This document shows, piece by piece, positions 1-64,000 of a stretch of DNA of 64,000 nt. Both the position numbers and the translations under genes were made by a program. The DNA is from Pseudidiomarina marina (lineage in GTDB: Bacteria; Pseudomonadota; Gammaproteobacteria; Enterobacterales; Alteromonadaceae): positions 930,001 through 994,000 of the forward strand of contig NZ_PIPZ01000001.1 of NCBI RefSeq assembly GCF_003987045.1, written 5' to 3'. Every line of letters begins with the position of its first letter. Within the stretch, counting starts at the first letter, position 1. The notes under the pieces were generated by a model. That model had not been told where the DNA came from. It did no database searches and was given only the letters and a program-made list of their open reading frames with translations.

Positions 1-1347
1 AGCTAAATGGCGATCTAAACCTTCAAGGTTTAACAACGTTTCATCTGGTTCAGCACTTTCTAATGATTCTTCGTTAGCTAATGCTTGCGTCGTTAATACG
101 GCTTTCGCACGAGTACGCAATTCTTCAACGATATCTTCATCCATACCCTCGATGTCTAATAACTCATCGACTGGTACATAAGCGATTTCTTCAAGTGTCG
201 AGAAGCCTTCGTCTACAAGTACAGAAGCAAAGTCTTCATCGATATCGAGTTTCGATGTGAACAAATCTAAAACTTTTTGCGCTTCAGCTTGGTTCTTCTC
301 GGTGAATTCATCAACTGACATCACGTTTAATTGCCAACCAGTTAACTGGCTAGCCAAACGTACGTTCTGTCCAGCTTTACCGATAGCCTGTGCCAAATTA
401 CCTTCTTCTACTGCGATATCCATGGTGTGGGCTTCTTCGTCAACAACAATTGACGCAACTTCAGCAGGTGCCATCGCATTAATAACAAATTGCGCTGGGT
501 TATCATCCCACAATACGATATCAACGCGCTCACCACCGAGCTCACCCGATACCGCTTGAACTCGTGCACCACGCATACCGACACACGCACCAACAGGGTC
601 AATACGGCGGTCGTTACTTTTCACAGCAATTTTTGCACGTGATCCTGGATCGCGCGCTGCGCCACGAATTTCAATCATTTCTTCGCCAATTTCTGGCACT
701 TCAATACGGAACAACTCAATCAAGAAGTCTGGGTGTGTACGGCTGACAAATAATTGCGCACCACGAGCTTCTGGACGCACGTCATACAACAAACCGCGTA
801 CACGGTCACCAGCGCGGAATGATTCGCGTGGCAATAACTCTTCACGATAAATAATCGCTTCCGCGTTGTTACCCAAATCAAGAATCACGTGTTCACGCGT
901 CGCGCGCTTTACAATACCGCTAACCAATTCACCGACCTGGTCGCGGTATTCGTCAACAACTTTTGCCCGCTCAGCTTCACGTACTTTTTGTACGATGACT
1001 TGCTTTGCGGTTTGCGTGGTAATACGGTCAAATTCAATTGAATCAATTTGTTCTTCAACATAATCGCCGGCGTTAACTGTCTCATCTTCATACTGAGCTG
1101 CAGCTAAGCTAATTTCGCGATATGGGTGCTCTAGCGGTTGCTCACTGTCGTCAACCACTAACCAACGACGATACGTATCAAATTCGCCCGTTTGACGATT
1201 AATACTCACGCGAACATCGATATCACCTTCGTATTTCTTTTTAGTTGCGTGCGCAAGCGCAGATTCAAGCGCCTCAAAGATTTTCTCTTTTGACACGTCT
1301 TTTTCGTTTGAAACCGCTTCTGCAACCAATAAAATTTCTTTTGCCAT
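1..1347 (-). CDS. nusA: Transcription termination/antitermination factor NusA (3' part cut by window edge)
   Basis: NusA binds RNA polymerase and nascent RNA and modulates pausing, intrinsic termination and antitermination. The frame is open from the ATG at 1347 to base 1, giving 449 codons, so about 50 C-terminal residues lie outside the window. The N-terminal start ([16 protein letters not shown]) and the following RNAP-binding domain match the family. The S1 stretch ([12 protein letters not shown]), KH-type segments ([16 protein letters not shown] and [12 protein letters not shown]) and an acidic helix-hairpin-helix repeat near the cut end are visible in order. It lies 24 bp downstream of rimP, as in the conserved metY-rimP-nusA-infB operon. 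Confidence is very high. Confidence 0.97.
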
Positions 1348-1371
1348 TGTTTTGCCTCGCCTACGCAATCC

Positions 1372-1830
1372 TTAGTTGAACTGAGGAACTAAATGAGCTT
1401 TCTTAATTGATGATTGCGCTACTTTGAGCGTCTCGCCATCAATATTGAATTCAATATAATCGCCATCTACTGCGGCAATTACGCCTTTAAATTTACGTTT
1501 TCCCTGTTGCGCCATCGTCAGCTCAACCGCTGCCGTTTCGCCTAAATAGTCAGCATACTGACTGGCTTTGAAGAACGGACGCTCCATGCCTGGCGAGGAG
1601 ACCTCAAGGAAGTACTCACTCTTAATTGGATCTTCAACGTCCAAAATTGCACTAACCTGATGACTAACGTCAGCACAATTATCCACACTGACCCCATCTT
1701 CGTGATCAATGTATACGCGTAATGTTGAGTGTTTGCCGGCGCGCACGAATTCAACACCCCATAAGGTGAAGTCTAAGGCGGCAACTGCCGGTTCTAACAT
1801 GTCAAATAAACGGTCTTCCATTCGAGCCAA
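1372..1830 (-). CDS. rimP: Ribosome maturation factor RimP
   Basis: RimP is a cytoplasmic factor needed for maturation of the 30S ribosomal subunit. The 152-residue product contains the family's ADVSHQVSAILDVEDPI and LEVSSPGMERPF segments and ends in AHLVPQFN, like E. coli RimP. A TTG start at 1830 gives an N terminus collinear with E. coli RimP and has an AGGAG ribosome site 9 nt upstream. The ATG three codons further in (1821) would leave an 18-nt gap, so TTG is preferred. It is transcribed with nusA, downstream of the initiator tRNA and two terminator-like hairpins. Confidence 0.96.
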   Translation of the reverse strand: MARMEDRLFDMLEPAVAALDFTLWGVEFVRAGKHSTLRVYIDHEDGVSVDNCADVSHQVSAILDVEDPIKSEYFLEVSSPGMERPFFKASQYADYLGETAAVELTMAQQGKRKFKGVIAAVDGDYIEFNIDGETLKVAQSSIKKAHLVPQFN

Positions 1831-1856
1831 GTTTGCTAACTCCTAAAAACAAAAAA

Positions 1857-1870
1857 GGGCGTAAACGCCC
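1857..1870 (-). terminator. Intrinsic terminator/attenuator between tRNA-fMet and rimP
   Basis: On the minus strand a GGGCG/CGCCC stem with a four-base loop is followed directly by six T residues (1851-1856). It sits just ahead of rimP, so rimP-nusA needs readthrough or antitermination from the tRNA promoter. This is reminiscent of the attenuated E. coli metY-nusA operon. Confidence 0.75.
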
Positions 1871-1937
1871 AGTGTTATTGACTGCCAACTCAAACTAATA
1901 CATCAAAATTAGTTTGCCGCAGCAAAGGTCACATAGT

Positions 1938-1970
1938 AAAAAGCCCCGAACTGCTGCGGGGCTTTTAAAA
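1938..1970. terminator. Bidirectional hairpin terminator after tRNA-fMet
   Basis: An AAAAGCCCC / GGGGCTTTT stem is flanked by A-rich and T-rich tracts on both sides. On the minus strand it lies 20 bp past the tRNA-fMet CCA end and is the first of two tandem terminators before rimP. Confidence 0.75.
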
Positions 1971-1989
1971 CACTGGACCCTTTTGTAAT

Positions 1990-2066
<77 letters not shown>

Positions 2067-2083
2067 TCCGAAAACGTGTCCAT

Positions 2084-2112
2084 ATTATAAGGGTTTCGAC
2101 TTGAAACCGCAA
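2084..2112 (-). promoter_or_regulatory. Sigma-70 promoter of the tRNA-fMet/rimP/nusA unit
   Basis: On the minus strand a -35 TTGCGG (2107-2112) is separated by 17 bp from a perfect -10 TATAAT (2084-2089). Transcription would start about 10 nt before the tRNA. It lies between tRNA-Leu and tRNA-fMet, so the second tRNA can be expressed apart from secG. Confidence 0.75.
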
Positions 2113-2131
2113 CCGTGGCCGGTTGCTAATT

Positions 2132-2216
2132 TGGTGCGGATGGCGGGACTTGAACCCGCACGCCCGAAAGCACTACCCCCTCAAGATAGCGTGTCTACCA
2201 ATTCCACCACATCCGC
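2132..2216 (-). tRNA. leuU: tRNA-Leu (GAG)
   Basis: This is an 85-nt class II tRNA with a long variable arm, an encoded CCA and anticodon GAG in the loop CTTGAGG. It lies between secG and the initiator tRNA, the position of leuU in enteric bacteria, and is probably co-transcribed with secG. Confidence 0.96.
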
Positions 2217-2242
2217 AAAACTTGAACGCTAAACGCGTTTAA

Positions 2243-2569
2243 TTAATTGCCGCCAGGAACGTCACTGTCGTTCGTTGGAACAGCTGGAACTTCTTCAACC
2301 GGCACTTCAATTTCATCAAAGTTACTCTTGGTATCGCCGTTACCTGAAGACAGGTTACCGAGCACCAAACTAAGAATGAAAAAAACAACAGCTAAAATTG
2401 CAGTCGTACGGGTTAAAAAGTTACCTGAGCCGCTTGAACCGAACACGGTATTCGATGCTCCAGCACCAAATGACGCGCCCATATCAGCTCCTTTACCCTG
2501 TTGGATCATGATGAAACCAATCAGAATTAAGGCAACAATTAAGTATGCAATCAATAAAATTTCGTACAT
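2243..2569 (-). CDS. secG: Preprotein translocase subunit SecG
   Basis: SecG is a small inner-membrane subunit of SecYEG that assists SecA-driven protein export. The 108-residue product has two transmembrane helices, at about residues 2-21 and 55-74. The family's MIQQGKGADMGASFGAGAS segment lies between them, and an acidic, low-complexity tail follows. It starts 3 bp downstream of the tpiA stop codon and precedes tRNA-Leu, as in related genomes. Confidence 0.96.
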   Translation of the reverse strand: MYEILLIAYLIVALILIGFIMIQQGKGADMGASFGAGASNTVFGSSGSGNFLTRTTAILAVVFFILSLVLGNLSSGNGDTKSNFDEIEVPVEEVPAVPTNDSDVPGGN

Positions 2570-2572
2570 AAC

Positions 2573-3337
2573 TTATTTACTCCGGGCTTGTGCAGCGTTG
2601 CAAATCGCAACAAATTGATCTTCGACTAAGCTAGCGCCGCCTATCAAACCACCATCAATATCCGCCTGAGCAAACAACTGCTCGGCATTGTCAGCCTTCA
2701 CGCTACCACCATACAATATCTGTAGGTTAATGCCTGAAGGCCCGAATTTTTCACTTAACCAGTTACGAATAAAAGCATGCACTTCTTGCGCTTGTTCAGG
2801 ACTCGCGGTTAAACCGGTTCCAATTGCCCAAACTGGTTCATAAGCAATCACTAAACGCTCACAGTTGCTACGCGTAGCCAATGCTTCGGCTAACTGTGCT
2901 GCAACCACGTCAAACGTTTGCTGCTGCTTACGTTGCTCTGCACTCTCACCAACACAAAGCACCACCGTCATTGCAGACTCATCAAGAATCTGATTCACTT
3001 TGGCAGCAATTCGTTGCGCGTTATCGCCGTAGAATTGACGACGTTCAGAGTGACCAACCAACACAACACTTGCGCCGGCTTCCGCCAGTAACGCTAAACT
3101 GTGTTCACCCGTATGGGCGCCGCTTGCGTTCTCATTGGCATCTTGAGCACCAAGTTGGATGTTGTCGTAAAATGCAGCTTGTTGCCAAGCTGGCAATAAT
3201 ACGGCCGGTGGGCATACCACCACACTAACATCCGCATGTTGCGCTGAACTGTCGCGAAGTGCTTCAGCCATGGCCGTGACCAATTGACGGTCACCGTTCA
3301 TTTTCCAGTTAGCTATAACTAACGGTTGGCGTTGCAT
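2573..3337 (-). CDS. tpiA: Triosephosphate isomerase
   Basis: It interconverts dihydroxyacetone phosphate and glyceraldehyde 3-phosphate in glycolysis. The product is 254 residues, a normal length for the family. The substrate lysine is in the N-terminal IANWKMNG motif, the catalytic histidine in VLVGHSERR, and the catalytic glutamate in AYEPVWAIGTG. The phosphate-binding LYGGSVK loop is also present. The gene sits between glmM and secG. An 8-bp inverted repeat (3361-3368 with 3381-3388) lies in the 90-bp gap upstream of it. Confidence 0.97.
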   Translation of the reverse strand: MQRQPLVIANWKMNGDRQLVTAMAEALRDSSAQHADVSVVVCPPAVLLPAWQQAAFYDNIQLGAQDANENASGAHTGEHSLALLAEAGASVVLVGHSERRQFYGDNAQRIAAKVNQILDESAMTVVLCVGESAEQRKQQQTFDVVAAQLAEALATRSNCERLVIAYEPVWAIGTGLTASPEQAQEVHAFIRNWLSEKFGPSGINLQILYGGSVKADNAEQLFAQADIDGGLIGGASLVEDQFVAICNAAQARSK

Positions 3338-3427
3338 CTAAACCTCTGACTTCGTTGAGAGCGGCGAGATATTACATAACCTCGCCGCAACTTACAAGCA
3401 GTGAATGCGGAAATAATGCTTCACTGG

Positions 3428-4768
3428 TTAATTACTAGCCGCTTCAACTTCGCTGGCTATTTCTTCGGCGAATTTGCGTACAGTTTTTGCGTCTTTGCCT
3501 TCCACCATAACGCGAATCAGTGGCTCGGTACCTGACTTACGCAATAACACCCGACCATTGTTACCCAACGCACGTTCTACCTCTTGAACGACTGCTTTCA
3601 CCGTGTCGGCTTCTAACGGATCAGAGTCAGAGTTAAATCGTACATTCACCAACGCCTGTGGGAATTTAACAAAGTTTTCCAGCAATTCATCTAAGGTGCG
3701 CCCTTCACGCTGCATCGCAGTTAGTACTTGCAAACCTGCGATAATGCCGTCACCGGTACTGTGGAACTGACGATTGATTATATGCCCGGAATTTTCACCA
3801 CCGATACGCCAATCGCGCTTTACCAGTTCTTCCATTACATAACGGTCGCCAACTTTCGCCCGAACAAACGGAATACGGCGGTCAGTGAAGAATTTTTCCA
3901 GTGCAAAATTGCTCATCAAGGTGCCGACAATCCCGCCTTGTAACAAGCCATCTTGCTGGGCTGCACGCGCCAAAATGTAAATAATATCATCACCATCAAC
4001 AATGCGACCACTGGCTGTAACCATCATGATGCGGTCGCCATCACCGTCAAGCGCAAAGCCAAGGTCGGCTTTTTCTTCTAAAACTTTATCGCGCAATGCA
4101 TCGAGATGGGTCGCGCCGCATTTTTCGTTAATGTTGACGCCATTCGGCTCGGTCCCAATTTCCCAAATATCGGCACCTAACTCTTTCAATACATCGGGCG
4201 CAATATGGTAAGTTGCGCCATGCGCACAATCCACAACAATTCGTAGCCCTTTTAGCGATAAATCAGATGGGAATACGCTCTTACAAAACTCGATATATCG
4301 ACCCGGCGCGTCATCTATTCGACTTGCGCGCCCCATGTTTTCTGAAGGTACGCAGCGAATAGGTTCATCTAAGAGGCGCTCTATTTCAGCCTCAACACTG
4401 TCAGGTAATTTACTCCCTGAATCAGAGAAGAACTTGATACCGTTATCGTAATAAGGGTTGTGTGATGCGCTAATCACGATTCCTGCAGCTGCACGGAAAT
4501 TACGTGTTAAATAAGCGACTGCCGGCGTTGGCATTGGCCCTAGAAACTCGACACTCACGCCCGCCGATAATAATCCGGCTTCTAACGCTGACTCCAACAT
4601 ATAACCCGATAAACGGGTATCTTTACCAACTAATACACGCTGATTACCACTAGCCGACAATACCGTGCCGGCTGCCCAACCAAGTTTCACAGCGAAATCT
4701 GGTGTAATCGGAAAATCACCGACGCGACCACGTACACCGTCGGTGCCAAAATACTTACGCTGACTCAA
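3428..4768 (-). CDS. glmM: Phosphoglucosamine mutase
   Basis: GlmM converts glucosamine 6-phosphate to glucosamine 1-phosphate for peptidoglycan and LPS precursor synthesis. The 446-residue product carries the N-terminal FGTDGVRG motif and the phosphoserine loop [13 protein letters not shown] around residue 100. The metal loop DGDGDR and the C-terminal phosphate-binding [11 protein letters not shown] are also present. Its ATG overlaps the folP stop by 4 nt, indicating translational coupling in the folP-glmM pair. Confidence 0.97.
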
Positions 4769-5583
4769 GCGAATTCTCCCGCCAAGGTTGCTGCAACAAC
4801 CTTCATTGCATCAACCGTTTCCTTGACATCATGCACACGAATAATCTGTGCCCCTTTCATTGCGGCAATCGTTGCCGCGGCAATGCTACCTGCTAAGCGT
4901 TCACTCACTTCACGCCCAGTCACATGACCGATCATTGACTTACGTGACATTCCAATGAGTAATGGTAATTGCATATCGTGGAATGCCTGCAGTCTTTGTA
5001 GCAGCTGGTAATTATGCCTGACTGATTTACCAAAGCCAAAGCCTGGATCGAGATATATGTTATTTTTTTGTATTCCAGCATTCACACACGCTCTCACGCG
5101 GCCATCCAAGAACTGCTTCACATCATTGACAACGTCATCGTAACGCGGTTCGTGCTGCATTGTACGTGGCTCACCCTGCATGTGCATCAGACAAACCTTT
5201 ACATCAGGCGCTGATGCTAATAATTGCTCTGCACCCTCGTCGCGCAACGCGTTAATGTCATTTATCATTGCAATGTTTAATTTCAGCGCTTCAGCCATCA
5301 CGGCCGTTTTACAAGTATCCACCGAAATTGGCACATCGAAATTGGCTTGTAATCTTTCAATGATGGGCAATACGCGATCTAGCTCTTCCGCCACGCTTAC
5401 CCCTTCACTGCCGGGACGTGTCGACTCACCACCAACGTCTAACCAAGCCGCGCCATCTTGAACCATTTGTTCAGCCTGCCTTAACGCATGGTCAACGTGA
5501 TAAAATTTACCGCCATCTGAAAACGAATCGGGTGTGGCATTTAAAATGCCCATCACCTCTATGTGTGTGCGTGTGTCAGCCAT
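4765..5583 (-). CDS. folP: Dihydropteroate synthase
   Basis: It condenses p-aminobenzoate with dihydropterin pyrophosphate in folate synthesis and is the sulfonamide target. The 272-residue TIM-barrel product has the N-terminal [14 protein letters not shown] motif, the pterin-binding [10 protein letters not shown], and the C-terminal [10 protein letters not shown] segment. It lies downstream of ftsH but is separated from it by a strong terminator (5611-5633). It is coupled to glmM by a 4-nt overlap. Confidence 0.97.
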
Positions 5584-5610
5584 CAGTCATACCTTAACTT
5601 TATTCAAAAA

Positions 5611-5633
5611 AAAGCCCCGCATGACGGGGCTTT
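5611..5633 (-). terminator. Rho-independent terminator after ftsH
   Basis: On the minus strand the GCCCCG/CGGGGC stem with a five-base loop is followed by eight T residues. It separates the heat-shock pair rlmE-ftsH from folP-glmM. Confidence 0.85.
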
Positions 5634-5642
5634 ATCAACTGA

Positions 5643-7559
5643 TTAACTTGCCGGTGTATCACCAGCTGGTTTACTCGTCGACACTGGTTGGCTATCCTCA
5701 GCCTTGCCATCGTCGCCGCCCGACTTATTATTATCGCGTTTTTGCCAATCTCGTGGCTCACGCACATCGCGGCGGTTCATTAAGTCATCAATTTGATCCG
5801 CATCAATGGTTTCATACTTCATCAACGCATCTTTCATGGTATGCAAGATATCGATGTTTTCTTCCAAGATTCGTTTTGCTCGATCGTAGTTACGATCAAT
5901 AAACAATTTCACTTCTTGGTCGATCGCTCGTGCGGTCTCGTCCGACATGTGTTTGTGTTGCGTTACCGAACGACCTAAAAATACCTCGTTCTCATCATCA
6001 GCGTAAAGCAACGGTCCCATTTTCTCAGATAGACCCCATTGGGTGACCATTTTCCGTGCAATTTGCGTTGCCCGCTCGATATCATTCGATGCTCCGGTCG
6101 TCACTTTTTCATCGCCATAAATTAATGCTTCGGCAATTCGCCCACCAAACAAACTCGAAATCATACTTTCCAAATGTTGTTTGGAGTGACTTACGCGATC
6201 TTGTTCTGGCAGGTACATGGTAACGCCAAGCGCGCGTCCACGTGGAATAATCGATACCTTATACACAGGGTCATGCTCTGGCACTAAACGTCCAACAATG
6301 GCGTGCCCAGCTTCATGATAGGCGGTCATCGCTTTCTCTTCTTCGGTCATCACCATGGAGCGGCGCTCCGCACCCATCATAATCTTATCTTTCGCTTTCT
6401 CGAACTCTTCCATGGCAACAACTTTCTTGTTACCGCGCGCTGCAAATAACGCCGCTTCATTCACTAAGTTCGCCAAATCGGCACCTGAGAAACCCGGTGT
6501 ACCACGGGCAATAACCGATGCATCAACATCTTTGCCAAGCGGAACTTTACGCATATGAACTTTCAAAATTTGTTCACGGCCACGCACATCTGGCAAACCG
6601 ACAACAACCTGACGGTCGAAACGGCCTGGACGCAATAACGCTGGGTCAAGAACATCCGGACGGTTCGTTGCAGCAATGACGATAATACCTTCGTTGCCTT
6701 CAAAGCCATCCATTTCAACGAGCATTTGGTTCAAGGTTTGCTCACGCTCATCATGACCACCGCCTAAACCGGCACCACGCTGACGACCCACTGCATCTAT
6801 TTCGTCGATAAAAATGATACATGGTGCGGCTTTCTTCGCCTGCTCGAACATATCGCGAACACGTGACGCACCGACACCAACAAACATTTCGACGAAATCA
6901 GAACCTGAAATCGAGAAAAATGGCACTCGTGCTTCACCGGCAATCGCTTTCGCAAGCAACGTTTTACCAGTACCTGGAGGACCGACCATCAAGACACCTT
7001 TCGGAATTTTGCCACCGAGGTGTTGGAACTTGGTTGGATCTTTCAGGTAATCAACTAACTCACTTACTTCTTCTTTTGCTTCATCACAGCCTGCAACATC
7101 AGCAAAAGTAGTTTTAATTTGATCTTCGCTCATTAAACGCGCTTTGCTCTTGCCGAACGACATCGCGCCACGGCCACCGCCGCCCTGCATTTGACGCATG
7201 AAGAATATCCACACACCAATCAACAGCAACATTGGGAACCATGAAATAAAGATTTGTGCCAATACACTTGGTTCTTCTGGCAACTTACCGTTTACTTCAA
7301 CATTGTTCTCGAGCAAGTCATCCAATAGTTTTGGATCGTACTGCGTTGGGACAACCGTGGTAAATTGTTCACCACTGCGCGATTGTGCCGTGATCATCCG
7401 CCCATCAATATCAACCGAACGTACACCACCATTGTGAACTTGGTTAATGAATTGGCTGTACGCGACTTGTTGACCATTAGCGCCGCTTTGACTGAAATTG
7501 TTGAATACAGTCATTAAAACAACGGCTATGACCAGCCATAAAATGAGATTTTTTGCCAT
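5643..7559 (-). CDS. ftsH: ATP-dependent zinc metalloprotease FtsH
   Basis: FtsH is a membrane-anchored AAA+ protease that degrades misassembled membrane proteins and regulators such as sigma-32 and LpxC. Starting at the ATG at 7559 gives 638 residues beginning [15 protein letters not shown], matching E. coli FtsH; a longer TTG start at 7568 is less likely. There are two transmembrane helices (about 4-20 and 102-121). Walker A GPPGTGKT is at 193-200, followed by Walker B IIFIDEID, the SRH region and a zinc-binding HEAGH near 415. The C-terminal tail is variable and acidic. It is transcribed after rlmE from a likely sigma-32 promoter. Confidence 0.98.
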
Positions 7560-7613
7560 ATCGCTCAAAGCTGACTACCTCTTGTTTGCATTTGTAGCAC
7601 GCCTTACAGGGTA

Positions 7614-8240
7614 CTACAGTTTGTAACCGGTCGCTACCAGATACACTTCTCGTGAACGGGCTCGCGATGAATCTGGTTTACGCGTTTTCACTGTTTTAAA
7701 TGCAGCACGGACGTTTTTCAAAAATTCTTCAAAACCTTCACCTTGGAATACTTTGACGACAAAACTGCCATTTGGTTTCAATACCTGATGACACATATCC
7801 AACGCTAATTCAACGAGATACATGGAACGTGGCTGATCAACATTATCATTGCCACTCATGTTTGGTGCCATATCTGACAATACTACATCTACGTTTTTGC
7901 CGCCGATTCGGCTCAATAGCGCCGTTAAAACTTCCTCATCGCGAAAGTCACCTTCTAGGAAATCGACACCAGCGATTGGGTCCATCGGTAAAATATCGCA
8001 CGCAATGACTTCACAGTTCCCGTGCAACGAATCCACCACAAACTGCGACCAGCCACCAGGCGCCGCCCCGAGATCGACCACGGTTTGCCCTTGCTTTAAA
8101 ATTCTATCTTTCTGCTGTATTTCTTCTATTTTAAATACAGCACGTGAGCGATACCCCTTTTTCTGTGCTTTTTGCACATAATGGTCGCTAAAATGTTCTT
8201 GGAGCCAACGTTTGCTGCTGGCGGAGCGTTTTTTCGTCAT
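7614..8240 (-). CDS. rlmE: 23S rRNA 2'-O-methyltransferase RlmE (FtsJ/RrmJ)
   Basis: It methylates the 2'-OH of U2552 (E. coli numbering) in the 23S rRNA A-loop, using S-adenosylmethionine, late in 50S assembly. The 208-residue product shows the SAM-binding [13 protein letters not shown], the catalytic-tetrad aspartate in [12 protein letters not shown], and the C-terminal [15 protein letters not shown] segment. It is the first gene of the heat-shock pair rlmE-ftsH and is divergent from yhbY. A sigma-32 promoter match lies in the 81-bp gap. Confidence 0.97.
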
Positions 8241-8271
8241 GTTTCTCTTACCAAACTGGCTTCTTCTACCC

Positions 8272-8300
8272 AGATGGCGGTAGAATAGCGGAAATTCAAG
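8272..8300 (-). promoter_or_regulatory. Candidate sigma-32 promoter of rlmE-ftsH
   Basis: On the minus strand a -35 CTTGAAT (8294-8300) and a -10 CGCCATCT (8272-8279) are separated by 14 bp. The consensus is CTTGAAA-N(13-14)-CCCCATNT. The E. coli rrmJ-ftsH operon is heat-inducible, which supports this reading. Confidence 0.6.
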
Positions 8301-8321
8301 TCATTCGATGGGATATATTAC

Positions 8322-8630
8322 ATGGCAACGGCCGTAACCTTAAGCAATAAACAAAAACAGCACTTAAAATCATTGGCTCATTCACTGAAACCAGTGGTGT
8401 TATTAGGCGCTAATGGCCTTACAGAGGGCGTGATGGCAGAGATTGAGTTGGCGCTCGAACACCACGAATTAATTAAAGTAAAGGTGCCGGATGAAGATCG
8501 CGAATTGCGTGAGCAAATTTATGCGACGATTATCGCGCATACCGGCGCTACAAAAGTACAAGTGGTCGGGAAAATTCTGACCATGTATAAGCCAAGTCCT
8601 GCTGCAAAAATTCAGCTACCTCGCGCATAA
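8322..8630 (+). CDS. yhbY: Ribosome-associated RNA-binding protein YhbY (CRM domain)
   Basis: YhbY is a small CRM-domain protein that binds pre-50S particles. The 102-residue product has the family's core LKPVVLLGANGLTEGVMAEI and the GxxG-like loop, and is close to the E. coli length (97). It is transcribed divergently from rlmE, as in E. coli. It ends 10 bp before a converging small regulator gene that belongs to an accessory insertion. Confidence 0.95.
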   Translation: MATAVTLSNKQKQHLKSLAHSLKPVVLLGANGLTEGVMAEIELALEHHELIKVKVPDEDRELREQIYATIIAHTGATKVQVVGKILTMYKPSPAAKIQLPRA

Positions 8631-8640
8631 TTTTTTGTTA

Positions 8641-9120
8641 TTACTTTTCTTTTTGCGCTGTAGCGAGAGCTAATGCAACTTGGTGCAGCGCTGTCTCTAA
8701 TAACATGGCATCACCGCGCCTTTTAAAAAAGGTTTCAGCCATGAACTGACGGTTTTGTTCGGTCATTGGAACCTGATGCTGTTCCATTATCGGTTCAACA
8801 AACTCCAGCGCTTTTAGAGTATCAGCTACCGACGGGGTCGAGTACGCCACCCCATCCTTTTCTGTGACCGTTAAACTCACATTGGGGTAAAACAATTCGA
8901 CATTGGGTGCAAACAACCAATCTAACGACACATTCTGTCGCAACAAACCTTCAATGACTCGATCGTAATTGATTGAACCTCGGCGCTTCCAATTACTGTA
9001 GGTGCTTTCTGGTAGCCCTAACCAACGCATAACAGCGCTCGCTGTAGTCTGTTTAGATACCAGCTTTAAACGCTCGATGCAGGTATCAATGTCTGGCAAA
9101 TCAAAGTTGCTTTTAGCCAT
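8641..9120 (-). CDS. CI-repressor-like helix-turn-helix protein
   Basis: The 159-residue product has an N-terminal helix-turn-helix domain (about residues 10-75). It includes SAVMRWLGLPESTYSNWKRRG and VSLDWLFAPN, typical of the phage CI repressor N-terminal family. The remaining 85 residues show no recognisable S24/LexA-type self-cleavage domain, so RecA-induced cleavage is not expected. No clear ribosome site precedes the ATG. It is divergent from a Ner-like gene, and a perfect 14-bp inverted repeat lies in the shared 151-bp gap. It is probably a DNA-binding regulator; the targets are unknown. Confidence 0.75.
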   Translation of the reverse strand: MAKSNFDLPDIDTCIERLKLVSKQTTASAVMRWLGLPESTYSNWKRRGSINYDRVIEGLLRQNVSLDWLFAPNVELFYPNVSLTVTEKDGVAYSTPSVADTLKALEFVEPIMEQHQVPMTEQNRQFMAETFFKRRGDAMLLETALHQVALALATAQKEK

Positions 9121-9141
9121 AGTCTGTGGTCTATTTTATCC

Positions 9142-9192
9142 AATCTGTCATTTGAATGGTTTTGTTTCATTTTTAATATCAAATGACAGATT
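9142..9192. promoter_or_regulatory. Perfect 14-bp inverted repeat between the CI-like and Ner-like genes (putative operator)
   Basis: The left arm AATCTGTCATTTGA (9142-9155) and the right arm TCAAATGACAGATT (9179-9192) are exact inverted copies separated by 23 bp. The left arm lies just upstream of a TAAAAT (-10-like, 9133-9138 on the minus strand) for the CI-like gene. The arm centres are 37 bp apart, about 3.5 helical turns. A second, shorter inverted repeat (AGTTC/GAACT, 9218-9232) lies nearer the Ner-like gene. Confidence 0.6.
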
Positions 9193-9271
9193 TAACCTTA
9201 AATTGAGTTGTTTTTAGAGTTCTTTGTGAACTTGTAATTCACTACACTTGAACAGATAAGCACTATACCTG

Positions 9272-9541
9272 ATGGACAGTAAACAAATCAAAAAGGAATT
9301 AATGCGTCGCGGTTTTGATTTTTCAATGATCGCAGAAGCGTTGGGTAAGAGCCCATCACTGGTCTCTAAGGTAGCATCGCGTAAAGCGCGCTCCCAGCCC
9401 GTTGCATTAGCGATTGCGAAGGCATTGGGTATGGAGATTGATGAGGTATTTCCAGATATCGATGCGTATCATCACCAGCCGATGACAGCGGAACAGCGCA
9501 AACAAAAACAGCGCGAACTGGTCGCGCTGTTAAAAGACTAA
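9272..9541 (+). CDS. Ner/Nlp-like winged helix-turn-helix regulator
   Basis: The 89-residue product resembles the Ner/Nlp (phage Mu Ner-type, HTH_35) DNA-binding family. The motif RRGFDFSMIAEALGKSPS forms a helix-turn-helix, and a second conserved block follows (ALAIAKALGMEIDEVFPD). No good Shine-Dalgarno sequence is visible before the ATG. A TATACC lies only 3 bp upstream of the ATG, so a leaderless transcript is possible but unproven. It is divergent from the CI-like gene and ends 23 bp before the converging greA stop. The pair resembles the two-repressor control region of a Mu- or lambda-like phage without any phage structural genes. Confidence 0.75.
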   Translation: MDSKQIKKELMRRGFDFSMIAEALGKSPSLVSKVASRKARSQPVALAIAKALGMEIDEVFPDIDAYHHQPMTAEQRKQKQRELVALLKD

Positions 9542-9564
9542 TTGATATAACTTGGTACCGGTCG

Positions 9565-10041
9565 CTAAATATATTCAACCTTCACAACTTCATATTCAAC
9601 TTCGCCGTTAGGTGTATTTACACGAGCAACATCATCAATTTCTTTACCGATAAGCGCACGCGCAATCGGTGAATTGATTGAAATAAGATTCTGTTTTATA
9701 TCAGCTTCGTCGTCACCGACAATCCGATAGGTCATCTCTTTATCGGTAACTGTGTTATACACCGTAACCGTTGCACCAAAAATCACTTTGCCTTGATTCG
9801 GCACTTTGGTCACATCAATAATTTGCGCATTGGAAAGCTTCGCTTCAATTTCCTGAATTCGACCTTCACAAAAGCCTTGTTGCTCACGCGCTGCATGATA
9901 TTCGGCATTTTCTTTAAGATCGCCATGCTCACGCGCATCGGCGATCGCTTGAATAATACGCGGTCGATCTTCAGTTTTTAAGCGCTTCAATTCCTCCCGC
10001 AGCATCTCCGCGCCGCGGGTGGTCATTGGAATCTGATTCAT
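9565..10041 (-). CDS. greA: Transcription elongation factor GreA
   Basis: GreA rescues backtracked RNA polymerase by stimulating transcript cleavage through its secondary channel. The 158-residue product has the N-terminal coiled coil ([17 protein letters not shown], with the acidic tip [11 protein letters not shown]) and the C-terminal FKBP-like domain ending in [14 protein letters not shown]. Its ATG overlaps the carB stop by 4 nt, so it is the last gene of carA-carB-greA. Confidence 0.97.
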
Positions 10042-13000
10042 CGTTCTAAAACCCTTTTGTGCAATGATTGAAGTGAATTCACACGCGCACGATCATCGGC
10101 GGTGTTAGCTTTCACTGTGGCAAACGCTGCATTTAATGTTGTGGTATACGTTACTTTATTCAAGAGCGCTTCGCGGCGAATATAAACCGAGTCTTCTATT
10201 GCCTGACGCCCTTCAACCGTATTAATAATGTAACTGTACTCGCCGTTCTTAATTGCATCAACAATATTCGGACGCCCCTCTTGTAGCTTGTTCACGACGG
10301 AACAGGCGATGCCATCGTCGTTCAGCAATTTTGCTGTACCGCGAGTTGCTTCGAGGTTAAAGCCTAAACCGATGAGTCCGCGCGCTAAATCAAACAAACG
10401 CGCTTTATCGCCGTCACGTACCGACAATAATGCCTTACCAGCTTTCGCTAAAGCTTCACCAGCTCCAAGATTCGCTTTAGCGTAGGCTTCTTCAAAGCTC
10501 TCGCCAACGCCCATAACTTCACCAGTCGAGCGCATTTCGGGTCCGCGAATTGGGTCGACACCTTGGAACTTCGCAAATGGAATCACCACTTCTTTCACTG
10601 AGTAATACGGTGGAATCACTTCTTCGGTGTAGCCTTGCTCAGCCAACGACTGACCGACCATAACGCGAGCCGCAATTTTAGCTAGCGGTAACCCAGTTGC
10701 TTTCGACACAAACGGTACTGTACGAGCAGCACGCGGATTCACCTCAATGAGGTAAATCTCGTCATCTTTAATGGCAAATTGAGCGTTCATCAGGCCGTTT
10801 ACGCCGAGTTCAAATGCTAACTTACTCATCTGCTCGCGTAACTCATCTTGAATCTTGTCACTTAATGAGTACGGCGGTAACGAACAGGCCGAGTCACCAG
10901 AGTGAACACCCGCTTGTTCAATGTGCTGCATTATACCGCCAATGAGCACATCTTTGCCGTCACAAATCGCATCAACGTCTACTTCAATCGCGTTATCTAA
11001 GAAACGATCGAGTAATACTGGTGCTGAATTCGAAACTTTTACAGCATCAGTCAAATAACGTAATAAGTCGCTCTCGTCATAGACAATTTCCATTGCACGA
11101 CCGCCTAGCACGTATGACGGACGCACAACTAACGGATAGCCAATACGTTCAGCTTCACGTAACGCTTCATCAACTTTAGTAACTGTCGCATTTTCTGGTT
11201 GTTTTAAACCTAAACGGCGTACGGCACTTTGGAAGCGTTCACGGTCTTCTGCGCGGTCAATTGCATCCGGCGACGTACCAATGATTGGCACCCCATTCGC
11301 TTCAAGTTCACGCGCTAATTTCAATGGCGTTTGGCCGCCGTACTGAACAATCACACCTTTTGGTTTTTCGACGCGCACAATTTCCAACACGTCTTCCAGA
11401 GTAATTGGTTCAAAATACAAACGGTCCGACGTATCGTAATCGGTTGAAACGGTTTCAGGGTTACAGTTCACCATAATTGTTTCGTAACCGTCTTCACGCA
11501 ACGCTAGGGCTGCGTGCACGCAACAGTAGTCAAACTCAATACCTTGGCCGATACGGTTTGGACCACCACCGATAACCATGATTTTGTCTTTATCGCTTGG
11601 CGCAGCCTCACACTCTTCGTCATACGTTGAGTACATATACGCCGTGTCTGAGCGAAATTCTGCCGCGCAAGTATCCACGCGCTTATAAACCGGGTGAATC
11701 CCCAGTTCATTACGACGCCGACGAACTTCTGTTTCGGCCACGTCGAGTAAGTCCGCGATGCGCTTGTCAGCGAAGCCTTTACGCTTCAATAAACGTAAGG
11801 CATGAGCATCTAAGCCCGCCATGCCGAGCTTTTGTACTTCTTCTTCAAGCAGCACAATCTCTTCAATCTGAATGAGATACCATTCATCAATGCGCGTCAG
11901 CTCAAATACTTCATGAACCGTCATGCCTAAGCGAAATGCATCGGCAATATAGAAAATACGTTCGGCACCTGGTTCTTTCAGCTCACGAATCACTTTTCCG
12001 CGGGCTTCAGGGTCGTTAATGTCGACCATCGGGTCGAACCCTGATACGCCGATCTCCAAACCACGCAGCGCTTTTTGCAATGATTCTTGCTGGTTACGAC
12101 CAATGGCCATCACTTCACCCACCGATTTCATTTGGGTGGTTAGGCGGTCATTACAGCCTGCAAATTTCTCGAAATTGAAGCGAGGGATTTTGGTAACAAC
12201 ATAATCTAGCGCAGGTTCAAACGAAGCTGGCGTCACACCACCCGTGATTTCATTTTCAAGTTCATCAAGGGTATAACCAACAGCCAATTTCGCTGCAACT
12301 TTCGCAATTGGAAAGCCAGTAGCTTTCGACGCCAACGCTGAAGAGCGTGACACACGCGGGTTCATCTCAATCACGACCATACGACCAGTATCAGGACAAA
12401 CACCAAACTGAACGTTTGAACCACCGGTTTCAACACCAATTTCACGCAATACAGCCATCGCTGCGTCACGCATCAACTGGTATTCTTTGTCGGTTAAGGT
12501 TTGTGATGGTGCGACGGTGATGGAGTCACCGGTATGAATGCCCATGGCGTCAAAGTTTTCAATGGCACATACGATAATGCAGTTGTCTGCACGGTCACGT
12601 ACCACTTCCATTTCGTATTCTTTCCAACCAATTAATGATTGGTCAATGAGCAATTCTTTGGTCGGTGATAAATCTAAACCGCGACGGCAAATTTCTTCAA
12701 ACTCTTCACGGTTATAGGCGATACCGCCGCCGCTGCCACCCATGGTGAAACTTGGACGAATAATCAATGGGAAGCCGAACTCTTCTTGAATCTCAAAGGC
12801 TTCTTGTAAATTGTGCGCAACTTTCGCGTTTGGCGTTTCAAGACCGATCGATTTCATCGCCTTGTCGAAGCGGTCGCGATCTTCCGCTTTATCGATGGCA
12901 TCCGCATTAGCGCCAATCATTTCGACGCCATATTTTTCCAATACGCCGTGCTTATCAAGTTCTAGTGCACAGTTAAGCGCTGTTTGACCACCCATGGTTG

Positions 13001-13262
13001 GTAACACGGCGTCAGGGCGCTCAACCTCAATAATTTTCGCAACCACTTCCCAGTGAATCGGCTCAATGTAAGTCACATCAGCCATCTCAGGGTCGGTCAT
13101 GATGGTAGCTGGATTCGAGTTCACCAAAATTACCCGGTAACCTTCCTCACGTAGCGCTTTACAGGCTTGAGCACCAGAGTAGTCGAACTCGCAGGCTTGG
13201 CCGATTACAATCGGACCAGCACCAAGAATTAGAATGCTTTTAATGTCGGTACGTTTTGGCAT
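10038..13262 (-). CDS. carB: Carbamoyl-phosphate synthase large subunit
   Basis: It makes carbamoyl phosphate from bicarbonate, ammonia (delivered by CarA) and 2 ATP, for pyrimidine and arginine synthesis. The 1074-residue product matches the usual length. Two duplicated ATP-grasp halves are seen, starting at about residues 1 and 550 (the second at [15 protein letters not shown]). Each has the GGQTALN or GGQTPLK turn and an IEMNPR or IEVNPR metal site. A C-terminal MGS-like allosteric domain follows ([13 protein letters not shown]). It lies 2 bp after carA and overlaps greA by 4 nt. Confidence 0.98.
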
Positions 13263-13264
13263 AG

Positions 13265-14404
13265 TTACTGGCTCATCAATTCAATAAAGTGGTCAAATAA
13301 CGGGGCCGCATCATTCGGGCCAGGGCTCGCTTCTGGGTGTCCTTGAAAGCTAAATGCCTTCACATCCGTTCGCTCAATACCCTGTAAGGTACCGTCAAAT
13401 AGTGATTTATGGGTCGCCTTAAGATTATCAGGCAAGGTTGTTTCATCTACCGCAAAACCATGGTTTTGACTGGTAATCATGACGCGTCCGCTTGCCAAGT
13501 CTTGCACAGGATGGTTGGCACCATGGTGACCTAATTTCATTTTTACGGTTTGCGCACCGCTTGCTAAAGCCAGCAACTGGTGACCTAAACAAATACCGAA
13601 AATAGGTACTTGCGCTTCAATAATTTCCTGAATCGCTTGTATCGCGTAATCACACGGTTCGGGGTCGCCAGGGCCGTTCGACAAGAACACACCATCGGGC
13701 TTCATCGCTAGCACATCTTTTGCTGGTGTCTGTGCAGGGACCATTGTCACTTTACAGCCACGATCAGCGAGCAACCGCAGTATATTGCGCTTGCAGCCAT
13801 AATCGTAGGCAACCACGTGGAATTTCGGGTCCGTTAGCTCGCTAAAACCTTGACCGAGCTTCCAGCTTTTGCTGGTCCATTCAACTGGTGTGCGAATCGT
13901 GACTTCCTTCGCAAGGTCTAAGCCCTTTAAGCCTGGGAAGTTCTGCGCGAGTTCAAGCGCTTTTTCCACGTCAATTTCACCAGCCATGATGCAACCATTT
14001 TGCGCACCCTTTTCACGCAAAATGCGTGTCAGTTTGCGGGTATCAATGTCCGCAATACCCACAACGTTACGTTGACGCAGGTAATCTCCCAGTGACTGTT
14101 CACGACGGAAGTTACTCGCTTTCAACGACATTTCACGAATAATCAATCCTTTCGCCCACACGCGATTAGATTCTTCATCTTCGTGGTTTGTGCCGTAATT
14201 GCCAATGTGGGGATAAGTAAGGGTAACGATCTGTTCTGCGTAGGAGGGGTCGGTGAGAATTTCTTGGTAACCGGTCATGGCGGTGTTAAAAACAACTTCA
14301 CCAACTGCGGTACCGCCGGCGCCAATGGCCGTGCCGTGAAAAACAGTCCCATCGGCAAGTACCAAAATGGCTTTACTTGCTGAGTGGCTCGCTAGAATAC
14401 TCAA
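13265..14404 (-). CDS. carA: Carbamoyl-phosphate synthase small subunit (glutaminase)
   Basis: This subunit hydrolyses glutamine and channels ammonia to CarB. I start it at the TTG at 14404, which has a GGAGG ribosome site exactly 6 nt upstream and gives 379 residues, collinear with E. coli CarA. Extending the frame to an ATG at 14470 adds 22 non-conserved residues and would place the GGAGG inside the gene. The class I amidotransferase triad is visible: the nucleophilic cysteine in FGICLGHQ and the His/Glu in [10 protein letters not shown]. It is the first gene of carA-carB-greA, with its own promoter upstream. Confidence 0.95.
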
Positions 14405-14572
14405 GGTTAACCTCCGTACATAAAAAAACGGGTGAATCAAAAAATGACTTCCCCGTTGATTACCTTGCACCAGCGTCGGATATTCAAAAATTGTGATTTA
14501 AAAATCGCATTTTTGAGTACCAGTGGAGTGCGCGTTTCAGCTTGCCCGAAATGTTACTGGCAAATTGACCGT

Positions 14573-14601
14573 ATTCTACAGAAAATCGGCCGTTTCGTAA
14601 A
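14573..14601 (-). promoter_or_regulatory. Sigma-70 promoter of carA-carB-greA
   Basis: On the minus strand a -35 TTTACG (14596-14601) is followed after 17 bp by a -10 TAGAAT (14573-14578) preceded by TG. The leader would be about 160 nt and contains a small GCGAT/ATCAC hairpin with a six-base loop. I saw no convincing ArgR or PyrR-type signal. The 243-bp gap between dapB and carA holds only this promoter and the leader. Confidence 0.65.
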
Positions 14602-14647
14602 CTGAAAATTGGTGATTTGTACAAAGACCTAGCACCAGCCTGTTCGA

Positions 14648-15451
14648 CTAGATTAATTGTTTCAAAAGTGTTTTTAATTGCAGCATATCAGCCATGCTAT
14701 ACAAGCCCGAAGGCTGATCTTTCAACCATTCTGCAGCTTGCACGGCACCACGTGCGAAAATTTGACGATTACTGACACGATGGGTTAATTCAATACGCTC
14801 GCCTGGATGCGCAAACAAAACCGTGTGCTCGCCAATAATATCAGCCGCACGCACCACTGAAAAACCGATAGAGCCAGGTTCCCGCACGCCATCGCCGCGC
14901 ACCCCAGCAGAGAGCTCTGATAAACGTTTACCACGTCCCGCTGCGGCGCTTTCACCAAGTACCACCGCAGTGCCCGATGGCGCATCACGCTTGGCACTGT
15001 GGTGAGCTTCAAAAATTTCAATATCGGTATCCGGCAAAGCCGCTGCCGTAAGTTGTACCAATTGTCGCAGCAAGGTAATTCCTACACTCGTGTTTGCCGC
15101 ATATAAAATTGGCATTGACTGCCCAGCTTGCGCCAATAACGAATGTTGCTGCTCGCTTAACCCTGTTGTACAAACAACAAGCGGAACGCGAAGCCGTTTG
15201 GCTAGCGCGATATTATTTTCTAGCGCTTGTGGTAGCGAGAAGTCGATAAAAACATCCACTTGCTCGGGCTTTACCTCTCCGGCATGCTGAAAACGCACGC
15301 CAGCTTCAGCTGCGTTGGGATAAATGGGCTCGCCGTAGCGGCTAGATTGGTCGCTGACAACCGCAGCTGTTACCGTTGCGTTGAGGCGTGATGCGTTGGC
15401 AATCACGGCTTGCCCCATCCGTCCGCTGGCACCTAGTATCCCTAGCTTCAT
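14648..15451 (-). CDS. dapB: 4-hydroxy-tetrahydrodipicolinate reductase
   Basis: DapB catalyses the NAD(P)H-dependent reduction step of diaminopimelate/lysine synthesis. The 267-residue product has the N-terminal Rossmann motif LGILGASGRMGQAVI. It also has the CTTGLS and AANTSVGI segments and the DAPB signature FEAHHSAKRDAPSGTA, with the catalytic His pair and Lys. It lies upstream of carA in the conserved order dnaJ-dapB-carAB. The 23-bp gap to the upstream symporter gene is made of repeat-family sequence. Confidence 0.97.
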   Translation of the reverse strand: MKLGILGASGRMGQAVIANASRLNATVTAAVVSDQSSRYGEPIYPNAAEAGVRFQHAGEVKPEQVDVFIDFSLPQALENNIALAKRLRVPLVVCTTGLSEQQHSLLAQAGQSMPILYAANTSVGITLLRQLVQLTAAALPDTDIEIFEAHHSAKRDAPSGTAVVLGESAAAGRGKRLSELSAGVRGDGVREPGSIGFSVVRAADIIGEHTVLFAHPGERIELTHRVSNRQIFARGAVQAAEWLKDQPSGLYSMADMLQLKTLLKQLI

Positions 15452-15458
15452 AATTCCT

Positions 15459-15495
15459 CGTTAATCGTTATTCGTTAATCGTTATTGGTTATTTG
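15459..15495. repeat. Half copy of the CGTTATT-heptamer repeat, overlapping the symporter 3' end
   Basis: It is about five degenerate heptamers (CGTTAAT/CGTTATT/GGTTATT) matching one arm of the full elements downstream. It spans the stop codon at 15475-15477 and encodes the last residues (QQITNND) of the symporter. The core and the second arm are absent. Confidence 0.75.
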
Positions 15496-16716
15496 TTGAG
15501 CGTTGCTTGATGATGGCTGTGCTTGCTGATTGCTTCTACCGAGAACGACAGATACAGCCATGTCGCCGGTCACGTTTGTTGCGGTTCGCGCCATATCGAT
15601 AATGCGATCAATCGCAGCAATGAACGCAATACCCTCCAGCGGTAATCCGATAGCGTTCAGCGTCACTGTTAACATAACCATCGCCGTTCCAGGTACGCCT
15701 GCCGTACCCACTGACGCTAACGTAGCTGTCAACGTAATCAACATGTAGTCTGCCCAGTCTAGCGGAATACCGTAAATTTGTGCAATAAAGATAGAGGCAA
15801 TCGCTGGGTATATCCCACCACAACCGTCCATATTAATGGTTGCACCTAGGGGCAGTACAAAGCTAGCGTACTCTTTCTGAACACCCAATTTTTCCGTAAT
15901 CGCTTGGTGCGCCGCCGGAATTGTGCCGAAACTACTGCAGGTTGTAAAAGCGACCAATTGCGCTGAGAACACCGATTTAAAGAAAAACCAAGGCGACATA
16001 CCGGCTAAACGAACCATGGTGCCATACACCAATACAATATGCAGAATACATGCCAGATAAATCGCACCAATAAACGCCGCCAACGGCGTCAAGCTTGCTA
16101 ATCCATAGTGCCCGACAACCCAAGCCATCAAGCCCAACACGCCGAACGGCGTCAGTTCAAGCACCATCTTGGTAATGCGATACATCACCTGAGCGCCAGC
16201 CTTCATGACATCGCCAAACGGCTTCGCTGCGTCGCCCAACTGATTAATTGCTACACCTACAAGAGCCGCGAATACCACAATCTGAATGACATTACCTTCA
16301 GCCAATGCCGCAATTGGATTGGTCGGAATAAAATTTAAAAATACGTCAATGGGCCCTGGCACATCTTTAGGCTGGTAATTACTGTCAGCAACCAAATCAG
16401 GCGATGGGGTAATGTCTAACAGTTGCGCAACAGATAATCCAATTAAACTGGCTATGACCGCCGTCAGCAGAAACAAACCAATGGTCTGCACACCGATTTT
16501 GCCAGCCTTTTCGCCGCTACCAAGCTGCAAAATAGCACTCACAATGGCGAAGAAAATTAACGGCGCCACCAACATTTTCAGCGCGTTGATAAACAACGTG
16601 CCTAGCGGACGCAGTGCTTGCGCGGCTTCAGGCTGCGCCACACCAATGATTACACCTAGCGCAAAAGCACCAAGTACACGCTGCCAAAATGGAATTGCAA
16701 ACCAAGCCTTAAACAT
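15475..16716 (-). CDS. Dicarboxylate/amino acid:cation symporter (DAACS family)
   Basis: This is a 413-residue integral membrane carrier of the glutamate/aspartate/C4-dicarboxylate symporter family (GltP/DctA-like). Several hydrophobic helices are visible. The substrate- and ion-binding C-terminal core has the serine-rich loop TTCSSFGTIPA, the NMDGCGGIYPAIA motif of helix TM7, and GTAGVPGTA in the re-entrant hairpin region. The exact substrate cannot be assigned. It is the first of three genes inserted between dapB and dnaJ. Its last codons and stop fall within a half copy of the local repeat, so the tail may have been rewritten by that element. Confidence 0.92.
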   Translation of the reverse strand: MFKAWFAIPFWQRVLGAFALGVIIGVAQPEAAQALRPLGTLFINALKMLVAPLIFFAIVSAILQLGSGEKAGKIGVQTIGLFLLTAVIASLIGLSVAQLLDITPSPDLVADSNYQPKDVPGPIDVFLNFIPTNPIAALAEGNVIQIVVFAALVGVAINQLGDAAKPFGDVMKAGAQVMYRITKMVLELTPFGVLGLMAWVVGHYGLASLTPLAAFIGAIYLACILHIVLVYGTMVRLAGMSPWFFFKSVFSAQLVAFTTCSSFGTIPAAHQAITEKLGVQKEYASFVLPLGATINMDGCGGIYPAIASIFIAQIYGIPLDWADYMLITLTATLASVGTAGVPGTAMVMLTVTLNAIGLPLEGIAFIAAIDRIIDMARTATNVTGDMAVSVVLGRSNQQAQPSSSNAQQITNND

Positions 16717-16730
16717 AACACCTCTTTAAG

Positions 16731-16901
16731 AACGTTATTCGTTATTCGCTATTCGTTGTTCGTTATTGGTTATTGGTTATTCGTGGTTTTGTCACGGTCT
16801 TTAGCTCCGTTCAAAGTTATCACTAGGCTTTGTGCGGAAACCTGACCAACCAGTTGCGCGATCTCACGAATAACCAATAACGAACAACGAATAACGCTTT
16901 T
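16731..16901 (+). repeat. Palindromic heptamer repeat element, copy A
   Basis: It is a 170-bp element. The left arm (16733-16785) is made of CGTTATT/CGTTGTT/GGTTATT heptamers, the core is about 78 bp, and the right arm (about 16865-16900) is the inverted complement of the left. It lies between the symporter start and the gdx promoter. Copy B is an inverted, nearly identical copy, with 3 mismatches across the core by eye. It contains no ORF. Confidence 0.88.
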
Positions 16902-16944
16902 GCGCTGTATTGTACTAACGCTGGCTGGCGTGCTTTAGTTCATT

Positions 16945-16974
16945 TTGGACTGACTTATAACCGAGTGATAGAAT
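16945..16974 (+). promoter_or_regulatory. Sigma-70 promoter of gdx
   Basis: A -35 TTGGAC (16945-16950) and a -10 TAGAAT (16969-16974) are separated by 18 bp. The predicted start, near 16981, is exactly where the riboswitch hairpins begin, which supports both calls. Confidence 0.6.
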
Positions 16975-16981
16975 TCTCAGC

Positions 16982-17069
16982 AGAGGACGACCTCTCCCAA
17001 TCTGGGCCCACTCGAATTATCTAAGGGATAACTGACCAGGACGACCTGGCGCTGGAAAACAGGAGCGCC
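16982..17069 (+). ncRNA. Guanidine-II (mini-ykkC) riboswitch
   Basis: Two small hairpins with identical ACGA tetraloops are visible. Hairpin 1 is AGAGG-ACGA-CCTCT (16982-16995) and hairpin 2 is CCAGG-ACGA-CCTGG (17036-17049), with a 40-nt linker. This is the hallmark of the mini-ykkC/guanidine-II class, which controls guanidinium exporters. The 3' side of hairpin 2 shares its last GG with a competing GGCGC/GCGCC stem (17048-17052 with 17065-17069) that encloses the AGGAG ribosome site (17061-17065). Guanidine binding would therefore free the ribosome site. The mechanism is inferred; the class assignment is strong. Confidence 0.92.
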
Positions 17070-17071
17070 CT

Positions 17072-17386
17072 ATGGCTTGGCTCTATCTTTTTACTGCAGG
17101 TGTTTTTGAAATTATTTGGGCGTTTGCAATGAAGCAATCATTTGGCTTTACTCGCCCCTTCGCTACCACCATCACAATTATTGCGATGCTCATTAGCTTC
17201 TGGCTACTTGCCGTAGCCATGCGCACTATTCCGCTCGGAACGGCCTACACAATTTGGACAGGAATTGGAGCGGTAGGCGCTTTTGCAGTAGGAATTTGGT
17301 TTCTCGGCGAACCTGTCACGCCCCTGAGGCTGTTAGCTGCCGCATTGATTGTCGCAGGCTTAATTCTAATGAAACTCGCCAGCTAA
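17072..17386 (+). CDS. gdx: Guanidinium exporter Gdx (SugE-type SMR protein)
   Basis: This is a small multidrug resistance family proton antiporter of 104 residues with four transmembrane helices. The essential membrane glutamate (about residue 13) lies in GVFEIIWAFAMKQS. Helix 2-3 features GTAYTIWTGIGAVGA and the GEPVTPLRL loop are typical of the SugE/Gdx subgroup rather than EmrE. The upstream guanidine-II riboswitch makes guanidinium export the specific function. It is a single-gene unit lying between two inverted copies of a repeat element (A and B) and may have arrived as a cassette. It was formerly named sugE. Confidence 0.95.
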   Translation: MAWLYLFTAGVFEIIWAFAMKQSFGFTRPFATTITIIAMLISFWLLAVAMRTIPLGTAYTIWTGIGAVGAFAVGIWFLGEPVTPLRLLAAALIVAGLILMKLAS

Positions 17387-17392
17387 AAATGC

Positions 17393-17544
17393 AAAAGCGT
17401 TGTTCGTTATTCGTTATTGGTTATTCGTGAGATCGAGCAACTGGTTGGTCAGGTTTCCGCACAAAGCCTAGTGATAACTTTGAACGAAGCTAAAGAGCGT
17501 GACAAAACCCCGAATAACGAGTAACGAACAACGAATAACGCTTT
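17393..17544 (-). repeat. Palindromic heptamer repeat element, copy B (inverted relative to A)
   Basis: The reverse complement reproduces copy A, with terminal heptamer arms and a core that differs by about 3 of 78 positions. It begins 6 bp after the gdx stop and ends 4 bp before the stop of the converging protease gene. The long palindromic arms could also act as a terminator for both genes. Confidence 0.88.
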
Positions 17545-17548
17545 ACTT

Positions 17549-18361
17549 TTAAAGGGTGCAGAGCGGTTTGCGGCGCTGTGATGCTGCCTGCTGATAAAGC
17601 TCCTGAACCTTAGGCGCATACGCCTCTAATGCCTGAATACGAGACTGTGGTGAAGGATGCGTTGAGAGAAATTCAGGCGTATTAGCACCGCCAATTTTGG
17701 CCATATTCCGCCACAAATTAGCAGCTTCGGCTGGGTTGTAACCGGCCGCTGCCATATAATCCATACCTAACTGATCTGATTCACTTTCGTGAACACGTGA
17801 GTACGGCAACAAAACGCCAACTTGCGCACCAATACCGAGCGCAGCCATTGCCAATGCCGCGGTTTCGCTATCAAGATTTTCAGAAACCAAGACGGAACCG
17901 ACCTGTAAACCTAGGCCAACGGCAAACTGATTCGACATCCGCTCATTCCCGTGGTCAGCGATGACGTGGGCAATTTCATGACCAATAACCGCCGCCAACT
18001 GATGCCGATTTTCAGCTATTTTTAAAAGCCCTGAATACACCCCGATATTTTCGCCGGGTAGCGCAAACGCGTTTACCTGCTCACTATCGAATACAGTAAC
18101 GTCCCACTGTCTGTCCCGCCAAGGACTTGGCAAAACTGCAATCAAATCATCAGTGATACAACGCACGTAAGCATTCGTGCGTGCATCGGTACTAATTTTT
18201 TCTTTCGCTTTTAATTGGGCGTAGCTATCGTCACCCAAAGAGGCTAATTGACCACTGGAAAATAGCATCAACTGACTACGCCCAGTCGGCGACTCAGTGC
18301 ATCCGCTTAGTATTAGGCTGCTCGCTAAGGCGGCAATACCGATTTTCATCCAATGACCCAT
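17549..18361 (-). CDS. M48-family zinc metalloprotease, lipoprotein (LoiP/YggG-like)
   Basis: The 270-residue product has a lipoprotein signal peptide with lipobox LSGC (Cys about residue 21). It also has the zinc-binding HEIAH motif (GHEIAHVIADHGNERMS) and a downstream glutamate in ESESDQLGMDYMAAAGYNP. These define an M48 peptidase anchored in the periplasm, probably at the outer membrane, and acting in envelope protein quality control. The conserved STHPSPQSRIQAL motif follows. It is flanked by repeat copies B (downstream) and C (upstream). The family is confident, while identity with LoiP itself is inferred. Confidence 0.9.
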   Translation of the reverse strand: MGHWMKIGIAALASSLILSGCTESPTGRSQLMLFSSGQLASLGDDSYAQLKAKEKISTDARTNAYVRCITDDLIAVLPSPWRDRQWDVTVFDSEQVNAFALPGENIGVYSGLLKIAENRHQLAAVIGHEIAHVIADHGNERMSNQFAVGLGLQVGSVLVSENLDSETAALAMAALGIGAQVGVLLPYSRVHESESDQLGMDYMAAAGYNPAEAANLWRNMAKIGGANTPEFLSTHPSPQSRIQALEAYAPKVQELYQQAASQRRKPLCTL

Positions 18362-18383
18362 AACCCCTCCTAAATGCGTTTCT

Positions 18384-18532
18384 CGTTATTCGTTATTCGT
18401 TATTCGTTATTCGTGGGTTTTTCACGCTCTTAAGCGAATTTCCAAATTATCGCTTTGTTCTGTGCGGAGACTTAAACCAATCGGTTACCCGATCTCACGA
18501 ATAACCAATAACGAACAACGAATAACGCTTTT
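18384..18532 (+). repeat. Palindromic heptamer repeat element, copy C
   Basis: It has the same orientation and layout as copy A, with a left arm of four near-perfect CGTTATT units, a core, and an inverted right arm ending in GCTTTT. The core has diverged clearly from A and B but keeps blocks such as CTGTGCGGA and CGATCTCACG. It lies between the M48 gene and the dnaJ stop codon. Confidence 0.85.
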
Positions 18533-18536
18533 CATT

Positions 18537-19676
18537 CTATCCGCGAAGGTCGTCGAAGAATTTGCGGACACCATCAAAGAAGCCCTTTTCTTTCGGCCGA
18601 TACTTGCCCGCCTCTTCGCCTGTGCCCATCGATTCTTCAAGTTCACGCAATAAGTCGCGTTGTTGCTCCGATAAATTTACCGGCGTTTCAATCACTACTT
18701 TGCAAATCAAATCGCCTACCGCGCCTGTGCGAACTGATTTCACACCTTTGCCACGCAAACGGAACAACTTACCAGTTTGTGTCTCGGCAGGAACTTTCAG
18801 TTTCACTTTACCTTCAAGAGTTGGTACTTCGATGTCTCCACCCAAAGCGGCGCGAGTGAAACTAAGTGGTACTTCACAGTATAGATTATTTCCATCACGT
18901 GCAAAGATTGGGTGCTCACGCACATGCACTTGCACATACAAATCGCCAGCCGGCGCGCCCATCTCACCGGCTTCACCTTCGCCACTTAAGCGAATTCTGT
19001 CGCCTGTATCAACGCCTGCTGGAATCTTAACTGATAGGGTTTTGGTGCGCTCAACCCGCCCTTCACCGTGACACGTGCGGCAAGGGTCTTTGATTACTTT
19101 GCCGCGACCTCGACAGTGTGGACATGGCTGTTGTACCGCAAAAAAGCCCTGACGCATTTGAATCTGACCTGAACCATGACAATGGCTACAAGTTTCAGCT
19201 CCGCTACCCGCTTTAGCACCACTACCATCACAGTCTTCACAAGTGCTTAATTTTGGTATTTTCAACTCAACTTCTTTGCCACGAACCGCTTCTTCTAAGC
19301 TAAGTTCGAGGTTGTAGCGTAAATCGGCGCCACGTTGCGCTTGCGCTCGCCCCCGACGGCCGCCACCACCAAAAATATCACCGAACACATCACCAAAAAT
19401 ATCTGCAAAATCAGCGGCGCCTGCACCACCACCAAAACCACCTTGTCCTTGCTCAAATGCAGCATGACCATATTGATCGTAAGCCGCACGTTTTTGCGGA
19501 TCTGATAATACTTCGTACGCCGCACGCACCTCTTTGAATTTCATCTCGAGGTCTTTATCGCCTTTGGTACGGTCAGGATGGTACTTCATCGCCAACTTTT
19601 TGTAGGCTTTTTTGATGTCGCGTTCACTGGCATCTTTGCTGACACCCAGCACTTCATAAAAATCTGGTTTCGACAT
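18537..19676 (-). CDS. dnaJ: Co-chaperone DnaJ (Hsp40)
   Basis: DnaJ delivers unfolded clients to DnaK and stimulates its ATPase. The 379-residue product has an N-terminal J domain with the HPD motif (KYHPDRT, about 33-35) and a Gly/Phe-rich linker (about 70-110). A zinc-finger region with four CxxCxGxG-type repeats (about 148-210) and the C-terminal substrate-binding domain follow. It lies after dnaK, with a long stem-loop in the gap. Copy C of the repeat begins 5 bp after its stop. Confidence 0.98.
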
Positions 19677-19720
19677 AATTATGTGGTTTCCACGTTCCTT
19701 TACTTCCTGCCTGATACAAG

Positions 19721-19754
19721 CACACGGAGGCTACCCCTCGGCAACCCCCGTGTG
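19721..19754 (-). other. Long stem-loop in the dnaK-dnaJ intergenic region
   Basis: CACACGG/CCGTGTG forms an outer 7-bp stem. Inside it, GGTTGCC can pair with GGTAGCC (with G-U pairs) around a GAGG loop. No T-run follows, so it is not a classical terminator. It is a plausible mRNA processing or attenuation element that sets DnaK-to-DnaJ stoichiometry. Confidence 0.55.
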
Positions 19755-19784
19755 TTGAACTACAGACACCCGGTGGGCGTGCTC

Positions 19785-21695
19785 TTATTTCTTGTCGTCT
19801 TTGACTTCTTCAAACTCAGCATCAACAACATCGTCAGCATCTTGCTTGCCACTGTCGCCAGCGTCGCCCGCCTGTTGAGCTTTCGCTTGAGCTGCTTCCA
19901 TCAACTTGCCTGACGCTTCAATCAATGCTTGCTGTTTCGCTTCAATTTCAGCTTTGTCAGAGCCTTTTATCGCTGCTTCTAAGTCGCTAATGGCTGACTC
20001 GATAGCTTCTTTATCGCTCGCTTCAAGCGCATCACCCGCTTCTTCAAGTTGCTTACGGGTACCATGAACCAAGGCATCCGCTTGGTTACGCACCTGCACC
20101 ATCTCCTCGAATTTACGGTCTTCTTCCGCATGCGCTTCGGCATCGCGAACCATTTTTTCTACTTCATCATCGCTCAAGCCAGATGAAGCCTTAATGGTAA
20201 TTTTCTGCTCTTTACCTGTATCTTTGTCTTTCGCTGATACATGCAAGATACCATCTGCATCAATATCAAACGTCACTTCAATTTGCGGCACGCCACGTGA
20301 TGCTGGGCGAATACCTTCTAAATTAAATTGACCTAGTGACTTGTTATCTGCGGCGCGCTTACGCTCACCTTGAATAACATGCACCGTGACCGCCGCTTGA
20401 TTATCTTCTGCGGTTGAGAAAGTTTGCGACTGCTTCGTAGGAATCGTCGTGTTCTTCTCAATCAACTTGGTCATGACACCACCCATGGTCTCAATACCAA
20501 GTGATAATGGTGTAACGTCAAGCAACAACACGTCTTTCACGTCACCTTGTAATACACCCGCTTGTACTGCTGCACCTACGGCAACCGCTTCATCTGGGTT
20601 AACGTCACGACGTGGCTCTTTACCGAAGAAATCAGTTACAGCTTGCTGAACTTTTGGCATACGTGTTTGACCGCCCACCAAAATAATGTCGTGAATTTCG
20701 CTCACTGACAAATCAGCATCTTTCAACGCTTGTTTCACTGGCTCTAAGGTTTTCGCAATCATGTCTTCAACCAACGACTCAAGCTTCGCACGCGTTACTT
20801 TAATCGCTAAGTGCTTCGGACCAGTCGCATCCGCAGTGATGTACGGTAAGTTCACTTCCGTTTGTTGCGCTGAAGAAAGCTCAATTTTTGCTTTCTCTGC
20901 TGCTTCTTTCAAACGTTGCATTGCGAGCGGATCTTTACGTAGGTCAATGCCTTGATCTTTGTTGAACTGCTCAACCAAGTAGTTGATCAAACGGTTATCG
21001 AAGTCTTCACCACCTAAGTGGGTATCACCGTTAGTGGCAAGTACTTCGAAGGTATGGTCGCCATCAACTTCATCAATTTCAATAATTGAGATATCGAACG
21101 TACCACCACCTAAGTCGTATACTGCGATGATATTGTCGCCTTTTTTCTTATCAAGGCCATATGCTAAAGCTGCTGCTGTCGGCTCGTTGATAATACGCTT
21201 CACTTCAAGGCCAGCAATACGACCTGCATCTTTGGTTGCTTGGCGCTGCGCATCGTTAAAGTAAGCTGGAACTGTAATAACAGCTTCAGTCACTTTTTCG
21301 CCCAAGAAGTCTTCTGCAGTTTTCTTCATTTTCTTCAAAACTTCAGCAGAAATTTGCGGTGGCGCTTTCTTCTCGTCATTGATTTGCACCCATGCATCGC
21401 CATTGTCGGCTTCAACAATTTTGAAAGGCATGATGCCGATATCGCGCTGTACTTCTTCGTCTTTAAAACGACGACCGATTAAGCGCTTAATCGCAAATAA
21501 AGTTTTGTTCGCGTTCGTTACCGCTTGACGCTTAGCAGGTGAACCCACCAATACTTCGCCATCATCAGTGAATGCAACCACTGACGGGGTTGTACGATCG
21601 CCTTCTGCGTTTTCAATAACACGCGGTTTGTCACCATCAAGTACTGCTACACACGAGTTAGTAGTACCTAAGTCGATTCCGATAATTTTACCCAT
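19785..21695 (-). CDS. dnaK: Molecular chaperone DnaK (Hsp70)
   Basis: This is the central ATP-dependent Hsp70 chaperone. The 636-residue product has the N-terminal [13 protein letters not shown] phosphate loop, [14 protein letters not shown], and [13 protein letters not shown] in the nucleotide-binding domain. The [15 protein letters not shown] linker, the substrate-binding domain and the lid follow, ending in the EEVKDDKK tail. A good sigma-32 promoter precedes it, and grpE lies 89 bp upstream. Confidence 0.99.
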
Positions 21696-21740
21696 GATTC
21701 GTCTCCAACTTCATAATCTAAAACAGGTTTGATAACTCAA

Positions 21741-21768
21741 ATATGGGGTGGTTTTTTCGCTTTTCAAC
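21741..21768 (-). promoter_or_regulatory. Sigma-32 (heat-shock) promoter of dnaK-dnaJ
   Basis: On the minus strand a -35 GTTGAAA (21762-21768) and a -10 CCCCATAT (21741-21748) are separated by 13 bp. The -10 fits the heat-shock consensus CCCCATNT perfectly. Confidence 0.82.
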
Positions 21769-21784
21769 ACCCCAAGTAGGGTTA

Positions 21785-22396
21785 TTAAGAATTTTTCACC
21801 ACCATCACCATGGCTGGGCGCAACAAGCGTCCGCTCAAGGTGTAACCTTTCTGCATCACCGCCAACACGGTGTTGTTTTCATGCTCTTCTGATGGCTGCA
21901 TTGCCATCGCTTGATGTAATTCTGGGTTGAACGTGTCACCAACCGCACCAACGGCCTCAACACCGAACTTTGTTAGCGTGCTCAGCAAGTTTTTATGCGT
22001 TAGTTCAATGCCTTCAAAGAAGTTCTGATTTACATCATCGGCTTGCTTCGCAATGTCCATCGCACGTTCAAGGTTATCAACCGTATCCAACAGTTCACCT
22101 GCAAACTTTTCCAGCGCGAATTTATGCGCTTTCTCAACATCTTGAGCTGAGCGACGGCGAACGTTTTCCATTTCCGCTACGGCACGCACTGCGCGATCAT
22201 TGGCATCATCGGCACGCTGTTCAGCTTGGCTTAACGCCAACTCAAGCGCCTCAATGCGTTGCTGGCTCTCATCTACCGTTTCAGTTGCGGTTGCTTGAGA
22301 TTCGGCCTGCTCATCCTGAACCATTTGCTCAGCTTGGGTTTCCGTCGTTTGCTGCTGTTCAGCTTGCGCGGCTTTGGTTGAATCATTCTTGGTCAT
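21785..22396 (-). CDS. grpE: Nucleotide exchange factor GrpE
   Basis: GrpE is the nucleotide exchange factor of DnaK. Starting from the ATG at 22396, with AAAGAG 9 nt upstream, gives 203 residues beginning MTKNDSTKAA. An in-frame GTG at 22423 would add nine residues without a ribosome site. The N-terminal part is acidic and Gln/Glu-rich, followed by a long coiled coil and the GrpE core (AEMENVRRR, LLDTVDNLERAM). The beta domain has VGDTFNPELHQAM and KGYTLSGRLLRPAMV. It is the first gene of grpE-dnaK-dnaJ and is divergent from nadK. Confidence 0.97.
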   Translation of the reverse strand: MTKNDSTKAAQAEQQQTTETQAEQMVQDEQAESQATATETVDESQQRIEALELALSQAEQRADDANDRAVRAVAEMENVRRRSAQDVEKAHKFALEKFAGELLDTVDNLERAMDIAKQADDVNQNFFEGIELTHKNLLSTLTKFGVEAVGAVGDTFNPELHQAMAMQPSEEHENNTVLAVMQKGYTLSGRLLRPAMVMVVKNS

Positions 22397-22465
22397 AACT
22401 GCGTACTCTTTGTTGAAATTCACAAATGAACAATAATTTGTTGTGATATAACTATCTGCAGGCAG

Positions 22466-22493
22466 TTATGGGGTCAGCTGGTGATGATTCAAG
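22466..22493 (-). promoter_or_regulatory. Sigma-32 (heat-shock) promoter of grpE
   Basis: On the minus strand a -35 CTTGAAT (22487-22493) and a -10 CCCCATAA (22466-22473) have 13 bp between them. The -35 lies in the loop of a perfect 7-bp inverted repeat GTGATGA/TCATCAC (22481-22500) in the grpE-nadK gap. Confidence 0.78.
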
Positions 22494-22520
22494 TCATCAC
22501 AGCAAAAAAAGGGAAAAAAC

Positions 22521-23411
22521 ATGACGACTACAACGCATCCAGCATTTCGACGCATTGCACTGCTTGGCAAAGTGAATCATGAAGCCACGCGAGCGACCTT
22601 GCTGAAACTCGAACAAACCCTATTGAATATGGGTTATGAGGTGATCGTTGAGGCGCGAACAGCCGAGCAATTAAAGTCAACGCAAGCGCAGATATTACCA
22701 CTACATCGAATCGGAGAGTCTGCCGATATAGCGGTTGTTGTTGGTGGTGACGGCAACATGCTGGGCGCAGCGCGGGTGCTTTGTGAAGCCGACATTGCAG
22801 TGATTGGGGTAAATCGTGGCAACCTCGGTTTTTTGACCGATCTTGATCCTGACCACGTCATTGAGCAGTTGAAAGCTGTACTCGAGGGCAACTATCAAAC
22901 TGAACGTCGGTTTCTGCTGCAAGCCGAAGTATTTCATTGCGGGAAATCCAAAAGTGTTGGACGCGCCATTAACGAAGTCGTGTTGCACTCTGACAAAGTG
23001 GCGCACATGATCGAATTTGAAGTGTATGTCAATGATGAATTCGTTTATTCACAGCGCTCCGACGGCCTCATTATCAGCACCCCAACCGGTTCCACCGCTT
23101 ACTCGTTATCGGGCGGCGGACCAATTCTTACCCCAGGTCTTGATGCTATTACCATGGTTCCCATGTTTCCCCACACGCTAAGCAGTCGCCCGATTGTAGT
23201 CGATGGCCATAGTGTTATTCGCCTGCGTGCCGCGGCCGATAACGATAGTCTTCAACTGAGTTGTGATGGTCATGTACGTATGACCGTACAGCCCGGCGAT
23301 GATGTGGTGATTCAACAGCATCCGCATCGTTTGCGCTTAGTTCATCCACAGGATCACAGCTACTATCGCGTATTAAGAAACAAACTAGGTTGGGGTAGCC
23401 GTCTGTTTTAA
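22521..23411 (+). CDS. nadK: NAD kinase
   Basis: NadK phosphorylates NAD to NADP using ATP. The 296-residue product contains the GGDGN active-site motif ([14 protein letters not shown], about residues 74-87). It also contains the NE motif in [28 protein letters not shown], and LSSRPIVV. It is divergent from grpE and upstream of recN, the same neighbourhood as in E. coli. The ATG has an AGGG ribosome site 8 nt upstream. Confidence 0.97.
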
Positions 23412-23427
23412 AATTTTTGGACCCCTC

Positions 23428-23475
23428 TTGCATTACTGTATAAATACTGTATAACTACTGTACACATACACAGTG
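23428..23475 (+). promoter_or_regulatory. recN promoter with LexA (SOS) box
   Basis: A -35 TTGCAT (23428-23433) and a -10 TATAAC (23450-23455) are spaced by 16 bp. A canonical LexA box CTGT-N8-ACAG (23458-23473) lies directly downstream. Two further TACTGTA half-sites start at 23434 and 23445, each exactly 11 bp apart from the next, so LexA could occupy the whole promoter. Confidence 0.8.
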
Positions 23476-23488
23476 TTTGAGGTGTCCT

Positions 23489-25165
23489 ATGCTGCTTCAT
23501 ATGCAAATTCGCAACCTTGCGGTTGTTCGTCAACTTGATGTCGATTTTAACGCGGGCATGACGGCCATTACTGGCGAAACCGGTGCAGGTAAGTCTATCG
23601 CACTCGATGCGTTGGGTTTATGTTTAGGTGATCGTGCTGACGTTGATTTAATACGTGCCGATGCCGAAAAGGCTGAAGTGAGTGCTACCTTTCAATTGGC
23701 TGCAACCAAAAGCCCAGCCGTACAGTGGTTGCGCGAACAAGAACTGCAAGACGACGATGCTTGTACTTGTGTATTACGTCGTATTATTACCCGCGAAGGG
23801 CGTTCAAAAGCGTGGATCAACGGCTATCCAGTCACCGCATCGCAGCTTAAGCTATTAGCCCCACTGTTAGTTAATATTCATGGTCAACACGAGCACCAGT
23901 TGTTAACGCGACCTGAGCATCAGTTGAATCTGCTCGATGCCTACGCACGTCATCAAGCATTACTCGATGAGGTTCAAACCGCGTACCAAAATTGGTACGG
24001 CTTACGCAAACAACAAAAACAGCTGCACCAGCAGCAAGCAGACATGGAGTCGCGACTCCAGTTGCTCAGTTATCAAGTTTCTGAATTAAACGAGTTTGCT
24101 CTCGCTGAAGGCGAATTCGAAGAACTTGAGCAGCAACATAAGCGCCTCGCCAATAGTGCCGCTTTGGTGGAAGATTCAGCCTTTGCATTAAATGCTATTT
24201 ATGAAGGTGAGCACAATAATGCTTACAGCTTGCTGCAAAGCGCGTTATCACGCCTAGAACAGCAGTTAGAAACCGACCCTAACCTCGCCGAAACGGTGCG
24301 TATATTGAATGAAGCAAGCGTCCAAGTTGAGGAAGCGGCACGCGAACTACGCCACTATCAAGACAATATCGAGCTTGACGATGAACAACTCGTACTAGCT
24401 GAACGACGAGTTTCGCAAGCCATTCAGCTGGCGCGCAAACATCAACTCGAGCCAGGTCAATTGTACGAACATCATCAACAGTTACTTGCCGAACTCGAGC
24501 AACTTGAAACAAATCAAGCGGAATCTGCTGACATCGATGAGCGTGTTGAACACGCAGCACAATCATATCGAAAAGCAGCAGCGAAATTATCGGCTAGCCG
24601 AGAAAAAGCAGCCCATGAACTTAGTGATCGCATAGCGAAAAGTATGCAGCAGCTCAACATGCCACATGGTCGATTTGTGATTGAAGTTAATCATCAGGCA
24701 CAAGCTCCGGCAACGCGTCTCGGTACCGATGAAGTTTGCTTTACCGTCACCACCAACCCAGGGCAACCTTTACAATCACTTGCAAAAATCGCATCAGGTG
24801 GCGAACTATCGCGTATTAGTTTGGCGATTCAAGTGATAACCGCAAGCCAATTAATCACGCCAACACTAATGTTCGACGAAGTCGATGTCGGCGTGAGTGG
24901 TGCGACGGCAGCAACCGTGGGTAAATTATTACGTCAGCTTGGGGAATCAAATCAGGTTATATGTGTCACACACTTACCGCAAGTTGCTGCAAAAGCTCAT
25001 CAGCAACTTCGTGTAGACAAAGTCACAGATGGTGCAAGTACCGAAACGACCATGGTTCGACTCGACCAAGATGACCGAGTTATCGAACTCGCTCGCCTCC
25101 TAGGCGGCGATCAAATTACTGCGGCAACCAAAGCAAATGCTGCTGAATTACTTGCGGTCGGTTAG
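23489..25165 (+). CDS. recN: DNA repair protein RecN
   Basis: RecN is an SMC-like ATPase that acts with RecA in double-strand break repair. The ATG at 23489, with GAGG 6 nt upstream, gives 558 residues; a TTG four codons earlier is less likely. Walker A GETGAGKS (about residues 33-40) lies in the N-terminal lobe. A long Gln/Glu/Leu-rich coiled coil follows (about 150-370), then the signature IASGGELSRISLAI and Walker B LMFDEVDVGVSG. An SOS box precedes it, and bamE follows. Confidence 0.97.
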   Translation: MLLHMQIRNLAVVRQLDVDFNAGMTAITGETGAGKSIALDALGLCLGDRADVDLIRADAEKAEVSATFQLAATKSPAVQWLREQELQDDDACTCVLRRIITREGRSKAWINGYPVTASQLKLLAPLLVNIHGQHEHQLLTRPEHQLNLLDAYARHQALLDEVQTAYQNWYGLRKQQKQLHQQQADMESRLQLLSYQVSELNEFALAEGEFEELEQQHKRLANSAALVEDSAFALNAIYEGEHNNAYSLLQSALSRLEQQLETDPNLAETVRILNEASVQVEEAARELRHYQDNIELDDEQLVLAERRVSQAIQLARKHQLEPGQLYEHHQQLLAELEQLETNQAESADIDERVEHAAQSYRKAAAKLSASREKAAHELSDRIAKSMQQLNMPHGRFVIEVNHQAQAPATRLGTDEVCFTVTTNPGQPLQSLAKIASGGELSRISLAIQVITASQLITPTLMFDEVDVGVSGATAATVGKLLRQLGESNQVICVTHLPQVAAKAHQQLRVDKVTDGASTETTMVRLDQDDRVIELARLLGGDQITAATKANAAELLAVG

Positions 25166-25214
25166 GTGCTTTGTTTATCATCACAAACAGAATCACAAAT
25201 TAACAGCAGGTGTT

Positions 25215-25568
25215 ATGAAAGCTCTCGTAATTGCAGGTAGTGTTTTAATTCTTAGCGGATGTTCCGTTTTTGACAGTTGGGTGTACCGGATCGATATACC
25301 GCAAGGTAACTATCTTGAGCAACGTGACGTTGATCAACTTCGGGTCGGTATGACCAAAGAACAAGTTGCTTACGTTATTGGTGAGCCTGTCGCTGAAAAT
25401 GTTTTTGATCAAGATGTTTGGTATTACGTATTTAAATTAAATTCTGGTCGCAGTCGAAGCGAAGACTACCAACATAAAGTCACGTTAACCTTCGAAAATG
25501 ATCAATTGATTGCCTACGACGGCACTTTCGACCGGCCAGAGAACTTCGATACTCCGCTGGAGCAGTAA
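25215..25568 (+). CDS. bamE: Outer membrane assembly factor BamE (SmpA)
   Basis: BamE is a lipoprotein of the beta-barrel assembly machine on the periplasmic face of the outer membrane. The ATG at 25215 with an upstream AGGTG gives 117 residues with a signal peptide and lipobox LSGC (Cys about residue 16). The family's core, with YIQQG-like DIPQGNYLEQRDVDQLRVGMTKEQV and DVWYYVFKLNSG, follows. An in-frame upstream extension overlaps recN and lacks support. The order nadK-recN-bamE is conserved in enterics. Confidence 0.95.
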   Translation: MKALVIAGSVLILSGCSVFDSWVYRIDIPQGNYLEQRDVDQLRVGMTKEQVAYVIGEPVAENVFDQDVWYYVFKLNSGRSRSEDYQHKVTLTFENDQLIAYDGTFDRPENFDTPLEQ

Positions 25569-25663
25569 GTACACGCAGTCCGTACAAACTTTGCGCGCCA
25601 GCTTTCTTCCAGACCATGTTTGCTTGATAAGCATTCACGGAAGGTTCAAGTTTAGGGAGCACG

Positions 25664-28423
25664 ATGGCGGCTGATAGCTCAGGAGTCACAGTGTCGGCTC
25701 GGGTAATAATTGATGATCAAGACATTACCAAAAGCCCGACCGATCAACGCAAGTATCGCATTATCGAGCTCGATAATGGCATGCGCTGCGTTCTGGTGCA
25801 CGAAGCTGAAGCGCGACAAGCTAGTGCGGCCCTCGCCGTTGCTGCTGGGCATTTTCACGATCCACATCATGCGCAAGGTTTGGCGCACTTCCTTGAGCAC
25901 ATGTTGTTTTTGGGCACTGAAAAGTACCCAGATGCGAATAGTTACCAAAGTTTTATTAGTGCCCATGGCGGCAACCATAATGCCTGGACGGGTACTGAAT
26001 TCAGTAATTACTATTTTACTGTTGATGCGAACTATTTTGATCAAGCACTCGATCGATTCATGCGATTTTTTCACGAACCGTTGTTTGCACGACAGTGGAT
26101 CGATAAAGAGTTACAGTCAATTGAGTCAGAGTTCCAGCTAAAGCGCCAAGATGAGTTGCGCCGGTTATATCAAGTTCACAAAGCGACTTCGAATCCGAAA
26201 CACCCCTTCAGTAAGTTTTCGGTGGGTAATCTCAGCACCTTAAAAGACCAACCGAACAATTCACTGCAGCAGCAGTTGCGCGATTTTTTCAAACGTTGGT
26301 ACTGTGCACGCCGCATGACCTTAGTGTTACTTGGTCCGCAACCACTTGAGCAGTTAAGTGAGCTAGCCTGTACACATGCACAAGCGGTAAAAAGTGGCTG
26401 TGCGGATGTTTGGGATATTGACGAGCCACTGTATTTACCAGAGCAACTCGGTGTTGAGTTACACGTTAAACCACTAAAAGACGCCCGCCGGCTAATCATC
26501 ACATTTGCCTTGCCAGGTATTAATGACGATTACGCAAACAAGACCACAAGTTATATTGCGCACCTTTTGGGTTATGAAGGTCCCGGTAGTTTGTTTGGTT
26601 ATCTACGCGATAAGCATTGGATTAATACCCTCGCTGCCGGTGGCGGCATCAGTGGTAGTAACTTCAAAGATTTTAATATCAATATGCAGCTGACTGAACA
26701 GGGCATGGCGCACCGTGATGAAATCATTGGCGCCCTATTCCATTACATTCAGCTGATTCGTGAGCAGGGATTGAATTCATGGCGCTATAACGAACGTCGC
26801 GTAAGTGTCATGAATGCCTTTAATTTCCAGGAACAGCCACGGGCAAGCGATTTAGCGCCACAACTCGCTATTAACTTGCAGCACTACATTGCTGAAGACA
26901 TTATTTTTGGTGATTATCGAATGGATGGTCTATTCCAACCAAAAGCTCACCAGTTTTTGGATTGTATGCGACCAGACAACATGCGAGTCACGGTCATCCA
27001 TAAAGATTTGCCCACGGACAATGTTGAGCCGATTTACGGTTGTCACTATGCAATGCGAGCACTTTCTCAACAACAACTTGAGGCATTCAGCGGGTTTACG
27101 CCAATAGACGTAAAGCTACCGGATCCAAACCCCTATCTCGCCGAACCATGGCAATTACAATCCATTACCTCGGATGAGCCAACCGGCTTACCGCGTGCGA
27201 AACAAACAGCTCCAGCATTGACCTGTTGGCATCTTCACGATATTGATTTTCGACAACCGAAGGCTCATTTGTATCTTGGTTTTCAACTTCCGAATGTCGT
27301 TGCAAATCCAGCAAACTTTGCTCAAACACGTCTATGGTGTGAATTGATGCTCGATACGTTAAATGAGCAGTGTTACGATGCCGAAATTGCCGGATTGCAT
27401 TTTAATCTCTATCCGCAACAACAAGGCATGACGCTTCACGTGACTGGCCCTGCACACTATGTTCCCCAGTTAACTGACACACTCATTCAAGCCATGCATT
27501 CACCGTCCTTTTGTCAACAGCGCTGGCTCGATTTACGACAACGCTTGATGACAAACTGGCGTCAAGCGTTGTTGCACAAACCGCTAAATTTTTTATTCTC
27601 ACATTTAAACGTACAGTTGCAGCCGCATACCTATTCAGTCATTGATTTAGCCGTAGAGTTGGAACAATTAGATTTTACAAGCTTCTGCGAAAGTAGCCCG
27701 CGCTTGTTTACGCAGGCACAAGTACAAATGTTTGCCCATGGAGACGTAAAAGCTGAGCAATTAACCTCTGTCCATAAGGCTCTCGCGCAATGGCTGGATT
27801 TAACTCGGCCTCTGGAACCCATTGATTTGACGCCAGCAGCACTTAACAAGCTACCGGCAACAATCGCCGTTGAGACACAACATCCTGATCACGCAGTAAT
27901 AGCGGTTTTACAATCCATGCAAAACACTGTGCAACAACAGGGCATGTTTATGTTGCTCAATCAAATGTTACAGCCACGCTTTTTTGCACAATTACGCACC
28001 GAACAGCAACTTGGCTATTTGGTAGGTACAACTTATTTACCAATGCAACAATACCCTCACCTGTTGTTTTATGTGCAATCGTCTCGCGTGAACAATCAGG
28101 AACTAGAACAGGCGATCAAAATCTTTTTTGAGGGGATTCCGACGATATTAGCGGATATCTCTGCCGAAGAATTCGACAAAGCACGGCAGAGTTTAACGCA
28201 ACAGTTGACTGAAAAAGACACGAGTTTACGCTCACGTAGTCAACGATTGTGGAGTGCTATAACACAACAAGATCATGATTTTTCAAGACTAACTAGAATA
28301 GCCGATGCGATTGAAACACTAACTATCGACGCATTCAAAACCGAATCAAAACAAATTTTTAACAATGTTTCAGGACAAATGTTTCTGTCTGCATGCCCCG
28401 CGAACTTTGACAGATCCCGCTAA
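25664..28423 (+). CDS. M16-family insulinase/pitrilysin-like zinc protease
   Basis: The 919-residue product is a full-length pitrilysin-type M16A peptidase. The inverted zinc motif HFLEH is at residues 75-79, with the likely third ligand Glu156 in IESEF. The substrate-binding block GGNHNAWTGTEFSNYYF follows. The C-terminal half contains the LRTEQQLGYLVGTTY segment typical of the inactive second lobe. No signal peptide is seen, so it is probably cytosolic, unlike E. coli PtrA. The ATG has GGGAG 5 nt upstream. The 95-bp gap before it shows nothing else notable. Confidence 0.92.
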   Translation: MAADSSGVTVSARVIIDDQDITKSPTDQRKYRIIELDNGMRCVLVHEAEARQASAALAVAAGHFHDPHHAQGLAHFLEHMLFLGTEKYPDANSYQSFISAHGGNHNAWTGTEFSNYYFTVDANYFDQALDRFMRFFHEPLFARQWIDKELQSIESEFQLKRQDELRRLYQVHKATSNPKHPFSKFSVGNLSTLKDQPNNSLQQQLRDFFKRWYCARRMTLVLLGPQPLEQLSELACTHAQAVKSGCADVWDIDEPLYLPEQLGVELHVKPLKDARRLIITFALPGINDDYANKTTSYIAHLLGYEGPGSLFGYLRDKHWINTLAAGGGISGSNFKDFNINMQLTEQGMAHRDEIIGALFHYIQLIREQGLNSWRYNERRVSVMNAFNFQEQPRASDLAPQLAINLQHYIAEDIIFGDYRMDGLFQPKAHQFLDCMRPDNMRVTVIHKDLPTDNVEPIYGCHYAMRALSQQQLEAFSGFTPIDVKLPDPNPYLAEPWQLQSITSDEPTGLPRAKQTAPALTCWHLHDIDFRQPKAHLYLGFQLPNVVANPANFAQTRLWCELMLDTLNEQCYDAEIAGLHFNLYPQQQGMTLHVTGPAHYVPQLTDTLIQAMHSPSFCQQRWLDLRQRLMTNWRQALLHKPLNFLFSHLNVQLQPHTYSVIDLAVELEQLDFTSFCESSPRLFTQAQVQMFAHGDVKAEQLTSVHKALAQWLDLTRPLEPIDLTPAALNKLPATIAVETQHPDHAVIAVLQSMQNTVQQQGMFMLLNQMLQPRFFAQLRTEQQLGYLVGTTYLPMQQYPHLLFYVQSSRVNNQELEQAIKIFFEGIPTILADISAEEFDKARQSLTQQLTEKDTSLRSRSQRLWSAITQQDHDFSRLTRIADAIETLTIDAFKTESKQIFNNVSGQMFLSACPANFDRSR

Positions 28424-28494
28424 ATTGTTTAATTTGATGAACAACATAACAAATAGAAGAGCTGTACATAAAACAGTCAATTTCGGGGAAAAGC

Positions 28495-31089
28495 GTGCGA
28501 CGCCTGCAACAGCTTTATTACAGTTTACGCTTAAGAGCACTGACAATTGTTATTGTTTCGGTGTTTTCGCTGTCATTCCCGTTGCAAGCGCAAGACTGGC
28601 AAGTTGAACTCATAAACCTTCGTCTCGCAAATCAGCCCGTTAGTGCGCAACAACTCGATCAACGCAACCGCCCGCAGCTCTACAACACCGAAACGCTTTA
28701 TATCCCAGACATCCAAGACCCATTTAGTATCGAATTTGGTGCACCTTATGCGCCGAATGCGCGATTACTTTATTATCGCTATCAGCTCGAAGGTTTTGAT
28801 CGAGACTGGGTCTATACCGATAATGATTATCGACGCGCCACTTATACAAATTTAAGCTACGGACAATACGTATTTAAAGTTGAAGCTTCCTATGACGGTA
28901 CCAGTTGGTCTGGTCGTCGCCAAATTTTGCTCGATGTTGCAGCTCCTAGTTGGTTATCGCCTTGGGCTATTAGCGCCTACGCATTACTTTTGCTCGGCAT
29001 TTTAGCGGCGGTATTTTTTATTGTTCGCGCTCGTCATCTCGCAATTAAACAACTTCGTAGTAGTGAAGAGCGCCTGAAGCTCAGCTTATGGGGAAGTGGT
29101 GATCAACTTTGGGATTGGCACGTACCTGAAGGCACCATTCACCGCCACAATAGTTGGCGGTACCTCAACGAGTTCCCGATTGATCACATTCGATCAGGTA
29201 AACGAGGCAGCCCAAGTAATATTCATCCTCTTGATCTACCTAAGTTGCAACAGCAATTGCGCAAGCACTTAGATGGCGCATCGAACTATTTTGAGATGAC
29301 TTATCGTGTCAAAACGGACAAAGGTTGGATTTCGGTACTCGACCGCGGCAAAGTGGTTGAACGCGACGAAAACCAACACCCGTTGCGCATGACCGGTACT
29401 CTGAAGGATATTACACCACTGGTTGCCGCTGAAGAACGCTTGAAAATGCTCGCAACATCCATCACTAATATTTCCGATGGCGTGTGTATTTACGATGCCA
29501 ACTTTAAAGTCATCGAGACCAACGCATCAGTAGCCAAAATAACCGGCTATTCTCGCGATGATATGCTTGATCGGCCGCTCCAACTGCAGCTTTATAGCCC
29601 TGAATATATTGAACAAATCAAGCGCTTGTTAAAACAACACGGCAGTTGGCATGGCGAAGTCGAAGATTTACGCAAAGACGGTAGCTTGTATCAAATGGAG
29701 TTAACGTTAGATGCCATACGCGACGATAGCGACCGTATTTCACATTACGTTGCTACCTTTGCCGATATCACTGAACGTAAATCGACGGAACGCGAATTAC
29801 GCCGTTTATCGAACACCGATACGCTTACTGGCTTGCCCAATCGTTCCTATTTCCAAGTCAGCCATGCCAATTTGGTGCGTAAACGAATTCAGCATGCACT
29901 GTTGTTATTTGATTTGGATGATTTTAAGAAAATTAACGACTCACTGGGTCATGACATTGGCGATCAATTACTATTACAAGTGGCCGAACGTGTTGCCGAG
30001 GTGGGTCGACCGCAAGATACTTTCTTCCGACTAGGCGGCGATGAATTCGTATTGATGCTCGAAGATACAAGCGACCTCAGTGTCATTACTGATGTCGCGA
30101 CGAAAATCCTCGCTCAAGTTGGCGAAGCATTCCATGTCAATCAACAAGATATTGTTATTGGAAGCTCCATCGGCATCGTGGTTTATCCCAACGATGGCAC
30201 CTCGTCGCAAGAACTGCTGCAAAATGCAGACACTGCCATGTATCACGCGAAGAATCGCGGCGGCCACAATTATCAATTCTTCAATGAATCGATGAATAAG
30301 AATGCCGTACGCCGTTTGCAAGTCGAGAACCAACTCCGGCAAGCGCTTCGCAACAATCATATTCAAGTGATGTATCAGCCAAAAGTTTCGCTTCGAAATT
30401 ATGAGTTTGTTGGTCTCGAAGCTTTGGTACGTCTTAATATTCCGGGTATCGGGCTGGTTAGTCCAAGTGAATTTATTCCTCTCGCTGAAGAAACTGGTTT
30501 GATTATTGAAATGGGCGAGCAAGTTTTACGTCAAACCTGTCGCGATATGCGCGAGTGGGTAAAACAAGGAACAGTGCAAGGCCGTGTCGCCGTCAACTTG
30601 TCAGCGAAGCAGTTCATTCAACCGGACTTGACGCAACGCATCATGACTATTTTAAAAGAAGAACAGCTCGCACCAAAACATCTTGAGCTAGAGATAACCG
30701 AAGGCGTCGTCATGGAAGATCCAGAACGTGCCATTGAAATTATGACCGAATTGCACAACTGCGGTATTCACTTGGCACTGGATGATTTTGGTACAGGTTA
30801 CTCGTCCCTCGCTTACTTGAAGCGCTTCCCGATTCAAACATTAAAAATCGACAAAGCGTTTGTCGATGATATCAATGGTGCTGAGCGCGATCGAAACATG
30901 GTTGCATCGATTGTCGCCATGGCACATAACATGGGATTAGACGTTGTTGCAGAAGGGGTCGTCAATACAGCTCAAGCAGCCACACTAAGCCGCTTGAGCT
31001 GCGAATTTGCGCAAGGCTACTTGTTCGCAGAACCGCTAACCAGTGATGCTTTCTTGGCACACATTAGCGTACCAGCATCGATACATTAG
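28495..31089 (+). CDS. Y_Y_Y-PAS-PAS-GGDEF-EAL membrane protein (c-di-GMP turnover)
   Basis: The 864-residue product starts at a GTG and has a signal peptide (about 1-33). A periplasmic Y_Y_Y domain (about 60-150, with YRYQLEGFDRDWVY) and a transmembrane helix (about 157-178) follow. Two PAS domains, a GGDEF domain (RLGGDEF, with an intact I-site RPQD five residues upstream) and an EAL domain complete it. The EAL residues appear intact (GLEALVRL, LELEITEG, DDFGTGYSSL, VVAEGV), so phosphodiesterase activity is likely, possibly with GTP-binding control by GGDEF. Unlike many homologs it lacks the beta-propeller repeats normally preceding Y_Y_Y. Confidence 0.9.
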   Translation: MRRLQQLYYSLRLRALTIVIVSVFSLSFPLQAQDWQVELINLRLANQPVSAQQLDQRNRPQLYNTETLYIPDIQDPFSIEFGAPYAPNARLLYYRYQLEGFDRDWVYTDNDYRRATYTNLSYGQYVFKVEASYDGTSWSGRRQILLDVAAPSWLSPWAISAYALLLLGILAAVFFIVRARHLAIKQLRSSEERLKLSLWGSGDQLWDWHVPEGTIHRHNSWRYLNEFPIDHIRSGKRGSPSNIHPLDLPKLQQQLRKHLDGASNYFEMTYRVKTDKGWISVLDRGKVVERDENQHPLRMTGTLKDITPLVAAEERLKMLATSITNISDGVCIYDANFKVIETNASVAKITGYSRDDMLDRPLQLQLYSPEYIEQIKRLLKQHGSWHGEVEDLRKDGSLYQMELTLDAIRDDSDRISHYVATFADITERKSTERELRRLSNTDTLTGLPNRSYFQVSHANLVRKRIQHALLLFDLDDFKKINDSLGHDIGDQLLLQVAERVAEVGRPQDTFFRLGGDEFVLMLEDTSDLSVITDVATKILAQVGEAFHVNQQDIVIGSSIGIVVYPNDGTSSQELLQNADTAMYHAKNRGGHNYQFFNESMNKNAVRRLQVENQLRQALRNNHIQVMYQPKVSLRNYEFVGLEALVRLNIPGIGLVSPSEFIPLAEETGLIIEMGEQVLRQTCRDMREWVKQGTVQGRVAVNLSAKQFIQPDLTQRIMTILKEEQLAPKHLELEITEGVVMEDPERAIEIMTELHNCGIHLALDDFGTGYSSLAYLKRFPIQTLKIDKAFVDDINGAERDRNMVASIVAMAHNMGLDVVAEGVVNTAQAATLSRLSCEFAQGYLFAEPLTSDAFLAHISVPASIH

Positions 31090-31261
31090 CGCGCCCCTGC
31101 GCCTTCAATAATGTCATCCGCTTATGGGTGAAAAACATTGGTAATACGAGCGGCCCAAATAACAAACCCATCGCTCCCCAACGTTTAGCCCCCATCGCAT
31201 GGGTTAAAGCTTGAATGTATAACGTCAGCGCAGACAACAAACAACACAGCGCAATAAACAT
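31064..31261 (-). CDS. Small hydrophobic protein of unknown function
   Basis: The 65-residue ORF has an N-terminal hydrophobic helix (about 1-20), a short basic loop (GAKRWG), a second hydrophobic stretch (about 30-44) and a basic tail, giving two possible membrane segments. A GGAG ribosome site lies 5 nt before the ATG. The 3' end overlaps the converging GGDEF-EAL gene by 26 bp. No family is recognised. It could be a real small membrane protein. Confidence 0.5.
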   Translation of the reverse strand: MFIALCCLLSALTLYIQALTHAMGAKRWGAMGLLFGPLVLPMFFTHKRMTLLKAQGRANVSMLVR

Positions 31262-31300
31262 CTCAACTCCAGTTTTTACAACAAATTCAATTTAAAGCAT

Positions 31301-31323
31301 CGAGCGCTTAATAAAAGCGCTCG
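31301..31323 (-). other. Perfect 9-bp stem-loop over the fadJ stop codon
   Basis: CGAGCGCTT/AAGCGCTCG pair around a five-base loop that includes the fadJ stop codon. There is only a weak T-run after it on the minus strand, so it may be an mRNA 3'-end stabiliser or a weak terminator. Confidence 0.45.
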
Positions 31324-33431
31324 TTATTCTCTGCCATTTTAACCAGCAATGGTGCCGGGGTATAACGTTCACCATGTTGCTGCTGATAATTCTGCAAGCG
31401 GCGAACAATTTCAGCCACACCAACGGCATCCATGTAACGGAACGGACCACCGCGGAAAGGTGGAAACCCGATACCGAAAATGGCACCAATATCGCCATCG
31501 CGAGCACTACGGATAATGCCTTCGTCCAAGCAGTAGGCGGCTTCATTCAACATCAACAGCACTGTACGCTGAGCGATTTCATCACCACCTAACTTAGCTG
31601 ACGGACTAATACCTAACAAACCATATACCGATTCATCAACCGATTTACCCGGTTTCTTACCCGAGTAGGCATAAAAGCCCTTCTTGTTCTTCTTACCTTT
31701 GCGCTCATCATCCAATAACTTGCCAAACGCATCTGGCGCACGGAATCGGTCGCCTAATTCATCAGCCATGATTGGCGCGACTTTCGCCGCCACATCAATA
31801 CCCACTTCGTCCATCAATTTCATTGGCCCAACTGGGAAGCCAAACTTAACCAATGCACCATCCACCGCTTCAATTGGCTCTCCTTCGAGAACTAATCGCG
31901 CCGACTCATTCATGTACGGTGCCAAGATTCGGTTGACATAAAAGCCCGCGCCGTCTTTTACCACAATTGGGGTTTTACCCTGCTTCTTGGCCAGTGCAAC
32001 CGTTGTTGCAATAGTTTCATCCGAGGTTCCCGCATGGGTAATAATCTCAGCCAATGGCATTTTATCAACCGGTGAAAAATAATGTAATCCGATCACGTTT
32101 TCCGGGCGCTGTGCCTCAGCGGCAATTTGGGTAATCGGTAAACTCGAAGTGTTGGTGGCAAAAATCGTGTTTTCACCGGCAACGGCCTCAATATCAGCAA
32201 CCATTTGTTGCTTCAGTTTTAGGTCTTCAAATACCGCTTCTATCACGACATCAACTTGATCAAAACCACTGTAGTCAAGTGTACCGCTCAATCGCAGCAT
32301 GGTTGCTTCAAGCTCGGTGCGCGATAGATGTTTCCGCTTCACTTTTTTATGTAATAAGTCGTAGCTATACTTCAGAGCATGCACAATACCTTGCTCTGAA
32401 ATATCTTTGATGCGTGCTGGCAGCCCTGCTTTTGCTGCTGTCACATACGCAATACCACCACCCATTAACCCACCACCAAGTACACCCACGCGCTCAATTT
32501 TACGCGGTTTGGTATCGCCGGCTCCGGTTTCTTTTTTCATTGCGGTCGTCGCAAAAAAGATATGGCGTAGCTGTTTTGATTCTGGCGTCATCGCGAGTTC
32601 ACCAAACGAACGTGCTTCAAACTCAAGCCCCGCCTCAAAACCCTTATCAGCGCCATAGGCAATGGTATCGATAATTTTATCAAGTGCCGGATAATTGCCC
32701 TTCGCTTTTGCTTGCGCTTGCTCGCGAGCTTTCGAGAAAATTATGCCGCGACCTACACCACTGCCTTCAAGTAACTTGTTGAATAAAGAATGGCGAACAC
32801 GCTTCACCTTTGCTTTGCTACTTAGTGCGAGCTTCACTGCCGCCTCAAGCAAAATAGTTGCGGGAACAACGTCGTCAACAATACCCAGTTTCTTCGCTTG
32901 TTTCGCTCGTAACTGTTTGCCGGTTAAAATTAACGGCAAGGCTTTTTGGATTCCGATAAGACGCGGTAAACGCTGCGTACCACCCGAGCCAGGTAATAAA
33001 CCAAGCTGCACTTCTGGCAAACCGATAATGGTTTTCTCGCTGTCCGTCGCAACACGATAATGACACGCCAAGGCGAGTTCTAAGCCACCACCCAAGCAAG
33101 CCCCATCAATCGCCGCCACAACCGGCACTTTTAAACTTTCAATGCGATCAAACATCGCTTGACCTTGGCGTGCCAAGCTTTCCGTATCGGCAGCATTTTC
33201 ACAAGCGTCAATCATGCTAATATCAGCACCAGCTACAAATGAGCCCGGTTTATCGCTGATCACCACAACACCTTTCAGATCGTGTTGTTGCTCTAACTGG
33301 TTCAATACGTGTGCCACCTCTTCAGCAAACGAAGCTTTCAAGGTATTCATTGATTCGCCCGGCACATCAATGTGGATGACAGCTACCTGATCATCGCGTA
33401 ACTCTAGCGTAAAGGCTTTCTGCTGGCTCAT
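31308..33431 (-). CDS. fadJ: Fatty acid oxidation complex subunit alpha FadJ
   Basis: This is a multifunctional beta-oxidation enzyme (enoyl-CoA hydratase, 3-hydroxyacyl-CoA dehydrogenase and epimerase) in the FadI-FadJ complex. The 707-residue product has an N-terminal crotonase domain ([11 protein letters not shown] and [15 protein letters not shown]). The NAD-binding motif [15 protein letters not shown] is at about residue 315. Dehydrogenase motifs [12 protein letters not shown] and [13 protein letters not shown] and a C-terminal helical domain follow. Length and sequence fit FadJ better than FadB. Its ATG overlaps the fadI stop by one base (TAATG). Confidence 0.95.
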
Positions 33432-34741
33432 TATTCCGTCTCCACAATCATTGCTGCACCTAAACCACCAGCCGCACAGGCTGTGGTTAACCCGATACCG
33501 CCACCACGGCGTTTTAATTCATTGAGGGTTTGGGTAATTAGACGTGCACCAGTTGCCGCAAATGGGTGCCCATAGGCTAACGAGCCACCCATGACGTTGA
33601 ATTTATCCATGTCGATTTCACCAATCGCTTCGCTGCGACCAAGCTTCTCTTCGGCAAATTTTTTGCTGGCAAACATTTTCATGTTAGCAAGCGTCTGTGC
33701 CGCAAACGCTTCGTGCATTTCAATTAAGGTTAAATCGCTTAACTTCATGCCGGCACGATCAAGTGCCAGCGGCGTCGCATACGAAGGGCCCATCAGCATA
33801 TCTTCCCAAACGTCAATGGCACTAAATGCGTAGCTACGGATATAACCAAGAACTTCATAGCCTAGCGCTTTCGCTTTGCTCTCAGTCATCAATAAAATGG
33901 CGCTAGCACCATCGGTTAACGCCGTGCTATTCGCTGCAGTCACTGTGCCATGTTTACGATCAAATACCGGGCGTAATTTCGCATAACCATCCAATTTGGA
34001 ATCACTACGAACCGTATTGTCACGTTTCAAGAAATCACTATACGGCTCAGCATAAGCGGTCATGACTTCGGCATCTAACTTACCCGCCTCCCATGCTTCG
34101 TGGGCCAATGTATGTGAACGATGCGCCAAGGCATCCTGATCGGCTCGGCTTATATTGTGCGTTTTCGCCATCTGTTCGGCTGTGTCACCCATGGTTAAAC
34201 CGGTACTGTATTCAGCAATTGCTGGCGGCACGGGCATTAAATCTTTAAACCGCAAACGCTTCAAAATATTCCAGCGCTGGCCTAGCGTTTTCGCTTTATT
34301 TAAATCGACAAGCGCGTGCGCAAGCGAGCGCGAAACGCCAATCGGTAATACTGAGGACGAGTCGGCGCCGCCGGCGATACCGACTGAAATGTTTCCAACC
34401 AACATGCTTTCTAGTACGTTGACCGTAGTTTGAAAACTGGTCGCGCAGGCTCGTGATACACTGTACGCATCAGTCGATACAGGAAGACTTGTGCCCAAAA
34501 CAATTTCGCGCGCAATGTTTGGTGCTTTTGGCATTTGGACAACTTGTCCGTAAACCAACTGCTCAACTTCATTTGGGTCTAAGCTGTAGCGATTAAGTAG
34601 CTCTTGCACCACCATTTTGCCCATATCCAATGCAGGAACGCCATGGAAATAGGTCGCCTGCTTTGCAAACGGGGTACGCAAGCCGGCAACAATCGCAATG
34701 CGGTCGCCTGAAGCAGTGGTCAGATTCTGACGTGCGGCCAT
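33431..34741 (-). CDS. fadI: 3-ketoacyl-CoA thiolase FadI
   Basis: FadI performs the thiolytic cleavage step of fatty acid beta-oxidation. The 436-residue product equals the FadI family length. The nucleophilic cysteine (Cys99) is in [11 protein letters not shown], with [17 protein letters not shown] and [16 protein letters not shown] at the C-terminal end carrying the catalytic His and Cys. It is the first gene of fadI-fadJ, with FadR-like and PsrA-like sites upstream. Confidence 0.95.
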
Positions 34742-34778
34742 AGATTTGTCCTCTGTTGTTTTGTTATGGTCATTCCTT

Positions 34779-34846
34779 AATCTGGTCTGACCTCATAGAT
34801 AGTTACAAATTTTAACGGGTCTTTGGCGAGAATTAAACCGTTGTTT
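34779..34846 (-). promoter_or_regulatory. fadI promoter with FadR-like and PsrA-like operators
   Basis: On the minus strand a -35 TTTAAT (34832-34837) and a -10 TAAAAT (34809-34814) are spaced by 17 bp. A FadR-like operator with TCTGGTCTGACCT (34779-34796) lies just downstream of the start. A PsrA-like AAAC-N4-GTTT (34835-34846) overlaps the -35. Both positions suit repression in the absence of acyl-CoA. The sites rest on consensus match only. Confidence 0.55.
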
Positions 34847-34913
34847 TCGGTAAAGTGCGAACATAGAGTATAGCGATAGTATAGAAGTAATATACACAAA
34901 GCAGAGGAATCTG

Positions 34914-35870
34914 ATGGCAGCTGAACAGTTTCAAGCATTACGCAACTACCTCGACAGTCAAGTATTAGGGCAACCTGATTTCACTGAAAGCCTGCTAGTT
35001 GCCATACTAGCCGATGGCCATTTGTTGGTAGAAGGACCACCAGGGCTTGCGAAAACCCGAGCCGTCAATGCCTTGGCAAAAGGGGTTGAAGGCAGTTTTC
35101 ATCGCGTGCAATTTACCCCAGACTTGCTGCCCGCCGATTTAACCGGTACCGATATTTATCGACCTGAAACTGGCGAGTTTGTGTTTCAACAGGGGCCTCT
35201 GTTTCACAACATTATTTTGGCAGACGAGATAAACCGTGCGCCAGCGAAAGTACAGTCTGCATTATTAGAAGCGATGGCCGAGCGCCAAATTACGGTCGGC
35301 CAAAAGACCTATCCGTTACCAGAACTATTTATGGTGTTGGCAACCCAGAATCCGCTTGAGCAAGAAGGTACCTACCCACTTCCTGAAGCACAACTTGATC
35401 GCTTCTTAATGCATCTCAATTTGGGTTATCCAAATGCCGACACTGAACGCGACATTTTACGCCTGACTCGCGGTGAAGAGTTACAAGGCCAAGCGGACAT
35501 GCCGAAGCCTTTGAAACAGCAAGATATCTTCAATGCACGCAAAGAAGTTCTTGGAATCTACATGGATGAAGCGGTTGAAAACTATTTAGTACAATTGGTC
35601 ATCGCGACACGCGAGCCAAGCTTTTATAGCAGCGACTTGGCGCGCTGGTTAAATTACGGTGCCAGCCCACGCGCAACCATTGCTCTTGATCGTTGTGCGC
35701 GCGCTCGTGCTTGGTTACAGCAACGCAACTTTGTCACCCCAGATGATATCCATGCAGTTTATGCCAAAGTATTGCGTCACCGAATTATTCTTAGTTACCA
35801 AGCAGAAGCCGATGGCATTGATGCTGACCAAGTTTTAGCGCAAATCATTCAGTTAGTTCCAGCACCATAA
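34914..35870 (+). CDS. MoxR-family AAA+ ATPase
   Basis: The 318-residue product has Walker A GPPGLAKT (41-48), Walker B ILADEINRAP, the sensor-1 segment VLATQNPLEQEGTYPLPEAQLDRFLM, and a C-terminal lid with SPRATIALDRCARA. MoxR ATPases act as chaperone-like partners of VWA-domain proteins. It heads a six-gene overlapping operon (MoxR-DUF58-DUF4381-BatA-BatB-BatD). The next gene starts directly after its stop codon. AGAGGA lies 6 nt before the ATG. Confidence 0.94.
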   Translation: MAAEQFQALRNYLDSQVLGQPDFTESLLVAILADGHLLVEGPPGLAKTRAVNALAKGVEGSFHRVQFTPDLLPADLTGTDIYRPETGEFVFQQGPLFHNIILADEINRAPAKVQSALLEAMAERQITVGQKTYPLPELFMVLATQNPLEQEGTYPLPEAQLDRFLMHLNLGYPNADTERDILRLTRGEELQGQADMPKPLKQQDIFNARKEVLGIYMDEAVENYLVQLVIATREPSFYSSDLARWLNYGASPRATIALDRCARARAWLQQRNFVTPDDIHAVYAKVLRHRIILSYQAEADGIDADQVLAQIIQLVPAP

Positions 35871-36851
35871 ATGAGCGCACGTCGTCACTTAATGTCACCT
35901 GAACTTGTCACGCAATGGCTAAATACATGGCGCAGTGATGGTGTTCACGTCAATAGTCACGAACTGATGTATTACCGCAGTAAAGTTAACGCATTTCAGC
36001 GTTTCCGGCGGTTGCATCCGCCGCCCGGCGCTAGCGGTGCATTACTAAGCAAGTTTAAAGGTCGTGGCATGGAGTTTGATGAATTCCGTCACTATCAAGC
36101 AGGTGATGATATCCGCGCTATAGACTGGCGCGTCACCGCGCGCACGGGCACTCCGCATACGAAATTGTTTCGCGAAGAGCGTGAGCGGCCAGTGTTTGTA
36201 GTTGTTGATTTTAGTGACAGTATGCAGTTTGGTAGTCAGCTCTTGTTTAAATCCGCGCAAGCTTGTCACTTAGCAGCGTCTTTAGCCTGGCTCGCAGTAG
36301 CAAGAGGCGATCGAATTGGTGCGGTCATGACCAGTCAATATGGTCATGCAGAAATTAAGCCTCAAGCACGCCACCATGGCGTCATGCAAGTAATCCATCA
36401 CTTAGTCGAACAACAACAGCTGGCCGTAGACAGCTGGCAACAGCAGCATCGTCATCAAAATGTCTTTCCGCAGGCGCTTGAGCGGATGCAACAATTGGCG
36501 CGCCCCGGCAGTATTATTTATTTAATCAGTGATTGGTTGAGTGACGACCCAGCGCTATGGCGTCATTGCTTGGCACTGCAACGTCATTGCCAATTGGTAC
36601 CGTTTACGATTATCGACCCACTTGAGTTACAGTTGCCAAATGTGTCCGATCATACACCGTTGTCGATGACCGACGGTGAACTAAGTGTCGTGGTCGATCC
36701 GGTTAACAAACATCAGCGTCACGCCTATGCACATGCGCAACAACAACGCTTACAATCTGTTGTGAAGCAATGGCAACAGCTTGGTTGTCCATTGCGTATG
36801 ATCAGTTCGGCCGATGCGCTCGAAAACCAATGGCCCGGAGAGTTATTATGA
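35871..36851 (+). CDS. DUF58/VWA-like protein of the MoxR-Bat operon
   Basis: The 326-residue protein has the DUF58 signature region (KGRGMEFDEFRHYQAGDDIRAIDW followed by TKLFREERERPVFVVVDFSDSM), containing a MIDAS-like DxSxS. Its function is unknown in detail; it is thought to be a client or adaptor of MoxR. Its ATG abuts the moxR stop, and its own stop overlaps the next start (ATGA). Confidence 0.92.
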   Translation: MSARRHLMSPELVTQWLNTWRSDGVHVNSHELMYYRSKVNAFQRFRRLHPPPGASGALLSKFKGRGMEFDEFRHYQAGDDIRAIDWRVTARTGTPHTKLFREERERPVFVVVDFSDSMQFGSQLLFKSAQACHLAASLAWLAVARGDRIGAVMTSQYGHAEIKPQARHHGVMQVIHHLVEQQQLAVDSWQQQHRHQNVFPQALERMQQLARPGSIIYLISDWLSDDPALWRHCLALQRHCQLVPFTIIDPLELQLPNVSDHTPLSMTDGELSVVVDPVNKHQRHAYAHAQQQRLQSVVKQWQQLGCPLRMISSADALENQWPGELL

Positions 36852-37330
36852 TATTACTCGACAAGCCTATTGAAATGAATGACATTGTGGCAGCCCCTGC
36901 GGCATCGTGGTGGCCGCTAGCCATTGGCTGGTATATTCTTGCAGCAGTAACCTTGGTTACCGTTATCAGCGCCATGGTCTTGAGTGTACGAGCCTATCGC
37001 AAACGCCGTCCCCGTCGATTAGCGTTGCGTCAACTACGGCAACAACCACCAGAAACACTCAGTGCCATCACCTTACTATTAAAACAGGCGACTTTAGCCT
37101 ATGTACCGCACCATAATACGTTGAACTGGTGGGATTTTTTAAGTGAGCAATTGAGTTCGCGTCAGCGTCGTCGATACCAACCATTGCTCGCGTCATTAAG
37201 TGAGGCGAGCTATCAACCTCACGTGGCACAACAGCAATGGGTTGAGCCATATCGTGACTTCGCAGTGGTCTGGTTAAAACAAGCACTTCCGCTTTCCACC
37301 AAGCAGACGAAGGAGCAAGGCGATGATTGA
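36848..37330 (+). CDS. DUF4381 single-pass membrane protein
   Basis: Starting at the ATG at 36848, overlapping the upstream stop by 4 nt, gives 160 residues. One transmembrane helix (about 21-44) is followed by a basic region (RAYRKRRPRRLALRQL) and a cytosolic helical domain. It matches the DUF4381 family that always occurs between DUF58 and BatA genes. A longer frame to 36770 overlaps DUF58 and is unlikely. Confidence 0.9.
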   Translation: MILLDKPIEMNDIVAAPAASWWPLAIGWYILAAVTLVTVISAMVLSVRAYRKRRPRRLALRQLRQQPPETLSAITLLLKQATLAYVPHHNTLNWWDFLSEQLSSRQRRRYQPLLASLSEASYQPHVAQQQWVEPYRDFAVVWLKQALPLSTKQTKEQGDD

Positions 37331-38309
37331 TTTCGCTTGGCTTTGGGCGGGGCTTGTTTGGCCTGTACCCTTGCTTTACCGATGGCTTCGACGTGCACAC
37401 ACACAGCCAACGCAACCACTCAATATGACTCATTTGCCAGCGGTCGCATCGGCTACAATTAAGCCAAGTAATAGTCGATGGGCAAACGCCATTGGCGTTT
37501 TAGTGTGGACGCTTCTAGTGATTGCATTAATGCGACCGCAGTGGCTTGGTGAACCGATCCCAGCCCAGAATGATGCTCGTGAAATGATGATTGCCGTTGA
37601 TTTATCCGGCAGCATGGAAATTGCGGATATGGCCATTGACGGACAACAAGTTGACCGCTTAACAATGCTCAAGCATGTCATGAATGATTTTATTGAACGT
37701 CGCGTCGGCGACCGCCTCGGATTGATACTGTTTGCGGATACTGCCTACGTGCAAGCTCCCATGACTTTTGACCGAGCGACCGTACAAAAGATGCTTGATG
37801 AAACGGTTTTACGTTTGATTGGTGAGCGTACAGCAATCGGTGATGCGATAGCACTCACGGCCAAACGTTTTGCTGAGCGTCCGCAAACCAATAAAATTTT
37901 AATTCTAGTCACCGATGGGCAAAATACCGCCGGCAACGTCTCTCCTGCCCAAGCACTCGAACTTGCAAAATACTACGGTGTGAAAATTTATACGATTGGC
38001 GTGGGCGCAGAAGAAATTGTCGTTGATGGATTTTTCGGGCAGCGACGGGTTAACCCAAGCCGCGATTTAGATGAAAACATGTTAAGACAATTAGCCGAAG
38101 AAACGGGTGGTGAATATTTTCGAGCTCGTAGCACAGAAGAACTTGAACGCATTTATACTGAACTTGATACCTACGAGCCGGTACAAGGTGATAACCAGCT
38201 ACGCCGACCGCAAACAGCACTCTATCATTGGCCGTTAGCACTGGCTTGGCTGTTTTTAGCCCTAGCATTTATCCATGCCACCGTGCGGACTTGGAGGCAG
38301 CATGGCTGA
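37323..38309 (+). CDS. batA: BatA-like VWA-domain membrane protein
   Basis: The 328-residue product has an N-terminal membrane helix pair (about 6-20 and 55-71). A von Willebrand factor A domain follows, with an intact MIDAS motif DLSGS (93-97) and the downstream TDGQNTAG loop, and a C-terminal transmembrane helix (about 300-320). Bat proteins were named for aerotolerance in Bacteroides, though a general role in envelope stress is debated. It overlaps the previous gene by 8 nt and the next by 8 nt. Confidence 0.9.
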   Translation: MIDFAWLWAGLVWPVPLLYRWLRRAHTQPTQPLNMTHLPAVASATIKPSNSRWANAIGVLVWTLLVIALMRPQWLGEPIPAQNDAREMMIAVDLSGSMEIADMAIDGQQVDRLTMLKHVMNDFIERRVGDRLGLILFADTAYVQAPMTFDRATVQKMLDETVLRLIGERTAIGDAIALTAKRFAERPQTNKILILVTDGQNTAGNVSPAQALELAKYYGVKIYTIGVGAEEIVVDGFFGQRRVNPSRDLDENMLRQLAEETGGEYFRARSTEELERIYTELDTYEPVQGDNQLRRPQTALYHWPLALAWLFLALAFIHATVRTWRQHG

Positions 38310-40107
38310 TTTCCATTTTCTCCGACCACTATGGTTGCTGACCTTGGTGCCAATTATCCTTGTTACTTTGTGGGCGTGGCGCCATGCCCAGCAAAAACAA
38401 GGGTGGGCTAAGATCATCCCGTCTCATCTACAAGCCATACTGCTACGCCAGCAAGCACAGCGAGGAACTCGTCTTCCGTTACTACTCGTGAGTATGGCGC
38501 TAAGTTTCGGCGCCGTTGCTTTGGCTGGACCTGCTTGGGAAAAATTACCACAACCGGTATATCAGCTGAAGGCGGGCTCAGTTGTGGTTATGGACATGTC
38601 ATTGTCAGTATATAGCACCGACTTATCGCCAAACAGACTGAGTCAAATGCGCTTCAAGGCAACGGATTTGGTTACTGAACATATCGATGGCGATATCGGC
38701 CTCATTGCCTATGCAGGCGATGCTTTTACCATCAGTCCGTTGACTGCTGATGGTGGCAACTTAACCAACCTCATTCGAGCTCTGAGCCCAGATATCATGC
38801 CAACTCCTGGCAGTTATCCAGTGCGCGCATTAGAATTAGCTGATCAACTTCTAAAGGAAGCGGGTTACCCTGAAGGTGACATTTACTGGCTTACTGACGG
38901 TATTGATGGTCGTGATCAAATCGATATTGGCGACTTCATCAATCGCACCTCGCATCGGCTCAATATTCTCGCCGTTGGCACTGAAGACGGCGCCCCTATT
39001 CAATTACCCGATGGTCGCTTACTGCGCGATAGTAATGACAATGTTGTGATTCCCAAATTAAGTGTAGGCGGGTTACCATCGCTTGCTGAACGTAGCAACG
39101 GTCGCTTTATTCAAATTCGAACCGATCAACAAGATATCGTTTATCTCACGTCGCAAGCGCCTAGTACTCGCGAAGGTAATGAGAGTAACCTGCAAGCAGG
39201 TGATCAATGGGCCGATCAAGGGCCATGGTTGATTCCTCTTATTTTACTACTGCTACTTCCATTAGCTCGTCGCGGTCGCGTACTAAGCCTTGCGCCATTT
39301 GTCTTGGTATTTTTACTCGGTCAACCAGTATATGCGGCACAACAAGAGCCTTTGTCATGGCATGAAAAGCTGTGGCAAACCCCATATCAGCAAGCTGATC
39401 AAGCCTTAAACGATGGTAACTACGAACGAGCTGCTACCATCACAGACGATGCTTGGCAGCGAGGTACGGCCAACTATCGGGCTGGGAATTATGACCAAGC
39501 GCTGGTTGACTTCTCCCAACTTGATAGTGCTGAAGGCTTCTACAATCAAGGCAATAGCTTGATGCAACTGCAGCGTTACGATGAAGCAAAGAATGCCTAT
39601 GCGGCGGCTTTGGAGCGTCGACCTGATTGGTCTGAAGCGAAGCAAAATTTAGATTTAGCCGAGGAGCTTGCTGAACAAAAGCAACAACAGCAACAACAGC
39701 AGAACCAGCAAGGACAACAGAATCAGCAAGGGCAATCGCAGCAATCTGAGCAGCAATCGGAGCAGCAATCGGATCAGCAATCAGAGCAAAATAACGAACA
39801 AGAAGACGAGCAAAATCAATCTGAAACGCAACAATCACAGCAGAATCCACAGGAATCTGATGAGCAAACTCAAGAGGCTGAAGCACAAGAACAAACAGAG
39901 ACCGAACAGCAAGCACGTGCAGGTGAAGAGCAACCACTAAAAAGTCAGCTTGGTGATCCATCAGAAGAAGAGTTACAGCAACAAATGCAACAGTGGTTAA
40001 ATCGAATTGACGATGATCCTGCTGTGTTATTACGTAATAAAATGCAGTATGAAGCCCAGCAACGACGTCGCCAGGGCCCGCCTCCAGGAGTTGAAAAGTC
40101 GTGGTAA
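38302..40107 (+). CDS. batB: BatB/BatC-type VWA-TPR protein with a Gln-rich tail
   Basis: The start is set at 38302, where GGAGG precedes the ATG by 5 nt, giving 601 residues. It has two N-terminal membrane helices and a VWA domain with MIDAS DMSLS (98-102). A membrane helix follows near 310-345, then TPR repeats (NYRAGNYDQALVDF and FYNQGNSLMQLQRYDEAKNAY). A long Gln/Glu/Ser-rich low-complexity stretch (about 455-560) and a short conserved tail complete it. It combines BatB and BatC roles. Confidence 0.9.
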   Translation: MADFHFLRPLWLLTLVPIILVTLWAWRHAQQKQGWAKIIPSHLQAILLRQQAQRGTRLPLLLVSMALSFGAVALAGPAWEKLPQPVYQLKAGSVVVMDMSLSVYSTDLSPNRLSQMRFKATDLVTEHIDGDIGLIAYAGDAFTISPLTADGGNLTNLIRALSPDIMPTPGSYPVRALELADQLLKEAGYPEGDIYWLTDGIDGRDQIDIGDFINRTSHRLNILAVGTEDGAPIQLPDGRLLRDSNDNVVIPKLSVGGLPSLAERSNGRFIQIRTDQQDIVYLTSQAPSTREGNESNLQAGDQWADQGPWLIPLILLLLLPLARRGRVLSLAPFVLVFLLGQPVYAAQQEPLSWHEKLWQTPYQQADQALNDGNYERAATITDDAWQRGTANYRAGNYDQALVDFSQLDSAEGFYNQGNSLMQLQRYDEAKNAYAAALERRPDWSEAKQNLDLAEELAEQKQQQQQQQNQQGQQNQQGQSQQSEQQSEQQSDQQSEQNNEQEDEQNQSETQQSQQNPQESDEQTQEAEAQEQTETEQQARAGEEQPLKSQLGDPSEEELQQQMQQWLNRIDDDPAVLLRNKMQYEAQQRRRQGPPPGVEKSW

Positions 40108-41822
40108 ACAAAGCGTTGAAATTAATATTGCTATCACTGATGTTCTGGTTTTCTGTAGCTGTTGATGCGCAGGAAACCGAGATCGTTGCTAGTGTGGATA
40201 AGAATCCAATTATTCAAAGCGAGCCATTTACTCTGACGATTACAATCAATGATGATGTCAGCGAATCAGCTTGGGATGCAGAGCAACAACTGCGCGATTT
40301 TCGTATTTTGAATGTCCGGTCGTCACGCAGAACGAGTGTGATCAATGGAGAAACGACGCGCACAACCTCGTTCATTGTTAACCTGCAAGCACCATCAAGC
40401 CCTGGAATCGTAAGAATCCCGCCCATTCAAATCGGTGCCGCGCGTAGCAATGCAATTGAATTAACCATTTTAGATGCTGCAGCGTCAGTTGATGAACTAG
40501 AGCAACGTCCAGCCTTTATTCGCACATCGTTAGAATCAAAACGTGTTTATGTACAACAGCAATTCAAATTGGTTTCGCGGTTGTACTTGAGCGCCAATTT
40601 GCACAGCGGTAATCTCATTGCCCCAAGCCTCAAAGATGCTGAAGTGGTCCAGTTCGGCAAGGATGAGGAATCTTACGAAATCATTAATGGGAAACGCTAC
40701 CAAGTATTTCAACGTACCTACTTAATCACGCCACAGCGTTCAGGTGACCTGACTTTAGAAGGCCCTGCGTTTGAGGGACAAATTACACGCGATTCAAGCC
40801 GCTCGGTATTTTCAGCCATCGCAACCACTCAGCCAGTTAGTGCCGTAGCTGTACCGACTTCAATTACAGTTCTACCGCGCCCAGCCGATTGGCGTGGCCA
40901 CTGGCTTCCTTCTGAGCTCGTTAGCGTCAGTGTCGAACGAGCGAACTCAGAGCAGCCGATAGAAGTAGGACAACCGATTACCCTAACCTATCGCATCACC
41001 GCTATTGGCGTCAGTACTGAGCAATTACCGACGTTATCGTTCGATAATATTGATGGTGCTTCGGTATACCCAGAATCACCAGAATTTGCTAGCACAACAC
41101 GCAATGGTCGCGTCATTGCCCAGCGCAGCCAAACGATCGCTGTTATTCCGCGTCAAGCTGGTGAATTTACAATTCCGGAAGTTGAGGTGGATTGGTTTAA
41201 TACGCGCCTTGGAGAAGCTCAAGTCGCCTCTTCAGAAGCAATTAAACTGACAGTAAGCCCCAGTTCTCAGCAAGTTGACCCAACACCAGTGGTGAATGAA
41301 CCGACTCGCGATGAAAACGTCGTAACCGATAAACCAACACAGCAAAATTCATCATCAGCGAAGTCGGAATATACAATTTATTTCTACTTAGCTGTGGTAT
41401 TTGCGGTGCTCTGGATTACCACTTTGAGCCTATGGGCATGGTGGTGGTTCCGTCGTTCAAGCGTCACCGCCGAGTCCGTCAGTGTAAGTAATAAACATCA
41501 CACCACTTCGGCATCTTGGAATCACTTACAAAAGGTTGCTCTCGAGAACGATGCGAATGCAACAGATCGAGCGCTTCGGCTGTGGGCTCAGGAAAAACTT
41601 AAGCTACCAATGCACGATCTATTCGAATTGGCAAACTACTTTAATCATCAACCTCTATCCAGCCAGATAGATCACCTACAACGTTGTCGTTTTTCAGGTA
41701 ACGGTGCAACATGGCTTGAAGGTAAGGCTTTAATAAGAGCTGTCAAAGCCGCACAGAAGCAACGTAAGACATTAAAGACCAAAGAGAATACTCTGGCTCC
41801 GCTTTATCCTAATCAATCTTAA
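40101..41822 (+). CDS. batD: BatD-like protein
   Basis: The 573-residue product starts at a GTG overlapping the batB stop. It has a signal peptide (about 1-24) and a BatD periplasmic region of beta-sandwich repeats (QSEPFTLTITI and VSRLYLSANLHSG). A transmembrane helix lies at about residues 428-450, followed by a cytosolic helical tail. It closes the MoxR-Bat operon and is followed by a bidirectional terminator shared with the converging ppiD. Confidence 0.9.
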   Translation: MVNKALKLILLSLMFWFSVAVDAQETEIVASVDKNPIIQSEPFTLTITINDDVSESAWDAEQQLRDFRILNVRSSRRTSVINGETTRTTSFIVNLQAPSSPGIVRIPPIQIGAARSNAIELTILDAAASVDELEQRPAFIRTSLESKRVYVQQQFKLVSRLYLSANLHSGNLIAPSLKDAEVVQFGKDEESYEIINGKRYQVFQRTYLITPQRSGDLTLEGPAFEGQITRDSSRSVFSAIATTQPVSAVAVPTSITVLPRPADWRGHWLPSELVSVSVERANSEQPIEVGQPITLTYRITAIGVSTEQLPTLSFDNIDGASVYPESPEFASTTRNGRVIAQRSQTIAVIPRQAGEFTIPEVEVDWFNTRLGEAQVASSEAIKLTVSPSSQQVDPTPVVNEPTRDENVVTDKPTQQNSSSAKSEYTIYFYLAVVFAVLWITTLSLWAWWWFRRSSVTAESVSVSNKHHTTSASWNHLQKVALENDANATDRALRLWAQEKLKLPMHDLFELANYFNHQPLSSQIDHLQRCRFSGNGATWLEGKALIRAVKAAQKQRKTLKTKENTLAPLYPNQS

Positions 41823-41833
41823 AAGTGCATAAA

Positions 41834-41859
41834 AAAACCCGGACTCAGTCCGGGTTTTT
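41834..41859. terminator. Bidirectional terminator between batD and ppiD
   Basis: The AAAACCCGGACT/AGTCCGGGTTTT palindrome is flanked by A- and T-runs and lies between two converging genes, so it serves both. Confidence 0.88.
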
Positions 41860-41877
41860 ATCTCTGACAATCTCCGA

Positions 41878-43764
41878 TTATTCGGTCGTATTGCCGCGTG
41901 CATCAAGGCGAATCTCGATATCAGCCTCTTCACGTAGTGCTTCAATAAATGCACCATAGCTTTGCTGTGTGAAACTATTCGTTAATTGCTCGGCCATTTG
42001 TGCCTGCATCGCATCATCAACTTCACCGGCCATAACATCAGTTAGTTGAACAACTGCCAACGCACCGCTGTTTAACTCAGTTACCGCCACTTGCACCGAA
42101 TCGGCGGCCGGCACGGCTTGCTCAAACAAACTCTGCACCACAGCACGCGGTACTTCCGAGTTACGACGATCGATAGCTTCTAAAGCAATTAATTCAACAT
42201 CAAGTGACTCGCCATTGCGTAACTGCGTAGCCATGGCCTCGGCATCTTCACGAGCTGCCGCTTGCGCTTTTTCGGTACGTACATTATCTAATACCTGCGC
42301 ACGAACCTCATCAAGCGATTTAGTCGATGCTGGTTTGTAGTCAACAACACGTGCAACCACTGCTTGCTTATCATTAACTTCGATGAGGTCACTGTTTAGG
42401 CCTTCATCAATAAAATCACGATTAAACAGCTGTTCCATCACCGCAGGATGATTTAATGCTGTTGGCGCAGAATCACGGTTAAACCAATCGCTCTGACGAA
42501 CGGTTAACGCGGTTTCTTCAGCAACCGGTTGCAACGTATCTGGAATATCAAAAGCAAGTGCTGACACTTTCTGTTGAAGCTCGTAGTACGCTTGTTTCAC
42601 ACGACTATCTCGCATCTCAGCGACAATCTCGTCGCGTACTTCTTCGAACGAGGTTGAAGAACCTTCTTCGATATCGGTCAGCTTAATGATGTGATAACCA
42701 AATGAAGTACTCACCACGCCAGTAATGTCACCAACATTTTCGAGCGCAAACGCTGCTTCATCAAACGCCGGATCCATGGTGCCTTCCTCAATAAAGTCTA
42801 AATCACCACCGGCTTCAGCAGTAAATATGTCATCCGAATATTCAGCAGCAAGTTCGGCAAAGTCTGCACCTTCAGTTAACTTCGTTAAAACTTCTTGAGC
42901 TTCTTTCTCTGCAGCTTCGCCTTCCCCTTCAATAAGGATGTGTGCGAAACGATAACGGTCGTCCGTTTGATAACGCGATTGATTATTGTCGTACCACTCG
43001 CGAACGACACGCTCGTCTATCTCAACTGACTCAGCAACAACATCAGCGTCGAGTTGAACAAATTCAACTTTGACTTGTTCAGCAACATTAAAACGCTGTT
43101 GATTCTCTTGATACCATTGTTCAAGTTCGGCGTCCGCAACTTCAACAGCATCAATATATTTATCGAGCTCAAGCGTCGTATAGGCACCGCTGCGCTTCTG
43201 GTTTACTAATCGTTGCACCGCTGCAGCTTCGCTCGGAAGCGTAAATTCAGACTCCACCATCGCCTGAAGCAGTTGCGTGCGAGCTAAATCGCGACGCATT
43301 AGCTCAGCGAAACCATCTGGTGTGTAGCCCAAACCGCTCAGCGTCATTTGATAGGTTGTATTATCAAATTGACCAGCGACTTGGAAAGCGCTGATTTCGC
43401 GAATCGCTGCTTTCACCTGCTCATCAGAAACACGTAAACCCGCATCACGCGAGTATATTTCGACAAGCTTCTGGTTAATCAAATCATCCAACACTTGTTG
43501 GCGTAATTGCCGATTGAAGCCTGGGTCAGCAGCCAGTGTGGCATAAAAATCACCAAACTGTTCTTGTTGACGCGCGCGCTCATTTTCAACAGCACGATCA
43601 AATTCAACCCGAGTAATTTCCTCACCGTTAACCACGGCTACCGATGGCTCTGGCTGATTAGTGATGTAACCACCAATTCCAGCTAAGGCAAAAGTAAGGG
43701 CAATCAATACTAGAATCGCTTTCACTATAAAGCTTTGCGACCCTTCACGAATCCTGTCCAACAT
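41878..43764 (-). CDS. ppiD: Periplasmic folding chaperone PpiD (SurA-like, PPIC domain)
   Basis: PpiD is an inner-membrane-anchored chaperone in the periplasm that assists proteins leaving the Sec translocon. The 628-residue product has an N-terminal anchor (about 15-33), a SurA-N-like domain, one parvulin domain (YRFAHILIEGE...FAELAAEYSDD...GGDLDFIEEG...GYHIIKL, about 265-360) and a second, degenerate helical region. It lies downstream of hupB and tRNA-Asp, as in lon-hupB-ppiD gene order. Confidence 0.95.
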   Translation of the reverse strand: MLDRIREGSQSFIVKAILVLIALTFALAGIGGYITNQPEPSVAVVNGEEITRVEFDRAVENERARQQEQFGDFYATLAADPGFNRQLRQQVLDDLINQKLVEIYSRDAGLRVSDEQVKAAIREISAFQVAGQFDNTTYQMTLSGLGYTPDGFAELMRRDLARTQLLQAMVESEFTLPSEAAAVQRLVNQKRSGAYTTLELDKYIDAVEVADAELEQWYQENQQRFNVAEQVKVEFVQLDADVVAESVEIDERVVREWYDNNQSRYQTDDRYRFAHILIEGEGEAAEKEAQEVLTKLTEGADFAELAAEYSDDIFTAEAGGDLDFIEEGTMDPAFDEAAFALENVGDITGVVSTSFGYHIIKLTDIEEGSSTSFEEVRDEIVAEMRDSRVKQAYYELQQKVSALAFDIPDTLQPVAEETALTVRQSDWFNRDSAPTALNHPAVMEQLFNRDFIDEGLNSDLIEVNDKQAVVARVVDYKPASTKSLDEVRAQVLDNVRTEKAQAAAREDAEAMATQLRNGESLDVELIALEAIDRRNSEVPRAVVQSLFEQAVPAADSVQVAVTELNSGALAVVQLTDVMAGEVDDAMQAQMAEQLTNSFTQQSYGAFIEALREEADIEIRLDARGNTTE

Positions 43765-43826
43765 ATCTCACTAAACCTCAATTATTCCCGTTGTTGGGCG
43801 GGTATTATATCTGCTATTGCAGAAAA

Positions 43827-43859
43827 AAAATAACCCGAAGACAAGCTTCGGGTTATTTT
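43827..43859 (-). terminator. Rho-independent terminator after tRNA-Asp
   Basis: On the minus strand AATAACCCGAAG/CTTCGGGTTATT forms a long stem followed by eight T residues. It closes the hupB-tRNA-Asp unit ahead of ppiD. Confidence 0.85.
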
Positions 43860-43869
43860 CAGCATGTGC

Positions 43870-43946
43870 TGGCGGAACGGACGGGATTCGAACCCGCGAC
43901 CCCCGGCGTGACAGGCCGGTATTCTAACCAGCTGAACTACCGCTCC
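43870..43946 (-). tRNA. tRNA-Asp (GTC)
   Basis: This is a 77-nt cloverleaf with encoded CCA and anticodon GTC in loop CTGTCAC. It lies 7 bp downstream of the hupB stop and is probably processed from the hupB transcript. Confidence 0.96.
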
Positions 43947-43953
43947 GCTTTTA

Positions 43954-44226
43954 TTAGTTTACTGAATCTTTCAGTGCTTTACCGGCTTTGAAAGAAGGTA
44001 CTTTAGCAGCTGCGATTTGGATAGTTTGGCCAGTTTGTGGGTTACGACCAGTACGTGCTGAACGCTCACGAACACTGAAAGTACCAAAACCAACTAATGC
44101 TACTTGATCACCTTTCTTCAAAGCGTCAGTTACTGCTTCGATGAAAGAATCTAGAGCACGTCCAGCCGCAGCTTTAGAAATTTCTGCTCCGTCTGCAATT
44201 TTATCAACTAACTGAGACTTATTCAC
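43954..44226 (-). CDS. hupB: DNA-binding protein HU (beta-type)
   Basis: HU bends and compacts chromosomal DNA. The 90-residue product begins [18 protein letters not shown] and carries the family's [22 protein letters not shown] beta-arm and the [18 protein letters not shown] end. It starts at a GTG (44224-44226) with AAGGGG 8 nt upstream. It has its own strong promoter downstream of lon, as is usual for lon-hupB. Confidence 0.97.
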
Positions 44227-44302
44227 AGTATCATCCCCTTAGATTGTTATTATCAGATTTGCATGGTTCCATTGCGTTCTGTTTTTCAATGGGCCAGCGA
44301 AG

Positions 44303-44331
44303 GTTATAACAAGCTTAAACTAACTGTTCAA
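44303..44331 (-). promoter_or_regulatory. Sigma-70 promoter of hupB
   Basis: On the minus strand a -35 TTGAAC (44326-44331) and a -10 TATAAC (44303-44308) are spaced by exactly 17 bp. Confidence 0.75.
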
Positions 44332-44345
44332 GCGATAGTGACAGA

Positions 44346-44538
44346 TTAGCAGACATCTTCCTTATTAATCTATCACTCAAGTGGCATGCCAGAGTCATTG
44401 TTTGTTTGAGTCTGACCAATCACTTTGACTCTAGGCTACCACAAGATTTCCGATTGAGAACCCTTTTTAGCAATTTTTTTAACGAAAGAATGCGGGCTAC
44501 AGGCACATTTTACCCTTCCAGACCGCATTTTTACGTTT
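44346..44538 (-). other. lon-hupB intergenic remainder
   Basis: The 312-bp gap between lon and hupB holds the hupB promoter and leader plus this AT-rich stretch. A weak 7-bp stem AATGCGG/CCGCATT (44489-44495 with 44523-44529) with a long loop is the only terminator-like element. I see no small gene. Confidence 0.4.
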
Positions 44539-46887
44539 TTAAGCCGTTTTTTCGCCGGTTTTCGGCGCAGATTCGAGCGCAACAGCCAACACTTCATCAA
44601 TCCATTGCACTGGCTGAATCTTCAAATCTCCCTTCACAGCGTCACTAATTTCCTTCAAATCGCGCTCATTATCCTTCGGAATGAGAACATGTTTGATGCC
44701 ACCGCGATGTGCGGCTAACAGTTTTTCTTTCAATCCACCGATAGCTAATACTTCGCCGCGCAGGGTAATTTCCCCCGTCATCGCGACATCTGCACGCACT
44801 GGAATGCCCGTTAACGAACTGACTAATGCAGTCACCATCGCAATACCGGCACTGGGCCCATCTTTCGGTGTTGCCCCTTCCGGCACATGCACGTGAATAT
44901 CACGTTTTTCATGGAAGTCTTCTGGAATGCCAAGTTTATTCGCACGGCTACGCACCACCGTAAGCGCCGTTTGAATGGACTCTTGCATCACATCACCTAA
45001 TGACCCTGTTGAGGTGATCTTGCCTTTGCCCGCAACGTTAGTGGCTTCAATCGTCAATAAATCACCACCAACTTCAGTCCAGGCCAACCCAGTCACCTGA
45101 CCAACTTGGTTATTTTCCTCTGCTTTACCGTAGTCAAAACGCTGCACACCAAGGAAATCGGATAGATTATCGCCGGTAATTTCAACGTGCTTGATACGCT
45201 TATCCAGAACAATCTTTTTCACCGCCTTACGACACAAACGCGAAATTTCACGCTCGAGATTACGCACGCCAGCTTCGCGAGTGTAATAACGTATAATGCC
45301 AATAATTGCATCATCGGTGACATTAATTTCTTTGTTTTTCAATCCATTACGTTCAATTTGTTTTGGTAACAAGTGACGTTTGGCAATATTCAGCTTTTCA
45401 TCCTCGGTATAGCCCGACAAACGAATCACTTCCATACGGTCTAGTAGTGGACCTGGAATATTCATGCTGTTCGAAGTCGCCACGAACATCACGTCTGACA
45501 AATCGTAATCCACCTCAAGATAATGATCGTTGAAGTTCACGTTTTGCTCAGGGTCTAGCACCTCTAGCAAAGCCGATGCTGGATCACCACGCATATCGGA
45601 GGCCATCTTGTCGATTTCATCCAACAAGAATAACGGGTTGCGAACACCAACCTTCGCCATTTTTTGAATGAGCTTACCCGGCATAGAACCGATATAAGTA
45701 CGACGGTGACCGCGAATTTCCGCTTCATCACGCACGCCGCCTAAGGCCATGCGAATATATTTACGCCCGGTAGCCTTCGCAATCGACTGTCCCAAAGAGG
45801 TTTTACCGACACCCGGAGGCCCTACTAAGCACAAAATTGCGCCACGAACCTTACTGGTACGTTGTTGAACCGCCAAATATTCCAGAATACGTTCTTTTAC
45901 TTTCTCTAAACCGTAATGATCGGCATCAAGAATTTTCTCAGCGTTCGCTAAATCCTTCTTGATACGCGAGCGTTTTTTCCACGGCACCGAAACCATCCAA
46001 TCGATATAGCCGCGCACCACCGTAGCTTCAGCCGACATCGGTGACATCATCTTCAACTTCTGCAATTCGGCGCGAGTTTTCTTTTCCGCCTCTTCAGGCA
46101 TATTGGCGTCTTCAATTTTCTTTTGCAGCGCTTCGAATTCGTCAGGACCATCTTCCATTTCGCCCAGTTCTTTTTGAATGGCTTTCATTTGCTCATTCAA
46201 ATAGTACTCGCGCTGACTCTTTTCCATCTGCTTTTTAACACGCGAACGAATGCGTTTCTCAACCTGTAGCAGATCGATCTCGCCTTCCATCAGAGCCATC
46301 AAAAATTCGAGACGCTCACGCACATCAGTAATTTCGAGAACTTTCTGTTTATCATTGAGTTTTAACGGCATGTGCGCAGCCATCGTATCAGCCAAACGAT
46401 CGGCCTCTTCGATACCCGACAAGCTGGTTAAAACCTCTGGCGGTATTTTCTTATTGAGTTTCACATAGCCTTCGAACTGATTGATCGCCGAGCGAATCAT
46501 CACTTCTTCTTCTTTTTCGTCCATGACTTCCGAATCAAGATAATGCACTTGCGCGCGGAAGAAATCGGCTTCAGGTTCAAACTGCTCTATCTCAGCGCGC
46601 TGGCTGCCTTCCACCAACACTTTAACGGTACCGTCTGGCAACTTTAATAACTGCAAAATCGTCGCGACGGTACCAATCGTATGAATATCGACTTGCTCAG
46701 GTTCATCAACTGACGCATCTTTTTGTGCCGACAAAAATATTTGTTTGTTCTGTTCCATCGCTGCTTCTAAACAACGAATAGACTTTTCACGCCCGACAAA
46801 TAAAGGGATTACCATATGCGGATACACGACGACGTCGCGCAAGGGCAGCACAGGTATGCTTAAGCGCTCAATCCGTTCTTCACTCAT
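44539..46887 (-). CDS. lon: ATP-dependent protease Lon
   Basis: Lon is a cytosolic AAA+ serine protease for damaged and regulatory proteins. The ATG at 46887, with GGAG 6 nt upstream, gives 782 residues (E. coli 784). An in-frame TTG at 46917 is not needed. An N-terminal LON domain ([24 protein letters not shown]) and a coiled coil come first. Walker [10 protein letters not shown], Walker B and the catalytic Ser-Lys dyad region ([15 protein letters not shown], and a downstream lysine) follow. It lies downstream of clpX, with a sigma-32 promoter match between. Confidence 0.98.
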
Positions 46888-46940
46888 AAACTTCTCCAAG
46901 TAACCGGTTCGTGACAATTGTCACTCTATCTTACCTCTTA

Positions 46941-46968
46941 ATATGTGGCGCTCCAGCGAAAGTTCAAT
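46941..46968 (-). promoter_or_regulatory. Candidate sigma-32 promoter of lon
   Basis: On the minus strand a -35 ATTGAAC (46962-46968) and a -10 CCACATAT (46941-46948) have 13 bp between them. The -10 differs from CCCCATNT at one position. It begins just past the clpX terminator. Confidence 0.6.
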
Positions 46969-46980
46969 GTTTTGCACAAA

Positions 46981-47004
46981 AAAAGGGCCTAATTGGCCCT
47001 TTTT
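46981..47004 (-). terminator. Rho-independent terminator after clpX
   Basis: AAAAGGGCC/GGCCCTTTTT pair around a short AT loop and are followed by a T-run on the minus strand. It separates tig-clpP-clpX from lon. Confidence 0.85.
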
Positions 47005-47031
47005 GCACAAAATTCATGCTAAACAAGCAAG

Positions 47032-48318
47032 TTATTCACCTGAAGCGTGCTTCTCATCTTGCTGATTCGCATAAATTAAAATCGGCGATGACTCACCTTT
47101 AATAACAGATTCATCAATGACAACCTTGCTGACATTTTCCAATGTCGGTAGGTCATACATGGTATCCAGCAACACAGCTTCGACAATTGAGCGTAGCCCT
47201 CGAGCACCTGTTTTGCGTGCCATTGCTTTGCGCGCAATAGCTCGCAACGCATCGTCGCGGAATTCCAGCTCAACATCTTCCATCTTAAACAACGCGCCAT
47301 ATTGCTTGGTGAGTGCGTTCTTCGGTTCCCGCAAGATTTGCACCAAAGCATCTTCATCCAACTCGGTCAACGTTGCGAGAACTGGTAAACGGCCAATAAA
47401 TTCTGGAATTAAACCGTATTTCACCAAATCTTCTGGCTCAACTTGCGTTAACGTCACGCCTTCCGCTTTAGGCTGTTTGCTTTTCACTTCAGCACCAAAA
47501 CCAATACCACTGCCAACGCTAATCCGTTGTTCAATGACTTTGTCGAGACCAGCGAACGCACCACCAGCAATAAAGAGAATCTTAGAGGTATCTACCTGCA
47601 AAAATTCTTGCTGTGGGTGCTTGCGCCCGCCTTGCGGTGGTACCGCTGCGACAGTTCCTTCAATCAGCTTCAGTAAAGCCTGTTGAACGCCCTCGCCTGA
47701 AACGTCACGCGTGATCGATGGGTTATCCGATTTACGTGAAATTTTGTCAATTTCGTCAATGTAAACAATACCACGCTGTGCTTTCTCAACGTCGTAGTCA
47801 CACTTCTGCAGGAGCTTCTGGATGATATTTTCGACGTCTTCGCCCACATAACCCGCTTCGGTTAATGTTGTGGCATCCGCCATCGTGAACGGTACATCCA
47901 AGAACCGCGCCAGGGTTTCTGCTAAATAAGTCTTACCACTACCGGTTGGGCCAATCAGCAAAATATTACTTTTACCCAGCTCAACCAACTCGTCGTCTTT
48001 GCTCTTGGTTTCGTTATTTGCCAAGCGTTTGTAGTGGTTGTATACAGCAACCGCCAACACTTTCTTCGCCATTTCTTGACCAATGACATATTCATCAAGA
48101 TGCGCACGGATTTCGTGTGGCGTTGGTAATTTCTTTTGCTCTTCTTGCGGCGCAATATTCTGAATTTCTTCTTCTAAAATATCGTTACACAAGTCGACAC
48201 ATTCATCACAAATAAATACCGAGGGCCCTGCAATTAGCTTGCGAACCTCATGCTGACTTTTTCCGCAGAAGGTACAAAACAACGGCTTTTCGCCATTACC
48301 TTCAGTTTTATCGGTCAT
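47032..48318 (-). CDS. clpX: ATP-dependent Clp protease ATP-binding subunit ClpX
   Basis: ClpX is the AAA+ unfoldase that feeds substrates to ClpP. The 428-residue product has the N-terminal four-cysteine zinc-binding domain ([11 protein letters not shown] and ICDECVDLC). Walker A GPTGSGKT (about residues 120-127), Walker [10 protein letters not shown], and the RYLAE-like GYVGEDVE pore region follow. It starts 1 bp after the clpP stop. Confidence 0.98.
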
Positions 48319-48319
48319 T

Positions 48320-48937
48320 CTATTCTCCGCCTCGTTGCGTTAATACTTTATCTACCAAACCATAGTTCACTGCTTCTTCAGAAGACATAAAGTAATCACG
48401 ATCAGTGTCTTTTGCGACTTGCTCTAAATCTTTGCCGGTGTTTTCGGCCAACATACGATTCAATTTATCTTTAATATCTAAAATCTGACGCGCGTGAATT
48501 TCGAAGTCAGATGCCTGACCTTGGAAGCCACCCAGTGGCTGGTGAATCATCACACGTGAGTTGGGCAAACAAAAACGCTTACCTTTGGCGCCGCCGGCCA
48601 ACAAGAACGCCCCCATACTCGCCGCCTGCCCCATACACACGGTACTTACGTCAGGCTTAATGAAACGCATGGTATCGTAAATCGCCATACCCGCGGTGAC
48701 AGCACCACCTGGTGAGTTGATATACAAATAGATATCTTTATCTGGGTTATCTGATTCTAAGAATAGCAATTGCGCCACAATTAAGTTGGCCATGTGATCT
48801 TCAACTTGACCACAACAAAAAATTACGCGCTCTTTCAACAAGCGCGAGTAGATATCGTACGAGCGCTCTCCTTTTGCTGTCTGTTCCACTACCATCGGCA
48901 CCAATTGTGCCATTGGGTCTAGCGCCATATCCGACAT
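48320..48937 (-). CDS. clpP: ATP-dependent Clp protease proteolytic subunit ClpP
   Basis: ClpP is the tetradecameric serine peptidase that pairs with ClpX/ClpA. The 205-residue product has the catalytic serine in [11 protein letters not shown], the histidine in MIHQPLGG and a downstream aspartate (DTDRDYFMS). It lies between tig and clpX. A strong hairpin separates it from tig, so clpP depends on readthrough or a promoter within the 107-bp gap. Confidence 0.98.
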
Positions 48938-48960
48938 AATTTACGACTCCTGAAATAAAA

Positions 48961-48988
48961 ATGGCTCGTATAAGTTTATACGAGCCAT
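48961..48988 (-). terminator. Perfect 13-bp stem terminator between tig and clpP
   Basis: ATGGCTCGTATAA pairs perfectly with TTATACGAGCCAT across two bases. On the minus strand a T-rich tract follows, so it should attenuate tig transcription before clpPX. Confidence 0.75.
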
Positions 48989-49044
48989 TAAACCAAGTTG
49001 TAGTCGATGCCGTCAACGTTGTTGTGACGGTATTCGCAACTCTT

Positions 49045-50343
49045 TTATTTTTTCGGGTTCATCAACTCGTCAAAGCTGGTTTTCTTTGCTTTAACTTTTG
49101 CTTGAGAAAGAATGAACTCAATTGCTTGTTCTTCTAATGCAACATTACGAATTTGCTGCATCATTTCTTCGTTACCTTTGTAGTAAGCGATAACTTCAGT
49201 TGGATCTTCGTACGCAGATGCGTTGTTTTCGATGATCTCGTCAACTTTCTTATCGTCAACTTTCAACTCGTTACCACGAATCACTTCACCCAGTAACAAA
49301 CCAACTTTCACACGCTCTTTTGCTTGTTCTTCGAACAAATCAGCTGGAAGTTGTGGCAATTGCGCTTGGTTTCCACCGAAACGTTGCATTGCTTGACGAC
49401 GCAATACATCAATTTCTTGGTCAACCATCGCTTTTGGCAAATCAACGTCGTTGTGCTCAACCAAGCCTTTTAAAACTTGCTCTTTCACTTTGCTTTGCAC
49501 GGCATTTTTCAGCTCACGTTCCATATTCTTACGAACTTCAGCTTTCAATGCGTCAACGCCACCTTCTTTAATACCGAATAAAGCAACGAATTCGTCGGTT
49601 AATTCTGGCAAGTCGCGTTCTTCAACTTTCTTCGCCACAATCACGAACTGCGCTTCTTTACCTTTGAGGTTTTCAGCGTGGTAATCTTCTGGGAAAGTCA
49701 CCGTAATGGTTTTTTCTTCGCCAGTTTTCATACCAATAATTTGGTCTTCAAAACCAGGAATCATACGGCCTTCGCCAAGCTCAAGTGCGAAATCAGTTGC
49801 TTTACCACCTTCGAACTCTTCACCATCTACCGAGCCAGTGAAGTCGATCGTGATACGCTCACCTTTTTTCGACTTACGCTTAATTTCTTTCCAGCTAGCG
49901 TGCTGCTTACGTAACGTTTCTAACATGTTGTCGACGTCTTTATCAGTTACTTCAACGTCTGGTTTCTCAACAGCTAATTTATCTAAAGCAGCAACTTTAA
50001 CTTCTGGATAAACTTCGAAAGTAGCAACGAATTGAAGATCTTTACCTTCTTCGTTTACTTTTGGCTCAATGGCAGGCATACCCACTGGGTTAATTTTTTC
50101 CTGCATCATCGCTTCGAAGTATTTGCTCTGCATAAGGTTTGAAGCAGCACGCGCACGCGCTTCTTTACCAAACAACTTCTGCAAAACATTTGGTGGAACT
50201 TTGCCTTTACGGAAACCGTTGATACGACGGTTACGGTACTCGTCTTTTAACAGACGCTTGACTTCGTTTTCGATAACGTCAGCTGGCACGGTGATCGTGG
50301 CGCGACGCTCTAATCCTTGGGTTGTCTCTACAGAAACCTGCAT
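49045..50343 (-). CDS. tig: Trigger factor
   Basis: Trigger factor is the ribosome-bound peptidyl-prolyl isomerase and chaperone. The 432-residue product equals the E. coli length. It has an N-terminal ribosome-binding [17 protein letters not shown] signature (about 43-59), a FKBP domain ([20 protein letters not shown], about 160-180) and a C-terminal helical chaperone domain. It is the first gene of tig-clpP-clpX-lon. Confidence 0.98.
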
Positions 50344-50412
50344 TGCTTTGTTACCTCGGCTTCACTATTGGCCTGAGCCCACTACCAGCGGGGCCCTTCA
50401 AAATGACGCCGC

Positions 50413-50441
50413 ATTATAGCGAAGCCATGGGCCTACGTCGA
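50413..50441 (-). promoter_or_regulatory. Sigma-70 promoter of tig
   Basis: On the minus strand a -35 TCGACG (50436-50441) and a perfect -10 TATAAT (50413-50418) are 17 bp apart, about 70 bp before the tig ATG. Confidence 0.65.
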
Positions 50442-50507
50442 GTAGGAACGGACATTTTTGCGGCGATTGCGCTGTGATTCTGCGCTTAGCGCGGTGATAG
50501 CGCGGTA

Positions 50508-51647
50508 TTAGCTTGTTGCTAATTGACTCTGCGCTTTTGGATTTACCTCGATGCGATTACGGCCACATTGCTTGGCAAAATACACCGCAACATCAACCTC
50601 TCGCATTAAGTCGTCCGTGGTCGTGGTGGCTTTCGGAACATCCGAATGAACACCAATACTCACGGTAACAGGGCTACCCAAACGAGTTTCCAGCAAGCGC
50701 ACGCGAGCGAGAACTTTTTTCGCTTGAGTAATTAATTCATCGGGTTCAGATTGTGGACAAACCACCATAAATTCGTCACCACCAAAACGCGCAACGTATT
50801 CACCCGTGCGTTTAAAATGACTTTGCAAAATATCAGCCACAGCTTTTAATACTTCGTCGCCATGCAGGTGACCATGCTCATCGTTGAGGCGCTTAAAGAA
50901 GTCAACGTCCACCATCAATAATGTCAACGGATGTTTTGCACGAATAGCGCGCCGCAACTCGTGCTCAAGGCACTCATCCAAACCACGTCGATTGACGAGA
51001 CCAGTTAAACTATCTTGGCGCGCCAATTGAGCCAGTTTTGCGTTCGCTTCGAGCAACTGAGCTTCAGTCGCACGTAACTGCTCTTCGGTTTTGTGACGGG
51101 CAATGGTATTGGCGATCATGTCGGCGACCAGACGCATCTGTCGTATATCGCCTTCCACCCATTGGGTCTGGCGATTCACCAAATCGCAACCGACAAAGCC
51201 AACCAGCTTACCTTCCATATACATGCCAACGGCCATCATCGAGCGAATATTTTCACGCACTAACTCATCACGAAAACCACCAGCTTCTGTCGACAGTAGC
51301 TTGGCGTCGTCAACCAAAATTTGACCGTCTTTTAGCATTCGCTCAAAAAAATACGGCATGGTTTCAGCGGGAATATTTTGTAAATCAGGTTTATGCGCCT
51401 GAATACCGTCGTTCGTCCACTCGTATGTATTCGACATGCTGGTATGGTCAGCGGAGAATTCAAATACATAACAACGGTCTTTGCTACCGCCACGGCCCAA
51501 TAACGCCAGAGCATGCTCAATATGAGTTTGACTTTGATCAGGGGTGGAATTGATGAGTTGCATGCTGATGACCGAAATCATCAAGCCAAACCCTTCCTCT
51601 GTTGAAGATGCATGGTTAGCATGCTGTTTTGGCATGTTCTCTAGCAT
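50508..51647 (-). CDS. GAF-GGDEF diguanylate cyclase
   Basis: With the ATG at 51647 the product is 379 residues; an upstream TTG at 51683 is less likely. A GAF-like sensor (about 25-185, with SMMAVGMYMEGKLVGFVGCDLV) and a short coiled coil (TEEQLRATEAQLLEANAKL) are followed by GGDEF (ARFGGDEF). The substrate and metal residues are intact, so c-di-GMP synthesis is likely. The product-inhibition I-site is degenerate (RTGE instead of RxxD). It has no membrane segment, so it is cytosolic. Confidence 0.9.
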   Translation of the reverse strand: MLENMPKQHANHASSTEEGFGLMISVISMQLINSTPDQSQTHIEHALALLGRGGSKDRCYVFEFSADHTSMSNTYEWTNDGIQAHKPDLQNIPAETMPYFFERMLKDGQILVDDAKLLSTEAGGFRDELVRENIRSMMAVGMYMEGKLVGFVGCDLVNRQTQWVEGDIRQMRLVADMIANTIARHKTEEQLRATEAQLLEANAKLAQLARQDSLTGLVNRRGLDECLEHELRRAIRAKHPLTLLMVDVDFFKRLNDEHGHLHGDEVLKAVADILQSHFKRTGEYVARFGGDEFMVVCPQSEPDELITQAKKVLARVRLLETRLGSPVTVSIGVHSDVPKATTTTDDLMREVDVAVYFAKQCGRNRIEVNPKAQSQLATS

Positions 51648-51756
51648 GAAATAAGCTCTTATAGTTGTTATAGCTTGTAGCAAATTTTAAACAGATGCCC
51701 AAATTATACGCAACTATCGAGAAAAATCTATGCAAAGTAAAGAGGAATCGAAAGAA

Positions 51757-51833
51757 TGGTCGGCGAGACTGGATTCGAACCAGCGACCCCTTGTACCCAA
51801 AACAAGTGCGCTACCAAGCTGCGCTACTCGCCG
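51757..51833 (-). tRNA. tRNA-Pro (TGG), second copy of the cluster
   Basis: This is a 77-nt tRNA with encoded CCA and anticodon TGG. It is identical base for base to the copy at 52071-52147. It is the last gene of the Pro-Arg-His-Pro cluster. Confidence 0.96.
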
Positions 51834-51871
51834 ACTTCAGAATTTTGAGATGTTGCTGAGAAGCAGAGAAA

Positions 51872-51947
51872 TGGGGTGGCTGATGGGACTTGAACCCACG
51901 ACAACCGGAATCACAATCCGGGGCTCTACCAACTGAGCTACAGCCAC
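51872..51947 (-). tRNA. tRNA-His (GTG)
   Basis: This is a 76-nt tRNA with anticodon GTG and encoded CCA. The extra G(-1) expected for histidine tRNA is present in the genome at 51948. Confidence 0.96.
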
Positions 51948-51975
51948 CACTTCATACATTGTGCCAGGGCTTTAA

Positions 51976-52052
<77 letters not shown>

Positions 52053-52070
52053 AATTCGTACTTGAAGAAA

Positions 52071-52147
52071 TGGTCGGCGAGACTGGATTCGAACCAGCGA
52101 CCCCTTGTACCCAAAACAAGTGCGCTACCAAGCTGCGCTACTCGCCG
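52071..52147 (-). tRNA. tRNA-Pro (TGG), first copy of the cluster
   Basis: This is a 77-nt tRNA, identical to the copy at 51757-51833. It is closest to the promoter. Confidence 0.96.
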
Positions 52148-52206
52148 ACATACTTCTTGTAAGTCTTTAAAATCCCGTGCAGGACGCGGCCTGACAACGG
52201 GGGCGA

Positions 52207-52235
52207 ATATTACCTGTTGGGCCGTAACGCGTCAA
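52207..52235 (-). promoter_or_regulatory. Strong promoter of the tRNA operon
   Basis: On the minus strand a -35 TTGACG (52230-52235) and a -10 TAATAT (52207-52212) are 17 bp apart and followed by a GC-rich discriminator (CGCCCCCG). This is typical of stringently controlled stable-RNA promoters. Confidence 0.85.
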
Positions 52236-52412
52236 ACATTTTTTTGCCCAAAATGTCTGACTGCTGAAAATACCAACAGGCTGACTGAAATTTATTCATT
52301 TCGCATTTCAGTACCCGCTCAATCGACGCTACAACCTTAGCAAAAAACATGCGAAAATAGCAGCCCATGAACTCGACATATCAGCATTCAACCGAATAAG
52401 GTGTTCACAGCA

Positions 52413-53276
52413 ATGACTGCGCAACGTATTGATGGTAAACAAGTAGCTCAACAAGTTCGTGATGAAGTAAAACGAGGCGTTGCCAAACGTCTTGCTGCGG
52501 GAGCGCGAGCACCCGGCCTTGCCGTTGTCATGGTGGGTGAAGACCCAGCCTCTGCCGTTTATGTTGGTAGTAAACGCAACGCCTGCAAAGAAGTAGGCAT
52601 TGTTTCTAAAGCATTCGATTTGCCAGCCACAACCACACAAGCAGAACTGGAAGCGCTAATTGATCAACTCAATATCGATGCTGAAGTGGACGGTATTTTG
52701 GTGCAGTTGCCATTACCAAAAGGTTTAGATGCACAAGCCATTCTCGAGCGCATTAACCCATTCAAAGACGTTGACGGTTTTCACCCGTTCAACATGGGCC
52801 GTTTAGCCCAACGTAATCCGGCATTACGCCCATGCACCCCGCGCGGTGTGATCACCCTACTCGATTCCATTGGCTTAGACTTACATGGCAAAAACGCCGT
52901 GGTAGTTGGCGCGTCTAACATTGTTGGCCGCCCAATGAGCCTAGAGTTGTTGCTAGCTGGTGCCACCACCACCGTTTGTCATCGCTTCACCAATGACTTA
53001 AAAGAGCACGTGCAACGTGCTGATGTTCTTGTCGTTGCTGTTGGCAAGCCAAACTTCATTCCGGGCGAGTGGGTAAAACCGGGCGCCGTAGTGATTGATG
53101 TGGGTATTAACCGTTTGCCTTCTGGCCAGTTAGTTGGTGACATTGAATTTGCCGCAGCTGAACAGCGCGCCTCTTACATTACGCCAGTACCAGGCGGCGT
53201 CGGTCCGATGACCGTAGCAACGCTGATGCAGAACACCTTGCAGGCCTGTGATACTTGGCATGCGCCGCTCAAATAA
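52413..53276 (+). CDS. folD: Bifunctional methylenetetrahydrofolate dehydrogenase/cyclohydrolase FolD
   Basis: FolD interconverts methylene-, methenyl- and formyl-tetrahydrofolate using NADP. Starting at the ATG at 52413 gives 287 residues (E. coli 288); a GTG four codons upstream is possible. The catalytic lysine is in [14 protein letters not shown], followed by [12 protein letters not shown], the Rossmann motif [15 protein letters not shown], and the C-terminal [18 protein letters not shown]. It converges with the pilus operon, with only 2 bp between stop codons. Confidence 0.97.
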
Positions 53277-53278
53277 AG

Positions 53279-54007
53279 TCAATCTGAAACTCTAAATCCG
53301 GATAGCATTGGCCCTTTGCGCCGCGTTATAAGCGGCCAAAGCGGTTTTCCAATAATGCTCTCACGGAGTCGGCAAAACCGATGAGATTCACTTCCGAATA
53401 ACTGCCGCCAACTTAGTAATGCGCCTGCAACAAACGGTACTTCAAGCGGGAAACACCACCAAATCTCAATTTCGAGTTGACGTGCAGCTAGCCAAGCCTG
53501 CTTATCGTCACTCTGATTCATTCTTTCAGCTGCGTGATCAATGGCCAATTCGTTTACCCACTGTTGAAGCCGCAAATCATATCGAGGTTTCAAAAACGTT
53601 TTAATAGCTGCCGAATTCGGGCTATGAACATCAATCTTTGCAGCAAGTCTCGCGTGTATCATCGACTTTAAAGTCGCTACCCACGCGTGCTCACGCAACT
53701 CATCGTCGTTAGGTTTAGAATTTTCAGTGTGCCATTGCAGGTGGGTGCTAGCCATACCGGAAGCCAACACATTAGTCATTTTGGTGTTATCGCCGTGCTG
53801 TAACTGGCCAGCACGCAAAACATAATGACTTGTATTGTACAACGTGTGCTGTGCCCAAAATAACCAAAGCAACTGAATACTTGCGAGGATCAGCCACGTA
53901 ATTAATGGCAAGATCAAAAGCGTTTCAACTAACGCAGTGCCGCACTCATAGCGAGTGGTTGTCGCAGGCACTAACTGCATTTTCCTTGCAACTGACATTC
54001 TTTCCAT
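53279..54007 (-). CDS. TadE-like pilus protein
   Basis: The 242-residue protein has a short basic N terminus and a single hydrophobic segment (about 23-51) containing the TadE-like GTALVETLLILPLITWLIL. A Glu is found at the pilin-like position. TadE/TadG proteins are pseudopilins of Flp/Tad pili. The start is uncertain: the ATG at 54007 overlaps the preceding gene by 37 nt, and internal ATGs (53998, 53980) are alternatives, the last with AAGGA just upstream. It is the last gene of the type IVb operon, an unusual partner for R64-like genes. Confidence 0.65.
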   Translation of the reverse strand: MERMSVARKMQLVPATTTRYECGTALVETLLILPLITWLILASIQLLWLFWAQHTLYNTSHYVLRAGQLQHGDNTKMTNVLASGMASTHLQWHTENSKPNDDELREHAWVATLKSMIHARLAAKIDVHSPNSAAIKTFLKPRYDLRLQQWVNELAIDHAAERMNQSDDKQAWLAARQLEIEIWWCFPLEVPFVAGALLSWRQLFGSESHRFCRLRESIIGKPLWPLITRRKGPMLSGFRVSD

Positions 54008-54690
54008 AACTCAACATATTCAGCGAGCCGGTCAGTAACTTCCTGCAAGCTAGTAGTTGGCGTAATGACATCGTGCGCATACAAGGTTGTTACAAACAAT
54101 TCCGTTGTTTTGAGTGATGTTGCCTCTAATTCATCTGTTCTCACATTATCTGCCGTCAAGCGCTGCATATCGAGGTTATTGACGTTGATTATATCAAACA
54201 GCCCCATATCCAACTCCGTTGCCATTGCATTTAAATAAGGTTTCTCAGATTGTTCCACTCGATGAAGATAGATTTCACTGGTCGCACTCTGTGCGTGAGG
54301 TTGCCAAACGGGCATTACGAACTCATTCTCCCGTGAAAAAGCCCCTGCAATTTGCTGAGCCAACCACCCAGCTTGAGCTGAAGACGGCGCAACAACACTT
54401 AATTCAAGCCACTCAGCATTGTAAGCAAACTGCCACTGTTGCAGCCATGGCAATCGAAATTGTTCAATTTCTCGCTCAGTGAAGAGATCAGCCATTGTTG
54501 AGGGTGGAGCACCGTTTTTCGCCCAAAAATCGGTCGCTACAAGTCGTAACTGTTCCGCATCAACAATCCAGTCATATCGTTGTTGTTGTGACGACTTGAA
54601 GACCCATGCTTGATTGATCATCAGCAACAATGAGCTAACAATGACGATCGCCGTAATCACCTCAAGCATAACGAATCCTAGCCGCTTCAT
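53971..54690 (-). CDS. Minor pilin-like protein with prepilin signal (PilV-position)
   Basis: The ATG at 54690, with GGAGG 4 nt upstream, gives 239 residues. A type IV prepilin leader MKRLG is followed by FVMLE, with the conserved Glu at +5 and a hydrophobic helix. The rest is unlike known pilins by eye. It includes a segment (about 165-225) with NNLDMQRLTADNVRT and ELEATSLKTTELF that could form a coiled or beta-helical stalk. Position suggests a tip or minor pilin like R64 PilV, but no shufflon repeats are seen. Confidence 0.65.
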   Translation of the reverse strand: MKRLGFVMLEVITAIVIVSSLLLMINQAWVFKSSQQQRYDWIVDAEQLRLVATDFWAKNGAPPSTMADLFTEREIEQFRLPWLQQWQFAYNAEWLELSVVAPSSAQAGWLAQQIAGAFSRENEFVMPVWQPHAQSATSEIYLHRVEQSEKPYLNAMATELDMGLFDIINVNNLDMQRLTADNVRTDELEATSLKTTELFVTTLYAHDVITPTTSLQEVTDRLAEYVELWKECQLQGKCS

Positions 54691-54708
54691 AATGCCTCCG
54701 TGCACACA

Positions 54709-54924
54709 TCAAATAGTGTTTGCGAACTTTAAATATGCAAAAAGTTGAGAATCTAAACGCTGTTTTGCCATCTGTTGAGCCGAAATATTTTCATTCTCAA
54801 CTGACTCAAGCGCAGAGCTGATACGAGGTATAGCGAGTGCAATACTCGCTATAACGACCCCTAACATTGCAATACCAAATGTCGACTCTAAGAGAACAAA
54901 CCCTCTCCGATAAGCCTTATACAT
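54709..54924 (-). CDS. Short prepilin-like protein
   Basis: The 71-residue protein has the prepilin cleavage motif RRG followed by FVLLE, Glu at +5, and a 20-residue hydrophobic helix. The mature domain is only about 40 residues. It lies 6 bp after the main pilin gene. It is probably a minor pilin; a specific name cannot be assigned. Confidence 0.7.
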   Translation of the reverse strand: MYKAYRRGFVLLESTFGIAMLGVVIASIALAIPRISSALESVENENISAQQMAKQRLDSQLFAYLKFANTI

Positions 54925-54930
54925 GACTCA

Positions 54931-55371
54931 TCACCCCTGAAAACGAAGGGTTAAAGTGTCGCCAGAAAAGTTACTGGAGATTGCATAATCGGTAAAATCA
55001 TAGGCCAAACGTGCACCCTCGGCCGCTTGCTCAATACCAGTCACAGTGATGACATAGACGGAAGTATCGGTACCATCTACGGCTATAGCAATATCACCAC
55101 CCCAAGGATTAATGCTCGTGCCAGCCCCCCAAGTTTCAGGAACGGCGGCAATACTCGACATAGCCGTCATACTAATGCCGGTAAGGTCACCGGTGCGCGG
55201 ACGCCATAACTGCGCTCCCGATTGAATCGTGACAATTTGGCTTTTTGCCTCGCTAACCCGTGAATTCCCCACTGCCCAGTCACGTAAGGCTAATGAGCCA
55301 ATTGTAGCCAGTGCAATAATTGAAAGAACAGTAAGTATTTCAATAAAGGTAAATCCCTGTTGAGATCGCAT
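54931..55371 (-). CDS. pilS: Type IVb major pilin, PilS-like
   Basis: Starting at the ATG at 55371, with GGAG 8 nt upstream, gives 146 residues. An in-frame GTG at 55380 is less likely. Leader MRSQQG is followed by mature FTFIEILTVLSIIAL, with Glu at +5. The C-terminal part has NPWGG and aromatic-rich repeats like the PilS N-terminal family of IVb pilins. No C-terminal disulfide pair is evident. A 66-bp gap separates it from pilR, and the gene could have its own ribosome binding. Confidence 0.8.
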   Translation of the reverse strand: MRSQQGFTFIEILTVLSIIALATIGSLALRDWAVGNSRVSEAKSQIVTIQSGAQLWRPRTGDLTGISMTAMSSIAAVPETWGAGTSINPWGGDIAIAVDGTDTSVYVITVTGIEQAAEGARLAYDFTDYAISSNFSGDTLTLRFQG

Positions 55372-55437
55372 AATTAACACTCCATTGTTGTCATATTGAT
55401 TAAGTATTACCGACTAACTTACCTATTCATCGATAAG

Positions 55438-56460
55438 TTAAACGATGCTTTGTTGCGTGATTGCCATCAACATACTTCCCATCCCTCCAAGTACGATGAC
55501 TAATAACGCGAAAATAAGGCCATAGCAAAATGTCTGTAAGGCTGTCCGTAACCGTGCTAACGCTTGCAGTGCATCCTGCGAAGCATAACCAGCTACGCGC
55601 AGCAAAGTCCCGTGTTCTGTAGCATTACGACTACCATTCCCCAACCGAAATAACATGCGCGAAGATAGCAATCCACTGGCAAATATTTGCTCTAATCGGC
55701 GTTCGCCTTCGGCTAATCGTTGTCGCATAAAACTGAAATGACTACCTAATTCATTGCTGCCATAGCGTTGCATAGCGGCTAAAGACCTATCAAGATTAGT
55801 GCCTGATTGAAGGAGGACTGTGACGGTCTGCAGTAAGAGCACAGCATGAAAATAGCGCTGAATCATAAAAGCTCCATAGTCAGCTAACCAACGACTCCAG
55901 CGCCAATTAAAATTGATCACACCTGGCGGCCCCCAAACCAGAACAAACACCATAATCACCAAAAGAATTAATAATGGTAACCACACACTGTGAGTCAGGA
56001 TTAATAGCCAATAACTTAACTCCGGCCATTCGGATTCCGGTATCGATTTAGCCAGTTTGGGCATCACGCCGCGACCGATAAAGAGGCTGGCAATAAAAGC
56101 TAATGCCATCATCGCTATTGGATAAAGTAATGGCTTCCAAAATTCACGCCATGCTATTTGCCGCTCGACTTCAAAACGTCGATGTTGTTGCAATAATTTC
56201 TCTAAAATTCCGCTATGCTCTCCAACTGCAACGAGCATCACGAGATCTTCTGCAAACCATTGCTGTAATGAAGGCCCAAGGGCTCGTCCGTGACTTAGCT
56301 GACGAATTAAATGTGAAGCAATTAACTCTTCTTGACGCAGGTGCAATCGTCTTGCGTTTACGAGTAAATCCTGACAACACTGCAACGGGCTGAGTCCATC
56401 GCCAAGCGCTAGGGCAAAATCCTCAAGAAACGCCAGCTGTCGCTGTCGGCTTAGGCGCAT
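55438..56460 (-). CDS. pilR: Type IV pilus inner-membrane assembly protein, PilR/GspF-like
   Basis: The 340-residue product has three hydrophobic segments (about 108-130, 150-175 and 310-335). It has the two GspF-like helical repeats, with LVAVGEHSGILEKLLQQH in the first and LFRLGNGSRNATEHGTLLRVA in the second. It is the polytopic platform protein that links the ATPase with pilin assembly. Its start overlaps the ATPase gene by 10 nt. Confidence 0.88.
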   Translation of the reverse strand: MRLSRQRQLAFLEDFALALGDGLSPLQCCQDLLVNARRLHLRQEELIASHLIRQLSHGRALGPSLQQWFAEDLVMLVAVGEHSGILEKLLQQHRRFEVERQIAWREFWKPLLYPIAMMALAFIASLFIGRGVMPKLAKSIPESEWPELSYWLLILTHSVWLPLLILLVIMVFVLVWGPPGVINFNWRWSRWLADYGAFMIQRYFHAVLLLQTVTVLLQSGTNLDRSLAAMQRYGSNELGSHFSFMRQRLAEGERRLEQIFASGLLSSRMLFRLGNGSRNATEHGTLLRVAGYASQDALQALARLRTALQTFCYGLIFALLVIVLGGMGSMLMAITQQSIV

Positions 56461-57839
56461 GAGAAATCTCTCGATAATTGTTCATCAAGCGACAACCAAC
56501 CTTGCTCAATTAGTTCTCGTCGGCAACATTCAAATTGTTTTGATTGCAACGCCTGGCGAATTTTTTCATTAACCAGCAAAAACTCACAGACAAGCTGTCG
56601 CCCTACCACTCCCGAGCCATGACAGCGCGGACATCCTCGATCAGTGCCCTCGCAATCTAAGCACATCTTAGAAACCAGTCGCTGTGCCAAAATACCTCGA
56701 ATTACACCGAATTGAGCCAATGATTCGGCGGTTAAACCTAAATCGAGCAGTCTACTCAATACGCCAAAAGTATCGTGTGCATGTACCGTTGCCGTTACCA
56801 AGTGACCTGTTAAGGCTGCGGTAAAAGCCGCTTTGGCAGTGGCTTCATCTCGGATTTCGCTAATCGAGATAACATCGGGATCTTCTCGTAGCGCCACCTT
56901 TACCATATTGGCAAAGTTCAATTCATGGTGTTCCGCAATGACAGGCTTCTGTTCAATATTCGGTTGGATAATCTCGATGGGATCCTCTAACGAAATCACC
57001 TTGGCTGTTGATGGTATTTCAGCATTCAATGCAGCCAAGGTAGTTGTCTTACCTTGCCCAGTGGGTCCCGCTACAATTAGCAATCCGGAGGGTTCTGTCA
57101 GAATTTTTTTTATCTTGCTAATAACCTCGGTTTTCAAACCAAGCTCATGCAACCTCAATATCTTACTTTGCTCTTGCTGCAACCGCATAGTCACCGCGAA
57201 ACCGTTACGAGTTGGTGACTTTTGTACTCGCAATCGGATGCGCTGAATACACTCGCTATGTAAAAGCGACATTGAAATACTTGCACTAGATAAACGCTGC
57301 TCATCAAATAGTTCATGAAAGTCTTCCGAACGCGTGTTCAACGCTGCAGCTATCGCACCCGCCATAGACTCTCGATTACGCTCTACTTTACCTACCAAGC
57401 GACCGTGTACTCGAAACTGCAATGCGGCATGGGACGGTGAAAAAAGTAAATGAATATCGGATGCCTGTAATACGAGAGCCTGCTGCACAAGATCTTCTAG
57501 CGCCTGCTGAGCACGAGTGTGATCAAGTTCAATTAATTCTCGGCTAGTCGACTGCAAATCCTGAGCTGTCGTGTCATGAAGCAAGTTTCGAATCGAGCGA
57601 GCATTGGCCAGACACCATTGTGTAATAACAAATCCATTGAGTGTTGTTTGAGCAACGATATTCAACAGCGCTATAAAATGATGTTGCCAGGCCGGTAAAC
57701 TTGCAATCAGCATTCCTTCTGCACTAATCAAGACAGCCACGTCGTCTTGCATGTATCGATCGCTAAAGGTAACGCACAAGTCCAAACCAGCTTGGCTTAC
57801 TGTCATTTGTGTTAACGCTTCATCATTCAATATCTGCAT
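56451..57839 (-). CDS. pilQ: Type IV pilus assembly ATPase, PilQ/GspE-like
   Basis: This is the secretion ATPase that powers pilus extension in the IVb family. The ATG at 57839, with GGTGG 5 nt upstream, gives 462 residues; a GTG three codons earlier is possible. Walker A GPTGQGKTT is at 258-266. Aspartate/glutamate boxes LEDPIE and ISEIRDEATAK, a His box TVHAHD, and a zinc motif of two CxxC pairs (393/396, 403/406) are visible. It overlaps pilR and adjoins pilP. The name follows R64, not the secretin PilQ. Confidence 0.88.
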   Translation of the reverse strand: MQILNDEALTQMTVSQAGLDLCVTFSDRYMQDDVAVLISAEGMLIASLPAWQHHFIALLNIVAQTTLNGFVITQWCLANARSIRNLLHDTTAQDLQSTSRELIELDHTRAQQALEDLVQQALVLQASDIHLLFSPSHAALQFRVHGRLVGKVERNRESMAGAIAAALNTRSEDFHELFDEQRLSSASISMSLLHSECIQRIRLRVQKSPTRNGFAVTMRLQQEQSKILRLHELGLKTEVISKIKKILTEPSGLLIVAGPTGQGKTTTLAALNAEIPSTAKVISLEDPIEIIQPNIEQKPVIAEHHELNFANMVKVALREDPDVISISEIRDEATAKAAFTAALTGHLVTATVHAHDTFGVLSRLLDLGLTAESLAQFGVIRGILAQRLVSKMCLDCEGTDRGCPRCHGSGVVGRQLVCEFLLVNEKIRQALQSKQFECCRRELIEQGWLSLDEQLSRDFSCA

Positions 57840-57841
57840 GA

Positions 57842-58252
57842 CTACCACCGTTCAGTCAGCGGTAAATCGCGGAAATGCCCAAAACGTGAAATTCGTACTT
57901 TTCCTGATTGCACTTCAGCTCGAAGATCCATCGCGCCCTGCTCACCGTTTCGGAGCCGAATTAGTTCATCTCCTTTTCGCAGTACAACATGCGTCCTATC
58001 TGCAATCGAAACAATACCAACAAGCTGATAAGTCGCGAGTTCATGATCAATTTCCGAGGTTTCATCGGTCGGTGGCTTTAATCCTTCTATTGCGTGTTTA
58101 GCCTTGGCAATTTGAAGTTCCAACTGCAATCGTTTTGCTTCCGTCTGCGCAAGGCGCTCTTCGAGTTCACTCGTTCTAAGTTTTTGAATAGTACGATTTG
58201 AATCCGGCAATTCAGCCATGCCAATAACAACAGTAAGTGTCCATATCATCAT
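57842..58252 (-). CDS. pilP: Type IV pilus biogenesis protein PilP
   Basis: The 136-residue protein has a short hydrophobic N terminus and a coiled coil (about 25-55, EELEERLAQTEAKRLQLE). The C-terminal small domain (YQLVGIVSIADRTHVVLRKGDELIRLRNGE) resembles PilP of R64-type pili. It is a periplasmic or inner-membrane linker between the secretin and the platform. It overlaps the pilO 3' part by 4 nt. Confidence 0.78.
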   Translation of the reverse strand: MMIWTLTVVIGMAELPDSNRTIQKLRTSELEERLAQTEAKRLQLELQIAKAKHAIEGLKPPTDETSEIDHELATYQLVGIVSIADRTHVVLRKGDELIRLRNGEQGAMDLRAEVQSGKVRISRFGHFRDLPLTERW

Positions 58253-58797
58253 TGCGCTCCTTGCTTTTTATGATCAACTTCTATTGAAAGCGACCAATAA
58301 AAACCAATCGCTTCCGCTTTTGCCGTAACAATCTGCATCGATTCAGGATGGTGCGTTAACCAGTTGATGAGTGCCGGCCAGACATTTCTTTGCGTGGTAT
58401 CGAGAGCCGAGTGCTTGATTGTGACAATGGAATCATCGCGTTCTATAACAAACCCCAACCGCTCTAAATTCAACTCAGTAACATTGTCATTTTGTAACGT
58501 TGGCTCCGATTGCGGCAACGCGCGTTCGATGTAGGTCGTATTGCCGTTTTGATGCCAACGCCACTGAGATTGATTTGGAAGTTGGGAGAGTAAATCCTGT
58601 TTTGAGCCATAGCTCGATTGCAACCAAAGTTGTTCTCCATTCTCAGAGAGTTGCCAACGCAATACCTCCCAGCCGGCTAGGTAACTTACTTCTGCAAGTA
58701 ATTTATTTATGTGTGCTAATTGGCTTGCCGACCAGGATGGGCTGACAGCTTCAATTTCTTCGCTTGCGGGTAAACTTACTGCAATTGACGCAACCAC
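58249..58797 (-). CDS. pilO: C-terminal (periplasmic) part of split PilO
   Basis: The 182-residue frame starts at a GTG with no ribosome site, directly after the amber codon that ends the upstream half in the same frame. It continues what looks like PilO's periplasmic region, with helices and an alpha/beta fold, ending in VDHKKQGAQ. It has no signal peptide or anchor of its own, so it is unlikely to work alone. It could be rescued by amber readthrough, or the pair may be a degraded gene. Confidence 0.5.
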   Translation of the reverse strand: MVASIAVSLPASEEIEAVSPSWSASQLAHINKLLAEVSYLAGWEVLRWQLSENGEQLWLQSSYGSKQDLLSQLPNQSQWRWHQNGNTTYIERALPQSEPTLQNDNVTELNLERLGFVIERDDSIVTIKHSALDTTQRNVWPALINWLTHHPESMQIVTAKAEAIGFYWSLSIEVDHKKQGAQ

Positions 58798-58806
58798 AGG
58801 CTTAGG

Positions 58807-59385
58807 CTAATAGACCCAACTAACTGTCGTTGCACTTGCGAAAACCAGGCTAATAGCGACAAAGACTACTCTTCGCCTTAACCAAAATGGTGAGCGACGA
58901 ATTGAATGTAACTTTGAACTTCTTGAATATGAATTGAGGTTTACTTCGCTTACCTCTAAAACCGCTATATCATTTCCTATCTGAGCCTCCAAGAGTTCGC
59001 GTGTACGACGACCGCCAATCAATAATGGACAACGCATTCCATCGTTGGAGACCCAGTGCTGAGTGATGAAGAACAAACTTTTAACGCCCAGGCTATCTGC
59101 CGGAAATTGGCTTGCACCTAGTAAGGTATCGCCATTCCATGCAACGCATATCAACTGATTACTTTCCTGTTGCACAAAAACCGCAGCATTCGACTCAATC
59201 TGCTCACGCACATAAATAGCAACGTCAGCATCGGCATAGTTGCAACAACAAAGCCAATAATGATGACCTTGCTTGACTAAACTATAGCGCTCAAAACCTA
59301 GTTTTCTTGCCTCAGCGAGCCAATTTAAAATTTGGGCTTTCTGCGAGGATTGCTGTCGCCACCCAGCTATACACCAGTCGATCAT
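58807..59385 (-). CDS. pilO: N-terminal part of split PilO (type IVb pilus accessory protein)
   Basis: The 192-residue frame has an N-terminal cytosolic domain (PilO-like, VYVREQIE and LLGASQFPADSLG segments). One transmembrane helix (about 172-192) comes immediately before a TAG stop (58807-58809). The same frame then reopens after 3 codons as the next entry, so one TAG separates the two halves. It starts one base into the pilN stop (TAATG). The PilO name rests on position and limited similarity. Confidence 0.6.
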   Translation of the reverse strand: MIDWCIAGWRQQSSQKAQILNWLAEARKLGFERYSLVKQGHHYWLCCCNYADADVAIYVREQIESNAAVFVQQESNQLICVAWNGDTLLGASQFPADSLGVKSLFFITQHWVSNDGMRCPLLIGGRRTRELLEAQIGNDIAVLEVSEVNLNSYSRSSKLHSIRRSPFWLRRRVVFVAISLVFASATTVSWVY

Positions 59386-60866
59386 TACTGTACCTCGCGA
59401 CTGATAATATGTGGGGTGAGCAACACTAACGTCTCACTATGACGACGCTGCTGCTCATCACGCCCGCCCAGTAATGTGCTCCACCAACTGTTCTGCTGCA
59501 GCGTTGAGTGGCGTTCATTTTTAAGGCCGCTCATTAACAATGTTTGGTCGTGAGCGACTAATGCTTTCATGAAGAATTTCTTCCGATTGGTGTGCGGCGT
59601 TTGGATCATCTGTGTACCTGAACGAACCTCATCTATGCGTTCAAGATCAGAGAGCTCTGTAGATAATTGAAGAATAACTTCATTAGCCCGAATACTGGGC
59701 AATAAATACAACTCAAATCCCGTCGTAACCACCCCCGGTTGCAACACATCGGCTCGACCGACATTTGCCGTCGCCGCCGAACCCGCGGCAGCTAGGTAGG
59801 TCGCATTATCTTCCAGTACAATTCTAGCTATCTGGTTGTTCAAACTAACAACACGCGGGTGATTACTGATTTGAACAAGTCCTTGCTGTTGTAGCGCATC
59901 AATCAATAATTGGGATCCTGCCGCCTTTCCCTGCTGTTGTTGCCACACAACTTGGCCGCCGCTAAGAGTGCTTAATTGAGCCGACGCAAATCCGAGTACG
60001 CCTTCCCCTCCCGCTGTTCTCACAATAGCGTCCCAGTCAATTGCGAATTGCTGAGCATCGTTAAACGTCACTTCTATGATTTGCACATCGATTGCGACTT
60101 GTCGGGTAAGCCGCTCATTTTGCTGTTTTAAGTAATTTCTTACTTGGGAAACGTGGTGCGGATAATCTCGCACCAAAACAGATGTCGAACTTTGATTTAC
60201 GGTCAAGCGCCCCTGCTCAGATAGCAACATCGTTAAGGCGTTTTCTAGGTCCATCCAAACCGATAATTTATCGCTACTAAAGTTAAGGTACTGTTCACTT
60301 TTACTGCTAACCACGTTGGCTTGGGTAAATTCAGACGTTGCACTTTGTCCTTGTTGCTGCTGATCGCGACTACCTAAAAAGTAGCTGGTATCTCCAGCAA
60401 TAAATGCAACGTCAAATTCGGCAACTTCAAATTCATGAACGAGCAACAATTCATCTCGCCATTCAAGGTGCCATCGATACCGACTCGCTACTCGTTGTAA
60501 TAGCTCGGCAAGCGAGCCGGAAAATTGCATATGGATTTGCTGTTGCGATAGTTTTTCATTATCAAAATACGGTACGACACCATGTGGCTCTAGGGCTTGT
60601 GTTAGCAATGTACCCACCGCAAGACCTTGTGCTGATATGGTGATGGGTTGTGCACTCCATGCAGGTAAATCCGCTGTGTTCTTCTGTAGTGGAGGAACAT
60701 AAAGTTGCTTCTTAAAGTTCACCCGGTGTGGCTTTTTATCGAGCTCTTGCAAATTGCTGAGACGTTCACTCGCACTTTGGTGCTGTTGCTGCAAATCCGA
60801 CTCTTGAACAATCGAGCAACCGTTGATAACGAGACATAGTAAAACAACGAAACTACGCATAGTCAT
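59385..60866 (-). CDS. pilN: PilN-like outer membrane secretin lipoprotein of type IVb pilus
   Basis: The 493-residue product has a lipoprotein signal peptide with lipobox INGC (Cys17). STN/secretin N-terminal domains and a C-terminal secretin core follow, with IDVQIIEVTFNDAQQFAIDWD and VATTGF-like GVVTTGFELYLLPSI. A GLKNERHS loop and an ending LVLLTPHIISREVQ, typical of secretins, complete it. It forms the outer membrane exit channel of the pilus. It overlaps the TcpQ-like gene by 4 nt. Confidence 0.88.
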   Translation of the reverse strand: MTMRSFVVLLCLVINGCSIVQESDLQQQHQSASERLSNLQELDKKPHRVNFKKQLYVPPLQKNTADLPAWSAQPITISAQGLAVGTLLTQALEPHGVVPYFDNEKLSQQQIHMQFSGSLAELLQRVASRYRWHLEWRDELLLVHEFEVAEFDVAFIAGDTSYFLGSRDQQQQGQSATSEFTQANVVSSKSEQYLNFSSDKLSVWMDLENALTMLLSEQGRLTVNQSSTSVLVRDYPHHVSQVRNYLKQQNERLTRQVAIDVQIIEVTFNDAQQFAIDWDAIVRTAGGEGVLGFASAQLSTLSGGQVVWQQQQGKAAGSQLLIDALQQQGLVQISNHPRVVSLNNQIARIVLEDNATYLAAAGSAATANVGRADVLQPGVVTTGFELYLLPSIRANEVILQLSTELSDLERIDEVRSGTQMIQTPHTNRKKFFMKALVAHDQTLLMSGLKNERHSTLQQNSWWSTLLGGRDEQQRRHSETLVLLTPHIISREVQ

Positions 60867-61297
60867 AATGCTCCCGTTGCTTCGTAACGATAACTCACAA
60901 TTGCGGCATGATTTGAGTACATCGTCACTACAAACGTATACGGCACTAACAACTGTTCCAAAAGCGCTTCGGTACTGTCTGCTGTTAAAGTGAAATTAGA
61001 TGGCCATTGATAATGAGAAGAGACGCGCCAATCGATAGTTTCAATATCGAATTGATCACGCAAAAACTGTTCGAGCTGCGGTTGGAGAAGTCCTTTCTTT
61101 AACGTCAATCTATTTTGACGAGCATTAGAACCATCCTTTCCTCTTCGTTGGTCAAAGGGAATTTTATTAGTTGTGGAGGAGAACTTATAAACCGGACAAG
61201 ACGTTGCGAATGCTGACGCCGACCACAAGCAGCTCAGCGCTAAGCTGCTTGCGATGACGTACTGATGGACTGACGTCCGACATGGTTTATGAACCAT
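60863..61297 (-). CDS. pilL: TcpQ/PilL C-terminal-like periplasmic protein
   Basis: The 144-residue product has a signal peptide (about 1-31, cleavage after AFA). A small domain (ATSCP..., then YQWPSNFTLTADSTEALLEQLLVPYTFVVTMYSNHAAIVSY) resembles the TcpQ/PilL C-terminal family that helps secretin assembly. It is the first gene of the pilus operon, with AAGGAGG 5 nt before the ATG. The ribosome site lies within an inverted repeat that could mask it. The family call is moderate. Confidence 0.7.
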   Translation of the reverse strand: MVHKPCRTSVHQYVIASSLALSCLWSASAFATSCPVYKFSSTTNKIPFDQRRGKDGSNARQNRLTLKKGLLQPQLEQFLRDQFDIETIDWRVSSHYQWPSNFTLTADSTEALLEQLLVPYTFVVTMYSNHAAIVSYRYEATGAL

Positions 61298-61303
61298 AAA
61301 ACC

Positions 61304-61376
61304 TCCTTGTTAGCCACGCACTGCGTTCCTTCGCAGTAGGGTTTTAATCTAGCCTAGCCATGTGCGGCTAACAAGG
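61304..61376 (-). promoter_or_regulatory. Inverted repeat in the pilus operon leader, overlapping the ribosome binding site
   Basis: CCTTGTTAGCC (61366-61376 read on the minus strand) is perfectly complementary to GGCTAACAAGG (61304-61314), which runs into the AAGGAGG of the first pilus gene. Flanking GCAC/GTGC extends the stem to 15 pairs with a 2-base bulge. Between the arms is a hairpin ACTGCG/CGCAGT with a six-base loop. A promoter-like pair, TTGTTA-N17-TAGATT, overlaps the upstream arm, so the repeat could instead be a DNA operator. Confidence 0.55.
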
Positions 61377-61383
61377 TGGAGAT

Positions 61384-61399
61384 GGCGCATTGCTGCGCC
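61384..61399 (-). other. Small hairpin after topA
   Basis: GGCGCA/TGCGCC with a four-base loop lies just downstream of the topA stop. There is no T-run, so terminator function is doubtful. Confidence 0.35.
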
Positions 61400-61404
61400 G
61401 ATTA

Positions 61405-64000
61405 TTACTTACGCTTTTTCCCTTCTTGCACTTCCCAGTCACCGTCACGGTAGAACGCTTGCCAGCCGGTGGCTTTACCGTTTACTTCGGTAATCACGTA
61501 CTGTTCTTTGTTCTTGCGGCTGTAACGTACAATGGCTTCGTTGCCGTCGTCGTCTTTTTCAGGCGCTTCCGCTAAGTAATGGAACTTGCTTGGAATGCGA
61601 TCTTTAAAGCGCTTCAGCTCACTCACTTTCACCGCACGGGTTTCACGTGAACGCGGGAAGGTATTCGCTGACAAAAACACACCCGAAGCCCCATCACGCA
61701 ACACGAAATAGGCGTTCGAGTCTTCACATGGTAGTTCAGGGAACGGCACAGGGTCTTCTTTTGGTGGCGCTGGTTGGCCGTTTTTCAGTAACTTACGGGT
61801 ATTCTTACACTCGCTATTGGTACAATCAAAATACTTACCAAAACGGCCGGTTTTCAACTGCATGTCACTGCCACAACGGTCACACTCAAGCACCGGGCCA
61901 TCGTAACCTTTAATGCGGAACTCGCCCTGTTCAACCACATAACCATCACACGCTGGGTTGTTACCACACACGTGCAGTTTGCGTTCTTGGTCAATTAGGT
62001 AGCTATCCATGGCGGTGCCACATTTCGGGCAGCGTTTTTTCGCCCGTAGCGCCATGGTTTCCGCTTCGTCGTCATCGTCTTTCACGCGTACAGCTTCTTC
62101 ACCTGGCAACAGGTTCATGGTTTGGGTGCAACGCTCTTTCGGTGGCAGTTCATAGCCAGAACATCCTAAGAACACGCCGGTTGACGCGGTGCGAATGCCC
62201 ATCGGGCGACCGCACTTCGGACATTTAATGTCGGTTAGCACCATTTGATTCGGGCGCATGCCGCCCTCTTCTGGTGTCATTTCAGCTTGTTGTAATTTCG
62301 CACTGAAATCTTCGTAGAATTTATCTAGCGTTGCTTTCCAATTCCGTTTTCCTTCGGCTATTTCATCCAGCGCCTGCTCCATTTCAGCAGTAAAGCTGTA
62401 GTTCAATAGGCGCGGGAAGTTATCAACCAAACGGTCATTCACTATCTCGCCCATTTTCTCCGCATAGAAACGACGGTTTTCTACCCGTACATAGCCGCGG
62501 TCTTGAATGGTAGAAATAATCGATGCATAGGTTGATGGCCGGCCGATACCGCGTTTCTCAAGTTCTTTCACCAACGAGGCTTCGCTAAAGCGTGCTGGCG
62601 GCTTGGTAAAGTGTTGCTGCGGATCAAGTTGCTGCAGTGCCAGCTCCTCGCCTTTCTTCACATCTGGCAACGTCGCATCTTCATTATTTTTCGAGCCTGC
62701 TGGCGGCTGCACTTTGGTCCAACCTGGGAAGCGCAACACTCGCCCACGGGCACGCAGCTCATAATCACCGGCTTGCACGGAAATGGTGGTTGCATCGTAT
62801 TGCGCTGGCGTCATTTGGCACGCCACAAATTGGCGCCAAATGAGCTCATACAAACGTTGCGCATCACGCTCCATATCCCGCAAATTTTCTGACTTAACGC
62901 CCACACTTGAAGGACGAATGGCCTCGTGGGCTTCTTGGGCGTTTTGCTTAGAGCCATAAACATTCGGTTTCGCTGGCAAATAATCGCTGCCGAAGTTCTT
63001 GCCAATGTAGTCTCGACAAGTAGCCACAGCCTCTTGGCTCAAGTTGGTTGAGTCGGTACGCATGTAGGTAATATGACCCGCTTCGTACAAACGCTGTGCC
63101 AACATCATGGTCTTTTTCACCCCAAAGCCTAACCGCGTACTCGCGGCTTGTTGCAGGGTTGACGTAATGTACGGCGCCGAGGGACGGCTGCTAGTCGGTT
63201 TATCTTCGCGGTCTATGACTTTGTATTGGGCACCCTTCAATGCAGCCACAGCGGCGTCGGCAGCGGCCTTATCGTTCGCTTTAAAGGTCTTGCCGAGATA
63301 CTTTTGCACCTGCATGCGCAATTCATCACTATTTTGCGTCGCTAAATCGGCGTAAATATCCCAATATTCTTCTGGCACAAAAGCTTTGATTTCGCGCTCA
63401 CGCTCAACCACTAAGCGCACCGCGACCGATTGTACGCGACCTGCTGACAGCCCACGCGCAATTTTCTTCCACAATAATGGCGACACCATAAAGCCAACAA
63501 CACGGTCGAGGAATCGACGCGTTTGTTGTGCATTCACACGGTCAATATTCAAAGCAGCAGGATTAGAGAATGCTTCTTGAATGGCTTTTTTAGTAATTTC
63601 ATTAAACACCACGCGCTGGAATCGGCTGTCATCGCCGCCAATCAGTTCTCGTAAGTGCCAAGCAATTGCTTCCCCCTCGCGGTCCAAATCCGTTGCGAGG
63701 TAAATAGCATCAGCTTTCGCAGCGAGCTTCTTCAGTTCAGCCACAACCTTTTCTTTGCCGGGCAACACTTCATAGTGAGCTTCCCACCCATGTTGCGGAT
63801 CAATACCCATGCGGGCCACTAATTTTTGGAACTCACGCTCTTGCCGATAAGCTTCTTTTTGCTCCGGCGTCATCTTTCGAACTTCAGCCGGCGGCTTGGT
63901 TTTGACGGTCGCGGTTGATTTTGTCGGTAAGTCACGAACGTGACCCACGCTCGATTTCACCACAAAATCATTCCCTAAATATTTATTAATTGTCTTCGCT
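61405..64000 (-). CDS. topA: DNA topoisomerase I (5' end cut by window edge)
   Basis: TopA is a type IA topoisomerase that relaxes negative supercoils. The frame is open to base 64000, giving 865 codons including the stop. The first visible residues ([17 protein letters not shown]) show that only about 14 residues are missing. The TOPRIM domain has [15 protein letters not shown]. The active-site region contains [12 protein letters not shown] with the catalytic tyrosine. Several C-terminal zinc-ribbon domains ([26 protein letters not shown]) are also present. The C-terminal end is rich in Lys and Glu. Confidence 0.97.

Follow-up and report, generated by a model that had tools for sequence, protein, structure and literature searches.

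Intergenic palindromes with heptamer arms in Pseudidiomarina marina and their association with IVP/S23p genes

The window, a 64,000-nucleotide stretch of the Pseudidiomarina marina genome, contains three palindromic elements, A, B and C, which a preliminary description had placed around a gdx gene and an M48 protease gene and which our scan of the window finds as described. The relevant features are the following.

15459..15493 (approximate), + strand: one-sided array of heptamers, lying between gltP and dapB and overlapping the gltP end
15475..16716, - strand: gene for a gltP-like sodium:dicarboxylate symporter, neighbour of A (ORF, synteny)
16731..16901, no strand assigned: element A, left arm ~16733-16785, core ~16786-16864, right arm ~16865-16900
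17072..17386, + strand: gene for a gdx-like small exporter, between A and B (ORF)
17393..17544, no strand assigned: element B, arms ~17398-17428 and ~17512-17540 with the core in between
17549..18361, - strand: gene for an M48-type protease, between B and C (ORF)
~18377..18532, no strand assigned: element C, arms ~18377-18415 and ~18496-18527
18537..19676, - strand: dnaJ, beside C (ORF, synteny)

The names of the exporter and protease genes are those of the preliminary description, and from their sequences we take the product of 15475..16716 to be gltP-like and 18537..19676 to be dnaJ. The nearest named homologues of the M48 protein are from 'Idiomarina sp. 34-48-12' (94%) and P. tainanensis (89%).

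All three elements sit between protein genes and have arms built of inverted CGTTATT, CGTTGTT and GGTTATT units around cores of 78, 78 and 86 bp for A, B and C, with boundaries cut by script. Element A, whose left arm comprises seven heptamer units, is separated by 14 nt from the gltP start codon (16716); B has the stop codon of gdx on one side and that of the M48 gene on the other, and C lies in the gap from the start codon of the M48 gene at 18361 to the stop codon of dnaJ at 18537. As had been estimated by eye, A and B are mutually inverted and their cores differ at 3 positions over 82 bp (96.3% identity), and C is more diverged, with a core 73-75% identical to those of A and B (75% to B). 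The three elements are predicted to fold strongly (z-scores of -9.7 for A, -6.5 for B and -8.7 for C, over stretches of 147-150 nt), and a three-unit pattern allowing up to 3 mismatches is found 20 times in the window and 0 times in 100 shuffles. The arms are A+T-rich; a terminator scan of 16600-18700, restricted to loops of 3-8 nt and therefore blind to long hairpins, returned 3 sites against 2.5 expected. The best Rfam match, to the MIR837 microRNA precursor (26.6 bits, the gathering score being 117; E 0.019), is rejected as a chance match to a long hairpin. The one-sided array at ~15459-15493 was missed in the preliminary description, together with the genome-wide spread of the elements and their ORF-bearing form with an IVP/S23p gene; arrays resembling it are found at the same place in the related loci L031 and L033-L036.

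A, B and C are members of a genome-wide family of intergenic palindromes in this Pseudidiomarina genome. The preliminary description had regarded them as non-autonomous elements of no recognised family that should recur elsewhere, and these expectations hold: B as a BLAST query has 129 matches in the genome, most of them covering the arms only, and exact three-unit matches number 113, with a single one in the control. Across a genome sample of 400 kb, tandem runs with a period of 7 occur 35 times and those of the other periods from 4 to 13 between 0 and 5 times, and all 33 clusters are intergenic with respect to the called genes, with an overlap of 15-21 nt into a gene end in three cases. The family has two arm types, type 1 (CGTTATT) and type 2 (GATATTA); among 64 arms of the same sample 38 belong to one heptamer class and 26 to type 2, the arm matrix having been trained and tested on identical samples. 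Unit numbers differ between copies, and the outer ends are common to the copies, inverted, with a consensus near gCAAaagC. Distances to stop codons fall within 9-12 nt in 28 of 68 cases and start-side distances in 0 of 60, for a range chosen after the data had been seen. Similar cores lie close together, at a median spacing of 4.2 kb compared with 150 kb after shuffling (0/5000), although the type-2 cores of this genome taken alone do not cluster (4055/5000). Compensatory evolution of the arms is unsupported, as covariation is slight for type 2 (783/899 versus 774 shuffled, 312/5000) and none is seen for type 1. At C1:1114118-1114277 a type-2 element is nested inside a type-2 core.

Comparison with other species indicates that the sites remain occupied, with replacement or inversion affecting the arm type or the core. 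Among 27 sites resolvable against P. tainanensis, 14 carry the other arm type (the one at 1114110 being ambiguous, and two belonging to one tRNA cluster) and 8 the same type, two IVP arms being counted among the latter; four have another palindrome and 1 is nearly empty, these five labels having been assigned by eye. No target-site duplication was recognised by eye at these 27 sites. In both L031 and L032, type-2 palindromes occupy the sites orthologous to A and to C. At the B site the 32-bp arm on the M48 side is identical between the window and L031 and the remainder of the element is inverted, and upstream of gltP the core is inverted between its arms in L035 relative to L034, L032 and L031. 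The L031 element is 79% identical to B, so that C, at 75%, is about as distant from B as is the element of another genome, and a recent copying of B to C fits poorly. The preliminary description had further suggested that the A/B pair might allow inversion or cassette movement of gdx; the inversions seen are those of the core between its arms. L031 has no gdx, and judged by eye the break falls at the B arm, but the gene was likewise not found in 15 other relatives, so its absence from L031 need not reflect cassette movement.

One copy of the family, outside the window and near rpsT (G000 C1:1115838-1116309), holds the gene of a 118-aa 23S rRNA-intervening-sequence protein (IVP/S23p) between canonical type-2 arms. 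The ORF matches the profiles PF05635 (E 1.8e-34) and TIGR02436 (E 5.8e-34), and it is the single PF05635 match of the genome (C1:1115946-1116227), so A, B and C are without an IVP/S23p ORF. The gene evolves under purifying selection (pN/pS 0.09-0.2, from a small number of changes), and all 17 IVP loci of the genus lie no more than 1.5 kb from an S20 (rpsT) motif. Outside the IVP locus itself, arrays are present in 16 of 17 genus genomes with IVP and in 1 of 9 without it (Fisher p 5e-5, uncorrected for kinship; overlapping matches to one pattern, of T1/T2-like units only), and since IVP stays near rpsT throughout the genus, kinship explains part of this correlation. The counts vary, with 57 array matches against 23 in the control in G138, and 10 in G127, all at the IVP locus, where the genome-wide control is 8; P. 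terrestris has one array, yet is without IVP at the rpsT-murJ site. Dispersed heptamers in the genus resemble the IVP arms of the same species (0.447 versus 0.268 permuted, 91/20000), whereas the type-1 arrays of the window have a similarity score of 0.00 to the type-2 IVP arms of their own genome.

The association extends well beyond the genus. Heptamer arrays flank 72 of 78 IVP loci overall (17/17 in the genus, 45/49 elsewhere in the class Gammaproteobacteria, and 10/12 on plasmids, where the 12 were hand-picked from 28 records and scored for period-7 flanks). Lag-7 repeats were found at the flanks of 45 of 46 loci in a first set (17 genus, 29 class) compared with 17 of 389 control windows, and at 17 of 20 further class loci, seven of which are extra IVP copies in genomes already counted, compared with 13 of 175 controls; the flanks of RAYT loci had none (0/4). 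The heptamer sequence changes from locus to locus, and in 65 of the 78 loci the upstream and downstream flanks are inverted copies of each other (score of at least 13), against 2/78 for mismatched flanks and 12/78 in direct orientation. For dispersed runs, 8 genomes with IVP and 8 lacking it were sampled, all picked for long contigs; with one run of Ns set aside, the former gave 19 runs across 800 kb and the latter 1 across 668 kb. The dispersed heptamer clearly equals that of the IVP flank in G273, partly in G235 and G399, and not in G275, and in G287, G412 and G276 there are arms at IVP and no dispersed runs in 100 kb; G315, the eighth of these genomes, yielded no flank heptamer for the comparison. 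We note that G235 also carries 6 period-8 runs. A phage origin was considered and not retained, as no relative of IVP was found in 50,697 phage records. Xanthomonas campestris has the S23p protein XCC0516 (PDB 2gsc), and a search with it against viral contigs yielded 11 loci, of which 10 reach 17/28 or more for a lag-7 flank; no Xanthomonas genome was among the matches to XCC0516, and the best identity was 58%. At least four of these viral-contig loci are alike in their heptamers.

With a probability of roughly 55%, we interpret A, B and C as ORF-less derivatives of IVS-type elements that spread locally by copy-replacement, probably aided by IVP. An IVS-type element would consist of a changeable core enclosed by two inverted arms, these made up of roughly four or more 7-bp units. 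New copies would overwrite older nearby palindromes as hairpin strands anneal and switch template at the replication fork, IVP would serve as a nucleic-acid-binding helper acting in trans, and the hairpin, once transcribed, may influence messages in the manner of REPs or rRNA IVSs. The association of IVP with heptamer arms is strong, while for causation and mechanism we offer an inference; we know of no catalytic activity of IVP, nor of any nuclease activity.

Several other explanations were weighed. The palindromes could be features of the host, such as 3'-end or UTR hairpins and RNase III or terminator-like sites, that are remade by slippage and template switching, with IVP genes merely landing in or living off them. 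The retention of sites while their sequences are swapped, the preferred position 9-12 nt past stop codons and the strong folding would all be expected of such features, and the array of P. terrestris and the mismatch between window arms and IVP arms also agree with them; we nonetheless consider this origin unlikely, since arrays are nearly absent from genus members without IVP and enrichment in the 400-kb sample is strong for period 7 alone. The genomes in which arms are present at IVP but not elsewhere (G287, G412, G276 and G127) further suggest that the arms travel with the gene. Mobilization of MITEs or REPs by a conventional transposase, either RAYT/Y1 or a DDE enzyme in trans, would account for dispersed non-coding palindromes with common outer ends and for the nested type-2 element. 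However, orthologous sites are mostly swapped rather than empty in one genome and filled in another, and the genome, which is 99.97% complete, has no Y1_Tnp (0 PF01797 matches), so that RAYT/REP is ruled out for it; among the 26 genus genomes 19 have Y1_Tnp and 7 of these 19 are without arrays, with no association (Fisher 0.37). On the Y1_Tnp search and the site comparison a conventional transposase is improbable, and of the earlier view of the elements as MITE-like or REP-like the dispersed, non-autonomous character is retained and the strict sense of REP lacks support.

Mutation alone, by heptamer slippage and quasipalindrome correction with neither a protein factor nor copying between sites, would explain why unit numbers vary among copies, and yet we regard it as very improbable: the 78-bp core that A and B have in common at 96% is beyond slippage, within 400 kb the two heptamer classes recur at 38 and 26 arms, and the IVP association would be left aside. 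Cores common to several sites by themselves make a purely mutational origin hard to hold. Retro-copying, with IVP as the Avd of diversity-generating retroelements and a reverse transcriptase homing RNA copies into palindromes, has in its favor that replacement at the target resembles retrohoming and that PF05635 is described as Avd-like in the part of PMC10053308 available to us, but it is scarcely credible, as no RVT_1 match is found in this genome, for which a reverse transcriptase or DGR is thereby ruled out, nor in 18 further of the 26 genus genomes, and there is no association with arrays.

The interpretation of A, B and C as ORF-less derivatives of IVS-type elements can tentatively be extended, at somewhat less than even odds, to a widespread class of palindrome-spreading systems that use neither transposase nor reverse transcriptase. 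Each IVP/S23p gene would lie between arms of its own heptamer, copies of ORF-less arm pairs would replace palindromes already present in that genome, and the class might also explain the intervening sequences of rRNA as well as the heptamer repeats known from cyanobacteria, xanthomonads and Beggiatoaceae; cyanobacterial STRR heptamers are further intergenic heptamer arrays. The data tie together two separate puzzles, the intergenic heptamer repeats of bacteria and the S23p/IVP family, and should IVP prove to be the factor behind the spread, it would define a palindrome-dispersal system parallel to RAYT/REP. This is directly testable, with one small gene, one short arm sequence and one genus with natural presence and absence. 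Among the open-licence PMC matches listed, none joins a heptamer or palindrome system with IVP; in PMC5524665, as far as its text was available, four-helix-bundle proteins appear as table rows in phage regions with no repeats linked to them.

Two groups of intergenic heptamers invite comparison. GGGAATC in Xanthomonas and GGGGA(T/C)T in Nostoc PCC 7120 are mostly intergenic, with four units and positions near stop codons preferred; the Xanthomonas repeats include inverted convergent pairs, 70 in Xcc and 75 in Xac, whereas few of the Nostoc heptamers are paired and none is on plasmids (PMC4692102, in part). The Xanthomonas repeat regions are described there as unusually stable, more so than controls, and as not tied to mobile elements, and this stability counts against spread by IVP; the article discusses G-quadruplexes, and its main text, in the portion available, has 'helix bundle' and XCC0516 0 times. 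The TAACTGA repeats of Beggiatoaceae, cyanobacteria and Bacteroidetes are, as here, numerous intergenic arrays of heptamers, often close to a start or stop codon, but they are described as direct (with one indirect in the Maribeggiatoa genome) and no S23p/IVP is linked to them in the accessible part of the report (PMC4679880). At locus L114 the IVP gene has arms of TCAGTTA/TCAGTTG, the complement of TAACTGA/CAACTGA.

The RAYT/REP system, from the sections available of Nunvar et al. 2010 (PMC2817692), is alike in having a gene flanked by two inverted palindromes with ORF-less copies dispersed, in that gene and palindrome vary together, and in that presence of the gene tracks abundance of the palindrome. 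The likeness of layout is one of form only, with IVP in the place of RAYT: IVP is a four-helix bundle (PF05635) and not a Y1 tyrosine transposase, and the arms are heptamer arrays. The intervening sequences of 23S rRNA with an S23p/IVP ORF in Coxiella and Leptospira likewise have inverted arms around an S23p ORF of the same protein family. In Coxiella the terminal inverted repeats of the IVS make a stem of 28 bp, and the S23p start codon is preceded by three GACAGAT heptamers in tandem (two in some strains) and a GACAGAA, according to the part of PMC4990558 available to us. Excision of the RNA by RNase III is expected of an IVS; the elements here have long predicted stems. Known IVSs lie inside 23S rRNA genes, where neither the rpsT-linked IVP loci of the genus nor A, B and C are located; the Pseudidiomarina elements are instead dispersed between protein genes, are mostly without an ORF, and switch type in place.

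Three palindromic elements, A, B and C, lie between gltP and dnaJ, at positions assigned in the preliminary description and borne out when the sequence was read again. As that description held, A and B are nearly identical and inverted relative to each other (cores 96.3% identical over 82 bp, in opposite orientation), and C is more diverged but related, its core matching B at 75% and A at 73%. In all three the arms consist of repeated CGTTATT-like units, and their outer ends are close to GCAAAAGC; a three-unit pattern allowing up to three mismatches has 20 matches in the window versus none in 100 shuffles, and the element RNAs fold much more stably than shuffled sequences, with z scores of -9.7 (A), -6.5 (B) and -8.7 (C).

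Window 16731-16901: element A, between gltP and gdx
Window 17393-17544: element B, between gdx and the M48 protease gene
Window about 18377-18532: element C, between the M48 gene and dnaJ
Window about 15459-15493: fourth heptamer array, one-sided, from a pattern scan of the window

The gdx gene (window 17072-17386) is found at the same site in four of 20 relatives (loci L031-L050), namely P. tainanensis, P. donghaiensis and both P. indica loci, and was not found at the site in the other 16. Upstream of it, at window 16980-17060, are two hairpins with ACGA loops which, joined by a long linker, we take to resemble a guanidine-II (mini-ykkC) riboswitch; Rfam listed no guanidine-II match there. 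A different repeat family, of GC-rich tandem units starting GTAGCCCGGCGTT, lies downstream of the M48 gene in two relatives (L035 and L036).

The preliminary description had proposed searching the genome with the arm heptamers, and the exact three-unit type 1 (CGTTATT) pattern indeed has 113 matches in the 2.41-Mb P. marina genome, of which the window is C1:930001-994000, versus one in the reversed control; of the 117 other genomes sampled from the family, two contain it. Two 400-kb samples were analyzed, P. marina C1:740001-1140000 and one from P. tainanensis. In the former a sequence-blind scan gives 35 runs of period 7, with 0-5 for other periods from 4 to 13 and 14 for period 14, and the runs fall into two heptamer classes, type 1 and type 2 (GATATTA). 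With an arm matrix derived from these two samples, scanning the same sequence at a score of 18 detects 122 arms in total, versus none in reversed sequence. The 45 paired elements always join two arms of one type, with no mixed pairs: 13 of type 1 and 10 of type 2 in P. marina, and one of type 1 and 21 of type 2 in P. tainanensis. By our own gene calls, and allowing overlaps with gene ends of up to 30 nt, all clusters lie between genes (33/33 and 31/31, respectively), with actual overlaps in three P. marina and six P. tainanensis clusters. Arms stand 9-12 nt from a stop codon in 28 of 68 stop-side cases, versus none of 60 start-side cases in that range, which was picked once the distances were known. 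REPs near stop codons have been described as affecting messages, and this placement of arms after stop codons suggests, by analogy, that the palindromes may influence messages in a REP-like fashion.

P. marina C1:786057-786618 and P. tainanensis C1:980764-981252: palindrome cluster around a tRNA pair, tRNA genes recognised by eye
P. marina C1:1115838-1116309: ORF-bearing copy, with an IVP gene (118-aa 23S rRNA intervening-sequence protein; families PF05635, TIGR02436) between two canonical type 2 arms
P. tainanensis C1:670825 and C1:887086, P. marina C1:861943 region, upstream of gltP in L033, and IVP loci L098-L101: third palindrome class, with short CGTTATT ends and inner TTCGTCCGCTTCGCTGTTCG-like arms

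Comparison with P. tainanensis, where 27 of the 33 P. marina clusters could be placed (four lack a flank match and in two the flanks are too far apart), reveals that most sites stay occupied, many of them by a different palindrome. Typing by script gave six sites of the same type, 14 of another type and seven with no arm; two of these seven belong to the IVP cassette, whose arms are identical in the two species, and counting them brings the same-type total to eight; by eye four of the last five hold another palindrome class and one is nearly empty. The three palindromes around the two tandem tRNA genes are all type 1 in P. marina and all type 2 in P. tainanensis. For the elements of the window, L031 and L032 each carry type 2 at sites A and C, while L031 has type 1 with a related core at site B. 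There the M48-side arm is identical over 32 bp, but the element taken whole, with its arms, aligns inverted (79% over 137 bp). The simplest reading of these sequences is that A and C were overwritten by B-like sequence in the P. marina lineage, with which the age of C fits poorly. Upstream of gltP, the L035 core is inverted relative to those of L034, L032 and L031 while the flanks match directly. Similar cores are close together in P. marina (median 4.2 kb versus 150 kb shuffled, 0/5000) and in P. tainanensis (35 kb versus 134 kb, 13/5000); P. marina type 2 cores taken alone show no clustering (4055/5000 shuffles).

A structure has been solved for a relative of the P. marina IVP: 2gsc (molecule XCC0516, E 1.3e-22), whose source is given as Xanthomonas campestris (PMC4990558, PMC3936711). 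Between close relatives IVP pN/pS is 0.09-0.2. The gene lies within 1.5 kb of rpsT at all 17 IVP loci of the genus, but the proteins form three subtypes (by eye), each with different arms, and the cassette, like the dispersed palindromes, therefore seems to have been replaced in place. Heptamer arms enter reading frames at window 15475-15493, L103 and L107, and TNN-type tails are the heptamer-encoded ends of GltP and several IVPs.

IVP is present in single copy in 17 of 26 genus genomes, that of G121 being a fragment. Arrays occur in 17/17 of these versus 1/9 of the others, that one with a single match; with the IVP locus set aside the counts are 16/17 versus 1/9 (p 5e-5), and for two or more matches 15/17 versus 0/9, neither corrected for kinship. 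The reversed control is high in G138 (23) and in P. indica bin62 (eight); in the latter all 10 matches are at the IVP locus, and this pattern finds no arrays elsewhere. Across the genus neither Y1_Tnp (p 0.37) nor RVT_1 (p 1.0) is associated with arrays. P. indica and P. terrestris have a compact rpsT-murJ spacer without IVP; their tree sisters, P. indica bin62 and P. halophila, carry it, and thus more than one event lies behind its absence. M48-region loci of 15 species taken as IVP-bearing hold 23 period-7 runs in 189 kb, with none in four species, versus one run, in P. terrestris, in 64 kb from five species without IVP, whose absence in CB1, homiensis and planktonica we infer rather than see at the locus. 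Dispersed heptamers resemble the IVP arms of the same species (0.447 versus 0.268 permuted, 91/20000; among eight less related species 0.502 versus 0.221, 9/20000), with P. marina, at 0.00, the clear exception.

Beyond the genus, 57 of the 274 gammaproteobacterial genomes that were sampled contain PF05635. Period-7 repetition (at least 17/28 matches in a 200-bp flank) is found at 28/29 gammaproteobacterial and 17/17 genus IVP loci versus 17/389 control windows, and at 17/20 further loci of the class, seven of them extra copies from genomes already counted, versus 13/175 controls. Among 12 plasmid loci taken from 28 records (11 cyanobacterial, one Azospirillum) 10 are so flanked, the misses being Picosynechococcus PCC 7003 (L171), where the repeats flanking IVP have a unit of 8 bp, and Pseudanabaena PCC 7367; among RAYT loci of the genus the count is 0/4. 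The two flanks are mutually inverted copies (score at least 13) in 65/78 cases, versus 2/78 when paired across loci and 12/78 in direct orientation, and the heptamer differs from genome to genome. Samples of 100 kb from eight IVP genomes contain 19 period-7 runs, not counting a stretch of N, with three of these genomes contributing none; eight genomes without IVP give one run in 668 kb. Dispersed and IVP-flank heptamers agree clearly in G273, partially in G235 and G399 and not in G275, with G315 left out of the comparison. G235 also has six period-8 runs in 100 kb. In three cyanobacterial plasmids (L162, L171, L172) the IVP gene stands between cas genes, which agrees with the 18 IVP genes reported in cas loci (PMC3936711).

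For palindromes that are replaced in place, have their cores inverted and spread locally, and one of which holds a conserved protein, host replication would be the most economical route, since a search of the P. marina genome for a Y1 transposase and a reverse transcriptase (RVT_1) found neither. During replication, hairpin strands could anneal at similar arms and would then overwrite the sequence resident at the site, with IVP perhaps helping the annealing or shielding the hairpin. Its solved relative is described as a pentamer of four-helix bundles (PMC4990558), and IVP has been likened to Avd of diversity-generating retroelements (PMC10053308).

The nearest known systems include RAYT/REP systems (PMC2817692), the heptamers of Xanthomonas and Nostoc (PMC4692102) and of Beggiatoaceae (PMC4679880), and rRNA intervening sequences, of which a Coxiella member is described with heptamers before S23p (PMC4990558). 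The Nostoc repeats are reported as rarely paired, however, and the Xanthomonas repeat regions as unusually stable (PMC4692102), which argues against a simple merger. Among the matches listed from open-licence PMC articles none joins heptamer palindromes with IVP and, with the nearest systems so compared, we call the window palindromes a variant of the intervening-sequence kind.
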